47,621 bases of DNA from a virus. This document shows, in pieces, positions 1-47,621 of this stretch. Position 1 is the first letter of the stretch, and every line of letters starts with the position of its first letter. A model generated the notes under the pieces. It did not search any database. It had not been told where the DNA came from and saw only the letters and a program-made list of their open reading frames with translations. The position numbers were made by a program, and so were the translations under genes. The DNA is taken from positions 1 through 47,621 of IMG/VR virus record IMGVR_UViG_3300023238_000251. One strand, given 5' to 3'.

Positions 1-624
1 GCCTATGTTAAAGATGCCTCTTGCATCGCTATCAAACATCTTTTCATGAGCTCGACAAATATCATCTACACACACAAAATCTCGTTTGTAATTTTCACTG
101 TCTTCAAACAGAGTTATAACATTGTTCTCTTTTGCCTGTTGCGTAAACTTAGTGTATGGACTTGCTTGCTCACCTTTGTGTTCTTCACCTTGCCCATATA
201 CGTTAAAATAACGAAAGCCTTGAATCTTAATTTTAAACTCGTCTTTGTATTGATTAATAAATCTATCAAACAAATACTTGCTCCAAGCATAGGGACTTTG
301 TGGAAGCAATGGTCCGTCTTCTGTAAAGTGTGTTGTAGGACCGTACACACTTGCACTTGATGCGTATTGGAAATTAGTGCCAAAGTTTTCGCATACTTGT
401 GCAAGTCTAACACTGAATTCAAAATTTTGTTCTAGTATTTGATCAACATCAGTATATGTAGTTGAGCTAATAGCACCTAAGTGTATACACCAATCATAAC
501 CTTCGGTATGCGGAAGTACTCCTGGTTCCCATTCCCACCCTTCAACTTCATGTCCTTGACTTTGCAAGTATTGTGCAATGTTCTTACCAATAAACCCTTC
601 GTGTCCTGTAACTAGTATTCTCAT
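1..624 (-). CDS. hldD: ADP-L-glycero-D-manno-heptose 6-epimerase (HldD), C-terminus cut by window edge
   Basis: Short-chain-dehydrogenase-type epimerase that inverts C6 of ADP-heptose, the last step in making the LPS inner-core heptose donor. The first 208 codons are visible. They start MRILVTGHEGFIGKN, a Rossmann dinucleotide-binding loop of the GxxGxxG type. Next come YASSASVYG and the catalytic Y-x-x-x-K as YAWSK near residue 130, then RYFNVYG, all typical of the family. The ATG overlaps the hldE stop as ATGA, so the two are translationally coupled and form one pathway unit. The 3' end lies beyond position 1. The epimerase family assignment is firm. The exact sugar is inferred from the adjacent hldE. 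Confidence 0.85.
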   Translation of the reverse strand, partial: MRILVTGHEGFIGKNIAQYLQSQGHEVEGWEWEPGVLPHTEGYDWCIHLGAISSTTYTDVDQILEQNFEFSVRLAQVCENFGTNFQYASSASVYGPTTHFTEDGPLLPQSPYAWSKYLFDRFINQYKDEFKIKIQGFRYFNVYGQGEEHKGEQASPYTKFTQQAKENNVITLFEDSENYKRDFVCVDDICRAHEKMFDSDARGIFNIG

Positions 625-1760
625 CTGCTTGCCTCTATTATTTGTGTAGTAGAATACCCTTTTACTGTAGGCACAATATGCACAGGTGCTAACTCGTGTC
701 CGACTACAGTTTCGACTGTATAGTCGCCGCCTTTTACAATTAGGTTCGGTTTTATTTTTTTAATTAATTCATATGGAGTATCGTCATCAAACACAATTAC
801 TTCACTAACCCAGGGCAACGATTCTAACTGTTCTTTTCGAATAGCTTGATTATTGATTGGACGACTTTCACCTTTTAGTCTTTTAACACTTGCGTCACTA
901 TTAATACCTACAACTAGTTTATCACCAAGCGATTTTGCTTCAGCTAGTAGCTCAAAGTGACCCGTGTGTAGTATGTCAAAGCATCCATTAGTAAACACTA
1001 TGCGTTCTTCAAGATCGCTTACAGTGAGCGTGTGTGTGCCTACGTGTTTAACTGCTTCTCTAGAACCTTTAATAGCAAGTTCTAAACAATGTTTGTGATT
1101 GTAATTTTTAGTTAATCCATATACAAATGCGGCTAGGAAACAATCTCCTGCACCTGTGACATCTGATACTTCTACAGGCTCAACTGGAATATTGTAATTT
1201 ATATTGTCTATTGTAGCAACAACATTGTCCCCGGCTTTAGTTGTAATAATATTACTTTGCCAAAACGTAAATCCAAACTCGTCAAACTCTTTGTAGTTGG
1301 GCTTTACTAGCCATGCGTCCTTATACTGATTTGCATGTTCTTTAGGATCTACAATTATTTTACAATTAAATTTGTTAATGTGTTCGATAATTTCAAGCGA
1401 CTCGTCTAATACACCTTTGTTATAATCACTGAGTATTACATATTCGTATTGCGAAAAGTCATTAGATAATACATCAGCTAATACTGCGTTACCGCTTGCA
1501 CGTTTGTCATCGTCAATGCGTGTAACATAATGTCCGTCACAAATTACTCTAGTTTTAATACTACTAGGTTGCCCAGTCTCAAACAGTGTTACATCTACAC
1601 CTAGGCTTTTTAAGTTTTCATAAACAAGTCCTGCTCCGCCAAGTGTTTCAACTTTACGCTGATACTTAACCACAGGCACAGGCGCCTCAGGACTTAGTCG
1701 TTCTGAAGTGCCATAGATATATTTGTCGATTATTACATCGCCGAGAACTAATACTTTCAT
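621..1760 (-). CDS. hldE: Bifunctional heptose-7-phosphate kinase / heptose-1-phosphate adenylyltransferase, shortened
   Basis: Makes ADP-heptose for LPS: the kinase domain phosphorylates heptose-7-P at C1 and the nucleotidyltransferase domain adds AMP. Residues 1 to about 255 are a PfkB-type kinase, with VLGDVIIDKYIYG, ERLSPEAPVPVVK and the catalytic DVTGAGD. Residues about 258-379 are the transferase, with FTNGCFDILHTGHFE (HxGH) and LVVGINSDASVKRLKG, ending KGYSTTQIIE. At 379 aa it is about 100 aa shorter than the E. coli enzyme (about 477). The loss is mainly in the middle of the kinase half, where a glycine motif reads GGAGLVYEN instead of GGAAN. Kinase activity should therefore not be assumed. 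The start is fixed by a consensus promoter whose -10 ends 6 nt before the ATG, with no ribosome binding site. Confidence 0.88.
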   Translation of the reverse strand: MKVLVLGDVIIDKYIYGTSERLSPEAPVPVVKYQRKVETLGGAGLVYENLKSLGVDVTLFETGQPSSIKTRVICDGHYVTRIDDDKRASGNAVLADVLSNDFSQYEYVILSDYNKGVLDESLEIIEHINKFNCKIIVDPKEHANQYKDAWLVKPNYKEFDEFGFTFWQSNIITTKAGDNVVATIDNINYNIPVEPVEVSDVTGAGDCFLAAFVYGLTKNYNHKHCLELAIKGSREAVKHVGTHTLTVSDLEERIVFTNGCFDILHTGHFELLAEAKSLGDKLVVGINSDASVKRLKGESRPINNQAIRKEQLESLPWVSEVIVFDDDTPYELIKKIKPNLIVKGGDYTVETVVGHELAPVHIVPTVKGYSTTQIIEASR

Positions 1761-1795
1761 AGTGTTATTATACTATCTTTTAGGTTATTTGTCAA
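1761..1795 (-). promoter_or_regulatory. sigma70-type promoter for hldE, predicted leaderless
   Basis: On the minus strand TTGACA (1795-1790), 17-nt spacer, TATAAT (1772-1767), then AACACT and the hldE ATG at 1760. Both hexamers match the consensus exactly. The predicted start of transcription (6-7 nt after the -10) coincides with the ATG, and no Shine-Dalgarno sequence can fit. The -35 lies within the 3' end of the upstream Nudix gene. Confidence 0.8.
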
Positions 1796-2225
1796 GTAAA
1801 TTGATTGTTTTAAAAACAGTTTCTAACTTAGTTAAGTTAACTTTACTTTGGAGTGTGTTGCGTAGTCCGTGATGTAATGGCTTGGGCCATTTGTTAAAGC
1901 TGCACCAAGCATACCCGTCATGCTCGATATTAAGCTTAGGAACAAATTCTTCTTCGATAACACAAAGGTATGTGTGGAAGTAGAATCTACTATCAGGAGA
2001 AATAAAGCTTTCTAAAGGAAGTGTCTTCTTAATCGCAGGCAGAAATCCAATTTCTTCCTCAATTTCTCTTTTTAACCCTTCAAATGGTGTCTCTGCACCT
2101 TCGTTAGTGCCGCCGACAAGGCCCCACAGATTATTACGCTTACCTTGCGCTCTGTGAAGGAATAAAAATCTATTTGTATCTAAGGTGTAAAACAGTGCTC
2201 CACTGCAAGTAATCATATCGTTCAT
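1785..2225 (-). CDS. Nudix hydrolase
   Basis: Hydrolyses a nucleoside diphosphate linked to another moiety; the substrate cannot be read from the sequence. The complete Nudix box (G-x5-E-x7-R-E-U-x-E-E-x-G-U) lies at about residues 39-61, with REIEEEIGF at its end. The upstream NNLWGLVGG is the usual lead-in strand. At 146 aa it is a single-domain enzyme. It begins 8 nt after gp15 on the same strand and is followed by hldE, so it could be co-transcribed with the late gp14-gp15 genes. Its neighbours suggest a nucleotide-sugar or mRNA-cap-like substrate, but that is a guess. Confidence 0.9.
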   Translation of the reverse strand: MNDMITCSGALFYTLDTNRFLFLHRAQGKRNNLWGLVGGTNEGAETPFEGLKREIEEEIGFLPAIKKTLPLESFISPDSRFYFHTYLCVIEEEFVPKLNIEHDGYAWCSFNKWPKPLHHGLRNTLQSKVNLTKLETVFKTINLLDK

Positions 2226-2233
2226 ACATATAA

Positions 2234-3646
2234 TTAGCCTGCTAGTTCAACTCTCCATGTGCCAACTGGATAATCGCCGTCAATACTTAATAACCATTCG
2301 TTATTGTTAAACCTGTATTGCACACTTGTATTTAAATTAGTAGTGTATGTAACTTCTGTTGCAGCACTTGCGTCGAACACAATATTCCACTTAGTACCGT
2401 TCCATTCAATAATATCGTTTGCACTTGCAACTAATGCACTTGTATCTGTGTTTTGCCACGCAACTGGTGATTGTGTAGCAGTAGCATCGCCGACGTCATT
2501 TAATAGTAATAAGCGCACACCGCTTGTTTTAATAGCACTTGGATTGTAGTTAGTTGGATCGATGATATAATCAATACTTGTTCGAGCTGCTATTACAGTA
2601 TCACTTGGAAAACTATCAGTATCCCAATTAATAAGTATCTTACCTTCGTCAAACGGACTTAGTGTAAATGTGCCAGTAATTGTACTTGCATTGTCTTGGT
2701 TAGTAAAGTATACACGACTTACGTCAGCAGCATACATACCTGGCAATGCTTCAAAGATCTCTCTCCAGTTCTTAGTACCAACTATGCCATTTGAGAACAA
2801 CTGTACAGAGTTACCGTCAACAAATGCACCCCATGTAGCGTAATTAACATTAGCCATTTGTGTTGCTGTATCAGATTGTGCTACTCTGCCAAAATCACCT
2901 TCGGTAACTCCTGCTCTTGGAATATCATCGTATGCATTTAGTACAGGCTTGCTTACGCCACCTTCGATTGTTCCTAAAGTTTCGTCAAACATACTTGTAA
3001 TAATATTTGTAATAACACCCATCTTGCGTACTTTAGTAGGCGGACTGATATAGATAGGAATGCTAAATGTAATTGTACAAATATCTATTTCACTATCAAT
3101 TCCTACTGGAACACTTCTGCTAGACCATGTTACGTTTTCTAAATTAACAACACTAATACTAGTCCAATCAATAAAGTTATCAGTAGTTTGCATTTCCAAA
3201 CTTGGATTAAACAATACAAGTATTTGCTCTAACAACTGTAATTTCTGATCAGTGTTTGATGTCCATATGTCTGCATTTAATCGCATCATATACGGAGTAG
3301 GAATTAACCGTTCAACTGTATAGTTCTTGCCTTGTGAATTTAAATACTCTCCTGCATCCGTATCATATGCACGTTCTCTAATATTAGTTTTACGTGTGTA
3401 TGTTGAATCAGTTAGTCGATCCTTGTCTAACTCTAATCCCGTTAAGTAAACAGCAATACGAGGCGCACTAGGCAACTTGTTTTCTGAGTTGTCTCTAATA
3501 ATGTTTGCTACTTGGCGAGTTAAATCACCATAAGTAACAGGCACTTCTTTCTGCACACCTTTTCCGTCTTGTACAGGAAAGTTTGCTAAAATACGCATCA
3601 TCTGCGTAAGATATCTTCTTACTTGTCCATCATAAAAATGGTTCAC
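2234..3646 (-). CDS. gp15: gp15-like tail sheath stabilizer / tail completion protein
   Basis: In T4, gp15 caps the finished tail and joins it to the neck. The N-terminus (NHFYDGQVRRYLTQMM) aligns with the start of T4 gp15 (FYNSSFRRY). Later come LIPTPYMMRLNADIWT and a long stretch ending IYISPPTK, which match the gp15 core. The protein is 470 aa against about 270 in T4; the extra C-terminal half is beta-rich, with an EWNGTKWNI motif like one in gp14 and gp18. I chose GTG at 3646 over the ATG at 3664. It has a GGAG 8 nt upstream and matches the T4 start, and the ATG lies inside the end of the upstream endonuclease gene. The endonuclease stop shares one base with this GTG. Confidence 0.72.
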   Translation of the reverse strand: MNHFYDGQVRRYLTQMMRILANFPVQDGKGVQKEVPVTYGDLTRQVANIIRDNSENKLPSAPRIAVYLTGLELDKDRLTDSTYTRKTNIRERAYDTDAGEYLNSQGKNYTVERLIPTPYMMRLNADIWTSNTDQKLQLLEQILVLFNPSLEMQTTDNFIDWTSISVVNLENVTWSSRSVPVGIDSEIDICTITFSIPIYISPPTKVRKMGVITNIITSMFDETLGTIEGGVSKPVLNAYDDIPRAGVTEGDFGRVAQSDTATQMANVNYATWGAFVDGNSVQLFSNGIVGTKNWREIFEALPGMYAADVSRVYFTNQDNASTITGTFTLSPFDEGKILINWDTDSFPSDTVIAARTSIDYIIDPTNYNPSAIKTSGVRLLLLNDVGDATATQSPVAWQNTDTSALVASANDIIEWNGTKWNIVFDASAATEVTYTTNLNTSVQYRFNNNEWLLSIDGDYPVGTWRVELAG

Positions 3647-4152
3647 TATACTGTCTCCATCCAAGTACGTTTACCGTCAACAAGTTTCCAAGTTCTGCCT
3701 TTTTGTGTAGCACGGTTTGATAGTTTTGCTTTTTGTTCTTCACTCCACTCCCAACCAGATGTGAAACGTGTTTTCTTAAATGTATCACTACCGTTGGCTC
3801 TACGTCTTGCATGAGCTTCTTTTTGGGCTTCGCTCATACGCTGTTTACTTTCTTCAGAATGTAGTTTATTATTACCGCCTTCTCTAATGTTATATCCGCT
3901 TTTAATTGAATCGTATTCTGCAATATACTTTTCTTCTAAGTCATTTAACTGTTCTAAGGTATTTGCATAATCCAACACTTCCCAGTCAAACATATCAACG
4001 CCATACTTTTTAATAGCATTAGCGAAATGATAAGTTCTAGGGCTATGTCTAGCATTACAAAGATGTTCTAATCTACGTTGATTAGGCTCTTGAATAGATT
4101 GTCCAATGTAGCACTTACCAGTTTCTTTTTGTGTCCATTTATATATGTGCAT
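3646..4152 (-). CDS. GIY-YIG homing endonuclease, free-standing between gp14 and gp15
   Basis: Site-specific DNA endonuclease that spreads its own gene. Residues 1-90 form the GIY-YIG nuclease domain: HIYKWTQKETGKCYIGQ, then R at RRLEHL, KYGVDMFDWEVL, and E in LNDLEEKYIAEYDS, closing with GYNIREGG. A NUMOD3-like DNA-binding stretch (EESKQRMSEAQK) follows near residue 100. The C-terminal KGRTWKLVDGKRTW is a common tail in phage GIY-YIG enzymes. The gene shares one base with the gp14 stop (TAATG) and one with the gp15 start. It supplies the gp15 ribosome binding site, so it has been integrated without leaving a gap. Confidence 0.9.
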   Translation of the reverse strand: MHIYKWTQKETGKCYIGQSIQEPNQRRLEHLCNARHSPRTYHFANAIKKYGVDMFDWEVLDYANTLEQLNDLEEKYIAEYDSIKSGYNIREGGNNKLHSEESKQRMSEAQKEAHARRRANGSDTFKKTRFTSGWEWSEEQKAKLSNRATQKGRTWKLVDGKRTWMETV

Positions 4153-5318
4153 TATGTATTATCCGCTCTTGGTTTAAGTGCTTTAGAAAGACTTTGCCTT
4201 TCAGTGACTGTTTCGCCATCGATGGTACTAGTTTTAGTATTGTTAATAAAGCTAGACTTCTGGGTTTGTCTTTCAAGTGTATTACTTAGTGACATTCTAA
4301 TATCGTCTTGTACTTTAACCCAACGTGCGCCGTCATATCGGAACATTCTATTTGGTAAAAAGTCTGTGCGTAAGAAAAAGTCGCCGTCTTCGTTGTTAGT
4401 TGGAAACTGTATGCCAAAGCCAAAAGGCGCACCATTAGGTGCAACATCCCCAGTGCCTACTAAGTAACCTGAGTAACCTTCTCTATCAGGTTTGGCATTA
4501 ACCGCGTCAACACCTAATAGATTGCTTACATCTATGTCTGTATCGTCTACAGATTGTAATGCAACACTGCCGTCGGCATTTGTAGCAATAGAGTAATAAT
4601 GACTTATATCATAGCCACTCTTAGGTGCATCAGATTCTGCTTGTGCAACTACAGCATTAGAAATTTGCATTTCTTTTTCATACGTTGACAGTAAATCACG
4701 TAGTGTATTATCAGTGCCGTCTTCTGCTGGCAAGTCAAGTATTTCCGCGTATTCTTGTCCATCGTATATTTGCTTTAGTTTTAAGCGATATAAGTGAGGA
4801 AACCAAGTTTGACTAAAACCTTCTGCTGCACGATTAACATCTTCTACAACGTAAAAGCGTTTAAGTGCAACACTATAATCATTAAGGGCATATTCGTCTT
4901 TTAAGTGCGGCAACTCAACTACATCGCCGCTCATAATCTTTCTACCTAATGCTTTAACTGAACTATTCATATGTATAGTTAACATTAATGTATCATTACT
5001 TAGGAATAATCCAAACTGAGACAAATCAAAGTCAATGTCTTGAATATTATAAATGCCACGCATTGTATATACGTCTGGGTCGTACTTTCTGTCTCTATTT
5101 TCTAAAAATAGCAAGTCTTGTATATTAGTTTCTTTTACAGCATCATACGTAGGCTGATCAGCAGTACCTGAACCTTCAGCAGGATTCTCTGCCCCAAGAA
5201 ACTTATGGATGTTGATGTCGGTACCGCCGATAGTAAACATTTCTAGGATCTGTTTGTCCAAGAAATAATAATCATTACCGCGTTCCGGTTTGTATAGTGA
5301 TAAGCGAGGGATAATCAT
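4152..5318 (-). CDS. gp14: gp14-like neck protein
   Basis: Neck protein that, with gp13, seals the packaged head and accepts the tail. The 388-aa product contains IQDLLFLENRDRKYD and GRKIMSGDVVELPHL, which resemble the gp14 family core (T4: GDLIYFPMDN), followed by ALKRFYVVEDV. Near residue 305 there is a GDFFLRTDFLPNRMFRYDG-type module ending in a conserved W, common in marine phage neck proteins. I chose ATG 5318 with an upstream AGGAGA. The ATG at 5336 overlaps the late promoter octamer and would lie upstream of the expected transcript start. The gene is divergent from gp13 and shares a bidirectional late promoter with it. Confidence 0.72.
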   Translation of the reverse strand: MIIPRLSLYKPERGNDYYFLDKQILEMFTIGGTDINIHKFLGAENPAEGSGTADQPTYDAVKETNIQDLLFLENRDRKYDPDVYTMRGIYNIQDIDFDLSQFGLFLSNDTLMLTIHMNSSVKALGRKIMSGDVVELPHLKDEYALNDYSVALKRFYVVEDVNRAAEGFSQTWFPHLYRLKLKQIYDGQEYAEILDLPAEDGTDNTLRDLLSTYEKEMQISNAVVAQAESDAPKSGYDISHYYSIATNADGSVALQSVDDTDIDVSNLLGVDAVNAKPDREGYSGYLVGTGDVAPNGAPFGFGIQFPTNNEDGDFFLRTDFLPNRMFRYDGARWVKVQDDIRMSLSNTLERQTQKSSFINNTKTSTIDGETVTERQSLSKALKPRADNT

Positions 5319-5335
5319 TCTCCTATTGTTATACA

Positions 5336-5357
5336 TATTTATCGTGAACGATAAATA
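5336..5357. promoter_or_regulatory. Palindromic bidirectional late promoter between gp14 and gp13
   Basis: TATTTATCG, 4-nt centre TGAA, CGATAAATA: a perfect 9-bp inverted repeat. Read on each strand it is GATAAATA, one base from the T4 late consensus TATAAATA. Expected starts are near 5363 (plus) and 5330 (minus), just ahead of the gp13 and gp14 ribosome binding sites. Confidence 0.75.
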
Positions 5358-5375
5358 CTAATGGAGAACTTCATA

Positions 5376-6131
5376 ATGACATTAGCGACACAGAAACAAG
5401 AAGTATACGATTATGTTAACACATTCCTCGGCGGAGGCATGGTTGATGTTGAACTTGATCCTATACATTATCAAACTGGCTTAACAAAAGCATTAACACG
5501 TTATAGAATGCGAAGTGACCATGCAGTTGAAGAAAGCTATATGTTTTTAACAACTGTTATAGATCAAAACGATTATGTATTACCAAATGAAATAATGGAA
5601 GTTCGAAAATTATATCGCAGTAGTATTGGTTCACGTGCAGGTAGTGGTTCAAGTGGTAGTGTGTTTGAACCGTTTAACGCTGCATACACAAACACATATT
5701 TGCTATCAGGATCAAAGCTAGGCGGACTAGCAACATACGATATGTTTGCACAACACCAAGAACTAGTAGGCAGAATGTTTGGATCATTTATAGAATTTAA
5801 ATGGAATAACACAAGTAAAAAACTTACACTACTACAGCGTCCTAGAGCAGAAGAAGAACTATTGCTTTACTGCTATAACTATCGTCCAGACAGTGAATTG
5901 CTAAGTGACTACCTAGCAGTACAATGGATTAAAGATTATACATTAGCTAGTTGTAAATATATGCTAGGCGAAGCACGTTCAAAGTTTGCTACTATTGCTG
6001 GTCCACAAGGCGGATCAACACTAAATGGCGATACACTTAAAGCAGAAGCACAGACTGAAATGGAAAAGCTAGAAGTCGAAGTAGCAATGGCCGTCGCGGG
6101 CGGTACAGGCTATGGCTTTACAATCGGCTAA
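5376..6131 (+). CDS. gp13: gp13-like neck protein
   Basis: Head-completion neck protein that binds the portal after packaging. The 251-aa protein shows the family pattern: VDVELDPIHYQTGLTKAL near the N-terminus, FLTTVIDQNDYVLP, then LFCYNYRP-like LLLYCYNYRPDSE and WIKDYTLASCKYMLGEARSKF, and an acidic helical C-terminus. The ATG at 5376 has GGAGAA 7 nt upstream. The earlier in-frame ATG at 5361 precedes the predicted transcript start. Divergent from gp14, its functional partner. Confidence 0.75.
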   Translation: MTLATQKQEVYDYVNTFLGGGMVDVELDPIHYQTGLTKALTRYRMRSDHAVEESYMFLTTVIDQNDYVLPNEIMEVRKLYRSSIGSRAGSGSSGSVFEPFNAAYTNTYLLSGSKLGGLATYDMFAQHQELVGRMFGSFIEFKWNNTSKKLTLLQRPRAEEELLLYCYNYRPDSELLSDYLAVQWIKDYTLASCKYMLGEARSKFATIAGPQGGSTLNGDTLKAEAQTEMEKLEVEVAMAVAGGTGYGFTIG

Positions 6132-6167
6132 AAACTACCAAAGTTTACGCTAACATTCTACTCTTGT

Positions 6168-6175
6168 TGTAAATA
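6168..6175 (+). promoter_or_regulatory. Late promoter-like octamer TGTAAATA
   Basis: TGTAAATA lies 22 nt before the ATG at 6198 and is followed by CTAATACAGCAGGGAG. Two mismatches to TATAAATA, but the same CTAAT continuation as the gp13 promoter. Confidence 0.45.
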
Positions 6176-6197
6176 CTAATACAGCAGGGAGAGTCCA

Positions 6198-6446
6198 ATG
6201 TGTTCACCGTATGTAAGAAAAGAAGCCAATAGACTTAATTGGATAGTCAAAGGTCACCTTTGTGATCTAAGTTGGTCCGATGAAGATGTCGAAAAAACCT
6301 ACCATTCATATTTTAAAAGACTTTGGGGTAATAACGAAAGTTATATCCACGAAGAAGGCTTTAATGCAGCTTACGAAGCAAGAGAAGCAGAAATCTTAAA
6401 TGACGAAGTAGCAACTGTTGCTGTACTAGGCGGACACTACGATTAA
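6198..6446 (+). CDS. Small conserved-looking protein of unknown function
   Basis: 82 aa, not recognised. It begins MCSPYVRKEANRLNW, has a W-rich middle (LSWSDEDVE, KRLWGNNESY) and an acidic helical region (YEAREAEILNDE). No signal peptide or membrane segment. An AGGGAG sits about 6 nt before the ATG and a late-type octamer lies upstream, so late expression with gp13 is likely. A consensus early promoter begins just after its stop. Confidence 0.6.
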   Translation: MCSPYVRKEANRLNWIVKGHLCDLSWSDEDVEKTYHSYFKRLWGNNESYIHEEGFNAAYEAREAEILNDEVATVAVLGGHYD

Positions 6447-6449
6447 CGG

Positions 6450-6478
6450 TTGACATCACTTAATTTTTAATGTATAAT
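6450..6478 (+). promoter_or_regulatory. sigma70-type promoter for the nucleotide kinase gene
   Basis: TTGACA (6450-6455), 17-nt spacer, TATAAT (6473-6478), both perfect. A 24-nt gap follows, with AGGAG at 6492-6496 before the ATG at 6503. Unlike four other promoters here, this one leaves a normal leader. Confidence 0.8.
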
Positions 6479-6502
6479 GTATTTAAACATTAGGAGATTT
6501 AG

Positions 6503-7012
6503 ATGATAAAACCCAAGTTATTAGTAATTGGCCATGGCCGACATGGTAAAGATACTGTGTGTGAAATGCTACGTGACCATTACGGATACACTTTTGAAAG
6601 TAGTTCAAAGTTTTGTAGTCTACAATTTATATACAATGATCTAAAGGAAAAGTATGGATATGCTAATGAGGAAGAGTGTTATGCTGACAGGCATAATCAC
6701 AGAGCAGAATGGTATAATGCTATTTGTGATTATAATGTTCCTGATGCAGCGACTCTAGGCAGAGAGATGTTTGAAGCTTACGATATCTATTGTGGGCTAC
6801 GCAACAAGCGTGAATTCTTTGCAATGCAAAATACTGGTGTATTTGATTACTGTATATGGGTTGATCGCAGTATACATCTAGAAGCTGAATCTACCGACTC
6901 AATGAGCTTAGAGCAATGGATGTCTGACTTTACAATTGACAACAATGGCTCATTAGAAGATTTAAAGTTTAACTTAGATCAGTTAATGAGTCATTTAGAA
7001 GTCAGGAGTTAA
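6503..7012 (+). CDS. P-loop deoxynucleoside monophosphate kinase-like protein
   Basis: 169 aa. The N-terminal strand plus GHGRHGKDT is a P-loop with the GKDT ending typical of phage dNMP kinases (T4 gp1) and related adenylate-kinase-like proteins. SSSKFCSLQ could form part of the monophosphate site. FDYCIWVDRS near residue 115 resembles the later beta-strand of this fold, with the usual aspartate. A role in enlarging the dNTP pool would fit its early-type promoter. The substrate is not determinable here, and some family members are annotated only as adenylate kinase. The 3' end overlaps the convergent HNH gene by 18 nt. Confidence 0.65.
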   Translation: MIKPKLLVIGHGRHGKDTVCEMLRDHYGYTFESSSKFCSLQFIYNDLKEKYGYANEEECYADRHNHRAEWYNAICDYNVPDAATLGREMFEAYDIYCGLRNKREFFAMQNTGVFDYCIWVDRSIHLEAESTDSMSLEQWMSDFTIDNNGSLEDLKFNLDQLMSHLEVRS

Positions 7013-7330
7013 ATCTCCCTGTTTCCAACGTACCCCTTCTTTTTGTGTTATACGCTGACAGTTGGCACATATTGTTTTTAAGTTATTATGTCGGCAATTT
7101 TTTAAATCGCCATCGATATGAAATACATTAAACTGTTCAGTGTGCTTTGATTTAAAACCGCACTTTTCGCAGCCACTTTTCTTTTCATATCCACGTTGCT
7201 TCCATAACGGAACTCCGTGACTCACTCCATTACGTAAACAACGTTCACACTTCTTTCTATAATAAGTTTTGCCATCCTTGCGGTAGTTTATTGCCGCAGG
7301 ATGTTGTCCGCATATGCATAAAGGTCTCAT
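6995..7330 (-). CDS. HNH endonuclease
   Basis: 111-aa compact HNH nuclease, probably a homing-type enzyme. It has zinc-binding CxxC pairs (CERCLRNG, CEKCGFKS) and an HNH core reading FHIDGDLKNCRHNNLKTICANC, where the His, Asn and final Cys pair are recognisable. It lies opposite its neighbours, convergent with the kinase gene and divergent from the sheath gene. Upstream on the minus strand, GCTAAATA followed by 4 nt and the ATG resembles a degenerate late promoter giving a leaderless transcript. Confidence 0.8.
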   Translation of the reverse strand: MRPLCICGQHPAAINYRKDGKTYYRKKCERCLRNGVSHGVPLWKQRGYEKKSGCEKCGFKSKHTEQFNVFHIDGDLKNCRHNNLKTICANCQRITQKEGVRWKQGDLTPDF

Positions 7331-7397
7331 ATTGTATTTAGCTCACCTTTTTGGTACCTTTTTCGGAGGTATTCGATAGGTGTTTTATTCCGAATGT

Positions 7398-7405
7398 AAT
7401 AAATA
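7398..7405 (+). promoter_or_regulatory. gp18: Late promoter for tail sheath gene
   Basis: AATAAATA followed by CTGTATAGAG. The gp18 leader then carries CAGGAGAAA 9 nt before the ATG at 7444. The octamer and its CTGTA continuation match the gp19 promoter at 10814. Confidence 0.65.
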
Positions 7406-7443
7406 CTGTATAGAGAACACTACCATCCAACAGGAGAAACAAC

Positions 7444-10400
7444 ATGGCATTAGTATCACCAGGAGTACAAGTCAACGTAATTGATGAAAGCTTCTACACA
7501 CCATCAGCCGCTGGAACGGTACCTATGATCTTTGTTGCTACAGCTAGTAATAAAACTAAAAGTAGCGGCACAGGAACAGCAGCAGGTACAATAAAAGCAA
7601 ATGCGGGCAACCCATATTTGATCACTAGTCAGCGAGAGCTTGGTGAGACATTTGGCGATCCATTATTTTACAGTGACAGCAATGGCAATATGATCCACGG
7701 CGGAGAGCTTAATGAATACGGTTTACAAACTGCTTATTCTGCATTAGGCGTTTCAAATCGTGCATATGTTGTTCGTGCAGATTTAGACACATCAGAACTT
7801 ACTGCAAGTGCAACAGCACCAGGCGGCGAGCCTCTAAACGGCGCACATTGGTTTGATACTTCAACTAGTAACTACGGTATCCTACAATGGAATGGCGCTA
7901 GTGTACAAGTTGTAGGCGGACAAGCATTTACTGCAAAAGCCCCAACAGTACTTACAGTAGTAACTGACTTAGTTGGTAATGTAGCTGGCGGAGCTCCAAA
8001 AGCATCAATTGGTGCAATTGGCGATTATGCAATAGACGCTAACGACACAATGAACCGTTTGTATTTCAAAACAGCAGGCTACGGAACAACTACTCAACGA
8101 GTAACTAATACAGGTACTTGGGTAGAAGTAGGTAGCAATGCATGGAAAGCAAGTTGGTCTGCGATACGCGGGACAACAACAAATCCAAATCTAACAGCAA
8201 ACGGCGCGGGTAGTCATTCAATTACTATTAACACTACTGATGTTCCATTTACTGGAGCTGAAACAACTATTGCACAATACGTTGCAATTGTTAACGCAGC
8301 AGGTATTGCAGGCGTTACAGCGGCACAAGTTGATGGTTCTATTGAATTTTATGCAGATGCTACTAGTGATAGTGACGGAGCAGGCGCCGGCACAGCAGAC
8401 GGCAACATTACAATAGCAGACGGAACTGGCACAGCATTATTAGCAGCGTTAGGTCTAACAGCAGGCACATACAGTTCGGCTAGAATAGAAGCAGCAGCAC
8501 ATACAGCAGTTCCTGCATTTAAAACAGCAGATACAAGTTCAGCACCAACAGGAAGTGTTTGGATTAAAACAACTACTCCAAATGGCGGAGCAAAACTAAG
8601 TGTTAAAGCTTATAGTACAGCTACACAGCTATGGTCAAGTGTAACTACTCCAATTTACACTACTCCAGCACTTGCACTATATGGACTTGATAAAACAGGT
8701 AACGGTGCAAATTTACTAGCTGGCGCACTTTATGCAAAAGTTAATGTAGACGAGCTTGCTAACCCAATTGGAAACTACAAAGTTTATTCAAGAGCAGCAG
8801 CAGGCGCAACTAGCGTAACTGGCGCAGTAATTGGTGCAGCAGGCGTTGCAGCAGCTACATATACATTTACAGTATCAGAATCAAAAGCTAACACACTAGC
8901 AATGACAGCACCTGTAACAGTAAGTGTTACAACAGCTGACTCAAGTGCAGATGCAGAATTACTAGCAGCAGCAATTAATGCTAAAGGCTTAGTTAACGTT
9001 GTAGCATTAGTTGATGCAACTAACAAAGTTGTAATTCAGCATAAACTAGGCGGTGAGATTGAGTTTGTCGACACAGACAGTGGTCTAGCAGGATTTGGTT
9101 TTGCAGCAGCAACAGTAGCTAACTTGTATGTTGGTCCAGGCGACGCTGGTTTAGTAGCTTCAAACTGGAAGCCACTAGTATATACAGCATCAGGAACAGT
9201 TCCATTAAGTTTAGCAACAAGCAAGCAATTATGGTACAACAGTGTTACTGATGAAGTTGATATCATGGTGCACGCAGGCGAAAACGGCTGGGTTGGACTA
9301 AATCATGCAAACAGTCCTTACAGCGACACAAACCCCGAAGGCCCGCAGGTTGCAGCAACAGCGCCTACAAATCAATCAAACGGCGTAGATGCGCTTGTAG
9401 AAGGCGATATTTGGGTTAGTACAGCAGATGTTGAAAACTATCCAGCTATCTATAGATATAACGCTACATTAAGCGAATGGATTTTACTTGACAAAGCTGA
9501 TCAAACCACAGAAAATGGAGTATTGTTTGCAGATGCACGCTATGGCGACACAGGCGGAACAATTGATGACGCACCAAGTGCAACAATCGGCGAATTGCTA
9601 GAAAGTGATTACTTAGATCCAGACGCTCCAGATCCTGCACTGTATCCAAAAGGTATGCTGCTATGGAACTTGCGTAGAAGTGGATTTAATGTTAAGCGTT
9701 TCGAGCGCAATTATGTTGACATTACTGCGTTGAATACTGCATTTGGGGATGAACCAATGGAAGACTACTATCCACATCGTTGGGTTACTGATTCAGGTAA
9801 CCAAGAAGACGGTTCAGGTAGCTTCGGACGTCATGCACAGCGTAAGAGTGTTGTACAAGCACTACAAGCACTTGTTAATGACAACCAAGATATACGTGAC
9901 GAAGAAAGTCGTCAGTTTAACTTGTTAGCTGCTCCTGGTTATCCAGAGCTAATTGGTGAAATGATCACACTAAACTATGACAGACGTCTAACAGGCTTTG
10001 TTGTTGGTGATACACCATTCCGTTTAACACCAGATGCAACTTCATTAAATGAATGGGCAACTAACGTTAAACTAGCACTAGAAGATAACGACGACGGCGC
10101 AGTTAGCTTTGATGAATACATGGCTATGTACTACGGTTCGGGCTTTACAAGTGACAACGCAGGAAACAACATTGTTGTTCCACCAAGTCATATGGCACTA
10201 CGTACTATTATACTAAACGATCAGGTTGCTTTCCCTTGGTTTGCACCAGCAGGAACACGACGTGGTGGTGTAAGTAATGCTACAAGTTCAGGTTATATTA
10301 CTAGTGAAGGCGAATTTAAGTCAGTAGCATTAAACACTGGACAGCGTGATACACTTTATTCAAATGCAATTAATCCGATCACATTCATTAGTGGTGCAGG

Positions 10401-10770
10401 ACTTGTAGTATTTGGACAAAAGACTCGTGCAAGAAACGCAAGTGCATTGGATCGTGTTAACGTAGCACGTCTAACTGTATACTTACGTGGACAGCTAGAG
10501 TTGTTAGCCAAGCCATACTTGTTTGAGCCAAATGACAAGATCACAAGAGATCAAGTTAAAGCAGCAGCTGATGCGCTATTACTAGAATTAGTAGCACTAA
10601 GAGCACTTTACGACTTCCTAGTTGTGTGTGATGAAAGTAACAACACACCAGCAAGAATAGACCGTAATGAGTTATACTTAGATATTGCTATTGAACCAGT
10701 AAAAGCTATTGAGTTTATATACATACCGCTTAGAATTAAGAACACAGGCGAAATTGCAGCACTAGGTTAA
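7444..10770 (+). CDS. gp18: Tail sheath protein gp18, greatly enlarged
   Basis: Contractile sheath subunit. The N-terminus MALVSPGVQVNVIDES and the C-terminal half (YPELIGEMITLNYDRRL, FPWFAPAGTRRGG, INPITFISGAGLVVFGQKT, RLTVYLRGQLELL, IEPVKAIEFIYIPLRI) are classic sheath signatures. At 1108 aa it is far longer than T4 gp18 (659). The excess, about residues 115-700, is Ala/Thr/Gly-rich and beta-prone, with repeated short modules around W (near 131-157, 368-400, 652-684). This insertion probably forms surface domains on the sheath. A strong AGGAG and a late promoter precede it; a terminator follows. Confidence 0.95.
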   Translation: MALVSPGVQVNVIDESFYTPSAAGTVPMIFVATASNKTKSSGTGTAAGTIKANAGNPYLITSQRELGETFGDPLFYSDSNGNMIHGGELNEYGLQTAYSALGVSNRAYVVRADLDTSELTASATAPGGEPLNGAHWFDTSTSNYGILQWNGASVQVVGGQAFTAKAPTVLTVVTDLVGNVAGGAPKASIGAIGDYAIDANDTMNRLYFKTAGYGTTTQRVTNTGTWVEVGSNAWKASWSAIRGTTTNPNLTANGAGSHSITINTTDVPFTGAETTIAQYVAIVNAAGIAGVTAAQVDGSIEFYADATSDSDGAGAGTADGNITIADGTGTALLAALGLTAGTYSSARIEAAAHTAVPAFKTADTSSAPTGSVWIKTTTPNGGAKLSVKAYSTATQLWSSVTTPIYTTPALALYGLDKTGNGANLLAGALYAKVNVDELANPIGNYKVYSRAAAGATSVTGAVIGAAGVAAATYTFTVSESKANTLAMTAPVTVSVTTADSSADAELLAAAINAKGLVNVVALVDATNKVVIQHKLGGEIEFVDTDSGLAGFGFAAATVANLYVGPGDAGLVASNWKPLVYTASGTVPLSLATSKQLWYNSVTDEVDIMVHAGENGWVGLNHANSPYSDTNPEGPQVAATAPTNQSNGVDALVEGDIWVSTADVENYPAIYRYNATLSEWILLDKADQTTENGVLFADARYGDTGGTIDDAPSATIGELLESDYLDPDAPDPALYPKGMLLWNLRRSGFNVKRFERNYVDITALNTAFGDEPMEDYYPHRWVTDSGNQEDGSGSFGRHAQRKSVVQALQALVNDNQDIRDEESRQFNLLAAPGYPELIGEMITLNYDRRLTGFVVGDTPFRLTPDATSLNEWATNVKLALEDNDDGAVSFDEYMAMYYGSGFTSDNAGNNIVVPPSHMALRTIILNDQVAFPWFAPAGTRRGGVSNATSSGYITSEGEFKSVALNTGQRDTLYSNAINPITFISGAGLVVFGQKTRARNASALDRVNVARLTVYLRGQLELLAKPYLFEPNDKITRDQVKAAADALLLELVALRALYDFLVVCDESNNTPARIDRNELYLDIAIEPVKAIEFIYIPLRIKNTGEIAALG

Positions 10771-10785
10771 TATGCGCATATAATG

Positions 10786-10810
10786 AGTGGGGAAAGTTCC
10801 CCACTTGTTT
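10786..10810 (+). terminator. Rho-independent terminator after gp18
   Basis: AGTGGGGAA / TTCCCCACT inverted repeat (9 bp, very tight loop; more realistically 8 bp with a 4-nt loop) followed by TGTTT. It sits between the gp18 stop and the gp19 promoter. Confidence 0.75.
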
Positions 10811-10813
10811 AAG

Positions 10814-10821
10814 CATAAATA
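10814..10821 (+). promoter_or_regulatory. gp19: Late promoter for tail tube gene
   Basis: CATAAATA followed by CTGTACAGGAG. One mismatch to TATAAATA. The AGGAG at 10828-10832 is the gp19 ribosome binding site. Confidence 0.7.
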
Positions 10822-10840
10822 CTGTACAGGAGAATAACGA

Positions 10841-11479
10841 ATGCCAATTACAACATTACAAAATATCAGTGTACCTACAGAAGGTGCTGGATCAAACTCA
10901 TCATTATTGATGCCTAAGTTACAGTATCGCTTTAGAGTATTACTAGATGGTTTTGGTACTACTGGCGGACCAGATGGTACTAGAGAAGTTTCAAGACAAG
11001 TAGTAGACGTAACTCGTCCAAACGTTAGTTTTGAGCAAATGACTATTGACGCTTATAACTCAAGAACATATCTTGCAGGTAAGCACACATGGGAACCAAT
11101 TACATTAACACTACGCGAAGATGCAAACAACAACGTACAAAAAGTTGTTGGACAGCAGCTACAAAAGCAGTTCGATTTCTTCGAGCAGTCAAGCGCAGTA
11201 TCAAGTGGTACTTACAAGTTCCAAACTAGAATTGAAATACTAGACGGTGGCAACGGTGCTAATGGAGCAAACGTAATTGACCGCTTCCAATTAGTTGGTT
11301 GTTATTTAGAATCAGCAAACTATAACTCACTAGCTTATGCTACTAACGAAGCAGTAACAACTACGCTAAGTATTCGTTATGACAACGCTATCCAGTTTGG
11401 ATCAGACGAGTCGTTCGAAGGCATCGGCGAAGCAGTTACAAGAGCAGTAAATTCAGCTATCGGCGGAACTACTGTTTAA
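10841..11479 (+). CDS. gp19: Tail tube protein gp19
   Basis: Forms the inner tube of the contractile tail. 212 aa, slightly longer than T4 gp19 (163). Tube-fold signatures include KLQYRFRVLLDGFG, SRQVVDVTRPNVSFEQM, WEPITLTLRED, and later FQLVGCYLESANYNSLAYAT with TTLSIRYDNA, the standard ending of this family. It lies directly after the sheath gene, as in T4, but has its own promoter and is followed by its own terminator-like hairpin, so tube and sheath can be expressed in different amounts. Confidence 0.93.
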   Translation: MPITTLQNISVPTEGAGSNSSLLMPKLQYRFRVLLDGFGTTGGPDGTREVSRQVVDVTRPNVSFEQMTIDAYNSRTYLAGKHTWEPITLTLREDANNNVQKVVGQQLQKQFDFFEQSSAVSSGTYKFQTRIEILDGGNGANGANVIDRFQLVGCYLESANYNSLAYATNEAVTTTLSIRYDNAIQFGSDESFEGIGEAVTRAVNSAIGGTTV

Positions 11480-11512
11480 TACAATTAGTTAAGGTTGGTA
11501 TTTTCTATAAGG

Positions 11513-11550
11513 AGCGGAGATTGGTAATTCAGTCTTCGCTTTTCTTTTAT
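11513..11550 (+). terminator. Terminator-like hairpin after gp19
   Basis: AGCGGAGA (11513-11520) pairs with TCTTCGCT (11533-11540) with one G-U pair and a 12-nt loop, followed by TTTCTTTTAT. Typical shape of an intrinsic terminator. Confidence 0.65.
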
Positions 11551-11570
11551 ATACCCAGATAATGCATAAG

Positions 11571-11578
11571 GATAAATA
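11571..11578 (+). promoter_or_regulatory. Late promoter, predicted leaderless
   Basis: GATAAATA then TTAGT then the ATG at 11584. With the T4 late octamer at -13 to -6, +1 falls on the A of ATG. No ribosome binding site is present. Confidence 0.7.
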
Positions 11579-11583
11579 TTAGT

Positions 11584-12831
11584 ATGAGTTTTAAAGATGC
11601 ATTCCTATTCAACCTTGAGTCAGAAACACATTTGCGTGACGCACGTCATGCGAACCAAATTTACACACAAAATAACTTTGCGTTTACACCTAAAACAAAG
11701 TTTATGTATCATGTTAATTTTATTCCTAATCCCGAAATAGGGTTGGGCGAAGTATCAAATACATTTAAATTCCAAAAAGAAATAGGCGTACTTGTTAAGA
11801 GTGCTGACCTGCCAAGTTTTAGAGCAAGCGTAGAAAATAAGCAACAATACAATCGTAAAAAGAACGTACAAACTAGAGTTGATTACGAAGATTGTAGAAT
11901 TGCATTTCACGATGATAATACTGGCGTTACTAGAGCATTATTAGAAGACTACTATAAATATTATTTCCAAGATGCTAACACTATTACCGGAACACCACTT
12001 AATCCAGCAGCAAATGGCGCTTTTGGATCTCGTGATAAATATTTTGCTAGGGTTCCAAACTACGGAATGAATACAGGCAAAACTAAACCATTCTTTAACA
12101 GTATTACAATCTATCAATTATCACGTAGAAAATGGGTGGCATACACATTAGTTAATCCACTGCTAACTGCATGGGATCACGGATCTGTCGAAAGCGGATC
12201 CAGCGACTTTAATGAAAACACAATTAATGTTGCATACGAAGCTGTGCAATATACTAGCGGCACCGTTGGCGGTGACACTCCAGCTGGAATGGCAGATCAA
12301 AGTATAGGATATGATACAACTCCGAGCCCACACGGATATTTAGATAATGCTATGAATAGCGATGCAGATTTAAGCAAAGGGTTAATTCCTGCACTAGTTG
12401 GATTAGGAACATCGGCACTACTAAACAAAGCGTTTGGAAATAAAAATAGTCCAAGTAAAAATATTCTTAAACAAGTTGCAACTGGTGTAATAGGCGGCAT
12501 AGTATCTAACGTTTTATCACAAAATAAACTACCAGTACCTGATCCACAAAACAATGTAACTCCTTCGACATCTGCGTCAAACAATGGTAGAATGATGTCA
12601 CCGACTACTATTAATTCACTACTATCAATACCCGCAGTTGCAAGTCAAGTAATGCCTGCATTAATTAATAGCGGAGCATTGCCTAATACTACAATGGCTG
12701 ATTACAATAGTGCAACGCCGTCAGTAAAAGCAGCATACGAATCAGATTTAAGATCTCAAATTGCACAAGGCGATCAGAATTTAACACAAATTGCATCAAA
12801 TGCACTAACTGATCTAGGATACGGAACTTAA
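11584..12831 (+). CDS. Tail-tube-fold structural protein with Gly/Ala-rich C-terminal region
   Basis: 415 aa, probable virion protein. Residues about 35-230 look like a diverged tube/baseplate-initiator fold: KFMYHVNFIPN, LVKSADLPSFRASVENKQQYN, a strand-rich DYEDCRIAFHDD, then ALLEDYYKYYF. Tube proteins of the gp19/gp54 type share this order (hub strand, a LP-centred loop, then a strand before a helix). Residues about 255-300 include a hydrophobic Gly-rich stretch (LIPALVGLGTSALLNKAF, VATGVIGGIVSNVL). The C-terminus is Ser/Asn/Thr-rich. It could be a gp48/gp54-like tube initiator or a tail-tip protein. Position after gp19 supports a tail role. Confidence 0.55.
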   Translation: MSFKDAFLFNLESETHLRDARHANQIYTQNNFAFTPKTKFMYHVNFIPNPEIGLGEVSNTFKFQKEIGVLVKSADLPSFRASVENKQQYNRKKNVQTRVDYEDCRIAFHDDNTGVTRALLEDYYKYYFQDANTITGTPLNPAANGAFGSRDKYFARVPNYGMNTGKTKPFFNSITIYQLSRRKWVAYTLVNPLLTAWDHGSVESGSSDFNENTINVAYEAVQYTSGTVGGDTPAGMADQSIGYDTTPSPHGYLDNAMNSDADLSKGLIPALVGLGTSALLNKAFGNKNSPSKNILKQVATGVIGGIVSNVLSQNKLPVPDPQNNVTPSTSASNNGRMMSPTTINSLLSIPAVASQVMPALINSGALPNTTMADYNSATPSVKAAYESDLRSQIAQGDQNLTQIASNALTDLGYGT

Positions 12832-12833
12832 TT

Positions 12834-13175
12834 ATGGAAAACAAAGACATAACTACAGAATTTTTTAATAACTTTTATAATTTAGAAATTAGTTATAATC
12901 CTAGCGAAGTTGATGCTGTTATTGGTTATTTTCTTAAAAGAGGCTTTGATAAAACTGCTGCAATTAATACAGCAAGTGTATTATTACAACAAGCTAAAAT
13001 TGATGACTTAAATGTACAGCAATTAATAGATACACTTAAAGGTGTAACTGACGTACAACTAAGTCTTATCGTTGCACAAATACTTAACTTTAATAGAGAA
13101 AAAACTAGTGTATTAGGATTTAGAGATGAATCGTCACAGTTTGAATTATTTGAACAACGCAACGTAGTGATATGA
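12834..13175 (+). CDS. Small probable virion protein, unknown function
   Basis: 113 aa. Not recognised by function, but it resembles a small conserved protein often found in the tail/head region of marine T4-like phages. Visible features: an N-terminal FFNNFYNLEISYNPSEVDAV segment, a helical middle (VIGYFLKRGFDKTAAINTASVLLQQA), and a C-terminus with QILNFNREKTSVLGFR. It starts 2 nt after the tube-like gene and ends 1 nt before gp4, with no room for a promoter, so it is co-transcribed and probably structural. Confidence 0.6.
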   Translation: MENKDITTEFFNNFYNLEISYNPSEVDAVIGYFLKRGFDKTAAINTASVLLQQAKIDDLNVQQLIDTLKGVTDVQLSLIVAQILNFNREKTSVLGFRDESSQFELFEQRNVVI

Positions 13176-13176
13176 T

Positions 13177-13614
13177 ATGGGTCGATTTGCTCAAGGTAAA
13201 TTTAATCTAAAAAATCCAGAAAAATACATAGGTAATAAAGTTCCTACATACCGTTCAGGTTGGGAATTTACTTTTATGAAGTTCTGCGACGAACATCCTG
13301 CAATAGAACAATGGGCAAGTGAAGCTGTACGTATACCTTACCGCAACCCACTGACCGGTAAACAAACTGTTTATGTGCCTGACTTCTTTATTTCATATGC
13401 AGATAAAAGCACTAAAAAGCGTGTAGAACTAATTGAAGTTAAACCTGCTAATCAAGCAATGCGAGAACGCCTTGGTAATAGCAAACACAATCAAGCACAT
13501 TATGTAGTAAATCAAGCCAAGTGGGAAGCTGCAAGGGCATGGTGTAAACAAAAAGGAATACTATTCCGTATTGTTACTGAAGATGATATATTCCATCAAG
13601 GAAGGAAAAGATAA
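13177..13614 (+). CDS. gp4: gp4-like head completion protein (nuclease fold)
   Basis: T4 gp4 is added to filled heads before neck attachment and has a PD-(D/E)XK-type fold. Here 145 aa carry YRSGWEFTFMKFCDEHP, EAVRIPYRNPLTGK, YVPDFFISY (the PD), LIEVKPANQ (the E-x-K) and NQAKWEAARAWCKQKGI. This matches T4 gp4 closely in order and spacing (FKSSWERTFM, IEIKP, NQAKWEAA). The catalytic Asp, Glu and Lys all seem present. It starts one base after the preceding stop. Its own stop codon lies inside a late promoter octamer that serves gp16. Confidence 0.85.
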   Translation: MGRFAQGKFNLKNPEKYIGNKVPTYRSGWEFTFMKFCDEHPAIEQWASEAVRIPYRNPLTGKQTVYVPDFFISYADKSTKKRVELIEVKPANQAMRERLGNSKHNQAHYVVNQAKWEAARAWCKQKGILFRIVTEDDIFHQGRKR

Positions 13615-13617
13615 ATA
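13610..13617 (+). promoter_or_regulatory. Late promoter overlapping gp4 stop
   Basis: GATAAATA spanning the gp4 stop codon TAA (13612-13614), 26 nt before the gp16 ATG at 13644. Confidence 0.6.
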
Positions 13618-13643
13618 ATAGTAGCATATAATGGAAAGTTTAA

Positions 13644-14150
13644 ATGACTAAAAAATTAGAAGACCTACTAAATTTACCTGACTCAAAAGAAATTATAAAA
13701 GAAGCACAATTTCAAGAAGCAGAGCAAGCAAAGCATGAAATGGCAAATGTAGTTGAAACATTCCGTGACATAGAAGAGTTTGATAAAATTGCTAGTGCAT
13801 TACCTGCTATAAAAGGCTTAGGTAAAATGGCAGACGACGAGCTTAATGAGATTGCTGACAAAGCAATGCAAGCATACGATGATCTAATGGATTTAGGTAT
13901 GAATGTAGAAAGTCGTTATAGTGGCAGAGTATTTGAAACTGCTGGCGGACTGCTTAAAACTAGTTTAGATGCTAAAGTAGCTAAACTTAATAATAAATTA
14001 AAAGTAGTTGAGCTACAACTTAAAAAGCAAAAGCAGGATAATGACGGCAAAGTAAGCGGCGAAGGCGATATAGTCAACGGCGCTGGATATGTTGTTACTG
14101 ATAGAAATAGCCTTTTAGAAAAGCTCAAAGGCTTGGATAAAGATAAATAA
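13644..14150 (+). CDS. gp16: Small terminase subunit gp16
   Basis: DNA-recognition subunit of the packaging motor, regulating gp17. 168 aa, close to T4 gp16 (164). Assigned by position just ahead of the terminase block and by helical composition: an N-terminal LEDLLNLPDSKE, a central helix pair with MADDELNEIADKAMQAYDDLMDLGMN and RYSGRVFETAGGLLKTSLDAK, and a C-terminal segment with NSLLEKLKGLDK. The middle LLKTSLDAKVAKLNNKLKVVELQ corresponds to the oligomerising coiled coil. Its stop is embedded in the next late promoter. Direct sequence identity to T4 is low, so the call rests partly on context. Confidence 0.65.
   Translation: MTKKLEDLLNLPDSKEIIKEAQFQEAEQAKHEMANVVETFRDIEEFDKIASALPAIKGLGKMADDELNEIADKAMQAYDDLMDLGMNVESRYSGRVFETAGGLLKTSLDAKVAKLNNKLKVVELQLKKQKQDNDGKVSGEGDIVNGAGYVVTDRNSLLEKLKGLDKDK
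14142..14149 (+). promoter_or_regulatory. Late promoter overlapping gp16 stop
   Basis: GATAAATA with the gp16 stop TAA at 14148-14150. It lies 28 nt upstream of the ATG at 14178, whose leader contains AGGGA. Confidence 0.6.
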
Positions 14151-14177
14151 TACATATAGAACAGGGATCATTGCGCA

Positions 14178-14741
14178 ATGAGATCATTTACAACAGTACT
14201 AACAGAGTCTAAAAAGACTTATGAATTTAAAATTGGTGTAGCAGGGCCTTTACCAGAAGGCTTTGAAGACACACTAGAAACAATACTTAAGAAGTATGGA
14301 GCTAGTAATCTAACTTCCGGTAAGAAAACACCAATACAAGAACGTCCACTAGACTTTCCGCAGTTAACAAATATGGAAGTTACATACTTTGAACTTGGTG
14401 TCGAATACCCAACCACACCGCAAGTATTACAAGCATACATTGGTAATTGCTGTAACATTGATCAAGCATATGTTATTGTGCGAAATTTAGGCGATCCTAG
14501 AGAAGAGTATCAAGATATTAAAGACGATGCACCATACGAAGCTATGTTAACTAAAGAAGACATGGGGGAAGCTGATCCAGGAGCGCAAGTTCATGTAGGC
14601 GGCGAAAGAATAATGAGTCTTTTAAAAGAACTAGAAACTGTGCGTAAAGAAAATGAACACAGTGGTGCTGAAGGCGCTCCGGTTGGAGAGTCAACAGACA
14701 TTGGTGACACAGAAAATACTAAAGCAGTTGTAGGAGGCTGA
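14178..14741 (+). CDS. Conserved-type phage protein of unknown function
   Basis: 187 aa. Not recognised by function. The N-terminal two thirds look globular (YEFKIGVAGPLPEGFEDTLE, PQVLQAYIGNCCNIDQAYVIVRN). The C-terminal 70 residues are acidic and low complexity, ending in a GESTDIGDTENT tail. It starts with MRSFTTVLTES, a type of N-terminus seen on marine phage structural proteins. Late promoter upstream, and the next gene begins 4 nt after its stop. A head-core or scaffold-associated role is possible but is inference only. Confidence 0.55.
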   Translation: MRSFTTVLTESKKTYEFKIGVAGPLPEGFEDTLETILKKYGASNLTSGKKTPIQERPLDFPQLTNMEVTYFELGVEYPTTPQVLQAYIGNCCNIDQAYVIVRNLGDPREEYQDIKDDAPYEAMLTKEDMGEADPGAQVHVGGERIMSLLKELETVRKENEHSGAEGAPVGESTDIGDTENTKAVVGG

Positions 14742-14745
14742 AATT

Positions 14746-15807
14746 ATGAATATGAAGAAATTAATTGAATCAATGGATCACATCGAAGAATGTGGAATGG
14801 CCGAAGGCCCCATGGGAATGGCTCCACCTGCACCAGAGATGGACAAAGGTAATCCAGTAACAGTAAACGTATCAATGAATGCAAGCGGCAAAGAACATGT
14901 AGCTGATTTGTTAGATATGATGAAGAACGCAGGACTAGGCGATGCAGCTCCGGCAGCAGACGCAATGATGTCACCACGTATGGATATGGAACGTTTGTCA
15001 GGCATTATGGGCAAGCCAGAACATGATCACGATGACGACAAAATGAATCTTCCTGCGGTTGCAGATTTAGACGGCGGCGAAGACGAATCATATGCTAACG
15101 AAATGGATGGCGAAGATGACATGGACGAAGGCGCTGTTAAAAATGCAATGATAGACGATGCTGAAGGTATGGACAAAGAAGATTTTTGTGAAAAGTACAT
15201 GGCACAAGGCATGGACAGAGCAGAATGTGAAGAGCATTGGAATTCTATGAATGAAGCAGAAACTGAAGATATGTCCAGTGAAGGTACTTACACTATTAAA
15301 GTTAAAGGCAAGAATATGGACAGCCAAAATGAGCTTGCAAGAATAGCACAGCTTTCAGGTGTATCTGCTCCAGAAGAAATGGAAGTAGAAGCAGCAGGCG
15401 ACTACGCTAATGAGCCAGACGAACAGTATAGCGATTTAAGTGCTGTTATCCCAGATGGCGATGACTTACACAAGCAAAAGAAATCACACCCAGCAACAGC
15501 AGGTGGCGACAATCCAATGGCTATTGAAAACATTAAAGCAGCATTGTATGCAGCATTAACTGAAAAGAAAATGTCTGAAGGTGAACTACCAGCAGCATTA
15601 AAAGCATACCAAGACAAGAAAAAAGGTAAAGCACCTGCTAAAGGTAAATCTAAATCAGGCAAGATGCCAATGGATGCAGGCAAAGATGGTAAAAAAGGCA
15701 CTAAAGATGACAAGCCAGCATTTTTGAAAAAAGAAGAAATGGCTGCTGAAGGCCGTGGACGTGGCAAGAAGACCAAGCTAACGGCTGGACGTGGACGTGG
15801 CAAATAG
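14746..15807 (+). CDS. Acidic then basic low-complexity protein, candidate internal head or scaffold protein
   Basis: 353 aa. Residues 1-250 are rich in Met, Asp and Glu (DHDDDKMN, GGEDESYANEMDGEDDMDEG). The last 70 residues are Lys/Gly-rich and end in two GRGRGK copies (GRGRGKKTKLTAGRGRGK). A module at about 137-170 (DDAEGMDKEDFCEKY ... HWNSMNE) recurs in the protein encoded at 19299. The charge split suggests it binds DNA through the basic tail, as internal head or core proteins do. No enzymatic motif is visible. The portal, protease and capsid genes are not in the window, so the role cannot be settled. A terminator follows. Confidence 0.5.
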   Translation: MNMKKLIESMDHIEECGMAEGPMGMAPPAPEMDKGNPVTVNVSMNASGKEHVADLLDMMKNAGLGDAAPAADAMMSPRMDMERLSGIMGKPEHDHDDDKMNLPAVADLDGGEDESYANEMDGEDDMDEGAVKNAMIDDAEGMDKEDFCEKYMAQGMDRAECEEHWNSMNEAETEDMSSEGTYTIKVKGKNMDSQNELARIAQLSGVSAPEEMEVEAAGDYANEPDEQYSDLSAVIPDGDDLHKQKKSHPATAGGDNPMAIENIKAALYAALTEKKMSEGELPAALKAYQDKKKGKAPAKGKSKSGKMPMDAGKDGKKGTKDDKPAFLKKEEMAAEGRGRGKKTKLTAGRGRGK

Positions 15808-15837
15808 TAAGTCTTAATAATTAGATGCACTAACCAG

Positions 15838-15860
15838 ATAGGTCCTTAGGGACCTATTTG
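15838..15860 (+). terminator. Terminator hairpin upstream of terminase block
   Basis: ATAGGTCC, loop TTAG, GGACCTAT: a perfect 8-bp stem with a 4-nt loop, followed by TTG. It ends the run from gp16 to the acidic protein. Confidence 0.7.
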
Positions 15861-15864
15861 CTTG

Positions 15865-15872
15865 AGTAAATA
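15865..15872 (+). promoter_or_regulatory. Late promoter-like octamer AGTAAATA, predicted leaderless
   Basis: AGTAAATA then GCTGT then the ATG at 15878, the same 5-nt spacing as the other predicted leaderless late genes. Two mismatches to consensus. Confidence 0.5.
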
Positions 15873-15877
15873 GCTGT

Positions 15878-16228
15878 ATGGTAAAAGACGATATTAATTG
15901 GGAAGCATACTTCGATAGTATAAAGCCTGTATGTCCTTGGAGTGCAGCAGCATGGAAAAAGGGCGAAATTAAAGTTACAAAATGGCGCGGAGAGTGGGAA
16001 CACTTAGAAAACAACCAAGCTATTGTTTACATTGTACCCAACTATAATCGTAGGCGTTTAAAGAAACTTTGTAGTAAACTAGATGTTAGTTTAGAATACG
16101 AGTGGTTGTGGAGCGAGCCTAGATACGGTAAACACGCTGCACCTACACATATTTTAATCCAACAAGATAGGCGCAAACTATTTGACCTTAGGTTCGACAT
16201 TGGATACTACGACAATATAATAGGATAA
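15878..16228 (+). CDS. Unknown protein upstream of terminase
   Basis: 116 aa, not recognised. Trp- and Arg-rich: DINWEAYFDSIKPVCPWS, KVTKWRGEWEHL, YNRRRLKKLCSKL, EYEWLWSEPRYGKH. The DDINWEAYFDSIKPVCPWS start and the THILIQQ strand suggest a small alpha/beta fold. It lies 8 nt before the terminase large subunit and probably shares its transcript. No signal or membrane segment. Confidence 0.55.
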   Translation: MVKDDINWEAYFDSIKPVCPWSAAAWKKGEIKVTKWRGEWEHLENNQAIVYIVPNYNRRRLKKLCSKLDVSLEYEWLWSEPRYGKHAAPTHILIQQDRRKLFDLRFDIGYYDNIIG

Positions 16229-16231
16229 GTA
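16224..16231 (+). promoter_or_regulatory. Degenerate late promoter at the terminase start
   Basis: GATAAGTA then CTAAT then the ATG at 16237. It overlaps the preceding stop codon and has the same 5-nt geometry as the leaderless late genes, with two mismatches to TATAAATA. No ribosome binding site is present. Confidence 0.35.
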
Positions 16232-16236
16232 CTAAT

Positions 16237-17157
16237 ATGGCAGCATCATTAGACGGCGTCTTAATAAAGAAGGCAAACAGACAAGAAACATATACCAACG
16301 AGCAGGTTGAAGACTTAGTAGCCTGTATGGATCAAGATGAAGGATACTTGTACTTTGCTAAAAAGTTTGCTTATATTCAGCATCCTGTAAAAGGTAAACT
16401 GTTGTACGATCCTTACGAGTATCAGTTAGGATTAATGTATAGTTATCACAGCTATCGCTTTAACATTAATATGATGCCTAGACAAACAGGTAAGACTACG
16501 TGTGCTAGTATCTATCTAGCATGGTATGCAATGTTTGTACCAGATCAAACTATTCTAGTTGCTGCACACAAATATACAGGCGCACAAGAGATTATGTCAC
16601 GTATACGCTTTGTGTATGAAAGTTGTCCTGATCATATACGTGCAGGTGTTACAAGTTATAACAAACAATCGATTGAATTTGAAAATGGTTCGCGTATTGT
16701 AGCACAAACAACAACAGGCAACACAGGACGTGGTATGAGTATCTCGTTGCTATACTGTGATGAGTTTGCATTTGTGCAACCCAACATTGCTGAAGAATTT
16801 TGGACTTCAATATCTCCTACACTAGCAACAGGTGGTCGTGCTATTATTACAAGCACACCAAACTCGGATGAAGATACCTTTGCAACCATTTGGAAACAAG
16901 CAGAAAATAAGTTTGACGACCACGGCAATGAACAAGAACTAGGTTCAAACGGTTTCCATAGCTTTATATCACATTGGAGTGAACATCCAGATCGTGACGA
17001 AGCATGGAAAGTAGAAGAAGTTGGACGTATTGGTGAAGAGAAGTTCCGACGTGAGTACGGTTGTGTGCAACACCACACAGAATTAATATTACAAGATTCT
17101 ACTGGAAATGAATTTAAACTCGCCATTGGCGAGTTGTTTAAAATGATAGATAAATAA
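16237..17157 (+). CDS. gp17: Terminase large subunit gp17, N-terminal ATPase half fused to an N-intein
   Basis: Packaging ATPase. Residues 1-275 are N-extein: an adenine-binding/Q-motif area (DPYEYQLGLMYSYH), Walker A MPRQTGKTT near residue 85, Walker B SLLYCDEFAFV, and the coupling motif IITSTPN. After REYG the protein changes at Cys276 to a 31-residue N-intein (block A start CVQHHTELILQD, then KLAIGELFKMIDK) and stops. The N-intein occupies 17062-17154. The nuclease half is in the gene at 18185. The two must be joined by protein trans-splicing to give a predicted 526-aa terminase (275 + 251). A late promoter overlaps the stop. Confidence 0.92.
   Translation: MAASLDGVLIKKANRQETYTNEQVEDLVACMDQDEGYLYFAKKFAYIQHPVKGKLLYDPYEYQLGLMYSYHSYRFNINMMPRQTGKTTCASIYLAWYAMFVPDQTILVAAHKYTGAQEIMSRIRFVYESCPDHIRAGVTSYNKQSIEFENGSRIVAQTTTGNTGRGMSISLLYCDEFAFVQPNIAEEFWTSISPTLATGGRAIITSTPNSDEDTFATIWKQAENKFDDHGNEQELGSNGFHSFISHWSEHPDRDEAWKVEEVGRIGEEKFRREYGCVQHHTELILQDSTGNEFKLAIGELFKMIDK
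17149..17156 (+). promoter_or_regulatory. Late promoter at the end of the TerL N-intein
   Basis: GATAAATA encoded by the last two codons and stop of the N-intein (GAT AAA TAA). Expected start near 17162, ahead of the endonuclease ribosome binding site at 17178. Confidence 0.5.
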
Positions 17158-17187
17158 TTGCATAACAACAATTTAGCGGAGAATATT

Positions 17188-18198
17188 GTGAGTGCAACAT
17201 ATATAAAATCAAAAATAGATAATACCCGGTACTGTAAAACAAATGGACAGTTTACCCGTCATTTGAGAAAGCACGAGTTAACTTATCAAGAATATTACGA
17301 AACATATGTTTCCAAAACTAGTCCTAAGTGTCGGTGTGGTAATGCTCTTACATTTTATCAAAAAACAGAAACTTATGCTAACAGTTGCGGAGCACCACAA
17401 TGTGTTGGAATATCTATATCTAATACAAAGCAAAACTGGACAGCTGAGCAACAAGAAACAGACAGATTAAATAAACAACGTGCAGCAAGTACACGCACAG
17501 ACGAGCAAAAGAAACTACAACTTGCAAAGTCAAAAGAAACATTTAAGGAAAACTATGGCGTTGATTGGGGGGCTAAATTAGAAACTCAAAAAGCAAAATC
17601 AAGAAAAACTAAGCTTGAAAAGTATGGCAACGAAAAGTACAATAACAGCCGACAAGCTAGTTTAAGTAGAATCAGTCGAACTGTTGAACAAAAGAACAAA
17701 AGCAATATTCAGCGAAGAAAAACTAACTTGGAAAGATACGGTGTTGAGAATGTGTTATTATTGAAGTCTAACCCTAGTAAGATTAATAAAGGAAATGCTT
17801 CCGTTAAAGATTATATATTGCCGAGTGGAAAATCCGTTGGCGTAAGAGGACATGAACCGTATGCATTAGACATATTGTTTAGAGATTTAAATTATCAAGA
17901 ATCTGAAGTTGTAGTACACGATGATTATTCGAACTACTCAATTGAAGTATTTGAATACGTTAATGTTAACAAGCATAAACATAAATATTATCCAGATATA
18001 TACATACCTAAAGAAAACAGAATAATTGAAGTTAAAAGCCAGTGGTGGTGGGACGGCAATGGCGCAGAAAAGTATATTTCTAGATTGTTAAATAATCTTA
18101 AAAAACGGCAAGCAGTAATTGACAAAGGATACAATTACGAAGTTTGGATTTTTGAAAATAAATATTCGTATAAGGCTTTAACTAATGAAAGTTTTTAA
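17188..18198 (+). CDS. Homing endonuclease lodged in the split terL gene (PD-(D/E)XK type)
   Basis: 336 aa. The N-terminal region has a zinc-binding pattern (CRCGNALTF ... CGAPQC), then Lys-rich helical repeats that look like DNA-binding segments (two near copies of the kind K-x-x-L-E-[KR]-Y-G: TKLEKYGNEKY and TNLERYGVENV). The C-terminus has a restriction-like nuclease core: GHEPYALDILFRDL, KYYPDIYIPKENRIIEVKSQWWW, giving the P-D and E-x-K of PD-(D/E)XK. GTG at 17188 is chosen because GGAG lies 6 nt upstream. The TTG at 17158 precedes the predicted late transcript start. It overlaps the following TerL piece by 14 nt. Confidence 0.85.
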   Translation: MSATYIKSKIDNTRYCKTNGQFTRHLRKHELTYQEYYETYVSKTSPKCRCGNALTFYQKTETYANSCGAPQCVGISISNTKQNWTAEQQETDRLNKQRAASTRTDEQKKLQLAKSKETFKENYGVDWGAKLETQKAKSRKTKLEKYGNEKYNNSRQASLSRISRTVEQKNKSNIQRRKTNLERYGVENVLLLKSNPSKINKGNASVKDYILPSGKSVGVRGHEPYALDILFRDLNYQESEVVVHDDYSNYSIEVFEYVNVNKHKHKYYPDIYIPKENRIIEVKSQWWWDGNGAEKYISRLLNNLKKRQAVIDKGYNYEVWIFENKYSYKALTNESF

Positions 18199-19279
18199 AG
18201 AAAACACAAAAAAATATAAAGTACTAACACCTACAGGGTTTGAAGATTTTGCAGGAGTAAGTATGATGGGGATTAAACCCTTGCTTAGATTAGAATTTGA
18301 GCTCGGAGCATATGTAGAATGTACGTATACTCACAAATTTTATGTTGATATAGACAACTATAAAACAGCAGAGTCGCTTATAATAGGCGACACTGTATAT
18401 ACGACAGAAGGTAATATAAAAATACTTAATAAAATCGAGTTAGGATACAGTGAACCTGTTTACGATTTAATAGATGTTGCTAATGGCCATAAATATTATA
18501 CGAATAATGTATTAAGTTCTAATTGTGAATTCCTTGTATTTGACGAAACACTAATTAATAGTATTAAACTTGCTGTTATGGAAGGTGTAGCTCCTATGCT
18601 TAACATGGGCCAAACACGCTGGTATAAGAAGCCTACAGCGCAATATACATATGCAGTAGCACTTGACCCTAGTATGGGAACAGGAGGCGATAACGCAGCT
18701 ATACAAGTGTTTGAACTGCCTAGTTACGAACAAGTAGCAGAGTGGCAACATAACACAACTGCTATACCAGGACAAATACGAGTACTTGCTGACATATGCA
18801 AATACTTACAACAAGAAACTAACAATGCCAACGGCATATATTGGAGTGTTGAAAACAATGGCATTGGCGAAGCATGTTTACTTGTTATTAACGACTTCGG
18901 TGAAGAAAATATACCAGGATTATTTGTAAGTGAGCCAATGCGTAAGGGACACGTAAGAAAGTTCCGCAAAGGATTTAACACTACACACGGTACTAAGATT
19001 ACAGCGTGTAGTAGACTTAAAACTATGATAGAAAACGATAAGATGAAGATTAGAAGCAAGACTCTTATTAGTGAGCTCAAAGCGTTTGTTGCAACAGGCA
19101 GTAGTTACCAAGCAAAGTCTGGCGGCAGCGATGACCTAGTAAGCGCAACATTACTTGCGCTTAGAATGATGGCAGTACTTAAAGATTGGGATCCAAGAAT
19201 ATATAGTACCTTTACACAAGCTGAAGACATAGAAGATTACGAAGCACCTATGCCCATCTTTATAAGCAGTAACTTTTAA
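18185..19279 (+). CDS. gp17: C-intein fused to the nuclease half of terminase large subunit gp17
   Basis: Residues 1-113 are a C-intein: block B-like CTYTHKFYVD (TxxH), a domain YDLIDVANGHKYYTNN (block F) and the terminal VLSSN, followed by Cys114 as the +1 nucleophile at 18524. The C-extein starts CEFLVFDETLINS and continues with the RNase H-like nuclease (VALDPSMGTGGDNAAIQVFEL with the catalytic Asp, WSVENNGIGEA, and SGGSDDLVSATLLALR with the late Asp pair). The residue before the final Asn is Ser instead of the usual His. Intein total is 31 + 113 = 144 aa. The split point, right after block A, is of the atypical AceL-TerL type. Confidence 0.92.
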   Translation: MKVFKENTKKYKVLTPTGFEDFAGVSMMGIKPLLRLEFELGAYVECTYTHKFYVDIDNYKTAESLIIGDTVYTTEGNIKILNKIELGYSEPVYDLIDVANGHKYYTNNVLSSNCEFLVFDETLINSIKLAVMEGVAPMLNMGQTRWYKKPTAQYTYAVALDPSMGTGGDNAAIQVFELPSYEQVAEWQHNTTAIPGQIRVLADICKYLQQETNNANGIYWSVENNGIGEACLLVINDFGEENIPGLFVSEPMRKGHVRKFRKGFNTTHGTKITACSRLKTMIENDKMKIRSKTLISELKAFVATGSSYQAKSGGSDDLVSATLLALRMMAVLKDWDPRIYSTFTQAEDIEDYEAPMPIFISSNF

Positions 19280-19286
19280 CTAGGTA

Positions 19287-19294
19287 GATAAATA
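19287..19294 (+). promoter_or_regulatory. Late promoter, predicted near-leaderless
   Basis: GATAAATA then CATT then the ATG at 19299 (4-nt gap). No ribosome binding site. Transcription would begin at or one base beyond the A of ATG. Confidence 0.6.
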
Positions 19295-19298
19295 CATT

Positions 19299-20888
19299 AT
19301 GCAAGAATTTGATACAATAGGTGAAGACCTTTTTAACAAGATTAGAGGAAGATTTCCAGAAGTTACTATCGGTGACGAACAAGGAACAGTTACAAATGAG
19401 CCAACTATGGCACGTTTCTTTGATTTTGATTATAACGGACTTGGCAAAGTAAGTGTTGCCATCGACGAAGATGACGGCTTAACTGTTATATACAGTAAAG
19501 ACTTTATGGAAGATCAAGACGAAATGACACGAGAAGCGTGGTATGATTTTCTAAAAGAACTACGCATTTTTAGTAAAAAGCGTATGTTAGATTATAGTGT
19601 AAGAGACATTACAAAGTCAAATTTAAATAAAAGAGATTATAAATTCTTGGCGAAACCCCCTGAGGACGAGAACATGAACGAATCAAAACTATATGGTACT
19701 AGTCGTATTAGCTACCAAAAGATAGGCGAAGCACGTATTGTAATTAAGCACACAGAAGGTGTTAATCAAGAAAGTGCAGCAGGGCGTACACGCAGCATTG
19801 GCAAAATTTATATTGAAAGCGCAGAAGGCGAACGTTTTATATATCCGTTCAAACACCTAAGTGGCGCAAGAGCAATGGCACGTCACGTAGCAGAAGGCGG
19901 CAAACCGCATGATGAGTTCGGCGGACACATTGTAGGCTTATCAGAAGAAATGAGCAAATTACGCAAGTTCAACAACTATATGGGTCGTAGTGCTGTAATG
20001 GCAGAAAGCCTATCAGGATATGTTGACGCAGTTAAAGAACGTATTAGTACAGTTAAGAAAACAATCGAGAGCTTACAAAAGCCAAAGTTTTATGCAGAAA
20101 CATTTGCAGCATATGCTAAGCCAATGATGGAAGATGTACCTACAGACGTTGCAGAGAATTGGATTGACCAACTTACTATTAAGCAGTTCAACGAAGAACT
20201 AGCAGATGTATTTCCATACATTTATAACCTAGTAAGTGAAGCAAGCAAAGCGAAATCATTAGGACCAGAAGAGTTAGAAGAAGTAGCAGGACCAGACAAG
20301 TGCTGGGATGGTTACAAAAAAGCTGGTACACAAAAAGGTACTGGAAAGAACAAAGGCAAGCGTGTAAACAAATGCGTACCAGAGGATGCACAGCTAGAGC
20401 AGGGCTTTGAAGAAATGATGGGCCAGTTTGGAGAAGGACAGTTTAAACGCGAAATGACTGACGATGCTCAAGATATGGACAAAGAAGAGTTCATGAACAA
20501 GTATAGCGACTACGGCGAAGAAGAAGCATCTGCAATGTGGGATGACATGAATGAAGGCGATGACGACACTATGGACGTTAAGATTGATAAAGACGGTTCA
20601 ATGAGCAAAGATGACGGTCATGAAGAAAAAGAACAAAAGACACCATTAGGCGAGTTCATCCTTAGTTACTTTGATCGTGAGAATGGAGCATTTCCAAAAG
20701 GCGAAACAGCAGTACTAACTATGGTTGAAAAAGACTACGGTGAAGAGTACATCAATCCTGCTAAACAGTTTATTGAACAAGTAACTGCAAAGTTTGAAGA
20801 GATTCAAATGCAAACACAACCACAGCAAATGGAAGCACCAGACACAGGCGAGCATGACAGAATTCGTGAGTTAGCAGGACTACGCTAA
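19299..20888 (+). CDS. Large conserved-type phage protein of unknown function, possible virion component
   Basis: 529 aa. The N-terminal 120 residues look globular, with GLGKVSVAIDEDDGLTVIYS, a helical WYDFLKELRIFSKKR and VRDITKSNLNKRDY, a pattern found in other marine phage proteins of unknown role. The middle has YIESAEGERFIYPFKHLSGARAMARHV. At about 330-355 a Cys-flanked basic motif (CWDGYKKAGTQ ... KGKRVNKCVPE) is of a kind seen in cyanophage structural proteins. At 387-421 comes the DDAQDMDKEEFMNKY ... MWDDMNE module shared with the protein at 14746. Late-type promoter and position after terminase favour a structural role. Confidence 0.6.
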   Translation: MQEFDTIGEDLFNKIRGRFPEVTIGDEQGTVTNEPTMARFFDFDYNGLGKVSVAIDEDDGLTVIYSKDFMEDQDEMTREAWYDFLKELRIFSKKRMLDYSVRDITKSNLNKRDYKFLAKPPEDENMNESKLYGTSRISYQKIGEARIVIKHTEGVNQESAAGRTRSIGKIYIESAEGERFIYPFKHLSGARAMARHVAEGGKPHDEFGGHIVGLSEEMSKLRKFNNYMGRSAVMAESLSGYVDAVKERISTVKKTIESLQKPKFYAETFAAYAKPMMEDVPTDVAENWIDQLTIKQFNEELADVFPYIYNLVSEASKAKSLGPEELEEVAGPDKCWDGYKKAGTQKGTGKNKGKRVNKCVPEDAQLEQGFEEMMGQFGEGQFKREMTDDAQDMDKEEFMNKYSDYGEEEASAMWDDMNEGDDDTMDVKIDKDGSMSKDDGHEEKEQKTPLGEFILSYFDRENGAFPKGETAVLTMVEKDYGEEYINPAKQFIEQVTAKFEEIQMQTQPQQMEAPDTGEHDRIRELAGLR

Positions 20889-20928
20889 CCCACTTATAAG
20901 TTTTATTTCTTTTTCTTTAAAAAAAGAC

Positions 20929-20957
20929 TTGACATTGTTCAGTATCTGTTATATAAT
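20929..20957 (+). promoter_or_regulatory. sigma70-type promoter for gp32
   Basis: TTGACA (20929-20934), 17-nt spacer, TATAAT (20952-20957), both perfect. It precedes gp32 by 84 nt and would drive gp32-uvsX-uvsY. The leader (about 20964-21041) contains no other gene that I can see. Confidence 0.85.
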
Positions 20958-21041
20958 AATAACTGTGCTGTAACATTAAAAGGCACTTGTAGCAATAATG
21001 CTACAACATTTAGGCAATAACAACGAAAGAGGCATATAATT

Positions 21042-22034
21042 ATGGCATCATTAGCAGAAATCAGAGCTAAACTTAAAGAGCAAGAACAACGCTCATCAGG
21101 CGGCGGACAGAATCAAGGTCCAAACCCAATTTACCCATTTTGGAATATTAAAGAAGGCGAAAACGCAACGATGCGTTTCCTTCCAGATGGCAACACAGAT
21201 AACACTTTCTTCTGGGCAGAACGTTTGATGATCAAACTTCCGTTCGCAGGTGTTAAAGGAGACACAGCATCTCGTCCAGTACAAGTACAAGTTCCTTGTA
21301 TGGAAATGTACGGCGAAAACTGTGGTATCCTTGCAGAAGTACGCGGTTGGTTTAAAGACGCAAGTCTTGAAGACATGGGCCGTAAGTATTGGAAAAAGCG
21401 TTCATACGTATTCCAAGGGTTCGTAAACGATAATCCTATCGCAGACGACCAAGCACCGGAGAATCCAATCCGTAGATTCATTATTGGTCCTCAGATCTTC
21501 CAGATCATTAAGGCAGCATTAATGGATCCAGACATGGAAGAATTACCAACAGATTATACTGCTGGTGTAGACTTCCGTTTAAACAAAACTAGTAAAGGTG
21601 GTTATGCAGACTACGGCACAAGTAATTGGGCACGTAGAGATCGTCCATTGAACGATGAAGAAATGGCTGCAATTAACACACACGGTTTGTTTAACTTGTC
21701 AGACTTCCTTCCTAAGAAGCCAGACGCAACTGCTGTAAAAGTAATGCAAGAGATGTTTGAAGCGTCAGTAGACGGTGAAGCATACGATGCAGATCGTTGG
21801 AGTCAGTACTTCCGTCCAAGTGGCATGCAAGCACGTACAGGCGACCCACAAAAAGCAGCAAGTGCAGGCGCAACTGCAACTAGCCAAAGTGCTCCAGCAG
21901 TAGAAGCAGCACCTTTTGAAGCAGATGTTAAAGTAGCTGAAGCAGCTATTGCGGCACCAGCGGCAGAGGCGGCACCAGCGGCCGGCGGCGGCGCAAGCGA
22001 CATTCTAGCAATGATCCGCTCACGTCAGGCGTAA
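21042..22034 (+). CDS. gp32: Single-stranded DNA-binding protein gp32
   Basis: Coats ssDNA in replication and recombination. 330 aa (T4: 301). The N-terminus MASLAEIRAKLKEQEQR is the cooperative B-domain. The OB-fold core includes YPFWNIKEGENATMRFLPDG, VPCMEMYGENCGILAEVRGWFKD, MGRKYWKKRSYVFQGFV and ENPIRRFIIGPQIFQIIKAAL. The C-terminal A-domain is shown by SDILAMIRSRQ, after an Ala/Pro-rich linker (APAAEAAPAAGGG). Only two cysteines lie where T4 has its His-Cys3 zinc site, so zinc binding is probably lost, as in other marine relatives. Strong promoter upstream, terminator downstream. Confidence 0.93.
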   Translation: MASLAEIRAKLKEQEQRSSGGGQNQGPNPIYPFWNIKEGENATMRFLPDGNTDNTFFWAERLMIKLPFAGVKGDTASRPVQVQVPCMEMYGENCGILAEVRGWFKDASLEDMGRKYWKKRSYVFQGFVNDNPIADDQAPENPIRRFIIGPQIFQIIKAALMDPDMEELPTDYTAGVDFRLNKTSKGGYADYGTSNWARRDRPLNDEEMAAINTHGLFNLSDFLPKKPDATAVKVMQEMFEASVDGEAYDADRWSQYFRPSGMQARTGDPQKAASAGATATSQSAPAVEAAPFEADVKVAEAAIAAPAAEAAPAAGGGASDILAMIRSRQA

Positions 22035-22043
22035 CTACCTGCA

Positions 22044-22070
22044 AAGTAGGGGAGTAACTTCCCCTACTTA
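22044..22070 (+). terminator. Terminator hairpin after gp32
   Basis: AAGTAGGGGA, loop GTAACT, TCCCCTACTT: perfect 10-bp stem. Only a short A/T tail follows, so it may act as a partial terminator or RNA-stabilising stem that keeps gp32 above the downstream uvsX. Confidence 0.7.
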
Positions 22071-22094
22071 TTACAGCTTTAATAGGAGAATTTA

Positions 22095-23189
22095 ATGGCT
22101 AAGTCATTTGACGTTAGTAAGTTCCGCAAGGACTTGACTAAAAGTATCTCAGGCATGAGTACTGGATTTAACGATCCTACTGATTGGATCAGTACAGGAT
22201 CATATGCACTAAACTATCTTATCTCAGGAGACTTTCACAAAGGTGTTCCACTAGGTAAGGTTACTGTGTTTGCAGGTGAATCAGGAGCAGGTAAGAGTTA
22301 TTTCTGCGCTGGCAACATTGTAAAACACGCACAGGATCAAGACATCTTTGTAGTACTAATTGACACAGAGAATGCACTTGACGAGAGCTGGTTGCAGGCA
22401 TTGCAAGTAGACACAAGCCCAGAGAAGTTGCTCAAGCTAAACATGTCAATGATTGATGATGTAGCAAAAACTATCTCAACATTTGTTAATGACTATCGTG
22501 CAATGGATGAAGCAGATCGTCCTAAAGTATTGTTTGTAGTTGATTCGTTGGGTATGTTGCTAACACCTACTGACGTTGATCAGTTTAACAAAGGTGATAT
22601 GAAAGGTGATATGGGTCGTAAGCCTAAGGCATTGACTTCACTTGTTCGTAACACAGTTAACATGATTGGCTCATTGAACGTTGGACTAGTATGTACTAAC
22701 CACACATACGCATCGCAAGATATGTTTGACCCAGATGATAAAATTAGTGGTGGCGCAGGCTTTATCTATGCATCAAGTATTGTTGTTGCAATGAAAAAGA
22801 TGAAGTTAAAAGAAGACGAAGACGGTAATAAGATCTCAGAAGTTATGGGTATACGTGCTGGTTGTAAAGTAATGAAGACTCGTTATGCAAAACCGTTTGA
22901 AGGTGTGCAAGTGAAGATTCCTTATGAAACTGGTATGAATCCTTATAGCGGGCTAGTTGAATTGTTTGAGAAGAAGAACTTGTTAGTTAAGCAAGGTAAT
23001 CGACTCAGGTATACTAATCTAGCAGGCGATGAAATTTTGAGCAGTCGCAAGGCATGGATGATTGGCGGCAAACTTGATCAGATCATGATGGAATATAACG
23101 AGAAGATGAAGCCTGTGGTAAATACCGATAAAGTTAACTTAGAAGAAGCAACCGACGATCAAATTGAGGAAGCAACTGCAAATGAATGA
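22095..23189 (+). CDS. uvsX: RecA-like recombinase UvsX
   Basis: Strand-exchange ATPase for recombination-dependent replication. 364 aa (T4: 391). Walker A GESGAGKSYF near residue 60, LIDTENALDESWLQAL, Walker B-like VLFVVDSLGML, then LNVGLVCTNHTYASQDMF and the GGAGFIYASSIVV that forms the L2-type region. The acidic C-terminus is typical. TAGGAG lies 8 nt before the ATG. The gene overlaps the next ORF by 8 nt and belongs to the gp32-uvsX-uvsY set. Confidence 0.95.
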   Translation: MAKSFDVSKFRKDLTKSISGMSTGFNDPTDWISTGSYALNYLISGDFHKGVPLGKVTVFAGESGAGKSYFCAGNIVKHAQDQDIFVVLIDTENALDESWLQALQVDTSPEKLLKLNMSMIDDVAKTISTFVNDYRAMDEADRPKVLFVVDSLGMLLTPTDVDQFNKGDMKGDMGRKPKALTSLVRNTVNMIGSLNVGLVCTNHTYASQDMFDPDDKISGGAGFIYASSIVVAMKKMKLKEDEDGNKISEVMGIRAGCKVMKTRYAKPFEGVQVKIPYETGMNPYSGLVELFEKKNLLVKQGNRLRYTNLAGDEILSSRKAWMIGGKLDQIMMEYNEKMKPVVNTDKVNLEEATDDQIEEATANE

Positions 23190-23409
23190 AGAACACATCA
23201 GTGACATCTGGACGATGTTTAAAGAGTATGTAGACAAGAAGCAAATGGAACTAGTAGCTGAAAAGTTTGTTGATCTATTAGCAGACTATGGTGTCAGTGA
23301 TGAGACTTTCAAAGAAGTCATCGGCACTGATGCTCCTTTAGATGACGCTATCAGCTACTATCTAGACTTGGACAATGTCGATGACGACGAAGAAGAGTGG
23401 GATGAGTAA
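23182..23409 (+). CDS. Small acidic protein between uvsX and uvsY
   Basis: 75 aa. Function unknown, but a similar small acidic protein follows uvsX in marine T4-like phages. Helical: ISDIWTMFKEYVDKKQMELVAEKFVDLLADYGVSDETF, then an Asp/Glu-rich tail (DNVDDDEEEWDE). ATG 23182 is used over an upstream TTG; GAGGA lies 12 nt before it. It overlaps uvsX by 8 nt and touches the uvsY ATG (ATGGG begins at the last base of the stop), so the three are translated together. A partner of UvsX or UvsY is plausible. Confidence 0.7.
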   Translation: MNEEHISDIWTMFKEYVDKKQMELVAEKFVDLLADYGVSDETFKEVIGTDAPLDDAISYYLDLDNVDDDEEEWDE

Positions 23410-23864
23410 TGGGATGGTATAGCGAAGTATCGCGAGACATATCTAAGATACCGAGTGCTGTACAGTTCTTTGAAGATGAGCTGATACAAGGTCGACTTGA
23501 TGTAAAGCTCAAAGGCAATGTTGAACGTGCCGCGGCAGAAATGCCCGGTATCGTTGAACAACGTTTTAATCAGCTTCAAGAGATTGAAGCAATCCTACAC
23601 TACTTAAATATTGAGCTACGTAGGTTGCGTAGCTCATATTTTAAGAAATATCTCGAAAACTATCAACGTGCTCTGAGTAGTCGTGATGTAGAAAAATATG
23701 TCGACGGCGAAGCAGATGTAGTTGACTACGAAAAGATTATTAATGAGTTTGCACTGTTGCGCAACAAATGGTTAGGCTTACTTAAAGGTCTTGACTCAAA
23801 GGGTTTCTCTATCAATAATGTAATTAAACTGCGGTGTGCAGGAATGGAAGATGCATCAGTATAA
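23409..23864 (+). CDS. uvsY: Recombination mediator UvsY
   Basis: Loads UvsX onto gp32-covered ssDNA. 151 aa (T4: 137). The C-terminal half matches UvsY: RSSYFKKYLENYQRALSSRDVEKYVDGEADVV, then LRNKWLGLLKGLDSKGFSINNVIKLR. An N-terminal helical heptad-like region (FNQLQEIEAILHYLNIELRRL) fits its oligomerisation. Order gp32-uvsX-uvsY supports the call. It shares one base with the preceding stop and overlaps the glycosyltransferase gene by 14 nt. Confidence 0.85.
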   Translation: MGWYSEVSRDISKIPSAVQFFEDELIQGRLDVKLKGNVERAAAEMPGIVEQRFNQLQEIEAILHYLNIELRRLRSSYFKKYLENYQRALSSRDVEKYVDGEADVVDYEKIINEFALLRNKWLGLLKGLDSKGFSINNVIKLRCAGMEDASV

Positions 23865-24486
23865 TATTCTTATAGGATGTGACCAATCATATTACGATGA
23901 TTGGGCAGTTACACTGTTAAAAAGTATTCAACGCCACAATCCGCATATAGTATTGCATTGCCATATTGTAAATCCTACTAAACATAACGTTTTATCTTCA
24001 GTAAGTATCACAACCGAAGATAAAACTTTTTCTAGTGTTGAGAGTAAAATATCATACTTGCAGAGTGTTAGATTTTTAGCCGTAGCAAATAAATTTTCAA
24101 AAAATGAAAATGTAATAACGCTTGACGCAGATAGCATTTGTACTCGTGCAATATCTAAATCTGAATTAGAGTTGTTATTTAAAAATCAATATGTTTTAAA
24201 ACATCATAAAGATAACAGATGGCTAGCTGGATTTATTGCATTTTTAGATAATGGATTTCGACAAGAATATGCAGCAGAATTGCAATCTAACTCTGTAGAC
24301 ACTTGGCTATGGGGAAGAGATCAAACAGTGTTAAATGCACTTGCGCAAAACTATGATTTTTGCACTCTTAGTAAAACTTGGATGAGTATTGGAAAAATTA
24401 GACAACATAGTGCATTTTTAACACTTAAAGGAGAACAAAAAGTGTCTAGTAGATATCTTGAAAATTATAAGAAATACTTAACATGA
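23851..24486 (+). CDS. GT-A fold glycosyltransferase-like protein
   Basis: 211 aa. YNILIGCDQSYYDDWAVTLLKSIQRHNP is the first strand-helix unit of GT8-like transferases, and VITLDADSICTRAI carries the DxD metal/nucleotide-sugar site near residue 95. Later WLAGFIAFLD and WLWGRDQTVLNALAQ resemble the acceptor loop and the D-Q-x-x-L helix of the family. Sugar and acceptor unknown. ATG 23851 has a GGAA 7 nt upstream; an earlier in-frame ATG lies deeper in uvsY. This gene and the next two are visibly more A/T-rich than uvsY, which suggests separate acquisition. First gene of the glycan block. Confidence 0.75.
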   Translation: MHQYNILIGCDQSYYDDWAVTLLKSIQRHNPHIVLHCHIVNPTKHNVLSSVSITTEDKTFSSVESKISYLQSVRFLAVANKFSKNENVITLDADSICTRAISKSELELLFKNQYVLKHHKDNRWLAGFIAFLDNGFRQEYAAELQSNSVDTWLWGRDQTVLNALAQNYDFCTLSKTWMSIGKIRQHSAFLTLKGEQKVSSRYLENYKKYLT

Positions 24487-25187
24487 TTACAGTTTATTGG
24501 TCAAATAGATATCCTAACTTTGGAGACATTTTAACTCCTTTTGTATTAAATTATTATAATATAGCACATACTATGAGTTCAAATCCAGAGACTAGTGATG
24601 CAATGTGTATTGGGTCTATTATACAACGGTCGACTAATAATATGATTGTATTAGGAAGCGGAGTTATGCATAGTAAACATAAATTAAATCCAGATGCTGA
24701 TTATAGATTTGTTCGTGGGCCATTAACAAGAGAAAAGATATTAAGTGCAGGCGGCTTGTGTCCAAAAATATACGGAGATCCCGCATTACTACTGCCATTA
24801 TTTTGTAATGAAAGTAAAAAAGAATACGATATTGGAATAGTTCCGCATTATGTAGATTATGATGAAATGAAGCTACAGTATCCAGAATACAATATTATTA
24901 ATTTAAAAAATCATAATCCTTTAGAAGTTGCTAAAGAAATTACTAAATGTAGACAAATTATTTCTTCATCGTTGCATGGCATCATAGCAGCTCATGCATA
25001 CGGTATTCCTGCTGCTTGGATTAAATTTTCTAATAAAGTAAAAGGAAATGATATAAAATTTAAAGATTATTTTGCATCGGTTAATGTTGATACACATATT
25101 ACATCTATATTAGATAACGTAAAATTTAGCACTGGTATATTACCCGATTTAAATAAGATCGAAGAAAAGTTTAAGGAGTTACTATGA
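24483..25187 (+). CDS. Polysaccharide pyruvyl transferase family protein
   Basis: Adds ketal pyruvate to sugars of capsule or exopolysaccharide. 234 aa. The signatures are all in order: YWSNRYPNFGDILTPFVL, VLGSGVMH, FVRGPLTREKI, IYGDPALLLPLF, IGIVPHYVDY, and ISSSLHGIIAAHAYGIPA (a conserved S-x-H-G loop). Shorter than many bacterial members (over 300 aa), lacking an N-terminal extension. Translationally coupled: its ATGA overlaps the previous stop, and the next gene overlaps its end. Confidence 0.85.
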   Translation: MITVYWSNRYPNFGDILTPFVLNYYNIAHTMSSNPETSDAMCIGSIIQRSTNNMIVLGSGVMHSKHKLNPDADYRFVRGPLTREKILSAGGLCPKIYGDPALLLPLFCNESKKEYDIGIVPHYVDYDEMKLQYPEYNIINLKNHNPLEVAKEITKCRQIISSSLHGIIAAHAYGIPAAWIKFSNKVKGNDIKFKDYFASVNVDTHITSILDNVKFSTGILPDLNKIEEKFKELL

Positions 25188-25858
25188 ACTTAAAAGCAAA
25201 AGGATGTAGTACACCTGCACCTAATTTATTACAATTTAGATTATTAAAGTATGCATTAGAAGAATACAGTATTAATATTGAAAAATTAGATCCACTAGTT
25301 GATCATAGGAACGGTATTATAGATCTACAAGGAGTACAAATTGGGATTAAGTATCCTAAAGAATACTTAAATCATATATCATTATTAAATCATAAAAAAC
25401 TATATGATTATTGCTTTGTAGGGCATTTTGAGTCTTTTGGCCGGCAACAGAGTTTAGAACCATTTATAGAAAAAAACAGTTATATTAAACATTCTACTGT
25501 CGGTAGGCAAAAAGAAAAATATGATTTTGATACACAATACTACCAAATAATTTGTAATTCTAAATTTGGTCTTGTTCCTAATCATGTTGATGCAAAGCGT
25601 CCTAAAAAATGGCAACACCCAAATGCATGGAGTTACAGATTTATAGAAACAATTATTTGTAATACAGTTCCAGTATTATTTTGCGAAAGTCCTCTAGGAA
25701 GTAATTGGATCAATGGATTTAAATTTTTATGGAACAACTCTAAATTTGATATTAACGACACTGAGTATCGAGATATAATTAAACATAATACTGCACTAGC
25801 AAATAGTCGCTATTTTCTTACACTTGACGAGCTCACTCAAATACAAAATTTATTGTAA
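25184..25858 (+). CDS. Exostosin-like (GT47-type) glycosyltransferase
   Basis: 224 aa. The C-terminal part (YYQIICNSKFGLVPNHVD, then WSYRFIETIICNTVPVLF) has the exostosin-family arrangement: a strand ending in SKF-x-L-x-P, followed by a R-F-x-E-x-I helix and a strand ending P-V. CFVGHFESFGRQQ and KHSTVGRQKEKYD lie in the N-terminal half. No signal or membrane segment. It follows the pyruvyl transferase with a 4-nt overlap and shares its A/T-rich composition. The family call is motif-based and the substrate unknown. Confidence 0.6.
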   Translation: MNLKAKGCSTPAPNLLQFRLLKYALEEYSINIEKLDPLVDHRNGIIDLQGVQIGIKYPKEYLNHISLLNHKKLYDYCFVGHFESFGRQQSLEPFIEKNSYIKHSTVGRQKEKYDFDTQYYQIICNSKFGLVPNHVDAKRPKKWQHPNAWSYRFIETIICNTVPVLFCESPLGSNWINGFKFLWNNSKFDINDTEYRDIIKHNTALANSRYFLTLDELTQIQNLL

Positions 25859-25866
25859 ACTGCATA

Positions 25867-25874
25867 TATAAATA
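25867..25874 (+). promoter_or_regulatory. Late promoter, predicted leaderless
   Basis: TATAAATA, an exact match to the T4 late consensus, then TCTAT, then the ATG at 25880. +1 would be the A of ATG. No ribosome binding site. Confidence 0.8.
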
Positions 25875-25879
25875 TCTAT

Positions 25880-26656
25880 ATGAATAAAGTAGTATTAACC
25901 ACCGGCGGATTTGATCCTCTACACAGCGGACACATTGCCTATTTCAAAGCAGCACGAGAACTTGGAGATCATCTAGTAGTTGGTGTTAACTCAGATGAAT
26001 GGCTAACTAGAAAGAAAGGCAGACCATTTATGCCTTTCGAAGAACGTTGTGCAATCATTAAAGAACTATCGTGTGTTGACGAAGTTATTGGATTTAACGA
26101 CAGTGACGATACAGCAATAAGTGCTATAGATCAAGTACTAGCAACCAAAGGTACAAGTTGGCGTGTTGTGTTTGCTAATGGCGGCGATAGAACAAATAAG
26201 ACTACCCCCGAGTATGCTACATTCGGCGGACATCAAGATGTAGAGTTTGCATGGAAGGTGGGCGGTAGCAACAAAGCCAATAGTTCAAGTTGGATACTAG
26301 ACGAATGGAAAACACAAAAGACTGAACGTGACTGGGGTTACTGGCGTGTGTTAGATGACAGACCTGAGAAAGGTTACAAAGTAAAAGAACTTGTGATATA
26401 TCCAGGCAAGGCACTAAGCGACCAAAAACATTTTAAACGTTCAGAACAATGGATGGTACTGGAAGGTGTAGTTGATATGCAGACTGAGTGGAACGGAAAT
26501 GTATCAGCACTAAAATTAATACCGCACGGAATACCTTATGAGATTGGCAAGGAAGTTTGGCATCTAGCATCTAACAGTGGTACAGAAAATGCACACATAC
26601 TAGAAATACAATGGGGTGAGTGCGTTGAAGAAGATATAGAAAGAAGAGACACATGA
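25880..26656 (+). CDS. Nucleotidyltransferase fused to a sugar-isomerase-type cupin
   Basis: 258 aa, two domains. Residues 1-130: cytidylyltransferase-like, with TTGGFDPLHSGHIAYFKAAREL (HxGH), LVVGVNSDEWLTRKKGRPFMP and NGGDRTNKTTPE. Residues about 150-258: cupin of the mannose-6-phosphate isomerase type II kind, with WGYWRVLDD, KVKELVIYPGKALSDQKHFKRSEQWMVLEG and HLASNSGTENAHILEIQWGE. It may activate a sugar phosphate and isomerise the same substrate. The nucleotidyl half resembles the transferase half of HldE at the window start, so the two may be related enzymes. Overlaps the next gene (ATGA). Confidence 0.75.
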   Translation: MNKVVLTTGGFDPLHSGHIAYFKAARELGDHLVVGVNSDEWLTRKKGRPFMPFEERCAIIKELSCVDEVIGFNDSDDTAISAIDQVLATKGTSWRVVFANGGDRTNKTTPEYATFGGHQDVEFAWKVGGSNKANSSSWILDEWKTQKTERDWGYWRVLDDRPEKGYKVKELVIYPGKALSDQKHFKRSEQWMVLEGVVDMQTEWNGNVSALKLIPHGIPYEIGKEVWHLASNSGTENAHILEIQWGECVEEDIERRDT

Positions 26657-27336
26657 AAGTATTTGTAGGCTACGACCCAAGAGAAGACATAGCATATCAA
26701 GTATGCAAACACAGCATTGAACGGCATAGTCCGACTGCACAAGTTATTCCGCTAAAACAAAATGATCTTAAACGTCAAGGTTGGTATTCAAGATCCCCGG
26801 ACAAACTTGCTAGTACTGAATTTACATTTACTCGCTTCTTAGTTCCCGAACTTGTTAACTTTAGTGGTTGGGCAGTGTTTATGGATTGTGACATGTTACT
26901 TAGAACAGACATTGCAGAGTTGTATGCACAAGCAGATGATACAAAGGCAGTGATGTGTGTGCAACACAACTACGCACCTAAAGAAGGCACCAAAATGGAT
27001 GGACAAACACAAACAGTTTATCCACGCAAGAATTGGTCAAGTATGATGCTTATCAATTGCGGCCATCCTGCTAACAAAAGACTTGACATTGATTTAGTAA
27101 ATGAGAAAGAACTTAACGGAGCATACTTTCATAGATTTAGTTGGCTAGAAAGTGATGATCTAATTGGTGAACTATCACCTGAATGGAATTGGTTAGTAGG
27201 ACACTATAACGAGCCAGAGGATGGTGCACCAAAACTATTACACTACACAGAAGGCGGACCGTGGTTTGAAAACTATAGGAACTGTGAATACAATCAAGAA
27301 TGGAAACAAGAATTACAGGCGATGATGAATGGGTAA
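26653..27336 (+). CDS. GT-A fold glycosyltransferase-like protein
   Basis: 227 aa. MKVFVGYDPREDIAYQVCKHSIERHSP is a GT8-like first unit. FTRFLVPELVNFSGWAVFMDCDMLLRTDIAEL carries DxD as DCD. SSMMLINCGHP and the ending LLHYTEGGPWFENY (H-x-x-x-x-x-P-W) complete the family picture. It is a typical bacterial or phage lipopolysaccharide-type transferase. Overlaps both neighbours by 4-8 nt. Confidence 0.8.
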   Translation: MKVFVGYDPREDIAYQVCKHSIERHSPTAQVIPLKQNDLKRQGWYSRSPDKLASTEFTFTRFLVPELVNFSGWAVFMDCDMLLRTDIAELYAQADDTKAVMCVQHNYAPKEGTKMDGQTQTVYPRKNWSSMMLINCGHPANKRLDIDLVNEKELNGAYFHRFSWLESDDLIGELSPEWNWLVGHYNEPEDGAPKLLHYTEGGPWFENYRNCEYNQEWKQELQAMMNG

Positions 27337-28156
27337 AGTAGCAGCAATAGATAGTACAGGTGGCAACAACTATGCAAGAAAAGGTCACGATTATGATCCT
27401 TATTTGCGTAGTTTCATAGAAGGTGTTAGCGGTATAGAATCTAGTTGGGAGGCTGAAGAAAATACTGACAGTACTCTAATAATTAGAGGACTCGGCGGCG
27501 GGAGTCAAAAAGCTATTAAACGTTGTTGGGCATCTGGCAGAAACTTTTATGCAATGGACACTGGTTATTTTGGAAACGGCAAACACAAAACTTGGCACCG
27601 TATTACATATAACGCACTGCAAAATATGCACGAAATGTTACCGTACGATAAATCAAGGCTAGAATTACAGCTAGGGCCTTTTAAAGAAATATACAAGCCA
27701 TTTACGTCGGGTTCAAAGATCTTAGTATGTCCTCCCAGTGATAAAGTAATGAATATGTTCGGGCAGGGTACTGCTAAAGAATGGACAGAAAAATTAGTAG
27801 CAAATTTATCTACACTAACAGATCGTCCTATTGAAATTAGAATGAAGCCTATTAGAAGCGAACGCATTAGTACAAAAACAATACAAGATGCACTGCAAGA
27901 CGATGTACATTGTCTGATCACATACAATAGTATTGCTGCTACTGAAGCACTTATGGAAGGCAAACCTGCCATTACATTAGGACCAAATGCAGCACAATTA
28001 ATTTGCGAAACAGACCTAGCAAACTTGGAAAATCCTAAAATACCTACACGAGACGAAATGTTTGCATTCTTAACACACTTGTCGTACTCACAATTTACAC
28101 AAGCTGAAATGGAAGATGGAACTGCTTGGCGTATACTACAGGAGACACAAGTATGA
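27329..28156 (+). CDS. KpsC/KpsS-like glycosyltransferase paralogue 1
   Basis: 275 aa. GT-B-like C-terminal half: ILVCPPSDKVMNMF, TDRPIEIRMKPIRSERI, then CLITYNSIAATEALMEGKPAITLGP, followed by LANLENPKIPTRDEM and a DGTAWRIL end. The strand ending T-Y-N-S before a helix and the E-G-K-P loop are characteristic of the capsule-synthesis Kdo-transferase-like family. Shares these elements, in order, with the genes at 28153 and 29923. Acceptor and donor not determined; Kdo is a candidate because kdsA is in this window. Confidence 0.65.
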   Translation: MGKVAAIDSTGGNNYARKGHDYDPYLRSFIEGVSGIESSWEAEENTDSTLIIRGLGGGSQKAIKRCWASGRNFYAMDTGYFGNGKHKTWHRITYNALQNMHEMLPYDKSRLELQLGPFKEIYKPFTSGSKILVCPPSDKVMNMFGQGTAKEWTEKLVANLSTLTDRPIEIRMKPIRSERISTKTIQDALQDDVHCLITYNSIAATEALMEGKPAITLGPNAAQLICETDLANLENPKIPTRDEMFAFLTHLSYSQFTQAEMEDGTAWRILQETQV

Positions 28157-29085
28157 CTATAACAGTTGCATCCTACCTAATGGGAATACCTCCGGGAAAT
28201 ACCAATCCAGAAAAGCCACAAATTATTGTAAACTTTATTGAAGGAGTATGGGCATGCGGTGATAAAGGCCAAATTGTTTGTGACTATACACCAGTTGACG
28301 TAGATGTTGCAGTAGTACAGGGATTCGTGCATCCAAACAGTAAAAATTCTCCACACTTAAATTTACGCAAATCAGTATTTGAAAAACAACAACAAAACGG
28401 CAAGCGTAGTATAATTGTAGACAGTAACTTATTTTTATATGCTGATAAAGGAAACTCTAATCAATTTTTACGTTATAGTTATGATGGTGTATTTCCTAAC
28501 ACTGGCGAATATTGTAACGATGATCCTGATCCTGCACGGTGGGATTTAATTAGTAGTCGTTTAGGAATTAAGTTAAAGCCTCGTCAAACTACAGGTAATA
28601 ATATTTTAATATGTTGCCAGCGTGACGGTGGCTGGAGTATGGACGGCATCCAACTTATGCCTTGGTTAATTAAAACTATCCAACAAATTAGAAAACATAG
28701 TGACCGAACAGTTGTAGTTAGATTTCATCCTGGAGATAAAGGCATTCTTAATCATAAAAGAATGTTAGCAAGGTATAGGCTGGCAAATGTACAAGTAAGT
28801 CATTCTGATCATATATTACAAGACTTTGCTGCTTCATATTGTGTAATAAATTATAATAGTAGCCCAACAATAGCAGCAGCTATTGAAGGTATTCCTACTA
28901 TTGTATTAGACCCAACTAACAGTCAAGCAGCAGAAGTATCTCATCATAAGTTGGCTGATATCGAAACGTTAAAAGAATTTGACAGAGAAAAGTGGATTCA
29001 TAAAATGGCGCAAATGCATTGGACACTAGACGAACTTAAAGACGGAACAGCATGGAAGCACCTAAGGAAGTGGGCAATAAAATGA
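28153..29085 (+). CDS. KpsC/KpsS-like glycosyltransferase paralogue 2
   Basis: 310 aa. Same architecture as its neighbour: ILICCQRDGGWSM, SDRTVVVRFHPGDKG, YCVINYNSSPTIAAAIEGIPTIVLDP, HHKLADIETLKEFDREKW and DGTAWKHLRKW. The R-F-H-P segment before the Y-N-S strand is a common nucleotide-sugar-site element in these proteins. ATG 28153 overlaps the previous stop (ATGA) and has ACAGGAG 9 nt upstream; an earlier TTG at 28126 is less likely. Probably arose by tandem duplication. Confidence 0.65.
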   Translation: MTITVASYLMGIPPGNTNPEKPQIIVNFIEGVWACGDKGQIVCDYTPVDVDVAVVQGFVHPNSKNSPHLNLRKSVFEKQQQNGKRSIIVDSNLFLYADKGNSNQFLRYSYDGVFPNTGEYCNDDPDPARWDLISSRLGIKLKPRQTTGNNILICCQRDGGWSMDGIQLMPWLIKTIQQIRKHSDRTVVVRFHPGDKGILNHKRMLARYRLANVQVSHSDHILQDFAASYCVINYNSSPTIAAAIEGIPTIVLDPTNSQAAEVSHHKLADIETLKEFDREKWIHKMAQMHWTLDELKDGTAWKHLRKWAIK

Positions 29086-29933
29086 GCAAGGCAATAACAG
29101 TAGTAACAACATTTCACCCAGCAGGGTTATCAAAGTACGGTCAGCGTATGATTGATAGTTTTGCATTAAACATTGACAAGCGTATTAAGTTGTTAGTGTA
29201 TGCAGAGGATTGTAAGCCTGTTAATCCTGATCCAAGCCGCATTGAGATATTAGATGCAAAGGTAGCATTACCTAAACTAAATGCATTTAAATCAACATGG
29301 GGACATGTTCCTAAAGCTAATGGTGACATTACTAATGAGCCACAGCGCCACACACGCAAGGACTGGATGAAGAAATTCAAGTGGGACGCAGTTAGGTTCG
29401 CTAATAAAACATACGCAGTGTATGACGCTTGTGTGCGTTCTAAGGACTGGTGTGTGTGGATGGACGCGGATACATATGTGCATAGCCCTTGGACGTACGA
29501 AGACTTTGCCGCGCAGTTACCAGACAACTCTTGGATCACTTATGTAGGCAGAGGCAAAGGATCGCAGACATGGCCAGAGTGCGGCTTCTACGGATTAAAC
29601 TTAAATCATCCTGTGTGTCACGAGTTCCTTAAAGAGTTTGAAAGAGTATACGAAGAAGCAGACAACGGAATATTCTTGTTAGAAGAATGGCATGACAGTT
29701 TTGTGTTTGGAAGTATATTAAACAATATGAAATTACAATTTCCTAATGCACACGATTATAGTGCTGAAATGTATTTGCGTGAAGCAAAGTCAGGAGGCGG
29801 AGGTCATCCGTTAATTAATGGCGTACTAGGCAAATGGATTGACCATATGAAAGGTGGACGCAAAGACGCAGGCAAGTCGCAACGCAAAGACATCATGGTT
29901 AACAGAACAGAAGATTATTGGAATGAAATTTAG
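29082..29933 (+). CDS. GT-A fold glycosyltransferase-like protein
   Basis: 283 aa. ITVVTTFHPAGLSKYGQRMIDSF begins the fold; WCVWMDADTYVHSPW has the DxD (DAD) near residue 135. ECGFYGLNLNHPVCHEFLKEFERVYE and EEWHDSFVFGSIL are consistent with acceptor-site elements. Gly-rich KSGGGGHPLINGVLGKW lies near the end. ATG 29082 overlaps the preceding stop (ATGA) with an AGGAAG-type site upstream; ATG 29052 is an alternative giving 293 aa. Confidence 0.65.
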   Translation: MSKAITVVTTFHPAGLSKYGQRMIDSFALNIDKRIKLLVYAEDCKPVNPDPSRIEILDAKVALPKLNAFKSTWGHVPKANGDITNEPQRHTRKDWMKKFKWDAVRFANKTYAVYDACVRSKDWCVWMDADTYVHSPWTYEDFAAQLPDNSWITYVGRGKGSQTWPECGFYGLNLNHPVCHEFLKEFERVYEEADNGIFLLEEWHDSFVFGSILNNMKLQFPNAHDYSAEMYLREAKSGGGGHPLINGVLGKWIDHMKGGRKDAGKSQRKDIMVNRTEDYWNEI

Positions 29934-30744
29934 TTTATGGACGGATTATGGCGCACTTAATAGCAAACCGGTTTTTGACGCTTTTGCAAATAGTCTTAAT
30001 GACAATGGGCATACTGTTGTTTATAACGATAGTAGTGCCAACGTTAACGTTATTTGGAGTGTTCTTTTTCACGGCCGCATGGCTAGAAACAGGCAAGTTT
30101 GGGATCAACACAAACCTACAATAGTGTTAGAAGTAGGAGGCATTAAACGTGGTACGACATGGAAAGTAGGGCTCAATGGAATTAATCGTGATGCTTATTT
30201 TAGCAGTATGGGTAATAATTCTGTACGTGCTAATAGCCTTGGGTTATATTTAAAGCCTAGACGCAGTGGCGATAACATTCTTATATGCGGACAACATGAT
30301 AAGAGTTTACAATGGCAAGATATGCCGACAATGCAGCAATGGGTAACAGAAACAATAGCTACAATTAAAACAGTTAGTGACCGTCCTATTATATTTAGAC
30401 CGCATCCTCGTTGCAGAGTAAACGTAGACAGTAGTGTTACAGTACAAACTCCTAACAAGATTCCCAACTCGTATGACGACTTTGACATGAGCTTTGATAA
30501 CATATGGGCAACAGTAAGTTGGAACAGTAATCCAGGTATACACAGTGTAATTAATGGAGTCCCGGCGTTTGTAGGCAAAAGCTCACTAGCGTATGATGTT
30601 GCTAACACATTGTTGCTGTGGATAGAAAATCCACGTATGCCAGACAGAACACAGTGGCTTAATGACTACGCACATACTGAATATACACTTGAAGAAATAT
30701 CACAAGGAATTCCATTAAAGAACTTGACTTCTAAGCTAATCTAA
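29923..30744 (+). CDS. KpsC/KpsS-like glycosyltransferase paralogue 3
   Basis: 273 aa. Third member of the set: ILICGQHDKSLQW, SDRPIIFRPHPRCRV (R-P-H-P), WATVSWNSNPGIHSVINGVPAFVG, WIENPRMPDRTQWLNDYAHTEYT. The last segment matches the W-N-S, x-G-x-P and I-E-N-P-x-x-x-x-R order of paralogues 1 and 2. Overlaps the previous gene by 11 nt. The gene's last codons hold the -35 box of the promoter for the next gene. It may sit at a different acceptor position in the same glycan. Confidence 0.65.
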   Translation: MKFSLWTDYGALNSKPVFDAFANSLNDNGHTVVYNDSSANVNVIWSVLFHGRMARNRQVWDQHKPTIVLEVGGIKRGTTWKVGLNGINRDAYFSSMGNNSVRANSLGLYLKPRRSGDNILICGQHDKSLQWQDMPTMQQWVTETIATIKTVSDRPIIFRPHPRCRVNVDSSVTVQTPNKIPNSYDDFDMSFDNIWATVSWNSNPGIHSVINGVPAFVGKSSLAYDVANTLLLWIENPRMPDRTQWLNDYAHTEYTLEEISQGIPLKNLTSKLI

Positions 30745-30752
30745 GCTATAAT
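30724..30752 (+). promoter_or_regulatory. sigma70-type promoter, predicted leaderless
   Basis: TTGACT (30724-30729, one mismatch), 17-nt spacer, TATAAT (30747-30752), then ACATGT and the ATG at 30759. The -35 lies in the end of the upstream gene. No ribosome binding site fits. Confidence 0.75.
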
Positions 30753-30758
30753 ACATGT

Positions 30759-31937
30759 ATGATATTAAATTTAGAAGATTGCTTAGAACACCTTGCAGGC
30801 ATGCGTGAGTCACCTGTAAAATTCACTATCGAACAAACTGACTTTACTATTGTGACTAGTATTGCTAGACAGTGTTTTAAAGGTATGGCACTAACTGATA
30901 GACAGTCTGCACTTATGCAAGAAAAACTGTTGCCTTATCGTGAACAATTTACTAATATAGATTGGGACTTTGATTATGCAGTTACGCAATTACGTCAGCC
31001 ATTGCGCAGCATTGATAGAAGCAAATATATTAAATTGCAAGACGACAACATTGTAGTTAGGTTTCCTTTTAACAAAACTGACATCTGTTACATACACGAA
31101 TTTGCAAATAATGCTGAAGGGTATTATCATCAAAAAGGCACTCATATACACGAATTTACATATAACGAACGTAATATATTAAACTTATTGGATCGGTTTA
31201 CAAAAAAAGAATTTGCAATTGACGAAGAATTATTAGAAATTTACAACAAAATAAAAGTTATAAATGATAATCCACAAGATCATCTTAGCGGTATAGGCGA
31301 CGATTATAATTTAATTAATATTAATCCTACACTTGTAGTTACGATACAAGATGAAGTCGGCGATACGTCTGCTGAAAGTTTTACAAAACTTTATGATCGT
31401 AGATTTAGATACGGGTTTAATCATGTTGCCAACTTAGACAAGGCAAGTAATCAACTTGTGCATGAAATTGCTTCACGCAAAGATAAAACATATCACAGTA
31501 AGCCTAGTGTTCAATCAACACAAGATGTGCTAACTGCATTATGGGAGTTAGACAGATTTCCGTTATTAGTTGTACTGGATCCTACACATGCAGAAGAACA
31601 ATTATATACGTTTGCAAATCATTATAGGGACATATTAGATTCAAACGAACAAAGTGTGTTGTTTCGGGCAGAGGAAAAGGACGCAGGCTTTAACCAATTG
31701 ATTAAGGACAGAAAATTAAACAATTGGGTTGACAGCACTACAAAAGTAGTGTATATTAGTAAGAGTAAGTTACCAAAGTTACTTGTTAAAAATAATTGGA
31801 AGCCTAATGCTACATTTAGTTTTACAAGTTCAATGGACCGTTTTGTGGACAGTTATGTTTCATTTAACTGTGACTTAATAGTATACAGAGAAGAACAAAT
31901 GAGTCCAATGAGGAGACATTCAAAATATTATGGCTAG
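30759..31937 (+). CDS. Unknown protein upstream of and overlapping uvsW
   Basis: 392 aa, not recognised. The N-terminus has a short motif (ALTDRQSALMQEKL) that I associate with replication-related proteins of T4-like phages. The middle is strand-rich (IVVRFPFNKTDICYIHEF). The C-terminal half has several strand/helix units (FPLLVVLDPTHAEEQL, VVYISKSKLPKLLVKNNW). No clear P-loop or metal site. It overlaps uvsW by 8 nt and has a promoter that would also read into uvsW, so it may act with the helicase. Confidence 0.55.
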   Translation: MILNLEDCLEHLAGMRESPVKFTIEQTDFTIVTSIARQCFKGMALTDRQSALMQEKLLPYREQFTNIDWDFDYAVTQLRQPLRSIDRSKYIKLQDDNIVVRFPFNKTDICYIHEFANNAEGYYHQKGTHIHEFTYNERNILNLLDRFTKKEFAIDEELLEIYNKIKVINDNPQDHLSGIGDDYNLININPTLVVTIQDEVGDTSAESFTKLYDRRFRYGFNHVANLDKASNQLVHEIASRKDKTYHSKPSVQSTQDVLTALWELDRFPLLVVLDPTHAEEQLYTFANHYRDILDSNEQSVLFRAEEKDAGFNQLIKDRKLNNWVDSTTKVVYISKSKLPKLLVKNNWKPNATFSFTSSMDRFVDSYVSFNCDLIVYREEQMSPMRRHSKYYG

Positions 31938-33591
31938 TTGTAAATTGATTATTGAAGACGAAGTAAACATTAAGATCGAAGGTCTTGATGTAGATGTACG
32001 ACGACAACTTGCCAACGCATTAAAGTTTGAGGTTCCTTATGCAAAGCATATGCCACAGTATAAACTAGGACGCTGGGACGGCAAAGTTGCTTTCTTTGGT
32101 ATTGGCGGCAGCGGCTACGTTAATCATCTTGATGTAGTACAGCGTGTGCTTACAAAGAATAATGTTGAAATTGCAGACATTGACGACAGGCGAATGCACA
32201 TTAGTTTAAACTTTAAACACGTAACAGAAGACTACTGGAAGGACCAAGGAGTTGTTTGGCCTGAAGGACATCCTGCAGAAGGTGAAGATATTATTCTGCG
32301 TGACTATCAAGTAGAAGCAATTAATACATTCTTAGATAATCCACAGAGTTTGCAACAGATTGCTACTGGTGCAGGCAAATGTCGAACTTATGATTCTACA
32401 ATGGATATAGATGTAGGTAATTCTGATTTTGCTGAATATTTGCTAAATAAAGTAAGAAATAGCAACTGGAGCAATTCTATGAACGTAGCAACTTTTTGTA
32501 AAACATATCAGCGAAAAATGTGGAAGTCGATGATTACTAGGAAAAAATTAGATTTCACCTTATTGGATGTAATAACGTTCAACAATGAGCAACTTTATTA
32601 CATACCGTATAATGGATATCATAAATTTACAGTAAGTACTTCACAATGCTTAAAGTGTAATGCAGCGCTAGTTATCGGATTTAGAAAAGATGAGTTTATA
32701 GTATCAACATGCAAATGTTCAGCAGATAACAAGAATTATGCTACTTTAGAAAAGTTATCAACTGTATTTCCTGTAAGTGAAGCAAATGACGTATTATCAT
32801 CATTTGCAGAGCGAAAAACACGGAATTTACAAAATGTACTAACTCATTGGACATCGCGTGGACATACTCACGAGGACGCAGTACAATTAGTGTCAGACGT
32901 ACAAGCGAGTCGATCGTCACTGTCACCTGCTGCACAGAAAGGTGCACGGGGGTATTCGATGAGAACCCCCGAATACTGGATTAAGCAAGGGTATTCTAAA
33001 TCAGACGCTGTGCAGAAAGTAAGTAATCTTCAAGTTACAAACGGCTTAGAGTTTTATGTTAACAGATATGGCACTGATGAAGGCAAAGTACAGTACGATA
33101 AGCGAATGACAGAATGGTTAACATCATACACTCGTGCTATGGAACTAGATCCTACAATTAATGAAAGAAAAATGGTCGGGTTTTGCAAAGCATCAAAAGA
33201 GTCGTTAACCGTGTTAATGCCAGTCTATGAAAAGTATAACGATAAAATTCGTATATACTTAGGCATTGACGGAAATACTGAATATTTTTTGCGCGACGAC
33301 GATAGTATACGATTTTATGATTTTACGATACCCGAGCTTAAAATAATTGTTGAGTTTAATGGATCTAAGTTCCATGCTAATGCAGAGTTATTATCTGAGC
33401 AACAACTGTTAGAATGGAAGAGCTTATTTTCAAATGAATCAGCAGACTTGGTTATTGCAAAGGATACTGTAAAGCGAAAAATAGCAGAATGGCACGGATA
33501 CACATTGTTAACAATTTGGGATACTGACGACGTTGACCAAGCAATTACTAAAATTACAAATTTAATAGAAGAAAAACTTAATGAAATTTAA
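31930..33591 (+). CDS. uvsW: UvsW helicase N-terminal fragment, N-intein, and endonuclease fused in frame
   Basis: UvsW is a branch-migrating SF2 helicase. Residues 1-150 are N-extein, with ALKFEVPYAKHMPQYKLGRWDGK, ILRDYQVEAINTFL, ending at IATGAGK. Cys151 (32380) starts an N-intein (CRTYDSTMDIDVGN ...). The ORF then runs without a stop into an endonuclease: a Cys motif (CLKCNAALVI, CKCSADN), two GY/GH-S-x-x-D-A repeats (SRGHTHEDAV, KQGYSKSDAV) and a C-terminal nuclease (FYDFTIPELKIIVEFNG, FHANAE, WHGYTLLTIWDTDD) of Vsr/EDxHD type. An internal ATG at 32479 has GGAG 7 nt upstream, so the endonuclease may also be made alone. In that reading the N-intein is 33 aa. Confidence 0.88.
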   Translation: MASCKLIIEDEVNIKIEGLDVDVRRQLANALKFEVPYAKHMPQYKLGRWDGKVAFFGIGGSGYVNHLDVVQRVLTKNNVEIADIDDRRMHISLNFKHVTEDYWKDQGVVWPEGHPAEGEDIILRDYQVEAINTFLDNPQSLQQIATGAGKCRTYDSTMDIDVGNSDFAEYLLNKVRNSNWSNSMNVATFCKTYQRKMWKSMITRKKLDFTLLDVITFNNEQLYYIPYNGYHKFTVSTSQCLKCNAALVIGFRKDEFIVSTCKCSADNKNYATLEKLSTVFPVSEANDVLSSFAERKTRNLQNVLTHWTSRGHTHEDAVQLVSDVQASRSSLSPAAQKGARGYSMRTPEYWIKQGYSKSDAVQKVSNLQVTNGLEFYVNRYGTDEGKVQYDKRMTEWLTSYTRAMELDPTINERKMVGFCKASKESLTVLMPVYEKYNDKIRIYLGIDGNTEYFLRDDDSIRFYDFTIPELKIIVEFNGSKFHANAELLSEQQLLEWKSLFSNESADLVIAKDTVKRKIAEWHGYTLLTIWDTDDVDQAITKITNLIEEKLNEI

Positions 33592-34567
33592 CATACCAAT
33601 AGGGGAACTAGCAGAGTCGATCGCGAAGTACAAAGGAGTACTATTAAACGATAACTGCGAAATTAATATTAAAGATCTTGATTGTAAAGTTAATACACCA
33701 TCAGGAACTGCTACTATTAATATTATAATTAAAAAAGAAAAGTTAGAAGGCATAAAACTATTACTTGCAAATGGTGTAGAAATAAAGTGTGCTAATAAGC
33801 ATATATTAAGATATAATAATGCAGACGTATTTGCAGATTCATTAGCAATTGGCGACTCGGTAGAAACTATTAACGGGAATGTTAAGGTTAGTAGTATTAA
33901 CAATATTGACGATACTACATTTTACGATATCGGAATAGATGCACCGTACTTATATTATGATGCAGACGGAGTATTACATCATAATACAATTACCACAGCA
34001 ACTCTAAGTCATATAACTGAGCCTTACGGACGTAGCATAGTTATTGTTCCTAACAAGTCGTTAGTAGAACAAACAGAAGAAGACTATGTTAACTGTGGGC
34101 TCGACGTTGGTGTGTACTTCGGCGACAGGAAGATGCTAGGTAAGACTCACACAATTTGTACTTGGCAAAGTTTAAATATACTTGACAAGAAAAACAAGGA
34201 CGGCACAGCAGCACTAAGTCTTGCAGAGTTCTTAGAAGAGGTATCTACAATCATTGTTGACGAATGTTTTGATGGCAACACTCTTATCACAACACCAAGT
34301 GGTCAAGTGCCTATTAAAGATTTAAAGGCGGGCGACAAAGTAATTAATCTATGTGAAAAAACAAAACAATACAAAGAAGATACAGTAGTTAAAGTTCATA
34401 AAAACTTAACACATAGTCAAAGTGAAAAAATGCTAGAGATAGAGTTTGACAACGGCATAAAAACTAAAGTTACTGCTAACCATAAATTTTTAACAGACAA
34501 TGGCTGGGTTAGAGCAGACCAATTAACTGAAGATTTAGAAATTATTGACATAAATACATATAGCTAA
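33581..34567 (+). CDS. uvsW: UvsW middle fragment flanked by C-intein 1 and N-intein 2
   Basis: One 328-aa polypeptide with three parts. 1-135: C-intein of the first intein, with IGELAESIAKY, NGVEIKCANKHILRY (block B) and DGVLHHN at the end. 136-228: extein from Thr136 (TITTATLSH), so the joined sequence reads GAGK-T, restoring Walker A; it continues VPNKSLVEQTEEDY and THTICTWQSL and ends IIVDE. 229-328: N-intein 2 from Cys229 (34265), CFDGNTLITTPSGQVPIKDLKAGDKVI, with the block B element TANHKFL, then stop. Must be spliced at both ends to contribute to active UvsW. Overlaps the previous ORF by 11 nt. Confidence 0.92.
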   Translation: MKFNIPIGELAESIAKYKGVLLNDNCEINIKDLDCKVNTPSGTATINIIIKKEKLEGIKLLLANGVEIKCANKHILRYNNADVFADSLAIGDSVETINGNVKVSSINNIDDTTFYDIGIDAPYLYYDADGVLHHNTITTATLSHITEPYGRSIVIVPNKSLVEQTEEDYVNCGLDVGVYFGDRKMLGKTHTICTWQSLNILDKKNKDGTAALSLAEFLEEVSTIIVDECFDGNTLITTPSGQVPIKDLKAGDKVINLCEKTKQYKEDTVVKVHKNLTHSQSEKMLEIEFDNGIKTKVTANHKFLTDNGWVRADQLTEDLEIIDINTYS

Positions 34568-34580
34568 AGGAGAAGTATTT

Positions 34581-35492
34581 ATGGCAAAACAATTTGATAT
34601 AGAAAACTTTAATAAAGTTTTAAAAATAAATCATCAAAAACTGCAAGCAGAAAAAATAACTGGTAAAAAAGTTATTCTATCAAATGGATTAATCCTTGAG
34701 TCTGAGAGAGACGTGCGTCTTTGCAAGAAACGAGTAATGTCAGGAGATAATGTTTGGAAAGAAAATTTTGACATACTTTACAGTATCAATAGTGATGACA
34801 GAGAATTGGCCGAAAAAAAGTGTAGATCCTTGACTTCTGTGCAAGGCGGAATCAAATGCCAAGAAAAGCATGGAAAAAAAATTAAATCTAACCTAAATAC
34901 AGGAACGCCATGGAATAAAGATATGAAGGGAAACTATCCTTATTCTTATCCGCATTCAGCTGAAACAAAAGAAAAGATAAGTGTTGCTAATACTGGCACA
35001 AAAAACGGCATGTACGGAACAATGATGACCGCAGAACAAAAAGAATATAGAAGTAACTTAATGAAAGAAAAAATTCTTTCAGGAGAGTTTACTCCAAATT
35101 CTAATAATAGAAATACTCATTGGGATTCGTATTATAAAAATAAAAAATATAGAAGCAGCTGGGAATCACTTTATCAATATTTCGATCCTGATGCCGAGTA
35201 TGAAACTTTAAGAATACCTTATGTTTTTGAATGTAAAGAACATATTTACATAATAGATTTTGTTAATCATAAAACTAAAACTGCAATTGAAGTAAAACCT
35301 AGAGAACTTTTTAATGACCAAAAAACACAAACTAAAATATCTACCGCCGAAGAGTGGTGCAATGCTAATGGATATAATTTAGTATTAGCAGATAAAGAAT
35401 ATTTTATAACTCGGCCAATGCCTGATGATTTGACCGAATTTGATACTAAAACACAAAATAAAATTAGGAAACTTTATGAAGTTAATCAGTAA
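34581..35492 (+). CDS. Homing endonuclease in the second uvsW intein break, gp4/TnsA-like nuclease
   Basis: 303 aa with its own AGGAG 9 nt before the ATG. The middle has a NUMOD3-type DNA-binding motif (ETKEKISVANTGTKNGMYG). The C-terminus is a restriction-like core: YRSSWESLYQYFDPDAEYE, LRIPYVFECKEHIYIIDFV, TAIEVKPRELF, giving the E, D and E-x-K. The same elements in the same order occur in gp4 at 13177 (YRSGWE, PDF, IEVKP), so the enzymes appear related. Overlaps the following UvsW piece by 17 nt. Confidence 0.85.
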   Translation: MAKQFDIENFNKVLKINHQKLQAEKITGKKVILSNGLILESERDVRLCKKRVMSGDNVWKENFDILYSINSDDRELAEKKCRSLTSVQGGIKCQEKHGKKIKSNLNTGTPWNKDMKGNYPYSYPHSAETKEKISVANTGTKNGMYGTMMTAEQKEYRSNLMKEKILSGEFTPNSNNRNTHWDSYYKNKKYRSSWESLYQYFDPDAEYETLRIPYVFECKEHIYIIDFVNHKTKTAIEVKPRELFNDQKTQTKISTAEEWCNANGYNLVLADKEYFITRPMPDDLTEFDTKTQNKIRKLYEVNQ

Positions 35493-36315
35493 AAAAGAAA
35501 TCGAAAAGCCACACGAAACTTATAATCTTCATGTAGAAACGGACCATAACTATATTGCAAATGATGTTGTAGTTTCAAACTGTCACATGGCCAAAGCAGA
35601 AGTACTAAAGAACTTACTTACACGCAACTTAAAGAACGCTCCGATTCGTTGGGGACTAACTGGCACAGTGCCTAGAGAGAAGTTTGAGTTTGAAAGTATT
35701 CACGCAAGCTTAGGTCCAGTAGTTGGAAGCATTACAGCAAAGTCGTTACAGGATCAAGGAGTACTATCAGCGTGTCATGTTAATGTATGTCAGCTGATTG
35801 ATGTTGTAGCACATTCGGACTATCAAGGTGAACTAAAATACTTAACATCAGATCCAGCACGTTTAGCATACATTGCGAGTATGATGAATAACGTATCACA
35901 AACAGGCAACACACTAATCTTAGTAGACAGGATTAGTGCAGGACAAACACTGGCAGAACTTATACCCGGCAGCACTTTCGTAAGTGGTGCAGTTAAAGTA
36001 AAAGACAGGAAGGAAACATATGATACAATTCGCGAGGGGACTAACGAAGTTATTATTGCAACATATGGTGTCGCAGCGGTGGGCCTTAATATCCCTCGCA
36101 TTTTTAATCTTGTACTCTTGGAGCCTGGCAAATCATTTGTAAGAGTAATACAAAGTATTGGTAGAGGCGTTCGTAAGGCAAAAGACAAAGACTTCGTACA
36201 AATTTGGGACTTGACATCAACATGCAAGTTTGCGAAGCGACACTTAACTCAACGTAAGAAATTTTACAAAGAAGCTGAGTACCCATTTACAATTGAGAAA
36301 GTGGACTGGAATTAA
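35476..36315 (+). CDS. uvsW: C-intein 2 fused to the C-terminal half of UvsW
   Basis: Residues 1-35 are a canonical short C-intein (MKLISKKEIEKPHETYNLHV, HNYIANDVVVSN). Cys36 (35581) is the +1 residue; joined to the previous fragment it gives VDE-CH, the DECH box. The 244-aa C-extein has the second RecA-like domain: RWGLTGTVPREK (motif III), ANTLILVDRISAGQTL-like strand, VIIATYGVAAVGLNIPR (motif V) and VIQSIGRGVRK (motif VI). ATG 35476 has AGGAA upstream. Total reconstructed helicase is 150 + 93 + 244 = 487 aa (T4: 503). Ser precedes the final Asn instead of His. Confidence 0.92.
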   Translation: MKLISKKEIEKPHETYNLHVETDHNYIANDVVVSNCHMAKAEVLKNLLTRNLKNAPIRWGLTGTVPREKFEFESIHASLGPVVGSITAKSLQDQGVLSACHVNVCQLIDVVAHSDYQGELKYLTSDPARLAYIASMMNNVSQTGNTLILVDRISAGQTLAELIPGSTFVSGAVKVKDRKETYDTIREGTNEVIIATYGVAAVGLNIPRIFNLVLLEPGKSFVRVIQSIGRGVRKAKDKDFVQIWDLTSTCKFAKRHLTQRKKFYKEAEYPFTIEKVDWN

Positions 36316-36318
36316 ATT

Positions 36319-36825
36319 ATGAGAATATTAACATTAGAAAATGAGTGTTTTAACTTAGATGACTTACCCGAAACAATAGAAGATGATGTACGCTTTAGTG
36401 TACTAGATAATAGTAACCCTAAAGAACCTGACTTCTTTTTTGTTCCGTTAATTTTCTTAGAATCATTCAGCGCACCTGCAATGGTGTTGGATATTGGCGG
36501 GCATGAAGTAACAATGCCAGTTGATTGGAGTGTTGCAGTTGGGTGTTCCGAAAGCGGAATGGATCTAGAAGTGTTGCCACTGACTAGTATTAATGACAGA
36601 GGATTTGAAGCATTTCTTTTTAATCCATTAAGTAGTTTTAAAACAGACTTTGCAGAAATTAAAATTACTAATTTCTATACAGATGTAAAATGGTATTTTC
36701 CTAAAATGAAAAATGGACAACTACTAAGTATCCCAATCACTGAAGGTAAAAATCCTCTGTGCGCATTTTTTGTTAAGGATATAAGTAGACAATGCGAAGT
36801 GATAGAATATAGCCTATTAATGTAA
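36319..36825 (+). CDS. Conserved-type protein downstream of uvsW, unknown function
   Basis: 168 aa. I associate this family with marine T4-like phages, directly after uvsW. Visible: PDFFFVPLIFLESFSAPAMVLDIGGHEVTMPVDWSVAVG, LEVLPLTSINDRGFEAFLFNPLSS and WYFPKMKNGQLLSIPI. No catalytic pattern. It starts 3 nt after uvsW and ends 8 nt before the cupin gene. May be a regulator or structural accessory; not determinable. Confidence 0.65.
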   Translation: MRILTLENECFNLDDLPETIEDDVRFSVLDNSNPKEPDFFFVPLIFLESFSAPAMVLDIGGHEVTMPVDWSVAVGCSESGMDLEVLPLTSINDRGFEAFLFNPLSSFKTDFAEIKITNFYTDVKWYFPKMKNGQLLSIPITEGKNPLCAFFVKDISRQCEVIEYSLLM

Positions 36826-36833
36826 GGAGAATT

Positions 36834-37193
36834 ATGATGGGAATTAAAGCAGGCAAAGTATGGGGATCAACGGAACTGATCCATGCTAACGGAGCATTAG
36901 AGTTCCACCGCATTAACTTTAATGCAGGATACAAGTGTTCAGAACATGCACACGAATTTAAATGGAATGGCTTCTTTGTTGAGTCGGGCAAGATGATTGT
37001 TCGAGTTTGGCAAGATGATCAAGGACTAGTTGATGAAACTATTCTTGAGGCTGGAGACTTTACACAAGTGAAGCCTGGCAAGATTCATCAGTTCGAAGGA
37101 TTAGAAGATGGTGTTGCATTTGAGTTGTATTGGGCAGAGTTTAACCACGATGACATTGTAAGACGTACTTCAGGAAGTAACGTTGTCAAATAA
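36834..37193 (+). CDS. Cupin-domain protein
   Basis: 119 aa single cupin barrel. Metal-site motif 1 SEHAHEFKWNGFFVESGKM (H-x-H and a later E), and motif 2 FTQVKPGKIHQFEGLEDG. Small cupins of this kind are seen in marine phages next to sugar genes. It could be an epimerase-like or sensing protein, with metal-bound substrate. AAGGAGAATT precedes two adjacent ATGs (36834, 36837); either may be used. Overlaps nothing and sits 1 nt before the next ATG. Confidence 0.75.
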   Translation: MMGIKAGKVWGSTELIHANGALEFHRINFNAGYKCSEHAHEFKWNGFFVESGKMIVRVWQDDQGLVDETILEAGDFTQVKPGKIHQFEGLEDGVAFELYWAEFNHDDIVRRTSGSNVVK

Positions 37194-37194
37194 A

Positions 37195-37449
37195 ATGATA
37201 CCTGGAGAAGCATTAATATACGAGCGCAACGACGGTGTTGTGTATGCTCATTATCGAGACCCTCCGCACAATACAATACCACGTTGGATCATAGGCGGTG
37301 ATCCTGCAGGAATAGCAAGAGCCCAAGGCGACTTGTTAAACTATGCAGAGTGGCAAGAGCTATGTAAACTGAGCTTAGAATATCCAACATTAAAAAAGCT
37401 ATTAGACAAGTTAGTAACAACGTATTACACAGTTAAGGAACACAAATGA
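37195..37449 (+). CDS. Small conserved-type protein of unknown function
   Basis: 84 aa. MIPGEALIYERNDGVVYAHYRDPPHN, RWIIGGDPAGIARAQGDLLNYAEWQELC and LKKLLDKLVTTYYTVKE: a pattern I associate with cyanophages and other marine T4-likes, role unknown. ATG 37195 chosen over an upstream TTG at 37183 inside the cupin gene. No good ribosome binding site at normal distance, so it is probably coupled to the cupin gene. Overlaps kdsA by 4 nt. Confidence 0.65.
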   Translation: MIPGEALIYERNDGVVYAHYRDPPHNTIPRWIIGGDPAGIARAQGDLLNYAEWQELCKLSLEYPTLKKLLDKLVTTYYTVKEHK

Positions 37450-38234
37450 GAATAATAGCAGGACCTTGCCAACACGAGTCCTTAGGACAGTCTGCACAAA
37501 TTGCACAACGATGCAAAGAAGTGTGTGCCAAGTACGGCATTGAATACTACTTCAAAGCAAGTTATGACAAAGCTAATCGCAGTAGTATGCAAGGCAAACG
37601 CGGCATGGGACTTTCTAAAACTATGTACGACTTTAAAATATTAAAAGAAGTACACGGTGTTAAAATACTTACTGACGTACATGACATAAAACAAATTGCC
37701 CTAATGGTGCATTATGATGTTGTTGACGTATTACAAATTCCTGCATTCCTTTGTCGACAAACTGACCTAGTACAAGCGGCATGTGCAACAGATAAAATTG
37801 TTAATATTAAAAAAGGACAGTTCCTTGCTCCGTGGGATATGAAAGGTATACTAAGTAAATGTGACGAAGCCAAAGAGCTTTGGATCACAGAGAGAGGAAC
37901 TAGTTTTGGATATAACAACTTGGTTGTTGATTTCACCGGCATTGATTACATGCTTAATAATTTTAGGGTGCCTGTGGTTTTTGATGCCACACACAGCGTA
38001 CAGAAGCCTGGTGGTCTTGGAGGTTCTAGCAGTGGCAACAGGGATTATGTTCCTGGCTTATGCCGCGCAGCTAGTGCTCTTGGCGTTACCAACTTTTTCT
38101 TAGAAGTACACCCTGATCCAGACAACGCACCTAGTGACGGTCCTAACATGTTACGACTAGACGACTTTGAAAGTGTCGTAGCAGATATAGCTACAATTAA
38201 CGCGGTTATAGCTACAATTAACGCGGTGGTATAA
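37446..38234 (+). CDS. kdsA: 3-deoxy-D-manno-octulosonate 8-phosphate synthase
   Basis: Condenses PEP with arabinose-5-phosphate to Kdo-8-P, the first committed step to LPS Kdo. 262 aa, near normal length. Classic motifs in order: IAGPCQHES, YFKASYDKANRSS, ILTDVHDI, DVLQIPAFLCRQTDL, NIKKGQFLAPWDM, ERGTSFGYNNLVVD, VVFDATHSVQKPGG and FLEVHPDPDNAPSDGPNML. All substrate-binding residues I know of seem kept. The last 14 residues come from a 21-bp tandem duplication (IATINAV repeated). Combined with HldE/HldD and the Kps-like transferases it gives a phage LPS core programme. Overlaps previous gene (ATGA). Confidence 0.95.
   Translation: MRIIAGPCQHESLGQSAQIAQRCKEVCAKYGIEYYFKASYDKANRSSMQGKRGMGLSKTMYDFKILKEVHGVKILTDVHDIKQIALMVHYDVVDVLQIPAFLCRQTDLVQAACATDKIVNIKKGQFLAPWDMKGILSKCDEAKELWITERGTSFGYNNLVVDFTGIDYMLNNFRVPVVFDATHSVQKPGGLGGSSSGNRDYVPGLCRAASALGVTNFFLEVHPDPDNAPSDGPNMLRLDDFESVVADIATINAVIATINAVV
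38186..38227. repeat. Two tandem copies of a 21-bp unit at the end of kdsA
   Basis: The 21-bp unit TATAGCTACAATTAACGCGG + T occurs twice, perfectly, at 38186-38206 and 38207-38227. It keeps the kdsA frame (7 codons, IATINAV each). Confidence 0.95.
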
Positions 38235-38247
38235 TGAAAGGTAACAA

Positions 38248-38508
38248 ATGTTAAAAAAACTTAATCTATCGTTAAGCAATAGGTGTAATGCCAATTGCAT
38301 TTGGTGTCCTGTTGAACGAGGAACAAAACATAATTTTGATTTAAGTTACGATTCTATTGTTAAGATTATAGAAGAAGTAGAGAAACTAGAACAACTCCGT
38401 TGGTTAAAAAACGGTTTACAAATTGGTTGTTTGAGTGTATACTATAATGGAGTAGAGATAAACGCACCGGGGGATGTAATCGAATGGCAGCAGAAAAACT
38501 TGCAATAA
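38248..38508 (+). pseudogene. Radical SAM enzyme stub, N-terminal 45 residues only, fused to unrelated tail
   Basis: 86 aa. MLKKLNLSLSNRCNANCIWCP carries a complete C-x3-C-x2-C iron-sulfur motif, followed by a start of the first helix (LSYDSIVKIIEEVEKL). Radical SAM enzymes are normally over 280 aa. After about residue 45 the sequence (LRWLKNGLQIGCLSVYYNGVEI ...) no longer resembles that fold. This looks like an internal deletion that joined the gene start to another coding tail. AAAGG lies 7 nt before the ATG, so the peptide may still be made. It overlaps the next gene by 25 nt. Confidence 0.6.
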
Positions 38509-38951
38509 AAGAAATCCTCAGTTGGATTGACAATGGCGAAAGCACAATATGGGATCAGTTAGAAGACGACCATAAGAAGCAGATTAGCTTTTGGTTGTTG
38601 AATAGATATGTCAGTGGCATACAAGGTAGTCGTGACAAGCAAGAGCTTGCTGTGCTTAAAACTAATGAATACTACAACAAGCACTTTAACGATATTGGAG
38701 TAAGTAAGGACAAAGGTCATCCAAAGTTATTATGGAAGTTGTTGTGTATGTGTGGCAACACAGGCAAGAACGAATTCCATCCTTGGATTGGTTTTAAGAA
38801 ACGTGACGGCAGCACAGGCAAAGCAATGTCGCTGTTAGAAAAACTAAATCCAAATATGAAAACAGACGAGGTTGAACTACTTGCTAGAATATCTACAAAA
38901 AAAGAACTCAAAGCACTTGCAGAGGAACATGAAATTGCAATCAAGCTCTAA
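38484..38951 (+). CDS. gp62: Probable clamp-loader small subunit gp62
   Basis: 155 aa, tentative. The order of features recalls cyanophage gp62: an N-terminal helix with FWLLNRYVSGIQG (like INKCLS), KTNEYYNKHFN, a basic Trp segment (HPWIGFKKRDG), and a final helix pair where LLARISTKKELKALAEEH resembles the L-T-x-x-Q/E-L ending. gp62 joins gp44 to load the gp45 clamp. gp44 and gp45 are not in this window, so context does not confirm it. A GGGGGA site is 10 nt before the ATG. It overlaps both neighbours. Confidence 0.42.
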   Translation: MAAEKLAIKEILSWIDNGESTIWDQLEDDHKKQISFWLLNRYVSGIQGSRDKQELAVLKTNEYYNKHFNDIGVSKDKGHPKLLWKLLCMCGNTGKNEFHPWIGFKKRDGSTGKAMSLLEKLNPNMKTDEVELLARISTKKELKALAEEHEIAIKL

Positions 38952-39624
38952 GCCATATGTATGTGAATACTGTAACTCAGGCTACGTGCGTGAGAGTACA
39001 CTTATGGCGCACTTGTGTGAAAAGAAACGCAGAGCATTGCAAAAGGATGAGCGCAGAGTACGCTTGGGGTTTTATGCATTTAATCAATTTTATAAATTAA
39101 GTGCAGGTGCAAAAAAAGATAAAACCTATGAAGAGTTTTGCAAAAGCAGTTACTATAATGCATTTGTAAAGTTTGGTAGTTTTGTATCTAATGTAAAACC
39201 GTTGTATCCTGAGAAGTATATGAATTATGTTGTAACCAGCGGCGTTAAACTTGATCACTGGTGCAGAGAAGAAATGTATGAAACATATGCAACCGATCTT
39301 ATTAAGAAGGAAGGTGTAGAGACTGCACTGGAACGTAGTGTTGAAACTATGGTAGAATGGGCACAAGAAAATAATAGTGTGTGGAATCATTACTTCTTAT
39401 ATGCGTCGCCTAATAGAGCAGTATGGCATATTAAGGATGGAAAGATTAGTCCTTGGCTGATGCTTAATTGCAAAAGCGGAAAAGAGATGTTAGGTAATTT
39501 TAATGATGAACAACTAAGTATGATCTACAATATTGTAGACCCGAAACATTGGGGTGTTAGATTTAAAAGACAAACAGTAGATGTACAATTAGTCAAAGAT
39601 GTTGTAAAGGAAAGTAAACTATGA
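38929..39624 (+). CDS. Zinc-finger protein of marine T4-like phage type, unknown function
   Basis: 231 aa from ATG 38929. The N-terminus has a zinc finger: YVCEYCNSGYVRESTLMAHLCEKKRR (CxxC ... H-x3-C). The rest follows a pattern I associate with marine T4-like phages: RLGFYAFNQFYKL, YNAFVKFGSFV, LDHWCREEMYETYATDLIKKE, ISPWLMLNCKSGKEML, FNDEQLSMIYNIVDPKHW. A nucleic-acid role is likely from the finger and from lying with replication genes. It overlaps the gene before and after. Confidence 0.7.
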   Translation: MKLQSSSKPYVCEYCNSGYVRESTLMAHLCEKKRRALQKDERRVRLGFYAFNQFYKLSAGAKKDKTYEEFCKSSYYNAFVKFGSFVSNVKPLYPEKYMNYVVTSGVKLDHWCREEMYETYATDLIKKEGVETALERSVETMVEWAQENNSVWNHYFLYASPNRAVWHIKDGKISPWLMLNCKSGKEMLGNFNDEQLSMIYNIVDPKHWGVRFKRQTVDVQLVKDVVKESKL

Positions 39625-40106
39625 AATTAATTAAATATCCAAATGAAATGTTAGCACGTGAAGTTAAAGACGTTGACTTAGAGAATCCAGGATTTGATCC
39701 TGTAGAACTTAAAGCAGAAATGGTTAAGTTTATGATTGATAACAACGGCATTGGCCTTGCTGCAAATCAAATTGGACTAGACGCAAAAGTATTTGTTATG
39801 GGAGACAGTGTAGAAAATAGTACAATATGTATTAACCCTACAGTACTCCAGTATACAGAAGAAACACAAAATGACATCGAAGGATGCTTGAGCTTTCCTA
39901 ATGTGTACGTTAAAATTAAGCGCCCAACAGAAATACTTGCAGAATGGTATAATGAAAATTTAGAAAAACAAACTGTAAAAATTGACGGGTATAGTGCTAA
40001 GTGCTACTTGCACGAACTAGATCATCTGTTAGGCATTACTATGAAAGATCGTGCAAGTAAACTTAAATGGAACATGGCAACTAAGAAAGGAAAAAAACTT
40101 GCGTAA
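39621..40106 (+). CDS. def: Peptide deformylase
   Basis: Removes the formyl group from nascent proteins. 161 aa with all three motifs: GIGLAANQIG, EGCLSFP and HELDHLLG (HExDH), so the metal-binding Cys and two His are present. N-terminal KLIKYPNEMLAREV is typical. The C-terminus is short and basic (ASKLKWNMATKKGKK), as in phage versions. Marine phages carry such genes, possibly to keep processing host or phage proteins as the cell shifts. Overlaps the preceding gene by 4 nt. Confidence 0.95.
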   Translation: MKLIKYPNEMLAREVKDVDLENPGFDPVELKAEMVKFMIDNNGIGLAANQIGLDAKVFVMGDSVENSTICINPTVLQYTEETQNDIEGCLSFPNVYVKIKRPTEILAEWYNENLEKQTVKIDGYSAKCYLHELDHLLGITMKDRASKLKWNMATKKGKKLA

Positions 40107-40115
40107 AATTACAAA

Positions 40116-40322
40116 ATGAATACAACTACTAACATATATATCGTGCATACCTTTAAAAAAATAGGAGATGGATGGAATCGTTTCCACGGAGTGTACAGCA
40201 GTAAAGAACTTGCAGACAAGGCAGGAAAAGACTATTGTGAAACATGGGGTGAAGAAGATTCGTTACATTACCATGTAACATTAAAAGCACTAGATGACAT
40301 TATAAACGGAGTACAGCACTAA
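40116..40322 (+). CDS. Small protein of unknown function
   Basis: 68 aa: IYIVHTFKKIGDGWNRFHGVYSSKELADKAGKDYCETWG. A strand-helix-strand layout (YIVHTF, SKELADKAGKDY, YHVTLKAL) is all that can be seen. It sits 9 nt after def and 1 nt before the next gene. No clear ribosome binding site. Confidence 0.55.
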   Translation: MNTTTNIYIVHTFKKIGDGWNRFHGVYSSKELADKAGKDYCETWGEEDSLHYHVTLKALDDIINGVQH

Positions 40323-40880
40323 ATGGATATTGATATTGACTTTGCAGACAGAGATATTATATTATCTCAACTAGAACATCGTGTGGCAAAGTTAAACACA
40401 GGCAAGAAGCACAACACCGGAGTCTACGCAACGGAGATTCCACACAACCCTATTGACAACTTGGCTACGGTTGAACATAAGGCAGCAGACGAACGTGGCT
40501 ATTTTAAATTAGACTTCCTTAACGTAAGCATCTATAAAGACGTTAGGGATAATGAACACTTAACACAATTAATGGAAAGAGAACCCCTATGGCAACTTCT
40601 GGAACACACGGACTTCAGCGACAAAGTCTTTCATCTGAACGGGCACGGCAAACTATTGAAGCAATTGAAACCGTCGTCGGTAGAGCAATTGGCAGCAACA
40701 CTAGCGATCATTCGACCAGCGAAACGGCACTTGAGTGGAAGCAATTGGAATTTGATTTTTCAAGAAGTGTGGACGAAACCGACAGACAATAGTTACTACT
40801 TCAAGAAAGCACACGGCACCTCCTACGCAGTGGCATGCGTAGTACACATGAATTTACTATGTGAAGAACTTAGTCCTTAG
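40323..40880 (+). CDS. Mini-protein with DNA polymerase III alpha (DnaE)-like motifs
   Basis: 185 aa. MDIDIDFADRD resembles the DIDIDFPD palm motif of bacterial DnaE. GYFKLDFL recalls the following K-x-D-x-L strand, SSVEQLAATLAIIRPAKRH the S-x-x-D-L-x-A-x-x-A-x-x-R-P segment, and YFKKAHGTSYAVACVVHMN the F-x-K-S-H-A-x-A-Y segment. These lie in the polymerase order but compressed from about 700 aa to 185. Similar small proteins exist in cyanophages, as I recall. It is too small to be a polymerase; a DNA-binding or decoy role is possible. Convergent overlap of 11 nt with the next gene. Confidence 0.55.
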   Translation: MDIDIDFADRDIILSQLEHRVAKLNTGKKHNTGVYATEIPHNPIDNLATVEHKAADERGYFKLDFLNVSIYKDVRDNEHLTQLMEREPLWQLLEHTDFSDKVFHLNGHGKLLKQLKPSSVEQLAATLAIIRPAKRHLSGSNWNLIFQEVWTKPTDNSYYFKKAHGTSYAVACVVHMNLLCEELSP

Positions 40881-41241
40881 GTCTTCGAACTAGTTGAACA
40901 CTTTTGCGTTTAATGCGTTTAACTGATAAGTTATTTAAATTAACGCATGGCCCTATAGTTACTTTAACATCTTTTGAATTCATAGTCATAATTGAATATC
41001 TAAATGGTTCTATCTCACCACGTAAAAATATATTAATAGGAATCATTCGATTTGATTCCCACCACCACGCTTCACCTAGTTCTAGGAATGCACGTTGTTC
41101 AAGCTCTGATTTAATGTCTGTGTAGATATACATACTTGTTACAGTCACATCTTGATTGATAATGATTCCGATGTATTCGTTACCGCCGTATGTTACTACG
41201 CTTAGGAATGGAAAATTTTCTTGTATATCTTTAGTTAACAT
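40870..41241 (-). CDS. Conserved-type minus-strand protein, unknown function
   Basis: 123 aa from ATG 41241. LTKDIQENFPFLSVVTYGGNEYIGIIINQD, LELGEAWWWESNRMIPINIFL and MTMNSKDVKVTIGPCVNLNNL are of a family I remember from marine T4-like phages, position variable. Possibly a small translation or RNA-related factor because of the beta-rich, barrel-like pattern, but this is speculative. A longer form starting at 41268 would overlap the divergent gene. Convergent with the DnaE-like gene. Confidence 0.65.
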   Translation of the reverse strand: MLTKDIQENFPFLSVVTYGGNEYIGIIINQDVTVTSMYIYTDIKSELEQRAFLELGEAWWWESNRMIPINIFLRGEIEPFRYSIMTMNSKDVKVTIGPCVNLNNLSVKRIKRKSVQLVRRPKD

Positions 41242-41249
41242 GTAATTCC

Positions 41250-41257
41250 GATAAATA
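41250..41257 (+). promoter_or_regulatory. Late promoter, predicted leaderless
   Basis: GATAAATA then TTAGT then the ATG at 41263. The 16-nt block GATAAATATTAGTATG is identical to the one at 11571. Confidence 0.7.
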
Positions 41258-41262
41258 TTAGT

Positions 41263-42048
41263 ATGCAATTGTTACCTAGATATTTATGCAACCATACAAC
41301 CACTGTCATAGCAAATATGGCGGGATTTATTACGGAGTACAGACCAGTGTATAGTAAACAGCTTCAAGTATATAAAGGCATAGACAATGTGCTAGAATTT
41401 AGATTGTTAAACGCAGATCAGAAGCCTGTAGATATTACATCGTATACGCCAAAGTTTGTTGCATTTGATGAAATTAATCAAATGGTATTAGAAAAAGATG
41501 CTACAATATTAGACGACGGATCAACAGTTACTAGAGGTAAGTTTAAACTTACAGTAACAGAAAATGAGTTATTGAATGTTAAACAACAATATCTCAGCTA
41601 CAATATCTATCTAGTAGAAACAGATGGTGACAAAGTCCTTACATATTCACAACCTAACTTTGGTAATGACGGAGTTATATATGTTAATGGAACAACGTTC
41701 CCAGGCCCGCTCAACTCATATTCAGTCACTTCTTTCGAACAAGAAGGAGTTGGTATTAACACGTGGTATAGTGAAACAGTTGACGCACAACCTGGTATTA
41801 ACGGCAACGAAGCATTGCATACCGCAGCAGCATATACAAGCTCGTACATAGGTGATATAATAGTACAAGCTACTTTGGATAACCAAGTTACAGGAACCAC
41901 ACAGTGGGCTGATATTGCGACTATGCAGCTAGGTGGATCGGAAACTACACCAACTCCTGTTAACTTTAACGGAGTGTTTAGCCACATACGTTTTAAAGCA
42001 ACAGCAAATCCAGCAGACAAAATAACTAAAGTATTAGTCAGAAATTAA
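41263..42048 (+). CDS. Probable virion protein (baseplate/fibre type), unknown function
   Basis: 261 aa. From residue 19 on: MAGFITEYRPVYSKQLQVYKGIDNVLEFRLLNADQKPVDIT, an N-terminal Ig-like strand pair of a kind frequent in phage baseplate or fibre proteins. Then KFKLTVTENELLNVKQQYLSYNIYLVE, and a C-terminal beta domain with GDIIVQATLDNQ and VFSHIRFKA. Two starts are possible. ATG 41263 fits the leaderless late promoter. ATG 41317 (MAGFITE) fits the family better but has no ribosome binding site. I list the longer one. Confidence 0.6.
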   Translation: MQLLPRYLCNHTTTVIANMAGFITEYRPVYSKQLQVYKGIDNVLEFRLLNADQKPVDITSYTPKFVAFDEINQMVLEKDATILDDGSTVTRGKFKLTVTENELLNVKQQYLSYNIYLVETDGDKVLTYSQPNFGNDGVIYVNGTTFPGPLNSYSVTSFEQEGVGINTWYSETVDAQPGINGNEALHTAAAYTSSYIGDIIVQATLDNQVTGTTQWADIATMQLGGSETTPTPVNFNGVFSHIRFKATANPADKITKVLVRN

Positions 42049-42076
42049 TTGACAAACATAATATTGATGCTATAAT
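42049..42076 (+). promoter_or_regulatory. sigma70-type promoter for primase, predicted leaderless
   Basis: TTGACA (42049-42054), 16-nt spacer, TATAAT (42071-42076), then AGTAGT and the ATG at 42083. Nearly identical downstream context to the gp41 promoter (TATAAT-AGTAAT-ATGAGTA). Confidence 0.82.
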
Positions 42077-42082
42077 AGTAGT

Positions 42083-42178
42083 ATGAGTATTGTATCCGAC
42101 ACAGTAACAGCACACTTGCCTTCAAAGCGTAAGACTACTCCTAGTGGGTGGCAAATCTTCAGATTAAATTTGTTTTAA
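42083..42178 (+). pseudogene. gp61: 5' fragment of primase gp61, cut off by endonuclease gene
   Basis: 31 codons: MSIVSDTVTAHLPSKRKT, then TPSGW followed by QIFRLNLF and a stop. This is the normal start of cyanophage-type gp61 (M-x-I-V ... L-P-x-K-R-x-x-T-x-S-G-W). The frame leaves the primase after W, just where the endonuclease gene begins. The same KTTPSGW recurs at the start of the downstream primase ORF with synonymous third-base changes, so this piece is probably a leftover, though it still owns the promoter and a good start. Confidence 0.75.
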
Positions 42179-42188
42179 CTGCGGACTG

Positions 42189-42196
42189 TATAAATA
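42189..42196 (+). promoter_or_regulatory. Late promoter, predicted leaderless
   Basis: TATAAATA, exact consensus, then TTGCT, then the ATG at 42202 of the GIY-YIG gene. It is carried by the mobile gene itself. Confidence 0.8.
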
Positions 42197-42201
42197 TTGC
42201 T

Positions 42202-42867
42202 ATGATAATATATAAAATTACAGCGCCAAACAGTAAGCAATACATTGGTCAAACTATTTCAACCCTTGACGAAAAAATACAGTGGTACAAAAAGTCTGCT
42301 AATAATGATAAAACTAACAGATATATTTTTAATTCTATACGCAAGTACGGTATAGAGAATATGAAATTTGAAGTAGTTGAAGAGAGTAGCACTTGGTCTA
42401 AAAAAGAACTTGATGATAAAGAAATTTACTATATTAATAAGCTCGAGACATATTACACGTTAGGAAAAGGATATAATATGACTTATGGCGGCGACGGGTT
42501 AGACTCCGAATCGGCTAGTCGTGTTATAACAAAATGGTATCAAACTATGACCGAAGAAAAGAAACAGCAAAAATCTCACAATAGTTCTGTTGCTCAGAAG
42601 AAAAGATACAACACTAATCCTGACAGTGACGAAACGCGAGAAAAAAAGAAAAAGTCTCATCAAGGTACTTATGTTATAGAATCCCCAGAAGGAGGCGTCT
42701 ATTATGCAGACAATGGATTAAAAGAGTTCTCGGAACAAAACAAAGAAGAACTTGGCGTAACTTATTGGCAACTTTTTAATGCGTACAGAAAATTATACCA
42801 AGACACTATAACTATTAGAGAACAAAAAAACTTAAACAAGTGGAAAGTTACTCGTGTTGACAAATAG
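42202..42867 (+). CDS. GIY-YIG homing endonuclease inside the primase gene
   Basis: 221 aa from ATG 42202. MIIYKITAPNSKQYIGQTI is the GIY-YIG start; SIRKYGIENMKFEVVEE, and LDDKEIYYINKLETYY with the catalytic Glu, then GYNMTYGGDG complete the domain. The C-terminal half has a basic KKQQKSHNSSVAQKKR and a DNA-binding-like helix (GLKEFSEQNKEELGVTYWQLFNAYRK). Has its own late promoter with leaderless geometry. It overlaps the downstream primase ORF by 14 nt. A longer GTG start at 42148 would precede the predicted transcript start and is rejected. Confidence 0.92.
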   Translation: MIIYKITAPNSKQYIGQTISTLDEKIQWYKKSANNDKTNRYIFNSIRKYGIENMKFEVVEESSTWSKKELDDKEIYYINKLETYYTLGKGYNMTYGGDGLDSESASRVITKWYQTMTEEKKQQKSHNSSVAQKKRYNTNPDSDETREKKKKSHQGTYVIESPEGGVYYADNGLKEFSEQNKEELGVTYWQLFNAYRKLYQDTITIREQKNLNKWKVTRVDK

Positions 42868-43846
42868 CATCTGCGAAATAATATTGTCTTATTGGCAATT
42901 AGGAAGAAAAACAAAAACTACTCCAAGTGGATGGATCTCCGGAAATGCGCCGTGTTGCCATCACAACGGCAACACTGCTGACACAAGAGGTAGAGGCGGC
43001 ATGATTGTCAGCGGCAACCACATAAGTTATTCCTGCTTTAACTGTGGATATAAAGCTAGTTGGCAACCAGGTAGAGCGGTGTCTGTGAAGCTACGTAAGC
43101 TTCTACAGTGGCTGGGTTGCACTGATGATAGCATAACTAAGCTCACGTTCGATGTAATGCGTATAAACGAAGGTGTGCAAGTAGCAGAGCGTAAGATAGA
43201 AATACCTACGTTTGAAACTGTTCCTCTTCCACCTGATGCAGTTAAGATTACAGACATTACAGAGTTTAATAAGTTTAGCATGGCTATACTTGAATACATA
43301 GCAACTCGTAACTTGGACTTGGATGATACAGAATACTACTGGTGTCCAAGTCTTGCATACAGGGATAGACTTATTATTCCTTTTTACTTTGAACAGCGTA
43401 TTATAGGATGGACTGGTAGAACTATTACAGCAGACAAGAAGCCTAAGTACATGAACGAACAGCAACCAGGATTTGTATACGGACTAGACAAACAAACGTA
43501 TGATAAAGAGTTTGCTATACTTGTTGAAGGTCCAATGGATGCTATTCACATAGACGGATGTGCGCTGGGCGGTAGTGAGATTAATGATGCACAAGCATTA
43601 CTGCTTAACAGACTAGGCAAAGAGATTGTAGTTGTACCTGACAGAGATCACGCAGGCAAGAAACTTGTAGAAGATGCCATTAGTAGAGGCTGGGGAGTTA
43701 GCTTACCTGAATGGGACCAAGAGATTAATGATGTAGGCGATTGCGTAGATAAGTATGGTAGACTATATACTTTATACAGTATTGCTAGTGCTGCTGAAAC
43801 TAGCCCACTTAAAATTAGACTGAGAGCAAAAAAATGGTTCGTATAA
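42854..43846 (+). CDS. gp61: DNA primase gp61 with replaced N-terminus
   Basis: Makes RNA primers with the gp41 helicase. 330 aa (T4: 342). The zinc-binding region is NAPCCHHNG ... YSCFNCGYKASW, with GRGG between. TOPRIM-like catalytic core: AILVEGPMDAIHIDG (the Glu) and VVPDRDHAGKKLVEDA (D-x-D). LDDTEYYWCPSLAYRDRLIIPFYF is a typical lead-in. The first 26 residues (GTG start, LTNSICEIILSYWQLGRK ...) do not match gp61 until KTTPSGW, so the natural start has been replaced after the endonuclease insertion. No clear ribosome binding site for GTG 42854; coupling to the overlapping endonuclease gene is likely. Confidence 0.92.
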   Translation: MLTNSICEIILSYWQLGRKTKTTPSGWISGNAPCCHHNGNTADTRGRGGMIVSGNHISYSCFNCGYKASWQPGRAVSVKLRKLLQWLGCTDDSITKLTFDVMRINEGVQVAERKIEIPTFETVPLPPDAVKITDITEFNKFSMAILEYIATRNLDLDDTEYYWCPSLAYRDRLIIPFYFEQRIIGWTGRTITADKKPKYMNEQQPGFVYGLDKQTYDKEFAILVEGPMDAIHIDGCALGGSEINDAQALLLNRLGKEIVVVPDRDHAGKKLVEDAISRGWGVSLPEWDQEINDVGDCVDKYGRLYTLYSIASAAETSPLKIRLRAKKWFV

Positions 43847-43968
43847 AAAAGATCTGCAAGAAAGTATGGGGATGGATAACATGGCCCTACCACAAAATTA
43901 AAGAAGAGATTAAGTTCCGCAAGCGTATGAAAGAGCTTAAAAAACGTGACCCATTTATATATAAATGA
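43834..43968 (+). CDS. Very small basic protein of marine T4-like type
   Basis: 44 aa: MVRIKKICKKVWGWITWPYHK then IKEEIKFRKRMKELKKRDPFIYK. The pattern (W-x-x-x-T-W-P-Y-x-K-I-K-x-E, R-K-R-x-K-E-L-x-K-R-D-P-F-I-Y-K) recalls a tiny protein widespread in marine T4-like phages. Amphipathic basic helix with a Trp-rich segment, perhaps membrane- or RNA-associated. Overlaps primase by 13 nt, and its TGA overlaps the next ATG (ATGA). Confidence 0.75.
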   Translation: MVRIKKICKKVWGWITWPYHKIKEEIKFRKRMKELKKRDPFIYK

Positions 43969-44174
43969 TTGACGCAGTAGGCGCAGCACAAGTTGTAAGC
44001 AGCTTTAAACGACAACAATATGTCGGAGATGATATACATGTATCGCATGTTAAGCATGTAGAACGTGCAGGTGCTAAGGTAGTAGAATCAGTTGAATATG
44101 TAACATACAATGCACAAGGAAGACATGAAGATCCTTACAAACAGCCAGGAACAGCAGTGGATATAATAATATGA
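43965..44174 (+). CDS. Small protein of unknown function
   Basis: 69 aa: GAAQVVSSFKRQQYVGDDIHVSHVKHVERAGAKVVESVEYVTYNAQGRHED, then YKQPGTAVDIII. Not recognised. Strand-rich. Linked to both neighbours by 4-nt ATGA overlaps, so it is part of a coupled run of primase, basic peptide, this gene and the NodU-like gene. Confidence 0.6.
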   Translation: MIDAVGAAQVVSSFKRQQYVGDDIHVSHVKHVERAGAKVVESVEYVTYNAQGRHEDPYKQPGTAVDIII

Positions 44175-45127
44175 TTACTTGGGGCATAGTTGGCAATAGT
44201 CACGATGCAAGCATTGCAGTATTTAAAAACGACAATTTAAAATGGGCGGGACTTGCTAAAGACTTTAGTAAGATACCAAACGATCCACACCTTAACAAGA
44301 AGCTAATACGTAGAGCAATGCGCTTAGGTAAACCTAACAAAGTTATTTGGTACGAGCGCCCATTCCTTAAAACACTAAGACAGTTTTATGCAGGGCAAGG
44401 CTGGCTAGGCAAAGAGAACAACATACATCGTTATCTAACAGAGTACGGCATTCATTGCCCAATAGAATATACCCAACACCACTTGAGCCATGCAGCCTAT
44501 GCGTACTACACGCAACCCGAAGACGAGTGTGCAGTAGTATGTTTAGACAGCATTGGCGAGTTTGAGACCTTGACAATATGGCACGGAAAGAACAACACGC
44601 TAAAGAAAATACACAGTCAGGGCTATCCACATAGCCTAGGATTGTTCTACAGTGCTATGACACAACGACTAGGCCTACAAGCACAGCGTGATGAATACTT
44701 AGTAGCCCAGTGGGGAGCCAAAGGAGATAAGCATAGGTTCTTCTTTGATATGATGAAAGAGCTAGTACAAACAACTGGTAAGGGTGCAGACCCTTACATT
44801 AAGATGCGTGAGAATATGCATCGAGGTGTTAGCTGGTGGAGGCCTGAACTAACTAGCCAAGAAGACTTGAACGACATTGCAGCAGCCACACAAGCAGTGT
44901 TTGAATACTGTGTTGTCAACATAGCAGCATGGACAAAAGTATACACAGGCTGCAAGCACCTAGCACTAGCAGGCGGTGGCGCACTTAACCGTGACGCAGT
45001 AGACTTGCTTAGAGATAAATGGGACACAGTACACGTACCGCAGAACCCAGGCGACCCAGGTAGTTGTATAGGCGCAGTACTAGCAAAGACAAAACAACGA
45101 ATAATATTAAAAGGACAATGGCACTAA
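44171..45127 (+). CDS. NodU-family carbamoyltransferase-like protein, short form
   Basis: 318 aa. Kae1-like ATPase/transferase domain: WGIVGNSHDASIAVFK, the metal site HHLSHAAYAYY, VVCLDSIGEFETLTIW, PHSLGLFYSAMTQRLG, DEYLVAQWGAKGD, LALAGGGALNRDAVDLL and PQNPGDPGSCIGAVL. Bacterial NodU/TobZ-type enzymes are about 550-600 aa with a C-terminal domain that is missing here. Such short versions occur in marine phages. Probably carbamoylates a sugar (surface glycan) or another small molecule. The next gene begins on its stop codon. Confidence 0.85.
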   Translation: MITWGIVGNSHDASIAVFKNDNLKWAGLAKDFSKIPNDPHLNKKLIRRAMRLGKPNKVIWYERPFLKTLRQFYAGQGWLGKENNIHRYLTEYGIHCPIEYTQHHLSHAAYAYYTQPEDECAVVCLDSIGEFETLTIWHGKNNTLKKIHSQGYPHSLGLFYSAMTQRLGLQAQRDEYLVAQWGAKGDKHRFFFDMMKELVQTTGKGADPYIKMRENMHRGVSWWRPELTSQEDLNDIAAATQAVFEYCVVNIAAWTKVYTGCKHLALAGGGALNRDAVDLLRDKWDTVHVPQNPGDPGSCIGAVLAKTKQRIILKGQWH

Positions 45128-45735
45128 TGGCAAAGAAGAAGCTAAGAGCACAAAAGTCATTCCGATTTACGCCACCTGAAGCTAAAGGAACAGATAAAGT
45201 ACTAATTACATCAGGATGTAGTTTTGCCGAGACTTCCAATGAAACAACCTGGCCAATACACCTACAACGTATACTAGTTGATAGAACTAAATTTCCAACA
45301 GACCAATTCATAAGCTTGGGGCTAGGCAGTCAAGGAAACGGTCTAATATCTAGAAAGCTAATACATAGTGTACACGAGCAACTTAAAGTTAAGAAGCCTG
45401 AAGATATCTTAGCATGTATTATGTGGAGTGGTCCTTCGAGGCATGAACAATACTCGAATGACAGAGATGTAATTCTTAGACTTAAACACGGATCAAATTT
45501 AGACGAATGGATGGACAATCCAACTCGTGTAGTTGAGAAAGACGTCGACGGTGGCTGGATTTTATATAACGCCCATTGGAAGATACCCCAGGCTAGAAAC
45601 TATTACAGATACATCTACGACGAAGTGTATTCACAAATACAAACTCTAGAACATATTATTAGAACACAAAATTATTTAAAATTACATAATATAAAATATG
45701 CTATGCTATGGGTGTCACTACAAGTGAAGTATTGA
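45127..45735 (+). pseudogene. SGNH/GDSL hydrolase-like gene, 5' part before a frameshift
   Basis: 202 aa up to a premature TGA. Block I LITSGCSFAETSNETTWPIHL (Ser in G-C-S), block II LGLGSQGNGLISRKLI, block III CIMWSGPSRHEQY. The catalytic Asp/His (block V) are not in this part but in the next ORF in another frame. Removing one 5-bp TATGC unit at 45697-45710 restores a single frame of about 283 aa. The ATG at 45127 shares a base with the previous stop; AAAAGGAC lies upstream. The truncated product would lack its active site. Confidence 0.7.
45697..45710. repeat. TATGC short tandem repeat at the SGNH frameshift
   Basis: TATGCTATGCTATG: two full TATGC units plus TATG. One unit fewer would join the two halves of the SGNH gene in frame. 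Confidence 0.9.
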
Positions 45736-45953
45736 TGCTTGATCATGCCTCAATGACAGCACACCCTAGCTTAGTTCATTTGTATGAGCAAATTGATTTT
45801 GATCATTTCTTTGATACAGAAGGTGAGATGGAATTTGCAAATGCATCAGACTTGCCTAATATGCTTAATGACAATCATCCATCTTCTGATCAACATCTGT
45901 TATTCTGCCGAAAGGTAATAATTCCTCATCTTAAAAGCAAAATGAACATTTGA
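45708..45953 (+). pseudogene. SGNH/GDSL hydrolase-like gene, 3' part after the frameshift
   Basis: 81 aa. GVTTSEVLMLDHASMTAHPS, then LPNMLNDNHPSSDQHLLFCRKVIIPHL, where D-N-H-P-S and the following H give the block V Asp/His of SGNH hydrolases. It continues the preceding gene if one TATGC is removed. Its stop overlaps the -35 box of the gp41 promoter. Could be expressed from ATG 45708 but would lack the Ser block. Confidence 0.7.
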
Positions 45954-45978
45954 CAATATTAATTAAAGAGTATATAAT
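45950..45978 (+). promoter_or_regulatory. sigma70-type promoter for gp41, predicted leaderless
   Basis: TTGACA (45950-45955), 17-nt spacer, TATAAT (45973-45978), then AGTAAT and the ATG at 45985. Both hexamers perfect, exactly 6 nt to the ATG. Confidence 0.82.
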
Positions 45979-45984
45979 AGTAAT

Positions 45985-47409
45985 ATGAGTACTAGACAAA
46001 ATACAGACTACGGTTATGAGATACAGAAAGTGTATCTTGAAATGATGATGAGCGATGCTGAAAGCTTTGTTCGATGCCAGGCGGTATTTGATCCTGATGC
46101 ATTTGATAGACGCTTGCATGACGGAGCAAAGTTCTTAACAGAGTATGTTACAGAACACAATGCCCTGCCTACATTTGATATGTTAAACGCTGCAACTCGA
46201 GCAGACTTGAAAGATCCAGGTGTGCTACAAGAGAATCATTATGATTGGTTGCTTGCAGAGTTTGAAACGTTTAGCAGACACAAAGCATTAGAAGCGGCTA
46301 TTCTTAAGAGTGCTGACTTGCTTGAGAAAGGCGAGTATGGTAGCTGTGAAGAACTAGTAAAGAAAGCTGTACAGATTGGTTTACAGAAAGACTTGGGCAC
46401 AGACTACTTTGCTGATCCGCGCAAGCGACTAGAATCAATTAAAGATACAAACGGACAAGTGAGCACAGGTTGGGCTGCTATGGACAAGAAATTGTTTGGT
46501 GGCTTTAACAGAGGCGAGCTGAACATCTTTGCAGGTGGTTCGGGTGCAGGTAAGAGTTTGTTCCTTGCTAACATCGGCGTTAACATGGCTGAGAAAGGTA
46601 TGAACGTTATGTATCTTACACTTGAGCTTGCAGAAAGTCTAGTAAGTATGCGTATTGATAGTATGCTTACAGGAATCAGCACACGCGATATCTTTAAGCA
46701 GATTGATGATGTTGAAATTAAAGTACGCATGATTGGCAAGAAGAGTGGAGCATTGCAGGTCAAGTATATGCCAAGTGGCAAGACAGCAAACGACATTCGT
46801 AGTTACATCAAAGAGTATGAGATTAAGTCAGGCAAGAAAGTAGACGTACTACTAATTGACTACTTGGACCTGCTCATGCCAGCAAGTATGAAAGTAAGTG
46901 CAGAGAACTTGTTTATCAAAGACAAGTATGTGAGTGAAGAACTACGTAACTTGGCAATGGAATTACAGTGTGTGTTTGTTACAGCAGCACAGTTGAATCG
47001 TGGAGCAGTTGAAGAAATTGAATTTGACCACTCGCACATATCAGGTGGACTGAGCAAGATACAAACAGCAGACAACGTGTTTGGTATCTTTACATCTAGA
47101 GCAATGCGTGAACGCGGACGCTATCAGTTACAGCTAATGAAGACACGTAACAGTTCGGGCGTAGGACAAAAGATTGACCTAGGCTTTGACGTAGACACAC
47201 TGCGCATCATAGACTGCGATCAAGATGATGACGACTCGTACTCCAGTGCAGGAGCAAGCTCAGGAGCAAGCTCAATTGTCAACAGTCTCAAGCGCACCAA
47301 CAATGCATCAGAAAATCCAACAGATGGTGCAACCGCGCCCAAAGTACGAGCTGCTACAGACAGCACCAAACTAAGACAATTTCTAAACAATCTAGGAGAC
47401 GACGAGTAA
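45985..47409 (+). CDS. gp41: Replicative DNA helicase gp41 (DnaB-like)
   Basis: Hexameric 5'-3' helicase that partners gp61 at the fork. 474 aa (T4: 475). N-terminal helical domain to about 140; RecA-like domain with Walker A FAGGSGAGKSLF near residue 187, MYLTLELAESLVSMR, Walker B-like VLLIDYLDLLMP, a Gln sensor in FVTAAQLNRG, and LMKTRNSSGVGQKIDLGFD as arginine-finger region. The C-terminal 50 residues are Ser/Asp-rich and then basic. It is intact: no intein, unlike the split inteins described by others in gp41 of related sequences. Same promoter type as primase. Confidence 0.95.
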   Translation: MSTRQNTDYGYEIQKVYLEMMMSDAESFVRCQAVFDPDAFDRRLHDGAKFLTEYVTEHNALPTFDMLNAATRADLKDPGVLQENHYDWLLAEFETFSRHKALEAAILKSADLLEKGEYGSCEELVKKAVQIGLQKDLGTDYFADPRKRLESIKDTNGQVSTGWAAMDKKLFGGFNRGELNIFAGGSGAGKSLFLANIGVNMAEKGMNVMYLTLELAESLVSMRIDSMLTGISTRDIFKQIDDVEIKVRMIGKKSGALQVKYMPSGKTANDIRSYIKEYEIKSGKKVDVLLIDYLDLLMPASMKVSAENLFIKDKYVSEELRNLAMELQCVFVTAAQLNRGAVEEIEFDHSHISGGLSKIQTADNVFGIFTSRAMRERGRYQLQLMKTRNSSGVGQKIDLGFDVDTLRIIDCDQDDDDSYSSAGASSGASSIVNSLKRTNNASENPTDGATAPKVRAATDSTKLRQFLNNLGDDE

Positions 47410-47411
47410 TC

Positions 47412-47621
47412 ATGATCCAACTACTAACATCAGCACAAGCACAGCAGTACGTACTAGACGATCCAGTACGTGCACATATTACAGCAGAGTTTAGAACCAC
47501 ACAGGGCAGACAAGTGTGGGCACTATACGAAGATCAATATGCTGTTGCTGATGAACCAAGTGATCATCCGTTGGCTATTATCTGTGTTGCATACACCAAT
47601 GCAATTCCCAAAAACGAACTA
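47412..47621 (+). CDS. Unknown protein, 3' end beyond window
   Basis: First 70 codons from ATG 47412, 2 nt after gp41: MIQLLTSAQAQQYVLDDPVRAH, then GRQVWALYEDQYAVADEP and LAIICVAYTNAIPKNE. The strand AIICVAYT after an acidic loop resembles part of an acyltransferase-like fold, but too little is visible. Probably in the gp41 transcript. Confidence 0.5.
   Translation, partial: MIQLLTSAQAQQYVLDDPVRAHITAEFRTTQGRQVWALYEDQYAVADEPSDHPLAIICVAYTNAIPKNEL

Follow-up and report, generated by a model that had tools for sequence, protein, structure and literature searches.

We identified what is very probably a mobile homing element in the primase gene of a virus, composed of a gene for a GIY-YIG endonuclease and, behind it, a foreign version of roughly the first 59 codons of the gene it targets, a natural arrangement that resembles a 'home-and-rescue' drive. 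The window, by which we mean the whole stretch of DNA analysed, is an IMG/VR virus record 47,621 bases long, and at 42083-43846 it holds a confirmed arrangement in which the native primase start is stranded and is followed by an endonuclease gene and then by a complete primase. An assembly artefact is ruled out, because the arrangement is matched on four other IMG/VR contigs (L001-L004) and around 50 distinct related primase genes are without the insertion. The features of the locus are as follows:

42049..42076, + strand: sigma-70-type promoter TTGACA-N16-TATAAT of the native primase, 12/12 consensus matches, 6 nt 5' of the ATG at 42083
42083..42151, + strand: stranded native primase codons 1-23 (MSIVSDTVTAHLPSKRKTTPSGW), 96% nucleotide identity to the native starts of L038 and L010
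42083-42178, + strand: 31-aa ORF, MSIVSDTVTAHLPSKRKTTPSGW followed by QIFRLNLF and a stop (TAA at 42176-42178)
42131..42151, + strand: KTTPSGW, native copy, by sequence match
42149..43049, + strand: mobile block common to the window and the diverged phage L035: 901 bp with 3 mismatches, between flanks that are ~60-70% identical
42171..42184, + strand: remnant of the native zinc-finger codons CFNCG, the left insertion edge, out of frame with the stranded ORF
42189..42196, + strand: TATAAATA, a late-promoter-like box (putative function), exactly 5 nt 5' of the endonuclease ATG
42202..42867, + strand: GIY-YIG homing endonuclease gene, 221 aa, by PHROG, I-TevI profile and Foldseek
42857..43843, + strand: restarted primase, stop at 43844-43846, with DnaG-type primase/Toprim Pfam matches
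42857..43033, + strand: carried foreign primase codons 1-59, 54% nucleotide identity to L007 against 90% downstream
42914..42934, + strand: KTTPSGW, carried copy, by sequence match
43034..43047, + strand: CFNCG codons of the working primase, the right edge of the element, from the block end and the breakpoint scan

The preliminary description had placed a 31-aa ORF, an endonuclease ORF and a primase restart here and had reported that the native 5' end keeps its promoter; the ORF coordinates (42083-42178, 42202-42867 and 42854/42857) agree with it, and the promoter before ATG 42083 is a perfect one. Both candidates for the restart, GTG 42854 and TTG 42857, lie within the end of the endonuclease gene; TTG 42857 is probably the start, because TTG occupies the equivalent place in most family members, and GTG 42854 is possible. 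The spacing from TATAAATA to the endonuclease ATG is kept across the endonuclease family, but the count of this motif in the window was not above chance, and an enriched late promoter was therefore rejected even though the spacing recurs. Six window genes (at 5361, 11584, 19299, 25880, 41263 and 42202) have an ATAAATA box ending 3-5 nt 5' of the start codon and are without a clear Shine-Dalgarno sequence; the box lies 19-38 nt upstream in other window genes, several of them with a Shine-Dalgarno sequence. This spacing suggests leaderless late messages in the window, and the native primase message may be leaderless too (42049-42083 and related loci), since only 6 nt separate its sigma-70-type promoter from the ATG.

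The window endonuclease (P0002) has the GIY-YIG catalytic fold. It matches PHROG homing-endonuclease families at 4e-20, the profile of its ten-member family matches the I-TevI catalytic domain at 1.3e-7, and the best PDB match in Foldseek of its AlphaFold2 model (mean pLDDT 76) is I-TevI (TMt 0.71, E 6e-3); queried alone P0002 gave no Pfam match, and its relatives reach PF01541 at 1.5e-7. The catalytic Tyr, Glu and Asn (Y14, E74 and N92) are invariant in the family alignment, and the position of I-TevI R27 is without Arg in the family and adjoins an invariant K25; activity is likely, not certain, because the catalytic Arg is replaced by this nearby Lys. The C-terminal domain is the putative targeting part. 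The endonuclease stands directly 5' of the primase gene at 22 of the 24 loci found with the family alignment (14 lineages), the two exceptions matching in the catalytic domain only, and the C-terminal domain lies directly before primase in 14/14 lineages found. In L157 (358-1059) the same C-terminal domain is fused to another type of GIY-YIG catalytic domain, again 5' of primase, which we read as domain shuffling with the target gene kept, and in L159 and L160 the C-terminal domain alone remains.

Intact primase genes in relatives, which the preliminary description had anticipated, are abundant: 54 distinct native IMG/VR sequences carry the uninterrupted site in the form MSIVSDIIIAHLPGKRKTTPSGWTSFNAPCC. 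The occupied site was found in a second genomic background, L035, in which positions 42149-43049 are identical to the window save at 42794, 43014 and 43039; outside this block the downstream primase shares 71% protein identity with that of the window and the flanking DNA ~60-70%. The common block comprises the endonuclease gene and the first 59 primase codons, in agreement with the earlier proposal that a recoded version of the severed segment moves along with the endonuclease. The element is present or absent at one site and has moved between diverged genomes, and comparison of these genomes shows the endonuclease and the foreign primase start to move as one block.

Sequence identity changes sharply along the primase gene. 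The carried segment shares 54% nucleotide identity with L007, against 90% for the remainder of the gene, and its 59 codons share 55% amino acid identity with the natives, whilst the stranded 69 nt share 96% identity with L038 and L010. Breakpoint scans of the window against L005 and L007 place the switch between SYS and CFNCG (z 11.4-11.9; maximum of 500 shuffles 4.3), and with L010 as the reference the best single breakpoint lies further upstream, 5' of KTTPSGW. These comparisons show the carried start to be foreign and the stranded start native. The primase of L130 has the same N-terminus type and no endonuclease, and the carried segment is therefore a natural divergent allele.

The insertion point can be read from a short zinc-finger motif. 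The CFNCG codons, TGTTTTAACTGCGG, stand just 5' of the endonuclease ATG and have 2 matches in the window against 0.01 expected. A CFNC remnant stands at the left edge in 9 lineages; it precedes the endonuclease in the window, L035, L088, L148, L149, L150, L152 and L155, and in L127 it reads CFSC (one change). Native stranded starts 5' of the remnant are of varied lengths or absent, L149 for example retaining NAPCCHHRGHKPDTRSRGH followed by CFNC. A comparison of L088 with L116 again puts the right breakpoint at CFNC. Judged by these alignments the insertion point is CFNC and not KTTPSGW, which was rejected as the site once the CFNC remnant had been found. With CFNC at both edges, the original order was therefore native primase from codon 1 to CFNC, then the endonuclease, then a foreign stretch that again runs from codon 1 to CFNC, and finally the remainder of the primase. 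The stranded native copy in the window has by this reading later lost its middle, which is why it appears to end at KTTPSGW, and the exact left recombination point is unreadable because the left edge is eroded.

The preliminary description had centred on two 21-bp copies encoding KTTPSGW that differ by synonymous changes (AAG/AAA, CCT/CCA, GGG/GGA). Both copies and all three differences were found at 42131-42151 and 42914-42934, but the duplication is far longer than 21 bp, since a foreign version of all the first 59 codons is carried. Nor do the synonymous changes stand up as the key feature: the K and G codons are freely variable across the 54 natives, and the sole notable codon of the three is that for P, which is CCT in 48/54 natives and never in carried copies, so that the changes are mostly ordinary variation as far as the alignments tell. 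The idea that the carried copy is a synonymous recoding of the local sequence gives way to that of a foreign allele, at 55% amino acid identity. An excess of synonymous change in the carried segment was likewise rejected: its synonymous divergence from the natives (0.54-0.77) is not above the level between distant phages, distant natives being ~0.5-0.6 apart, and special selection for recoding is therefore unneeded. The carried copy is recoded because it is foreign, with a presumed protective effect, and any immunity may follow from its foreign origin without having been selected for.

Occupied loci also decay. The stranded start is mutated to KTTQGGW in L035 and contains stop codons in L088. 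The catalytic half of the first endonuclease has been lost via a 7-bp repeat in L036 and L090, and only scraps of a second, unrelated endonuclease are left in L017, L020, L021, L110 and L120, which retain the restart. The foreign primase start is still there in every derivative that has lost the endonuclease and whose contig extends that far (L090 ends earlier). In-frame deletion derivatives were rejected as proof of translational coupling, as 3/4 are in frame, too few for significance.

From block mobility, the foreign and native origins of the two starts, the insertion edges, independent recurrence and decay, all of which can be read in the compared sequences, we infer the following cycle. 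In a mixed infection, the endonuclease would cut the primase gene of a phage that lacks the element, at CFNC or close to it, around codon 57-60. Repair from the carrier would then insert the endonuclease and the foreign start as one block, block insertion being apparent from the comparison, with a right join at CFNC to the recipient's own primase, as the comparison also indicates. An unbroken primase would be restored by reinitiation at the TTG overlapping the end of the endonuclease gene, and the foreign start would be too divergent to be cut. The compared loci show the final steps: the recipient's own start, stranded upstream, erodes, and the endonuclease is later lost whilst the foreign start stays.

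The primase gene has been entered by a second GIY-YIG family, unrelated to that of the window (L116, L119 and L166-L170). A GIY-YIG-like gene follows MSAVADTTLTYLPAKRKTTPSG in L116 and L117 and is followed by a primase restart, MSIVSDVSIAYYTQGSKVKTTPSGWMSRNAPCC; this endonuclease is 65% identical to that of L119 and its predicted model is I-TevI-like. L166, L167 and L170 hold relatives of this family, also 5' of primase. When L110 and L017 were compared with the native L026, the foreign part ended between WMSR and NAPCC (z 6.7 and 5.8, against null maxima of 5.2 and 5.6), which places the insertion site of the second family near codon 23-28 and sets its foreign cargo at 28 codons. The comparisons show each of the two families to carry just the primase part that it severs. 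A stretch of L017 (3236-3400) differs from L026 by synonymous changes in all of thirteen consecutive codons (NGNTADTRGRGGL), with identical codons either side, and is possibly the trace of another recoding event.

We consider it unlikely that the locus reflects an ordinary free-standing endonuclease, homing without an intron next to a divergent allele that it does not cut, with the swapped start being flanking co-conversion and not part of the element. The seg and mob genes of T4 behave in this manner (PMC2988022), L130 has the same N-terminus type without the endonuclease, and L127 and L155 are without a stranded start beyond the CFNC trace. However, co-conversion should give tracts with varied ends, yet the breakpoints fall at CFNC, as does the left edge, and for each of two unrelated endonucleases the cargo is limited to what lies upstream of the site where that endonuclease inserted. 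A group I intron or other RNA splicing, by which the stranded start would be an exon joined to the downstream primase, is very improbable, even though endonuclease genes are frequent in phage introns and KTTPSGW occurs in both pieces. The preliminary description had favoured an arrangement without an intron or intein, and this holds: no conserved RNA core of a group I intron was found, with no Rfam intron match at E<5, and the insert is nearly filled by coding sequence, only ~110 nt of it being neither endonuclease nor carried primase. Moreover the restart lies partly within the endonuclease gene, no N-terminal part is missing from the downstream ORF, and the stranded pieces have acquired stop codons in L088 and disappeared in L155. 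A primase split into two polypeptides, as for Aeh1 NrdA and phage 25 gp43, would be a known result of endonuclease insertion (PMC2988022). It is just as improbable here, as the downstream ORF has the whole zinc-binding and Toprim regions and the 23 codons upstream add nothing to it and are decaying. Programmed bypassing by the ribosome, with take-off at GGG-TGG (42151) and landing at GGA-TGG (42934), has T4 gene 60 as a precedent and matching codons at the two points, but next to no chance of being correct, since the gap of ~780 nt contains a gene and the take-off region is degraded in L035 and absent in L155.

Returning to a homing element that carries its own replacement start, we hold it somewhat probable that it represents a distinct class of phage element: an inserter into an essential gene whose integral, target-immune cargo is the exact severed 5' segment, with at least two origins (at the CFNC and SGW/NAPCC sites) and copies of target codons at its borders; its foreign 5' ends would stay for good, and stranded relic starts would be left behind, once the endonuclease has died. 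The closest natural parallel is provided by the fungal mitochondrial mORFs of Allomyces atp6 and Glomus atp6, atp9, cox2 and nad3 (PMC3630166), in which an endonuclease ORF likewise sits in an essential gene alongside a foreign version of the severed end that is synonymous in part, the native end being stranded. The mORFs, however, carry the 3' end, with the endonuclease downstream of it (PMC3630166), whereas the phage element carries the 5' end, with its own start codon, downstream of the endonuclease, a mirrored order, and it resides in phages rather than mitochondria, with two GIY-YIG families striking one gene at two sites. The element shares with T4 Seg/Mob intronless homing a non-intron GIY-YIG endonuclease beside its target and a carrier allele that is presumably uncut, but the T4 genes are intergenic and often far from the cut (PMC2988022), whilst this one has entered the target gene itself, brings the severed part with it and strands the native start. 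In nrdA of Aeh1, split by mobE, and gene 43 of phage 25, split by seg43 (PMC2988022), an endonuclease also lies within an essential phage replication gene, but there the gene pieces cooperate, whereas at the present locus nothing is missing from the downstream piece and the upstream one is a useless leftover. The engineered HomeR (PMC7968924) similarly combines a cutter with a re-coded severed end of an essential gene and uses the native promoter; it is Cas9-based and re-codes the 3' end, in contrast to the natural phage element and its 5' end. A phage case of a carried 5' end was not found in the open-access literature, keywords returned no such arrangement from a 2023 survey of phage endonuclease genes (PMC10448857), and searches found no cultured phage with a full-length relative of either family before primase.

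Other loci were considered as similar cases. In the Bacteroides phage crAss001 the GIY-YIG gene gp18 (L244:2007-2579) overlaps the start of the large terminase gene; it was rejected, as was SKML-39 gp014, because an upstream stranded start (of the terminase in crAss001) was not seen. A possible third case, in another gene, lies in L088 (698-1180), where VSIDIDFGDK and a homing endonuclease remnant (phrog_314, 1.3e-7) are followed by MDIDIDFADRDEIL, a restart of the neighbouring DIDIDFADR gene. Elsewhere in L088 (5279-5944) the replicative helicase gene breaks at NIFAGGCVVAETEV, which resembles an intein start, and an endonuclease-like ORF follows.

The usual view is that a homing endonuclease can spare its host gene only by residing in an intron, an intein or an intergenic position. 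The phage element would be a different solution, in which the severed gene end is carried in a form that the enzyme probably does not cut. As empty, occupied, eroded and endonuclease-less states coexist among related contigs, the question of its origin and decay is directly testable. The element accounts for short relic starts and foreign primase 5' ends which annotation would call spurious ORFs, and if it is indeed a distinct class, a home-and-rescue drive would also be reshaping an essential replication gene.
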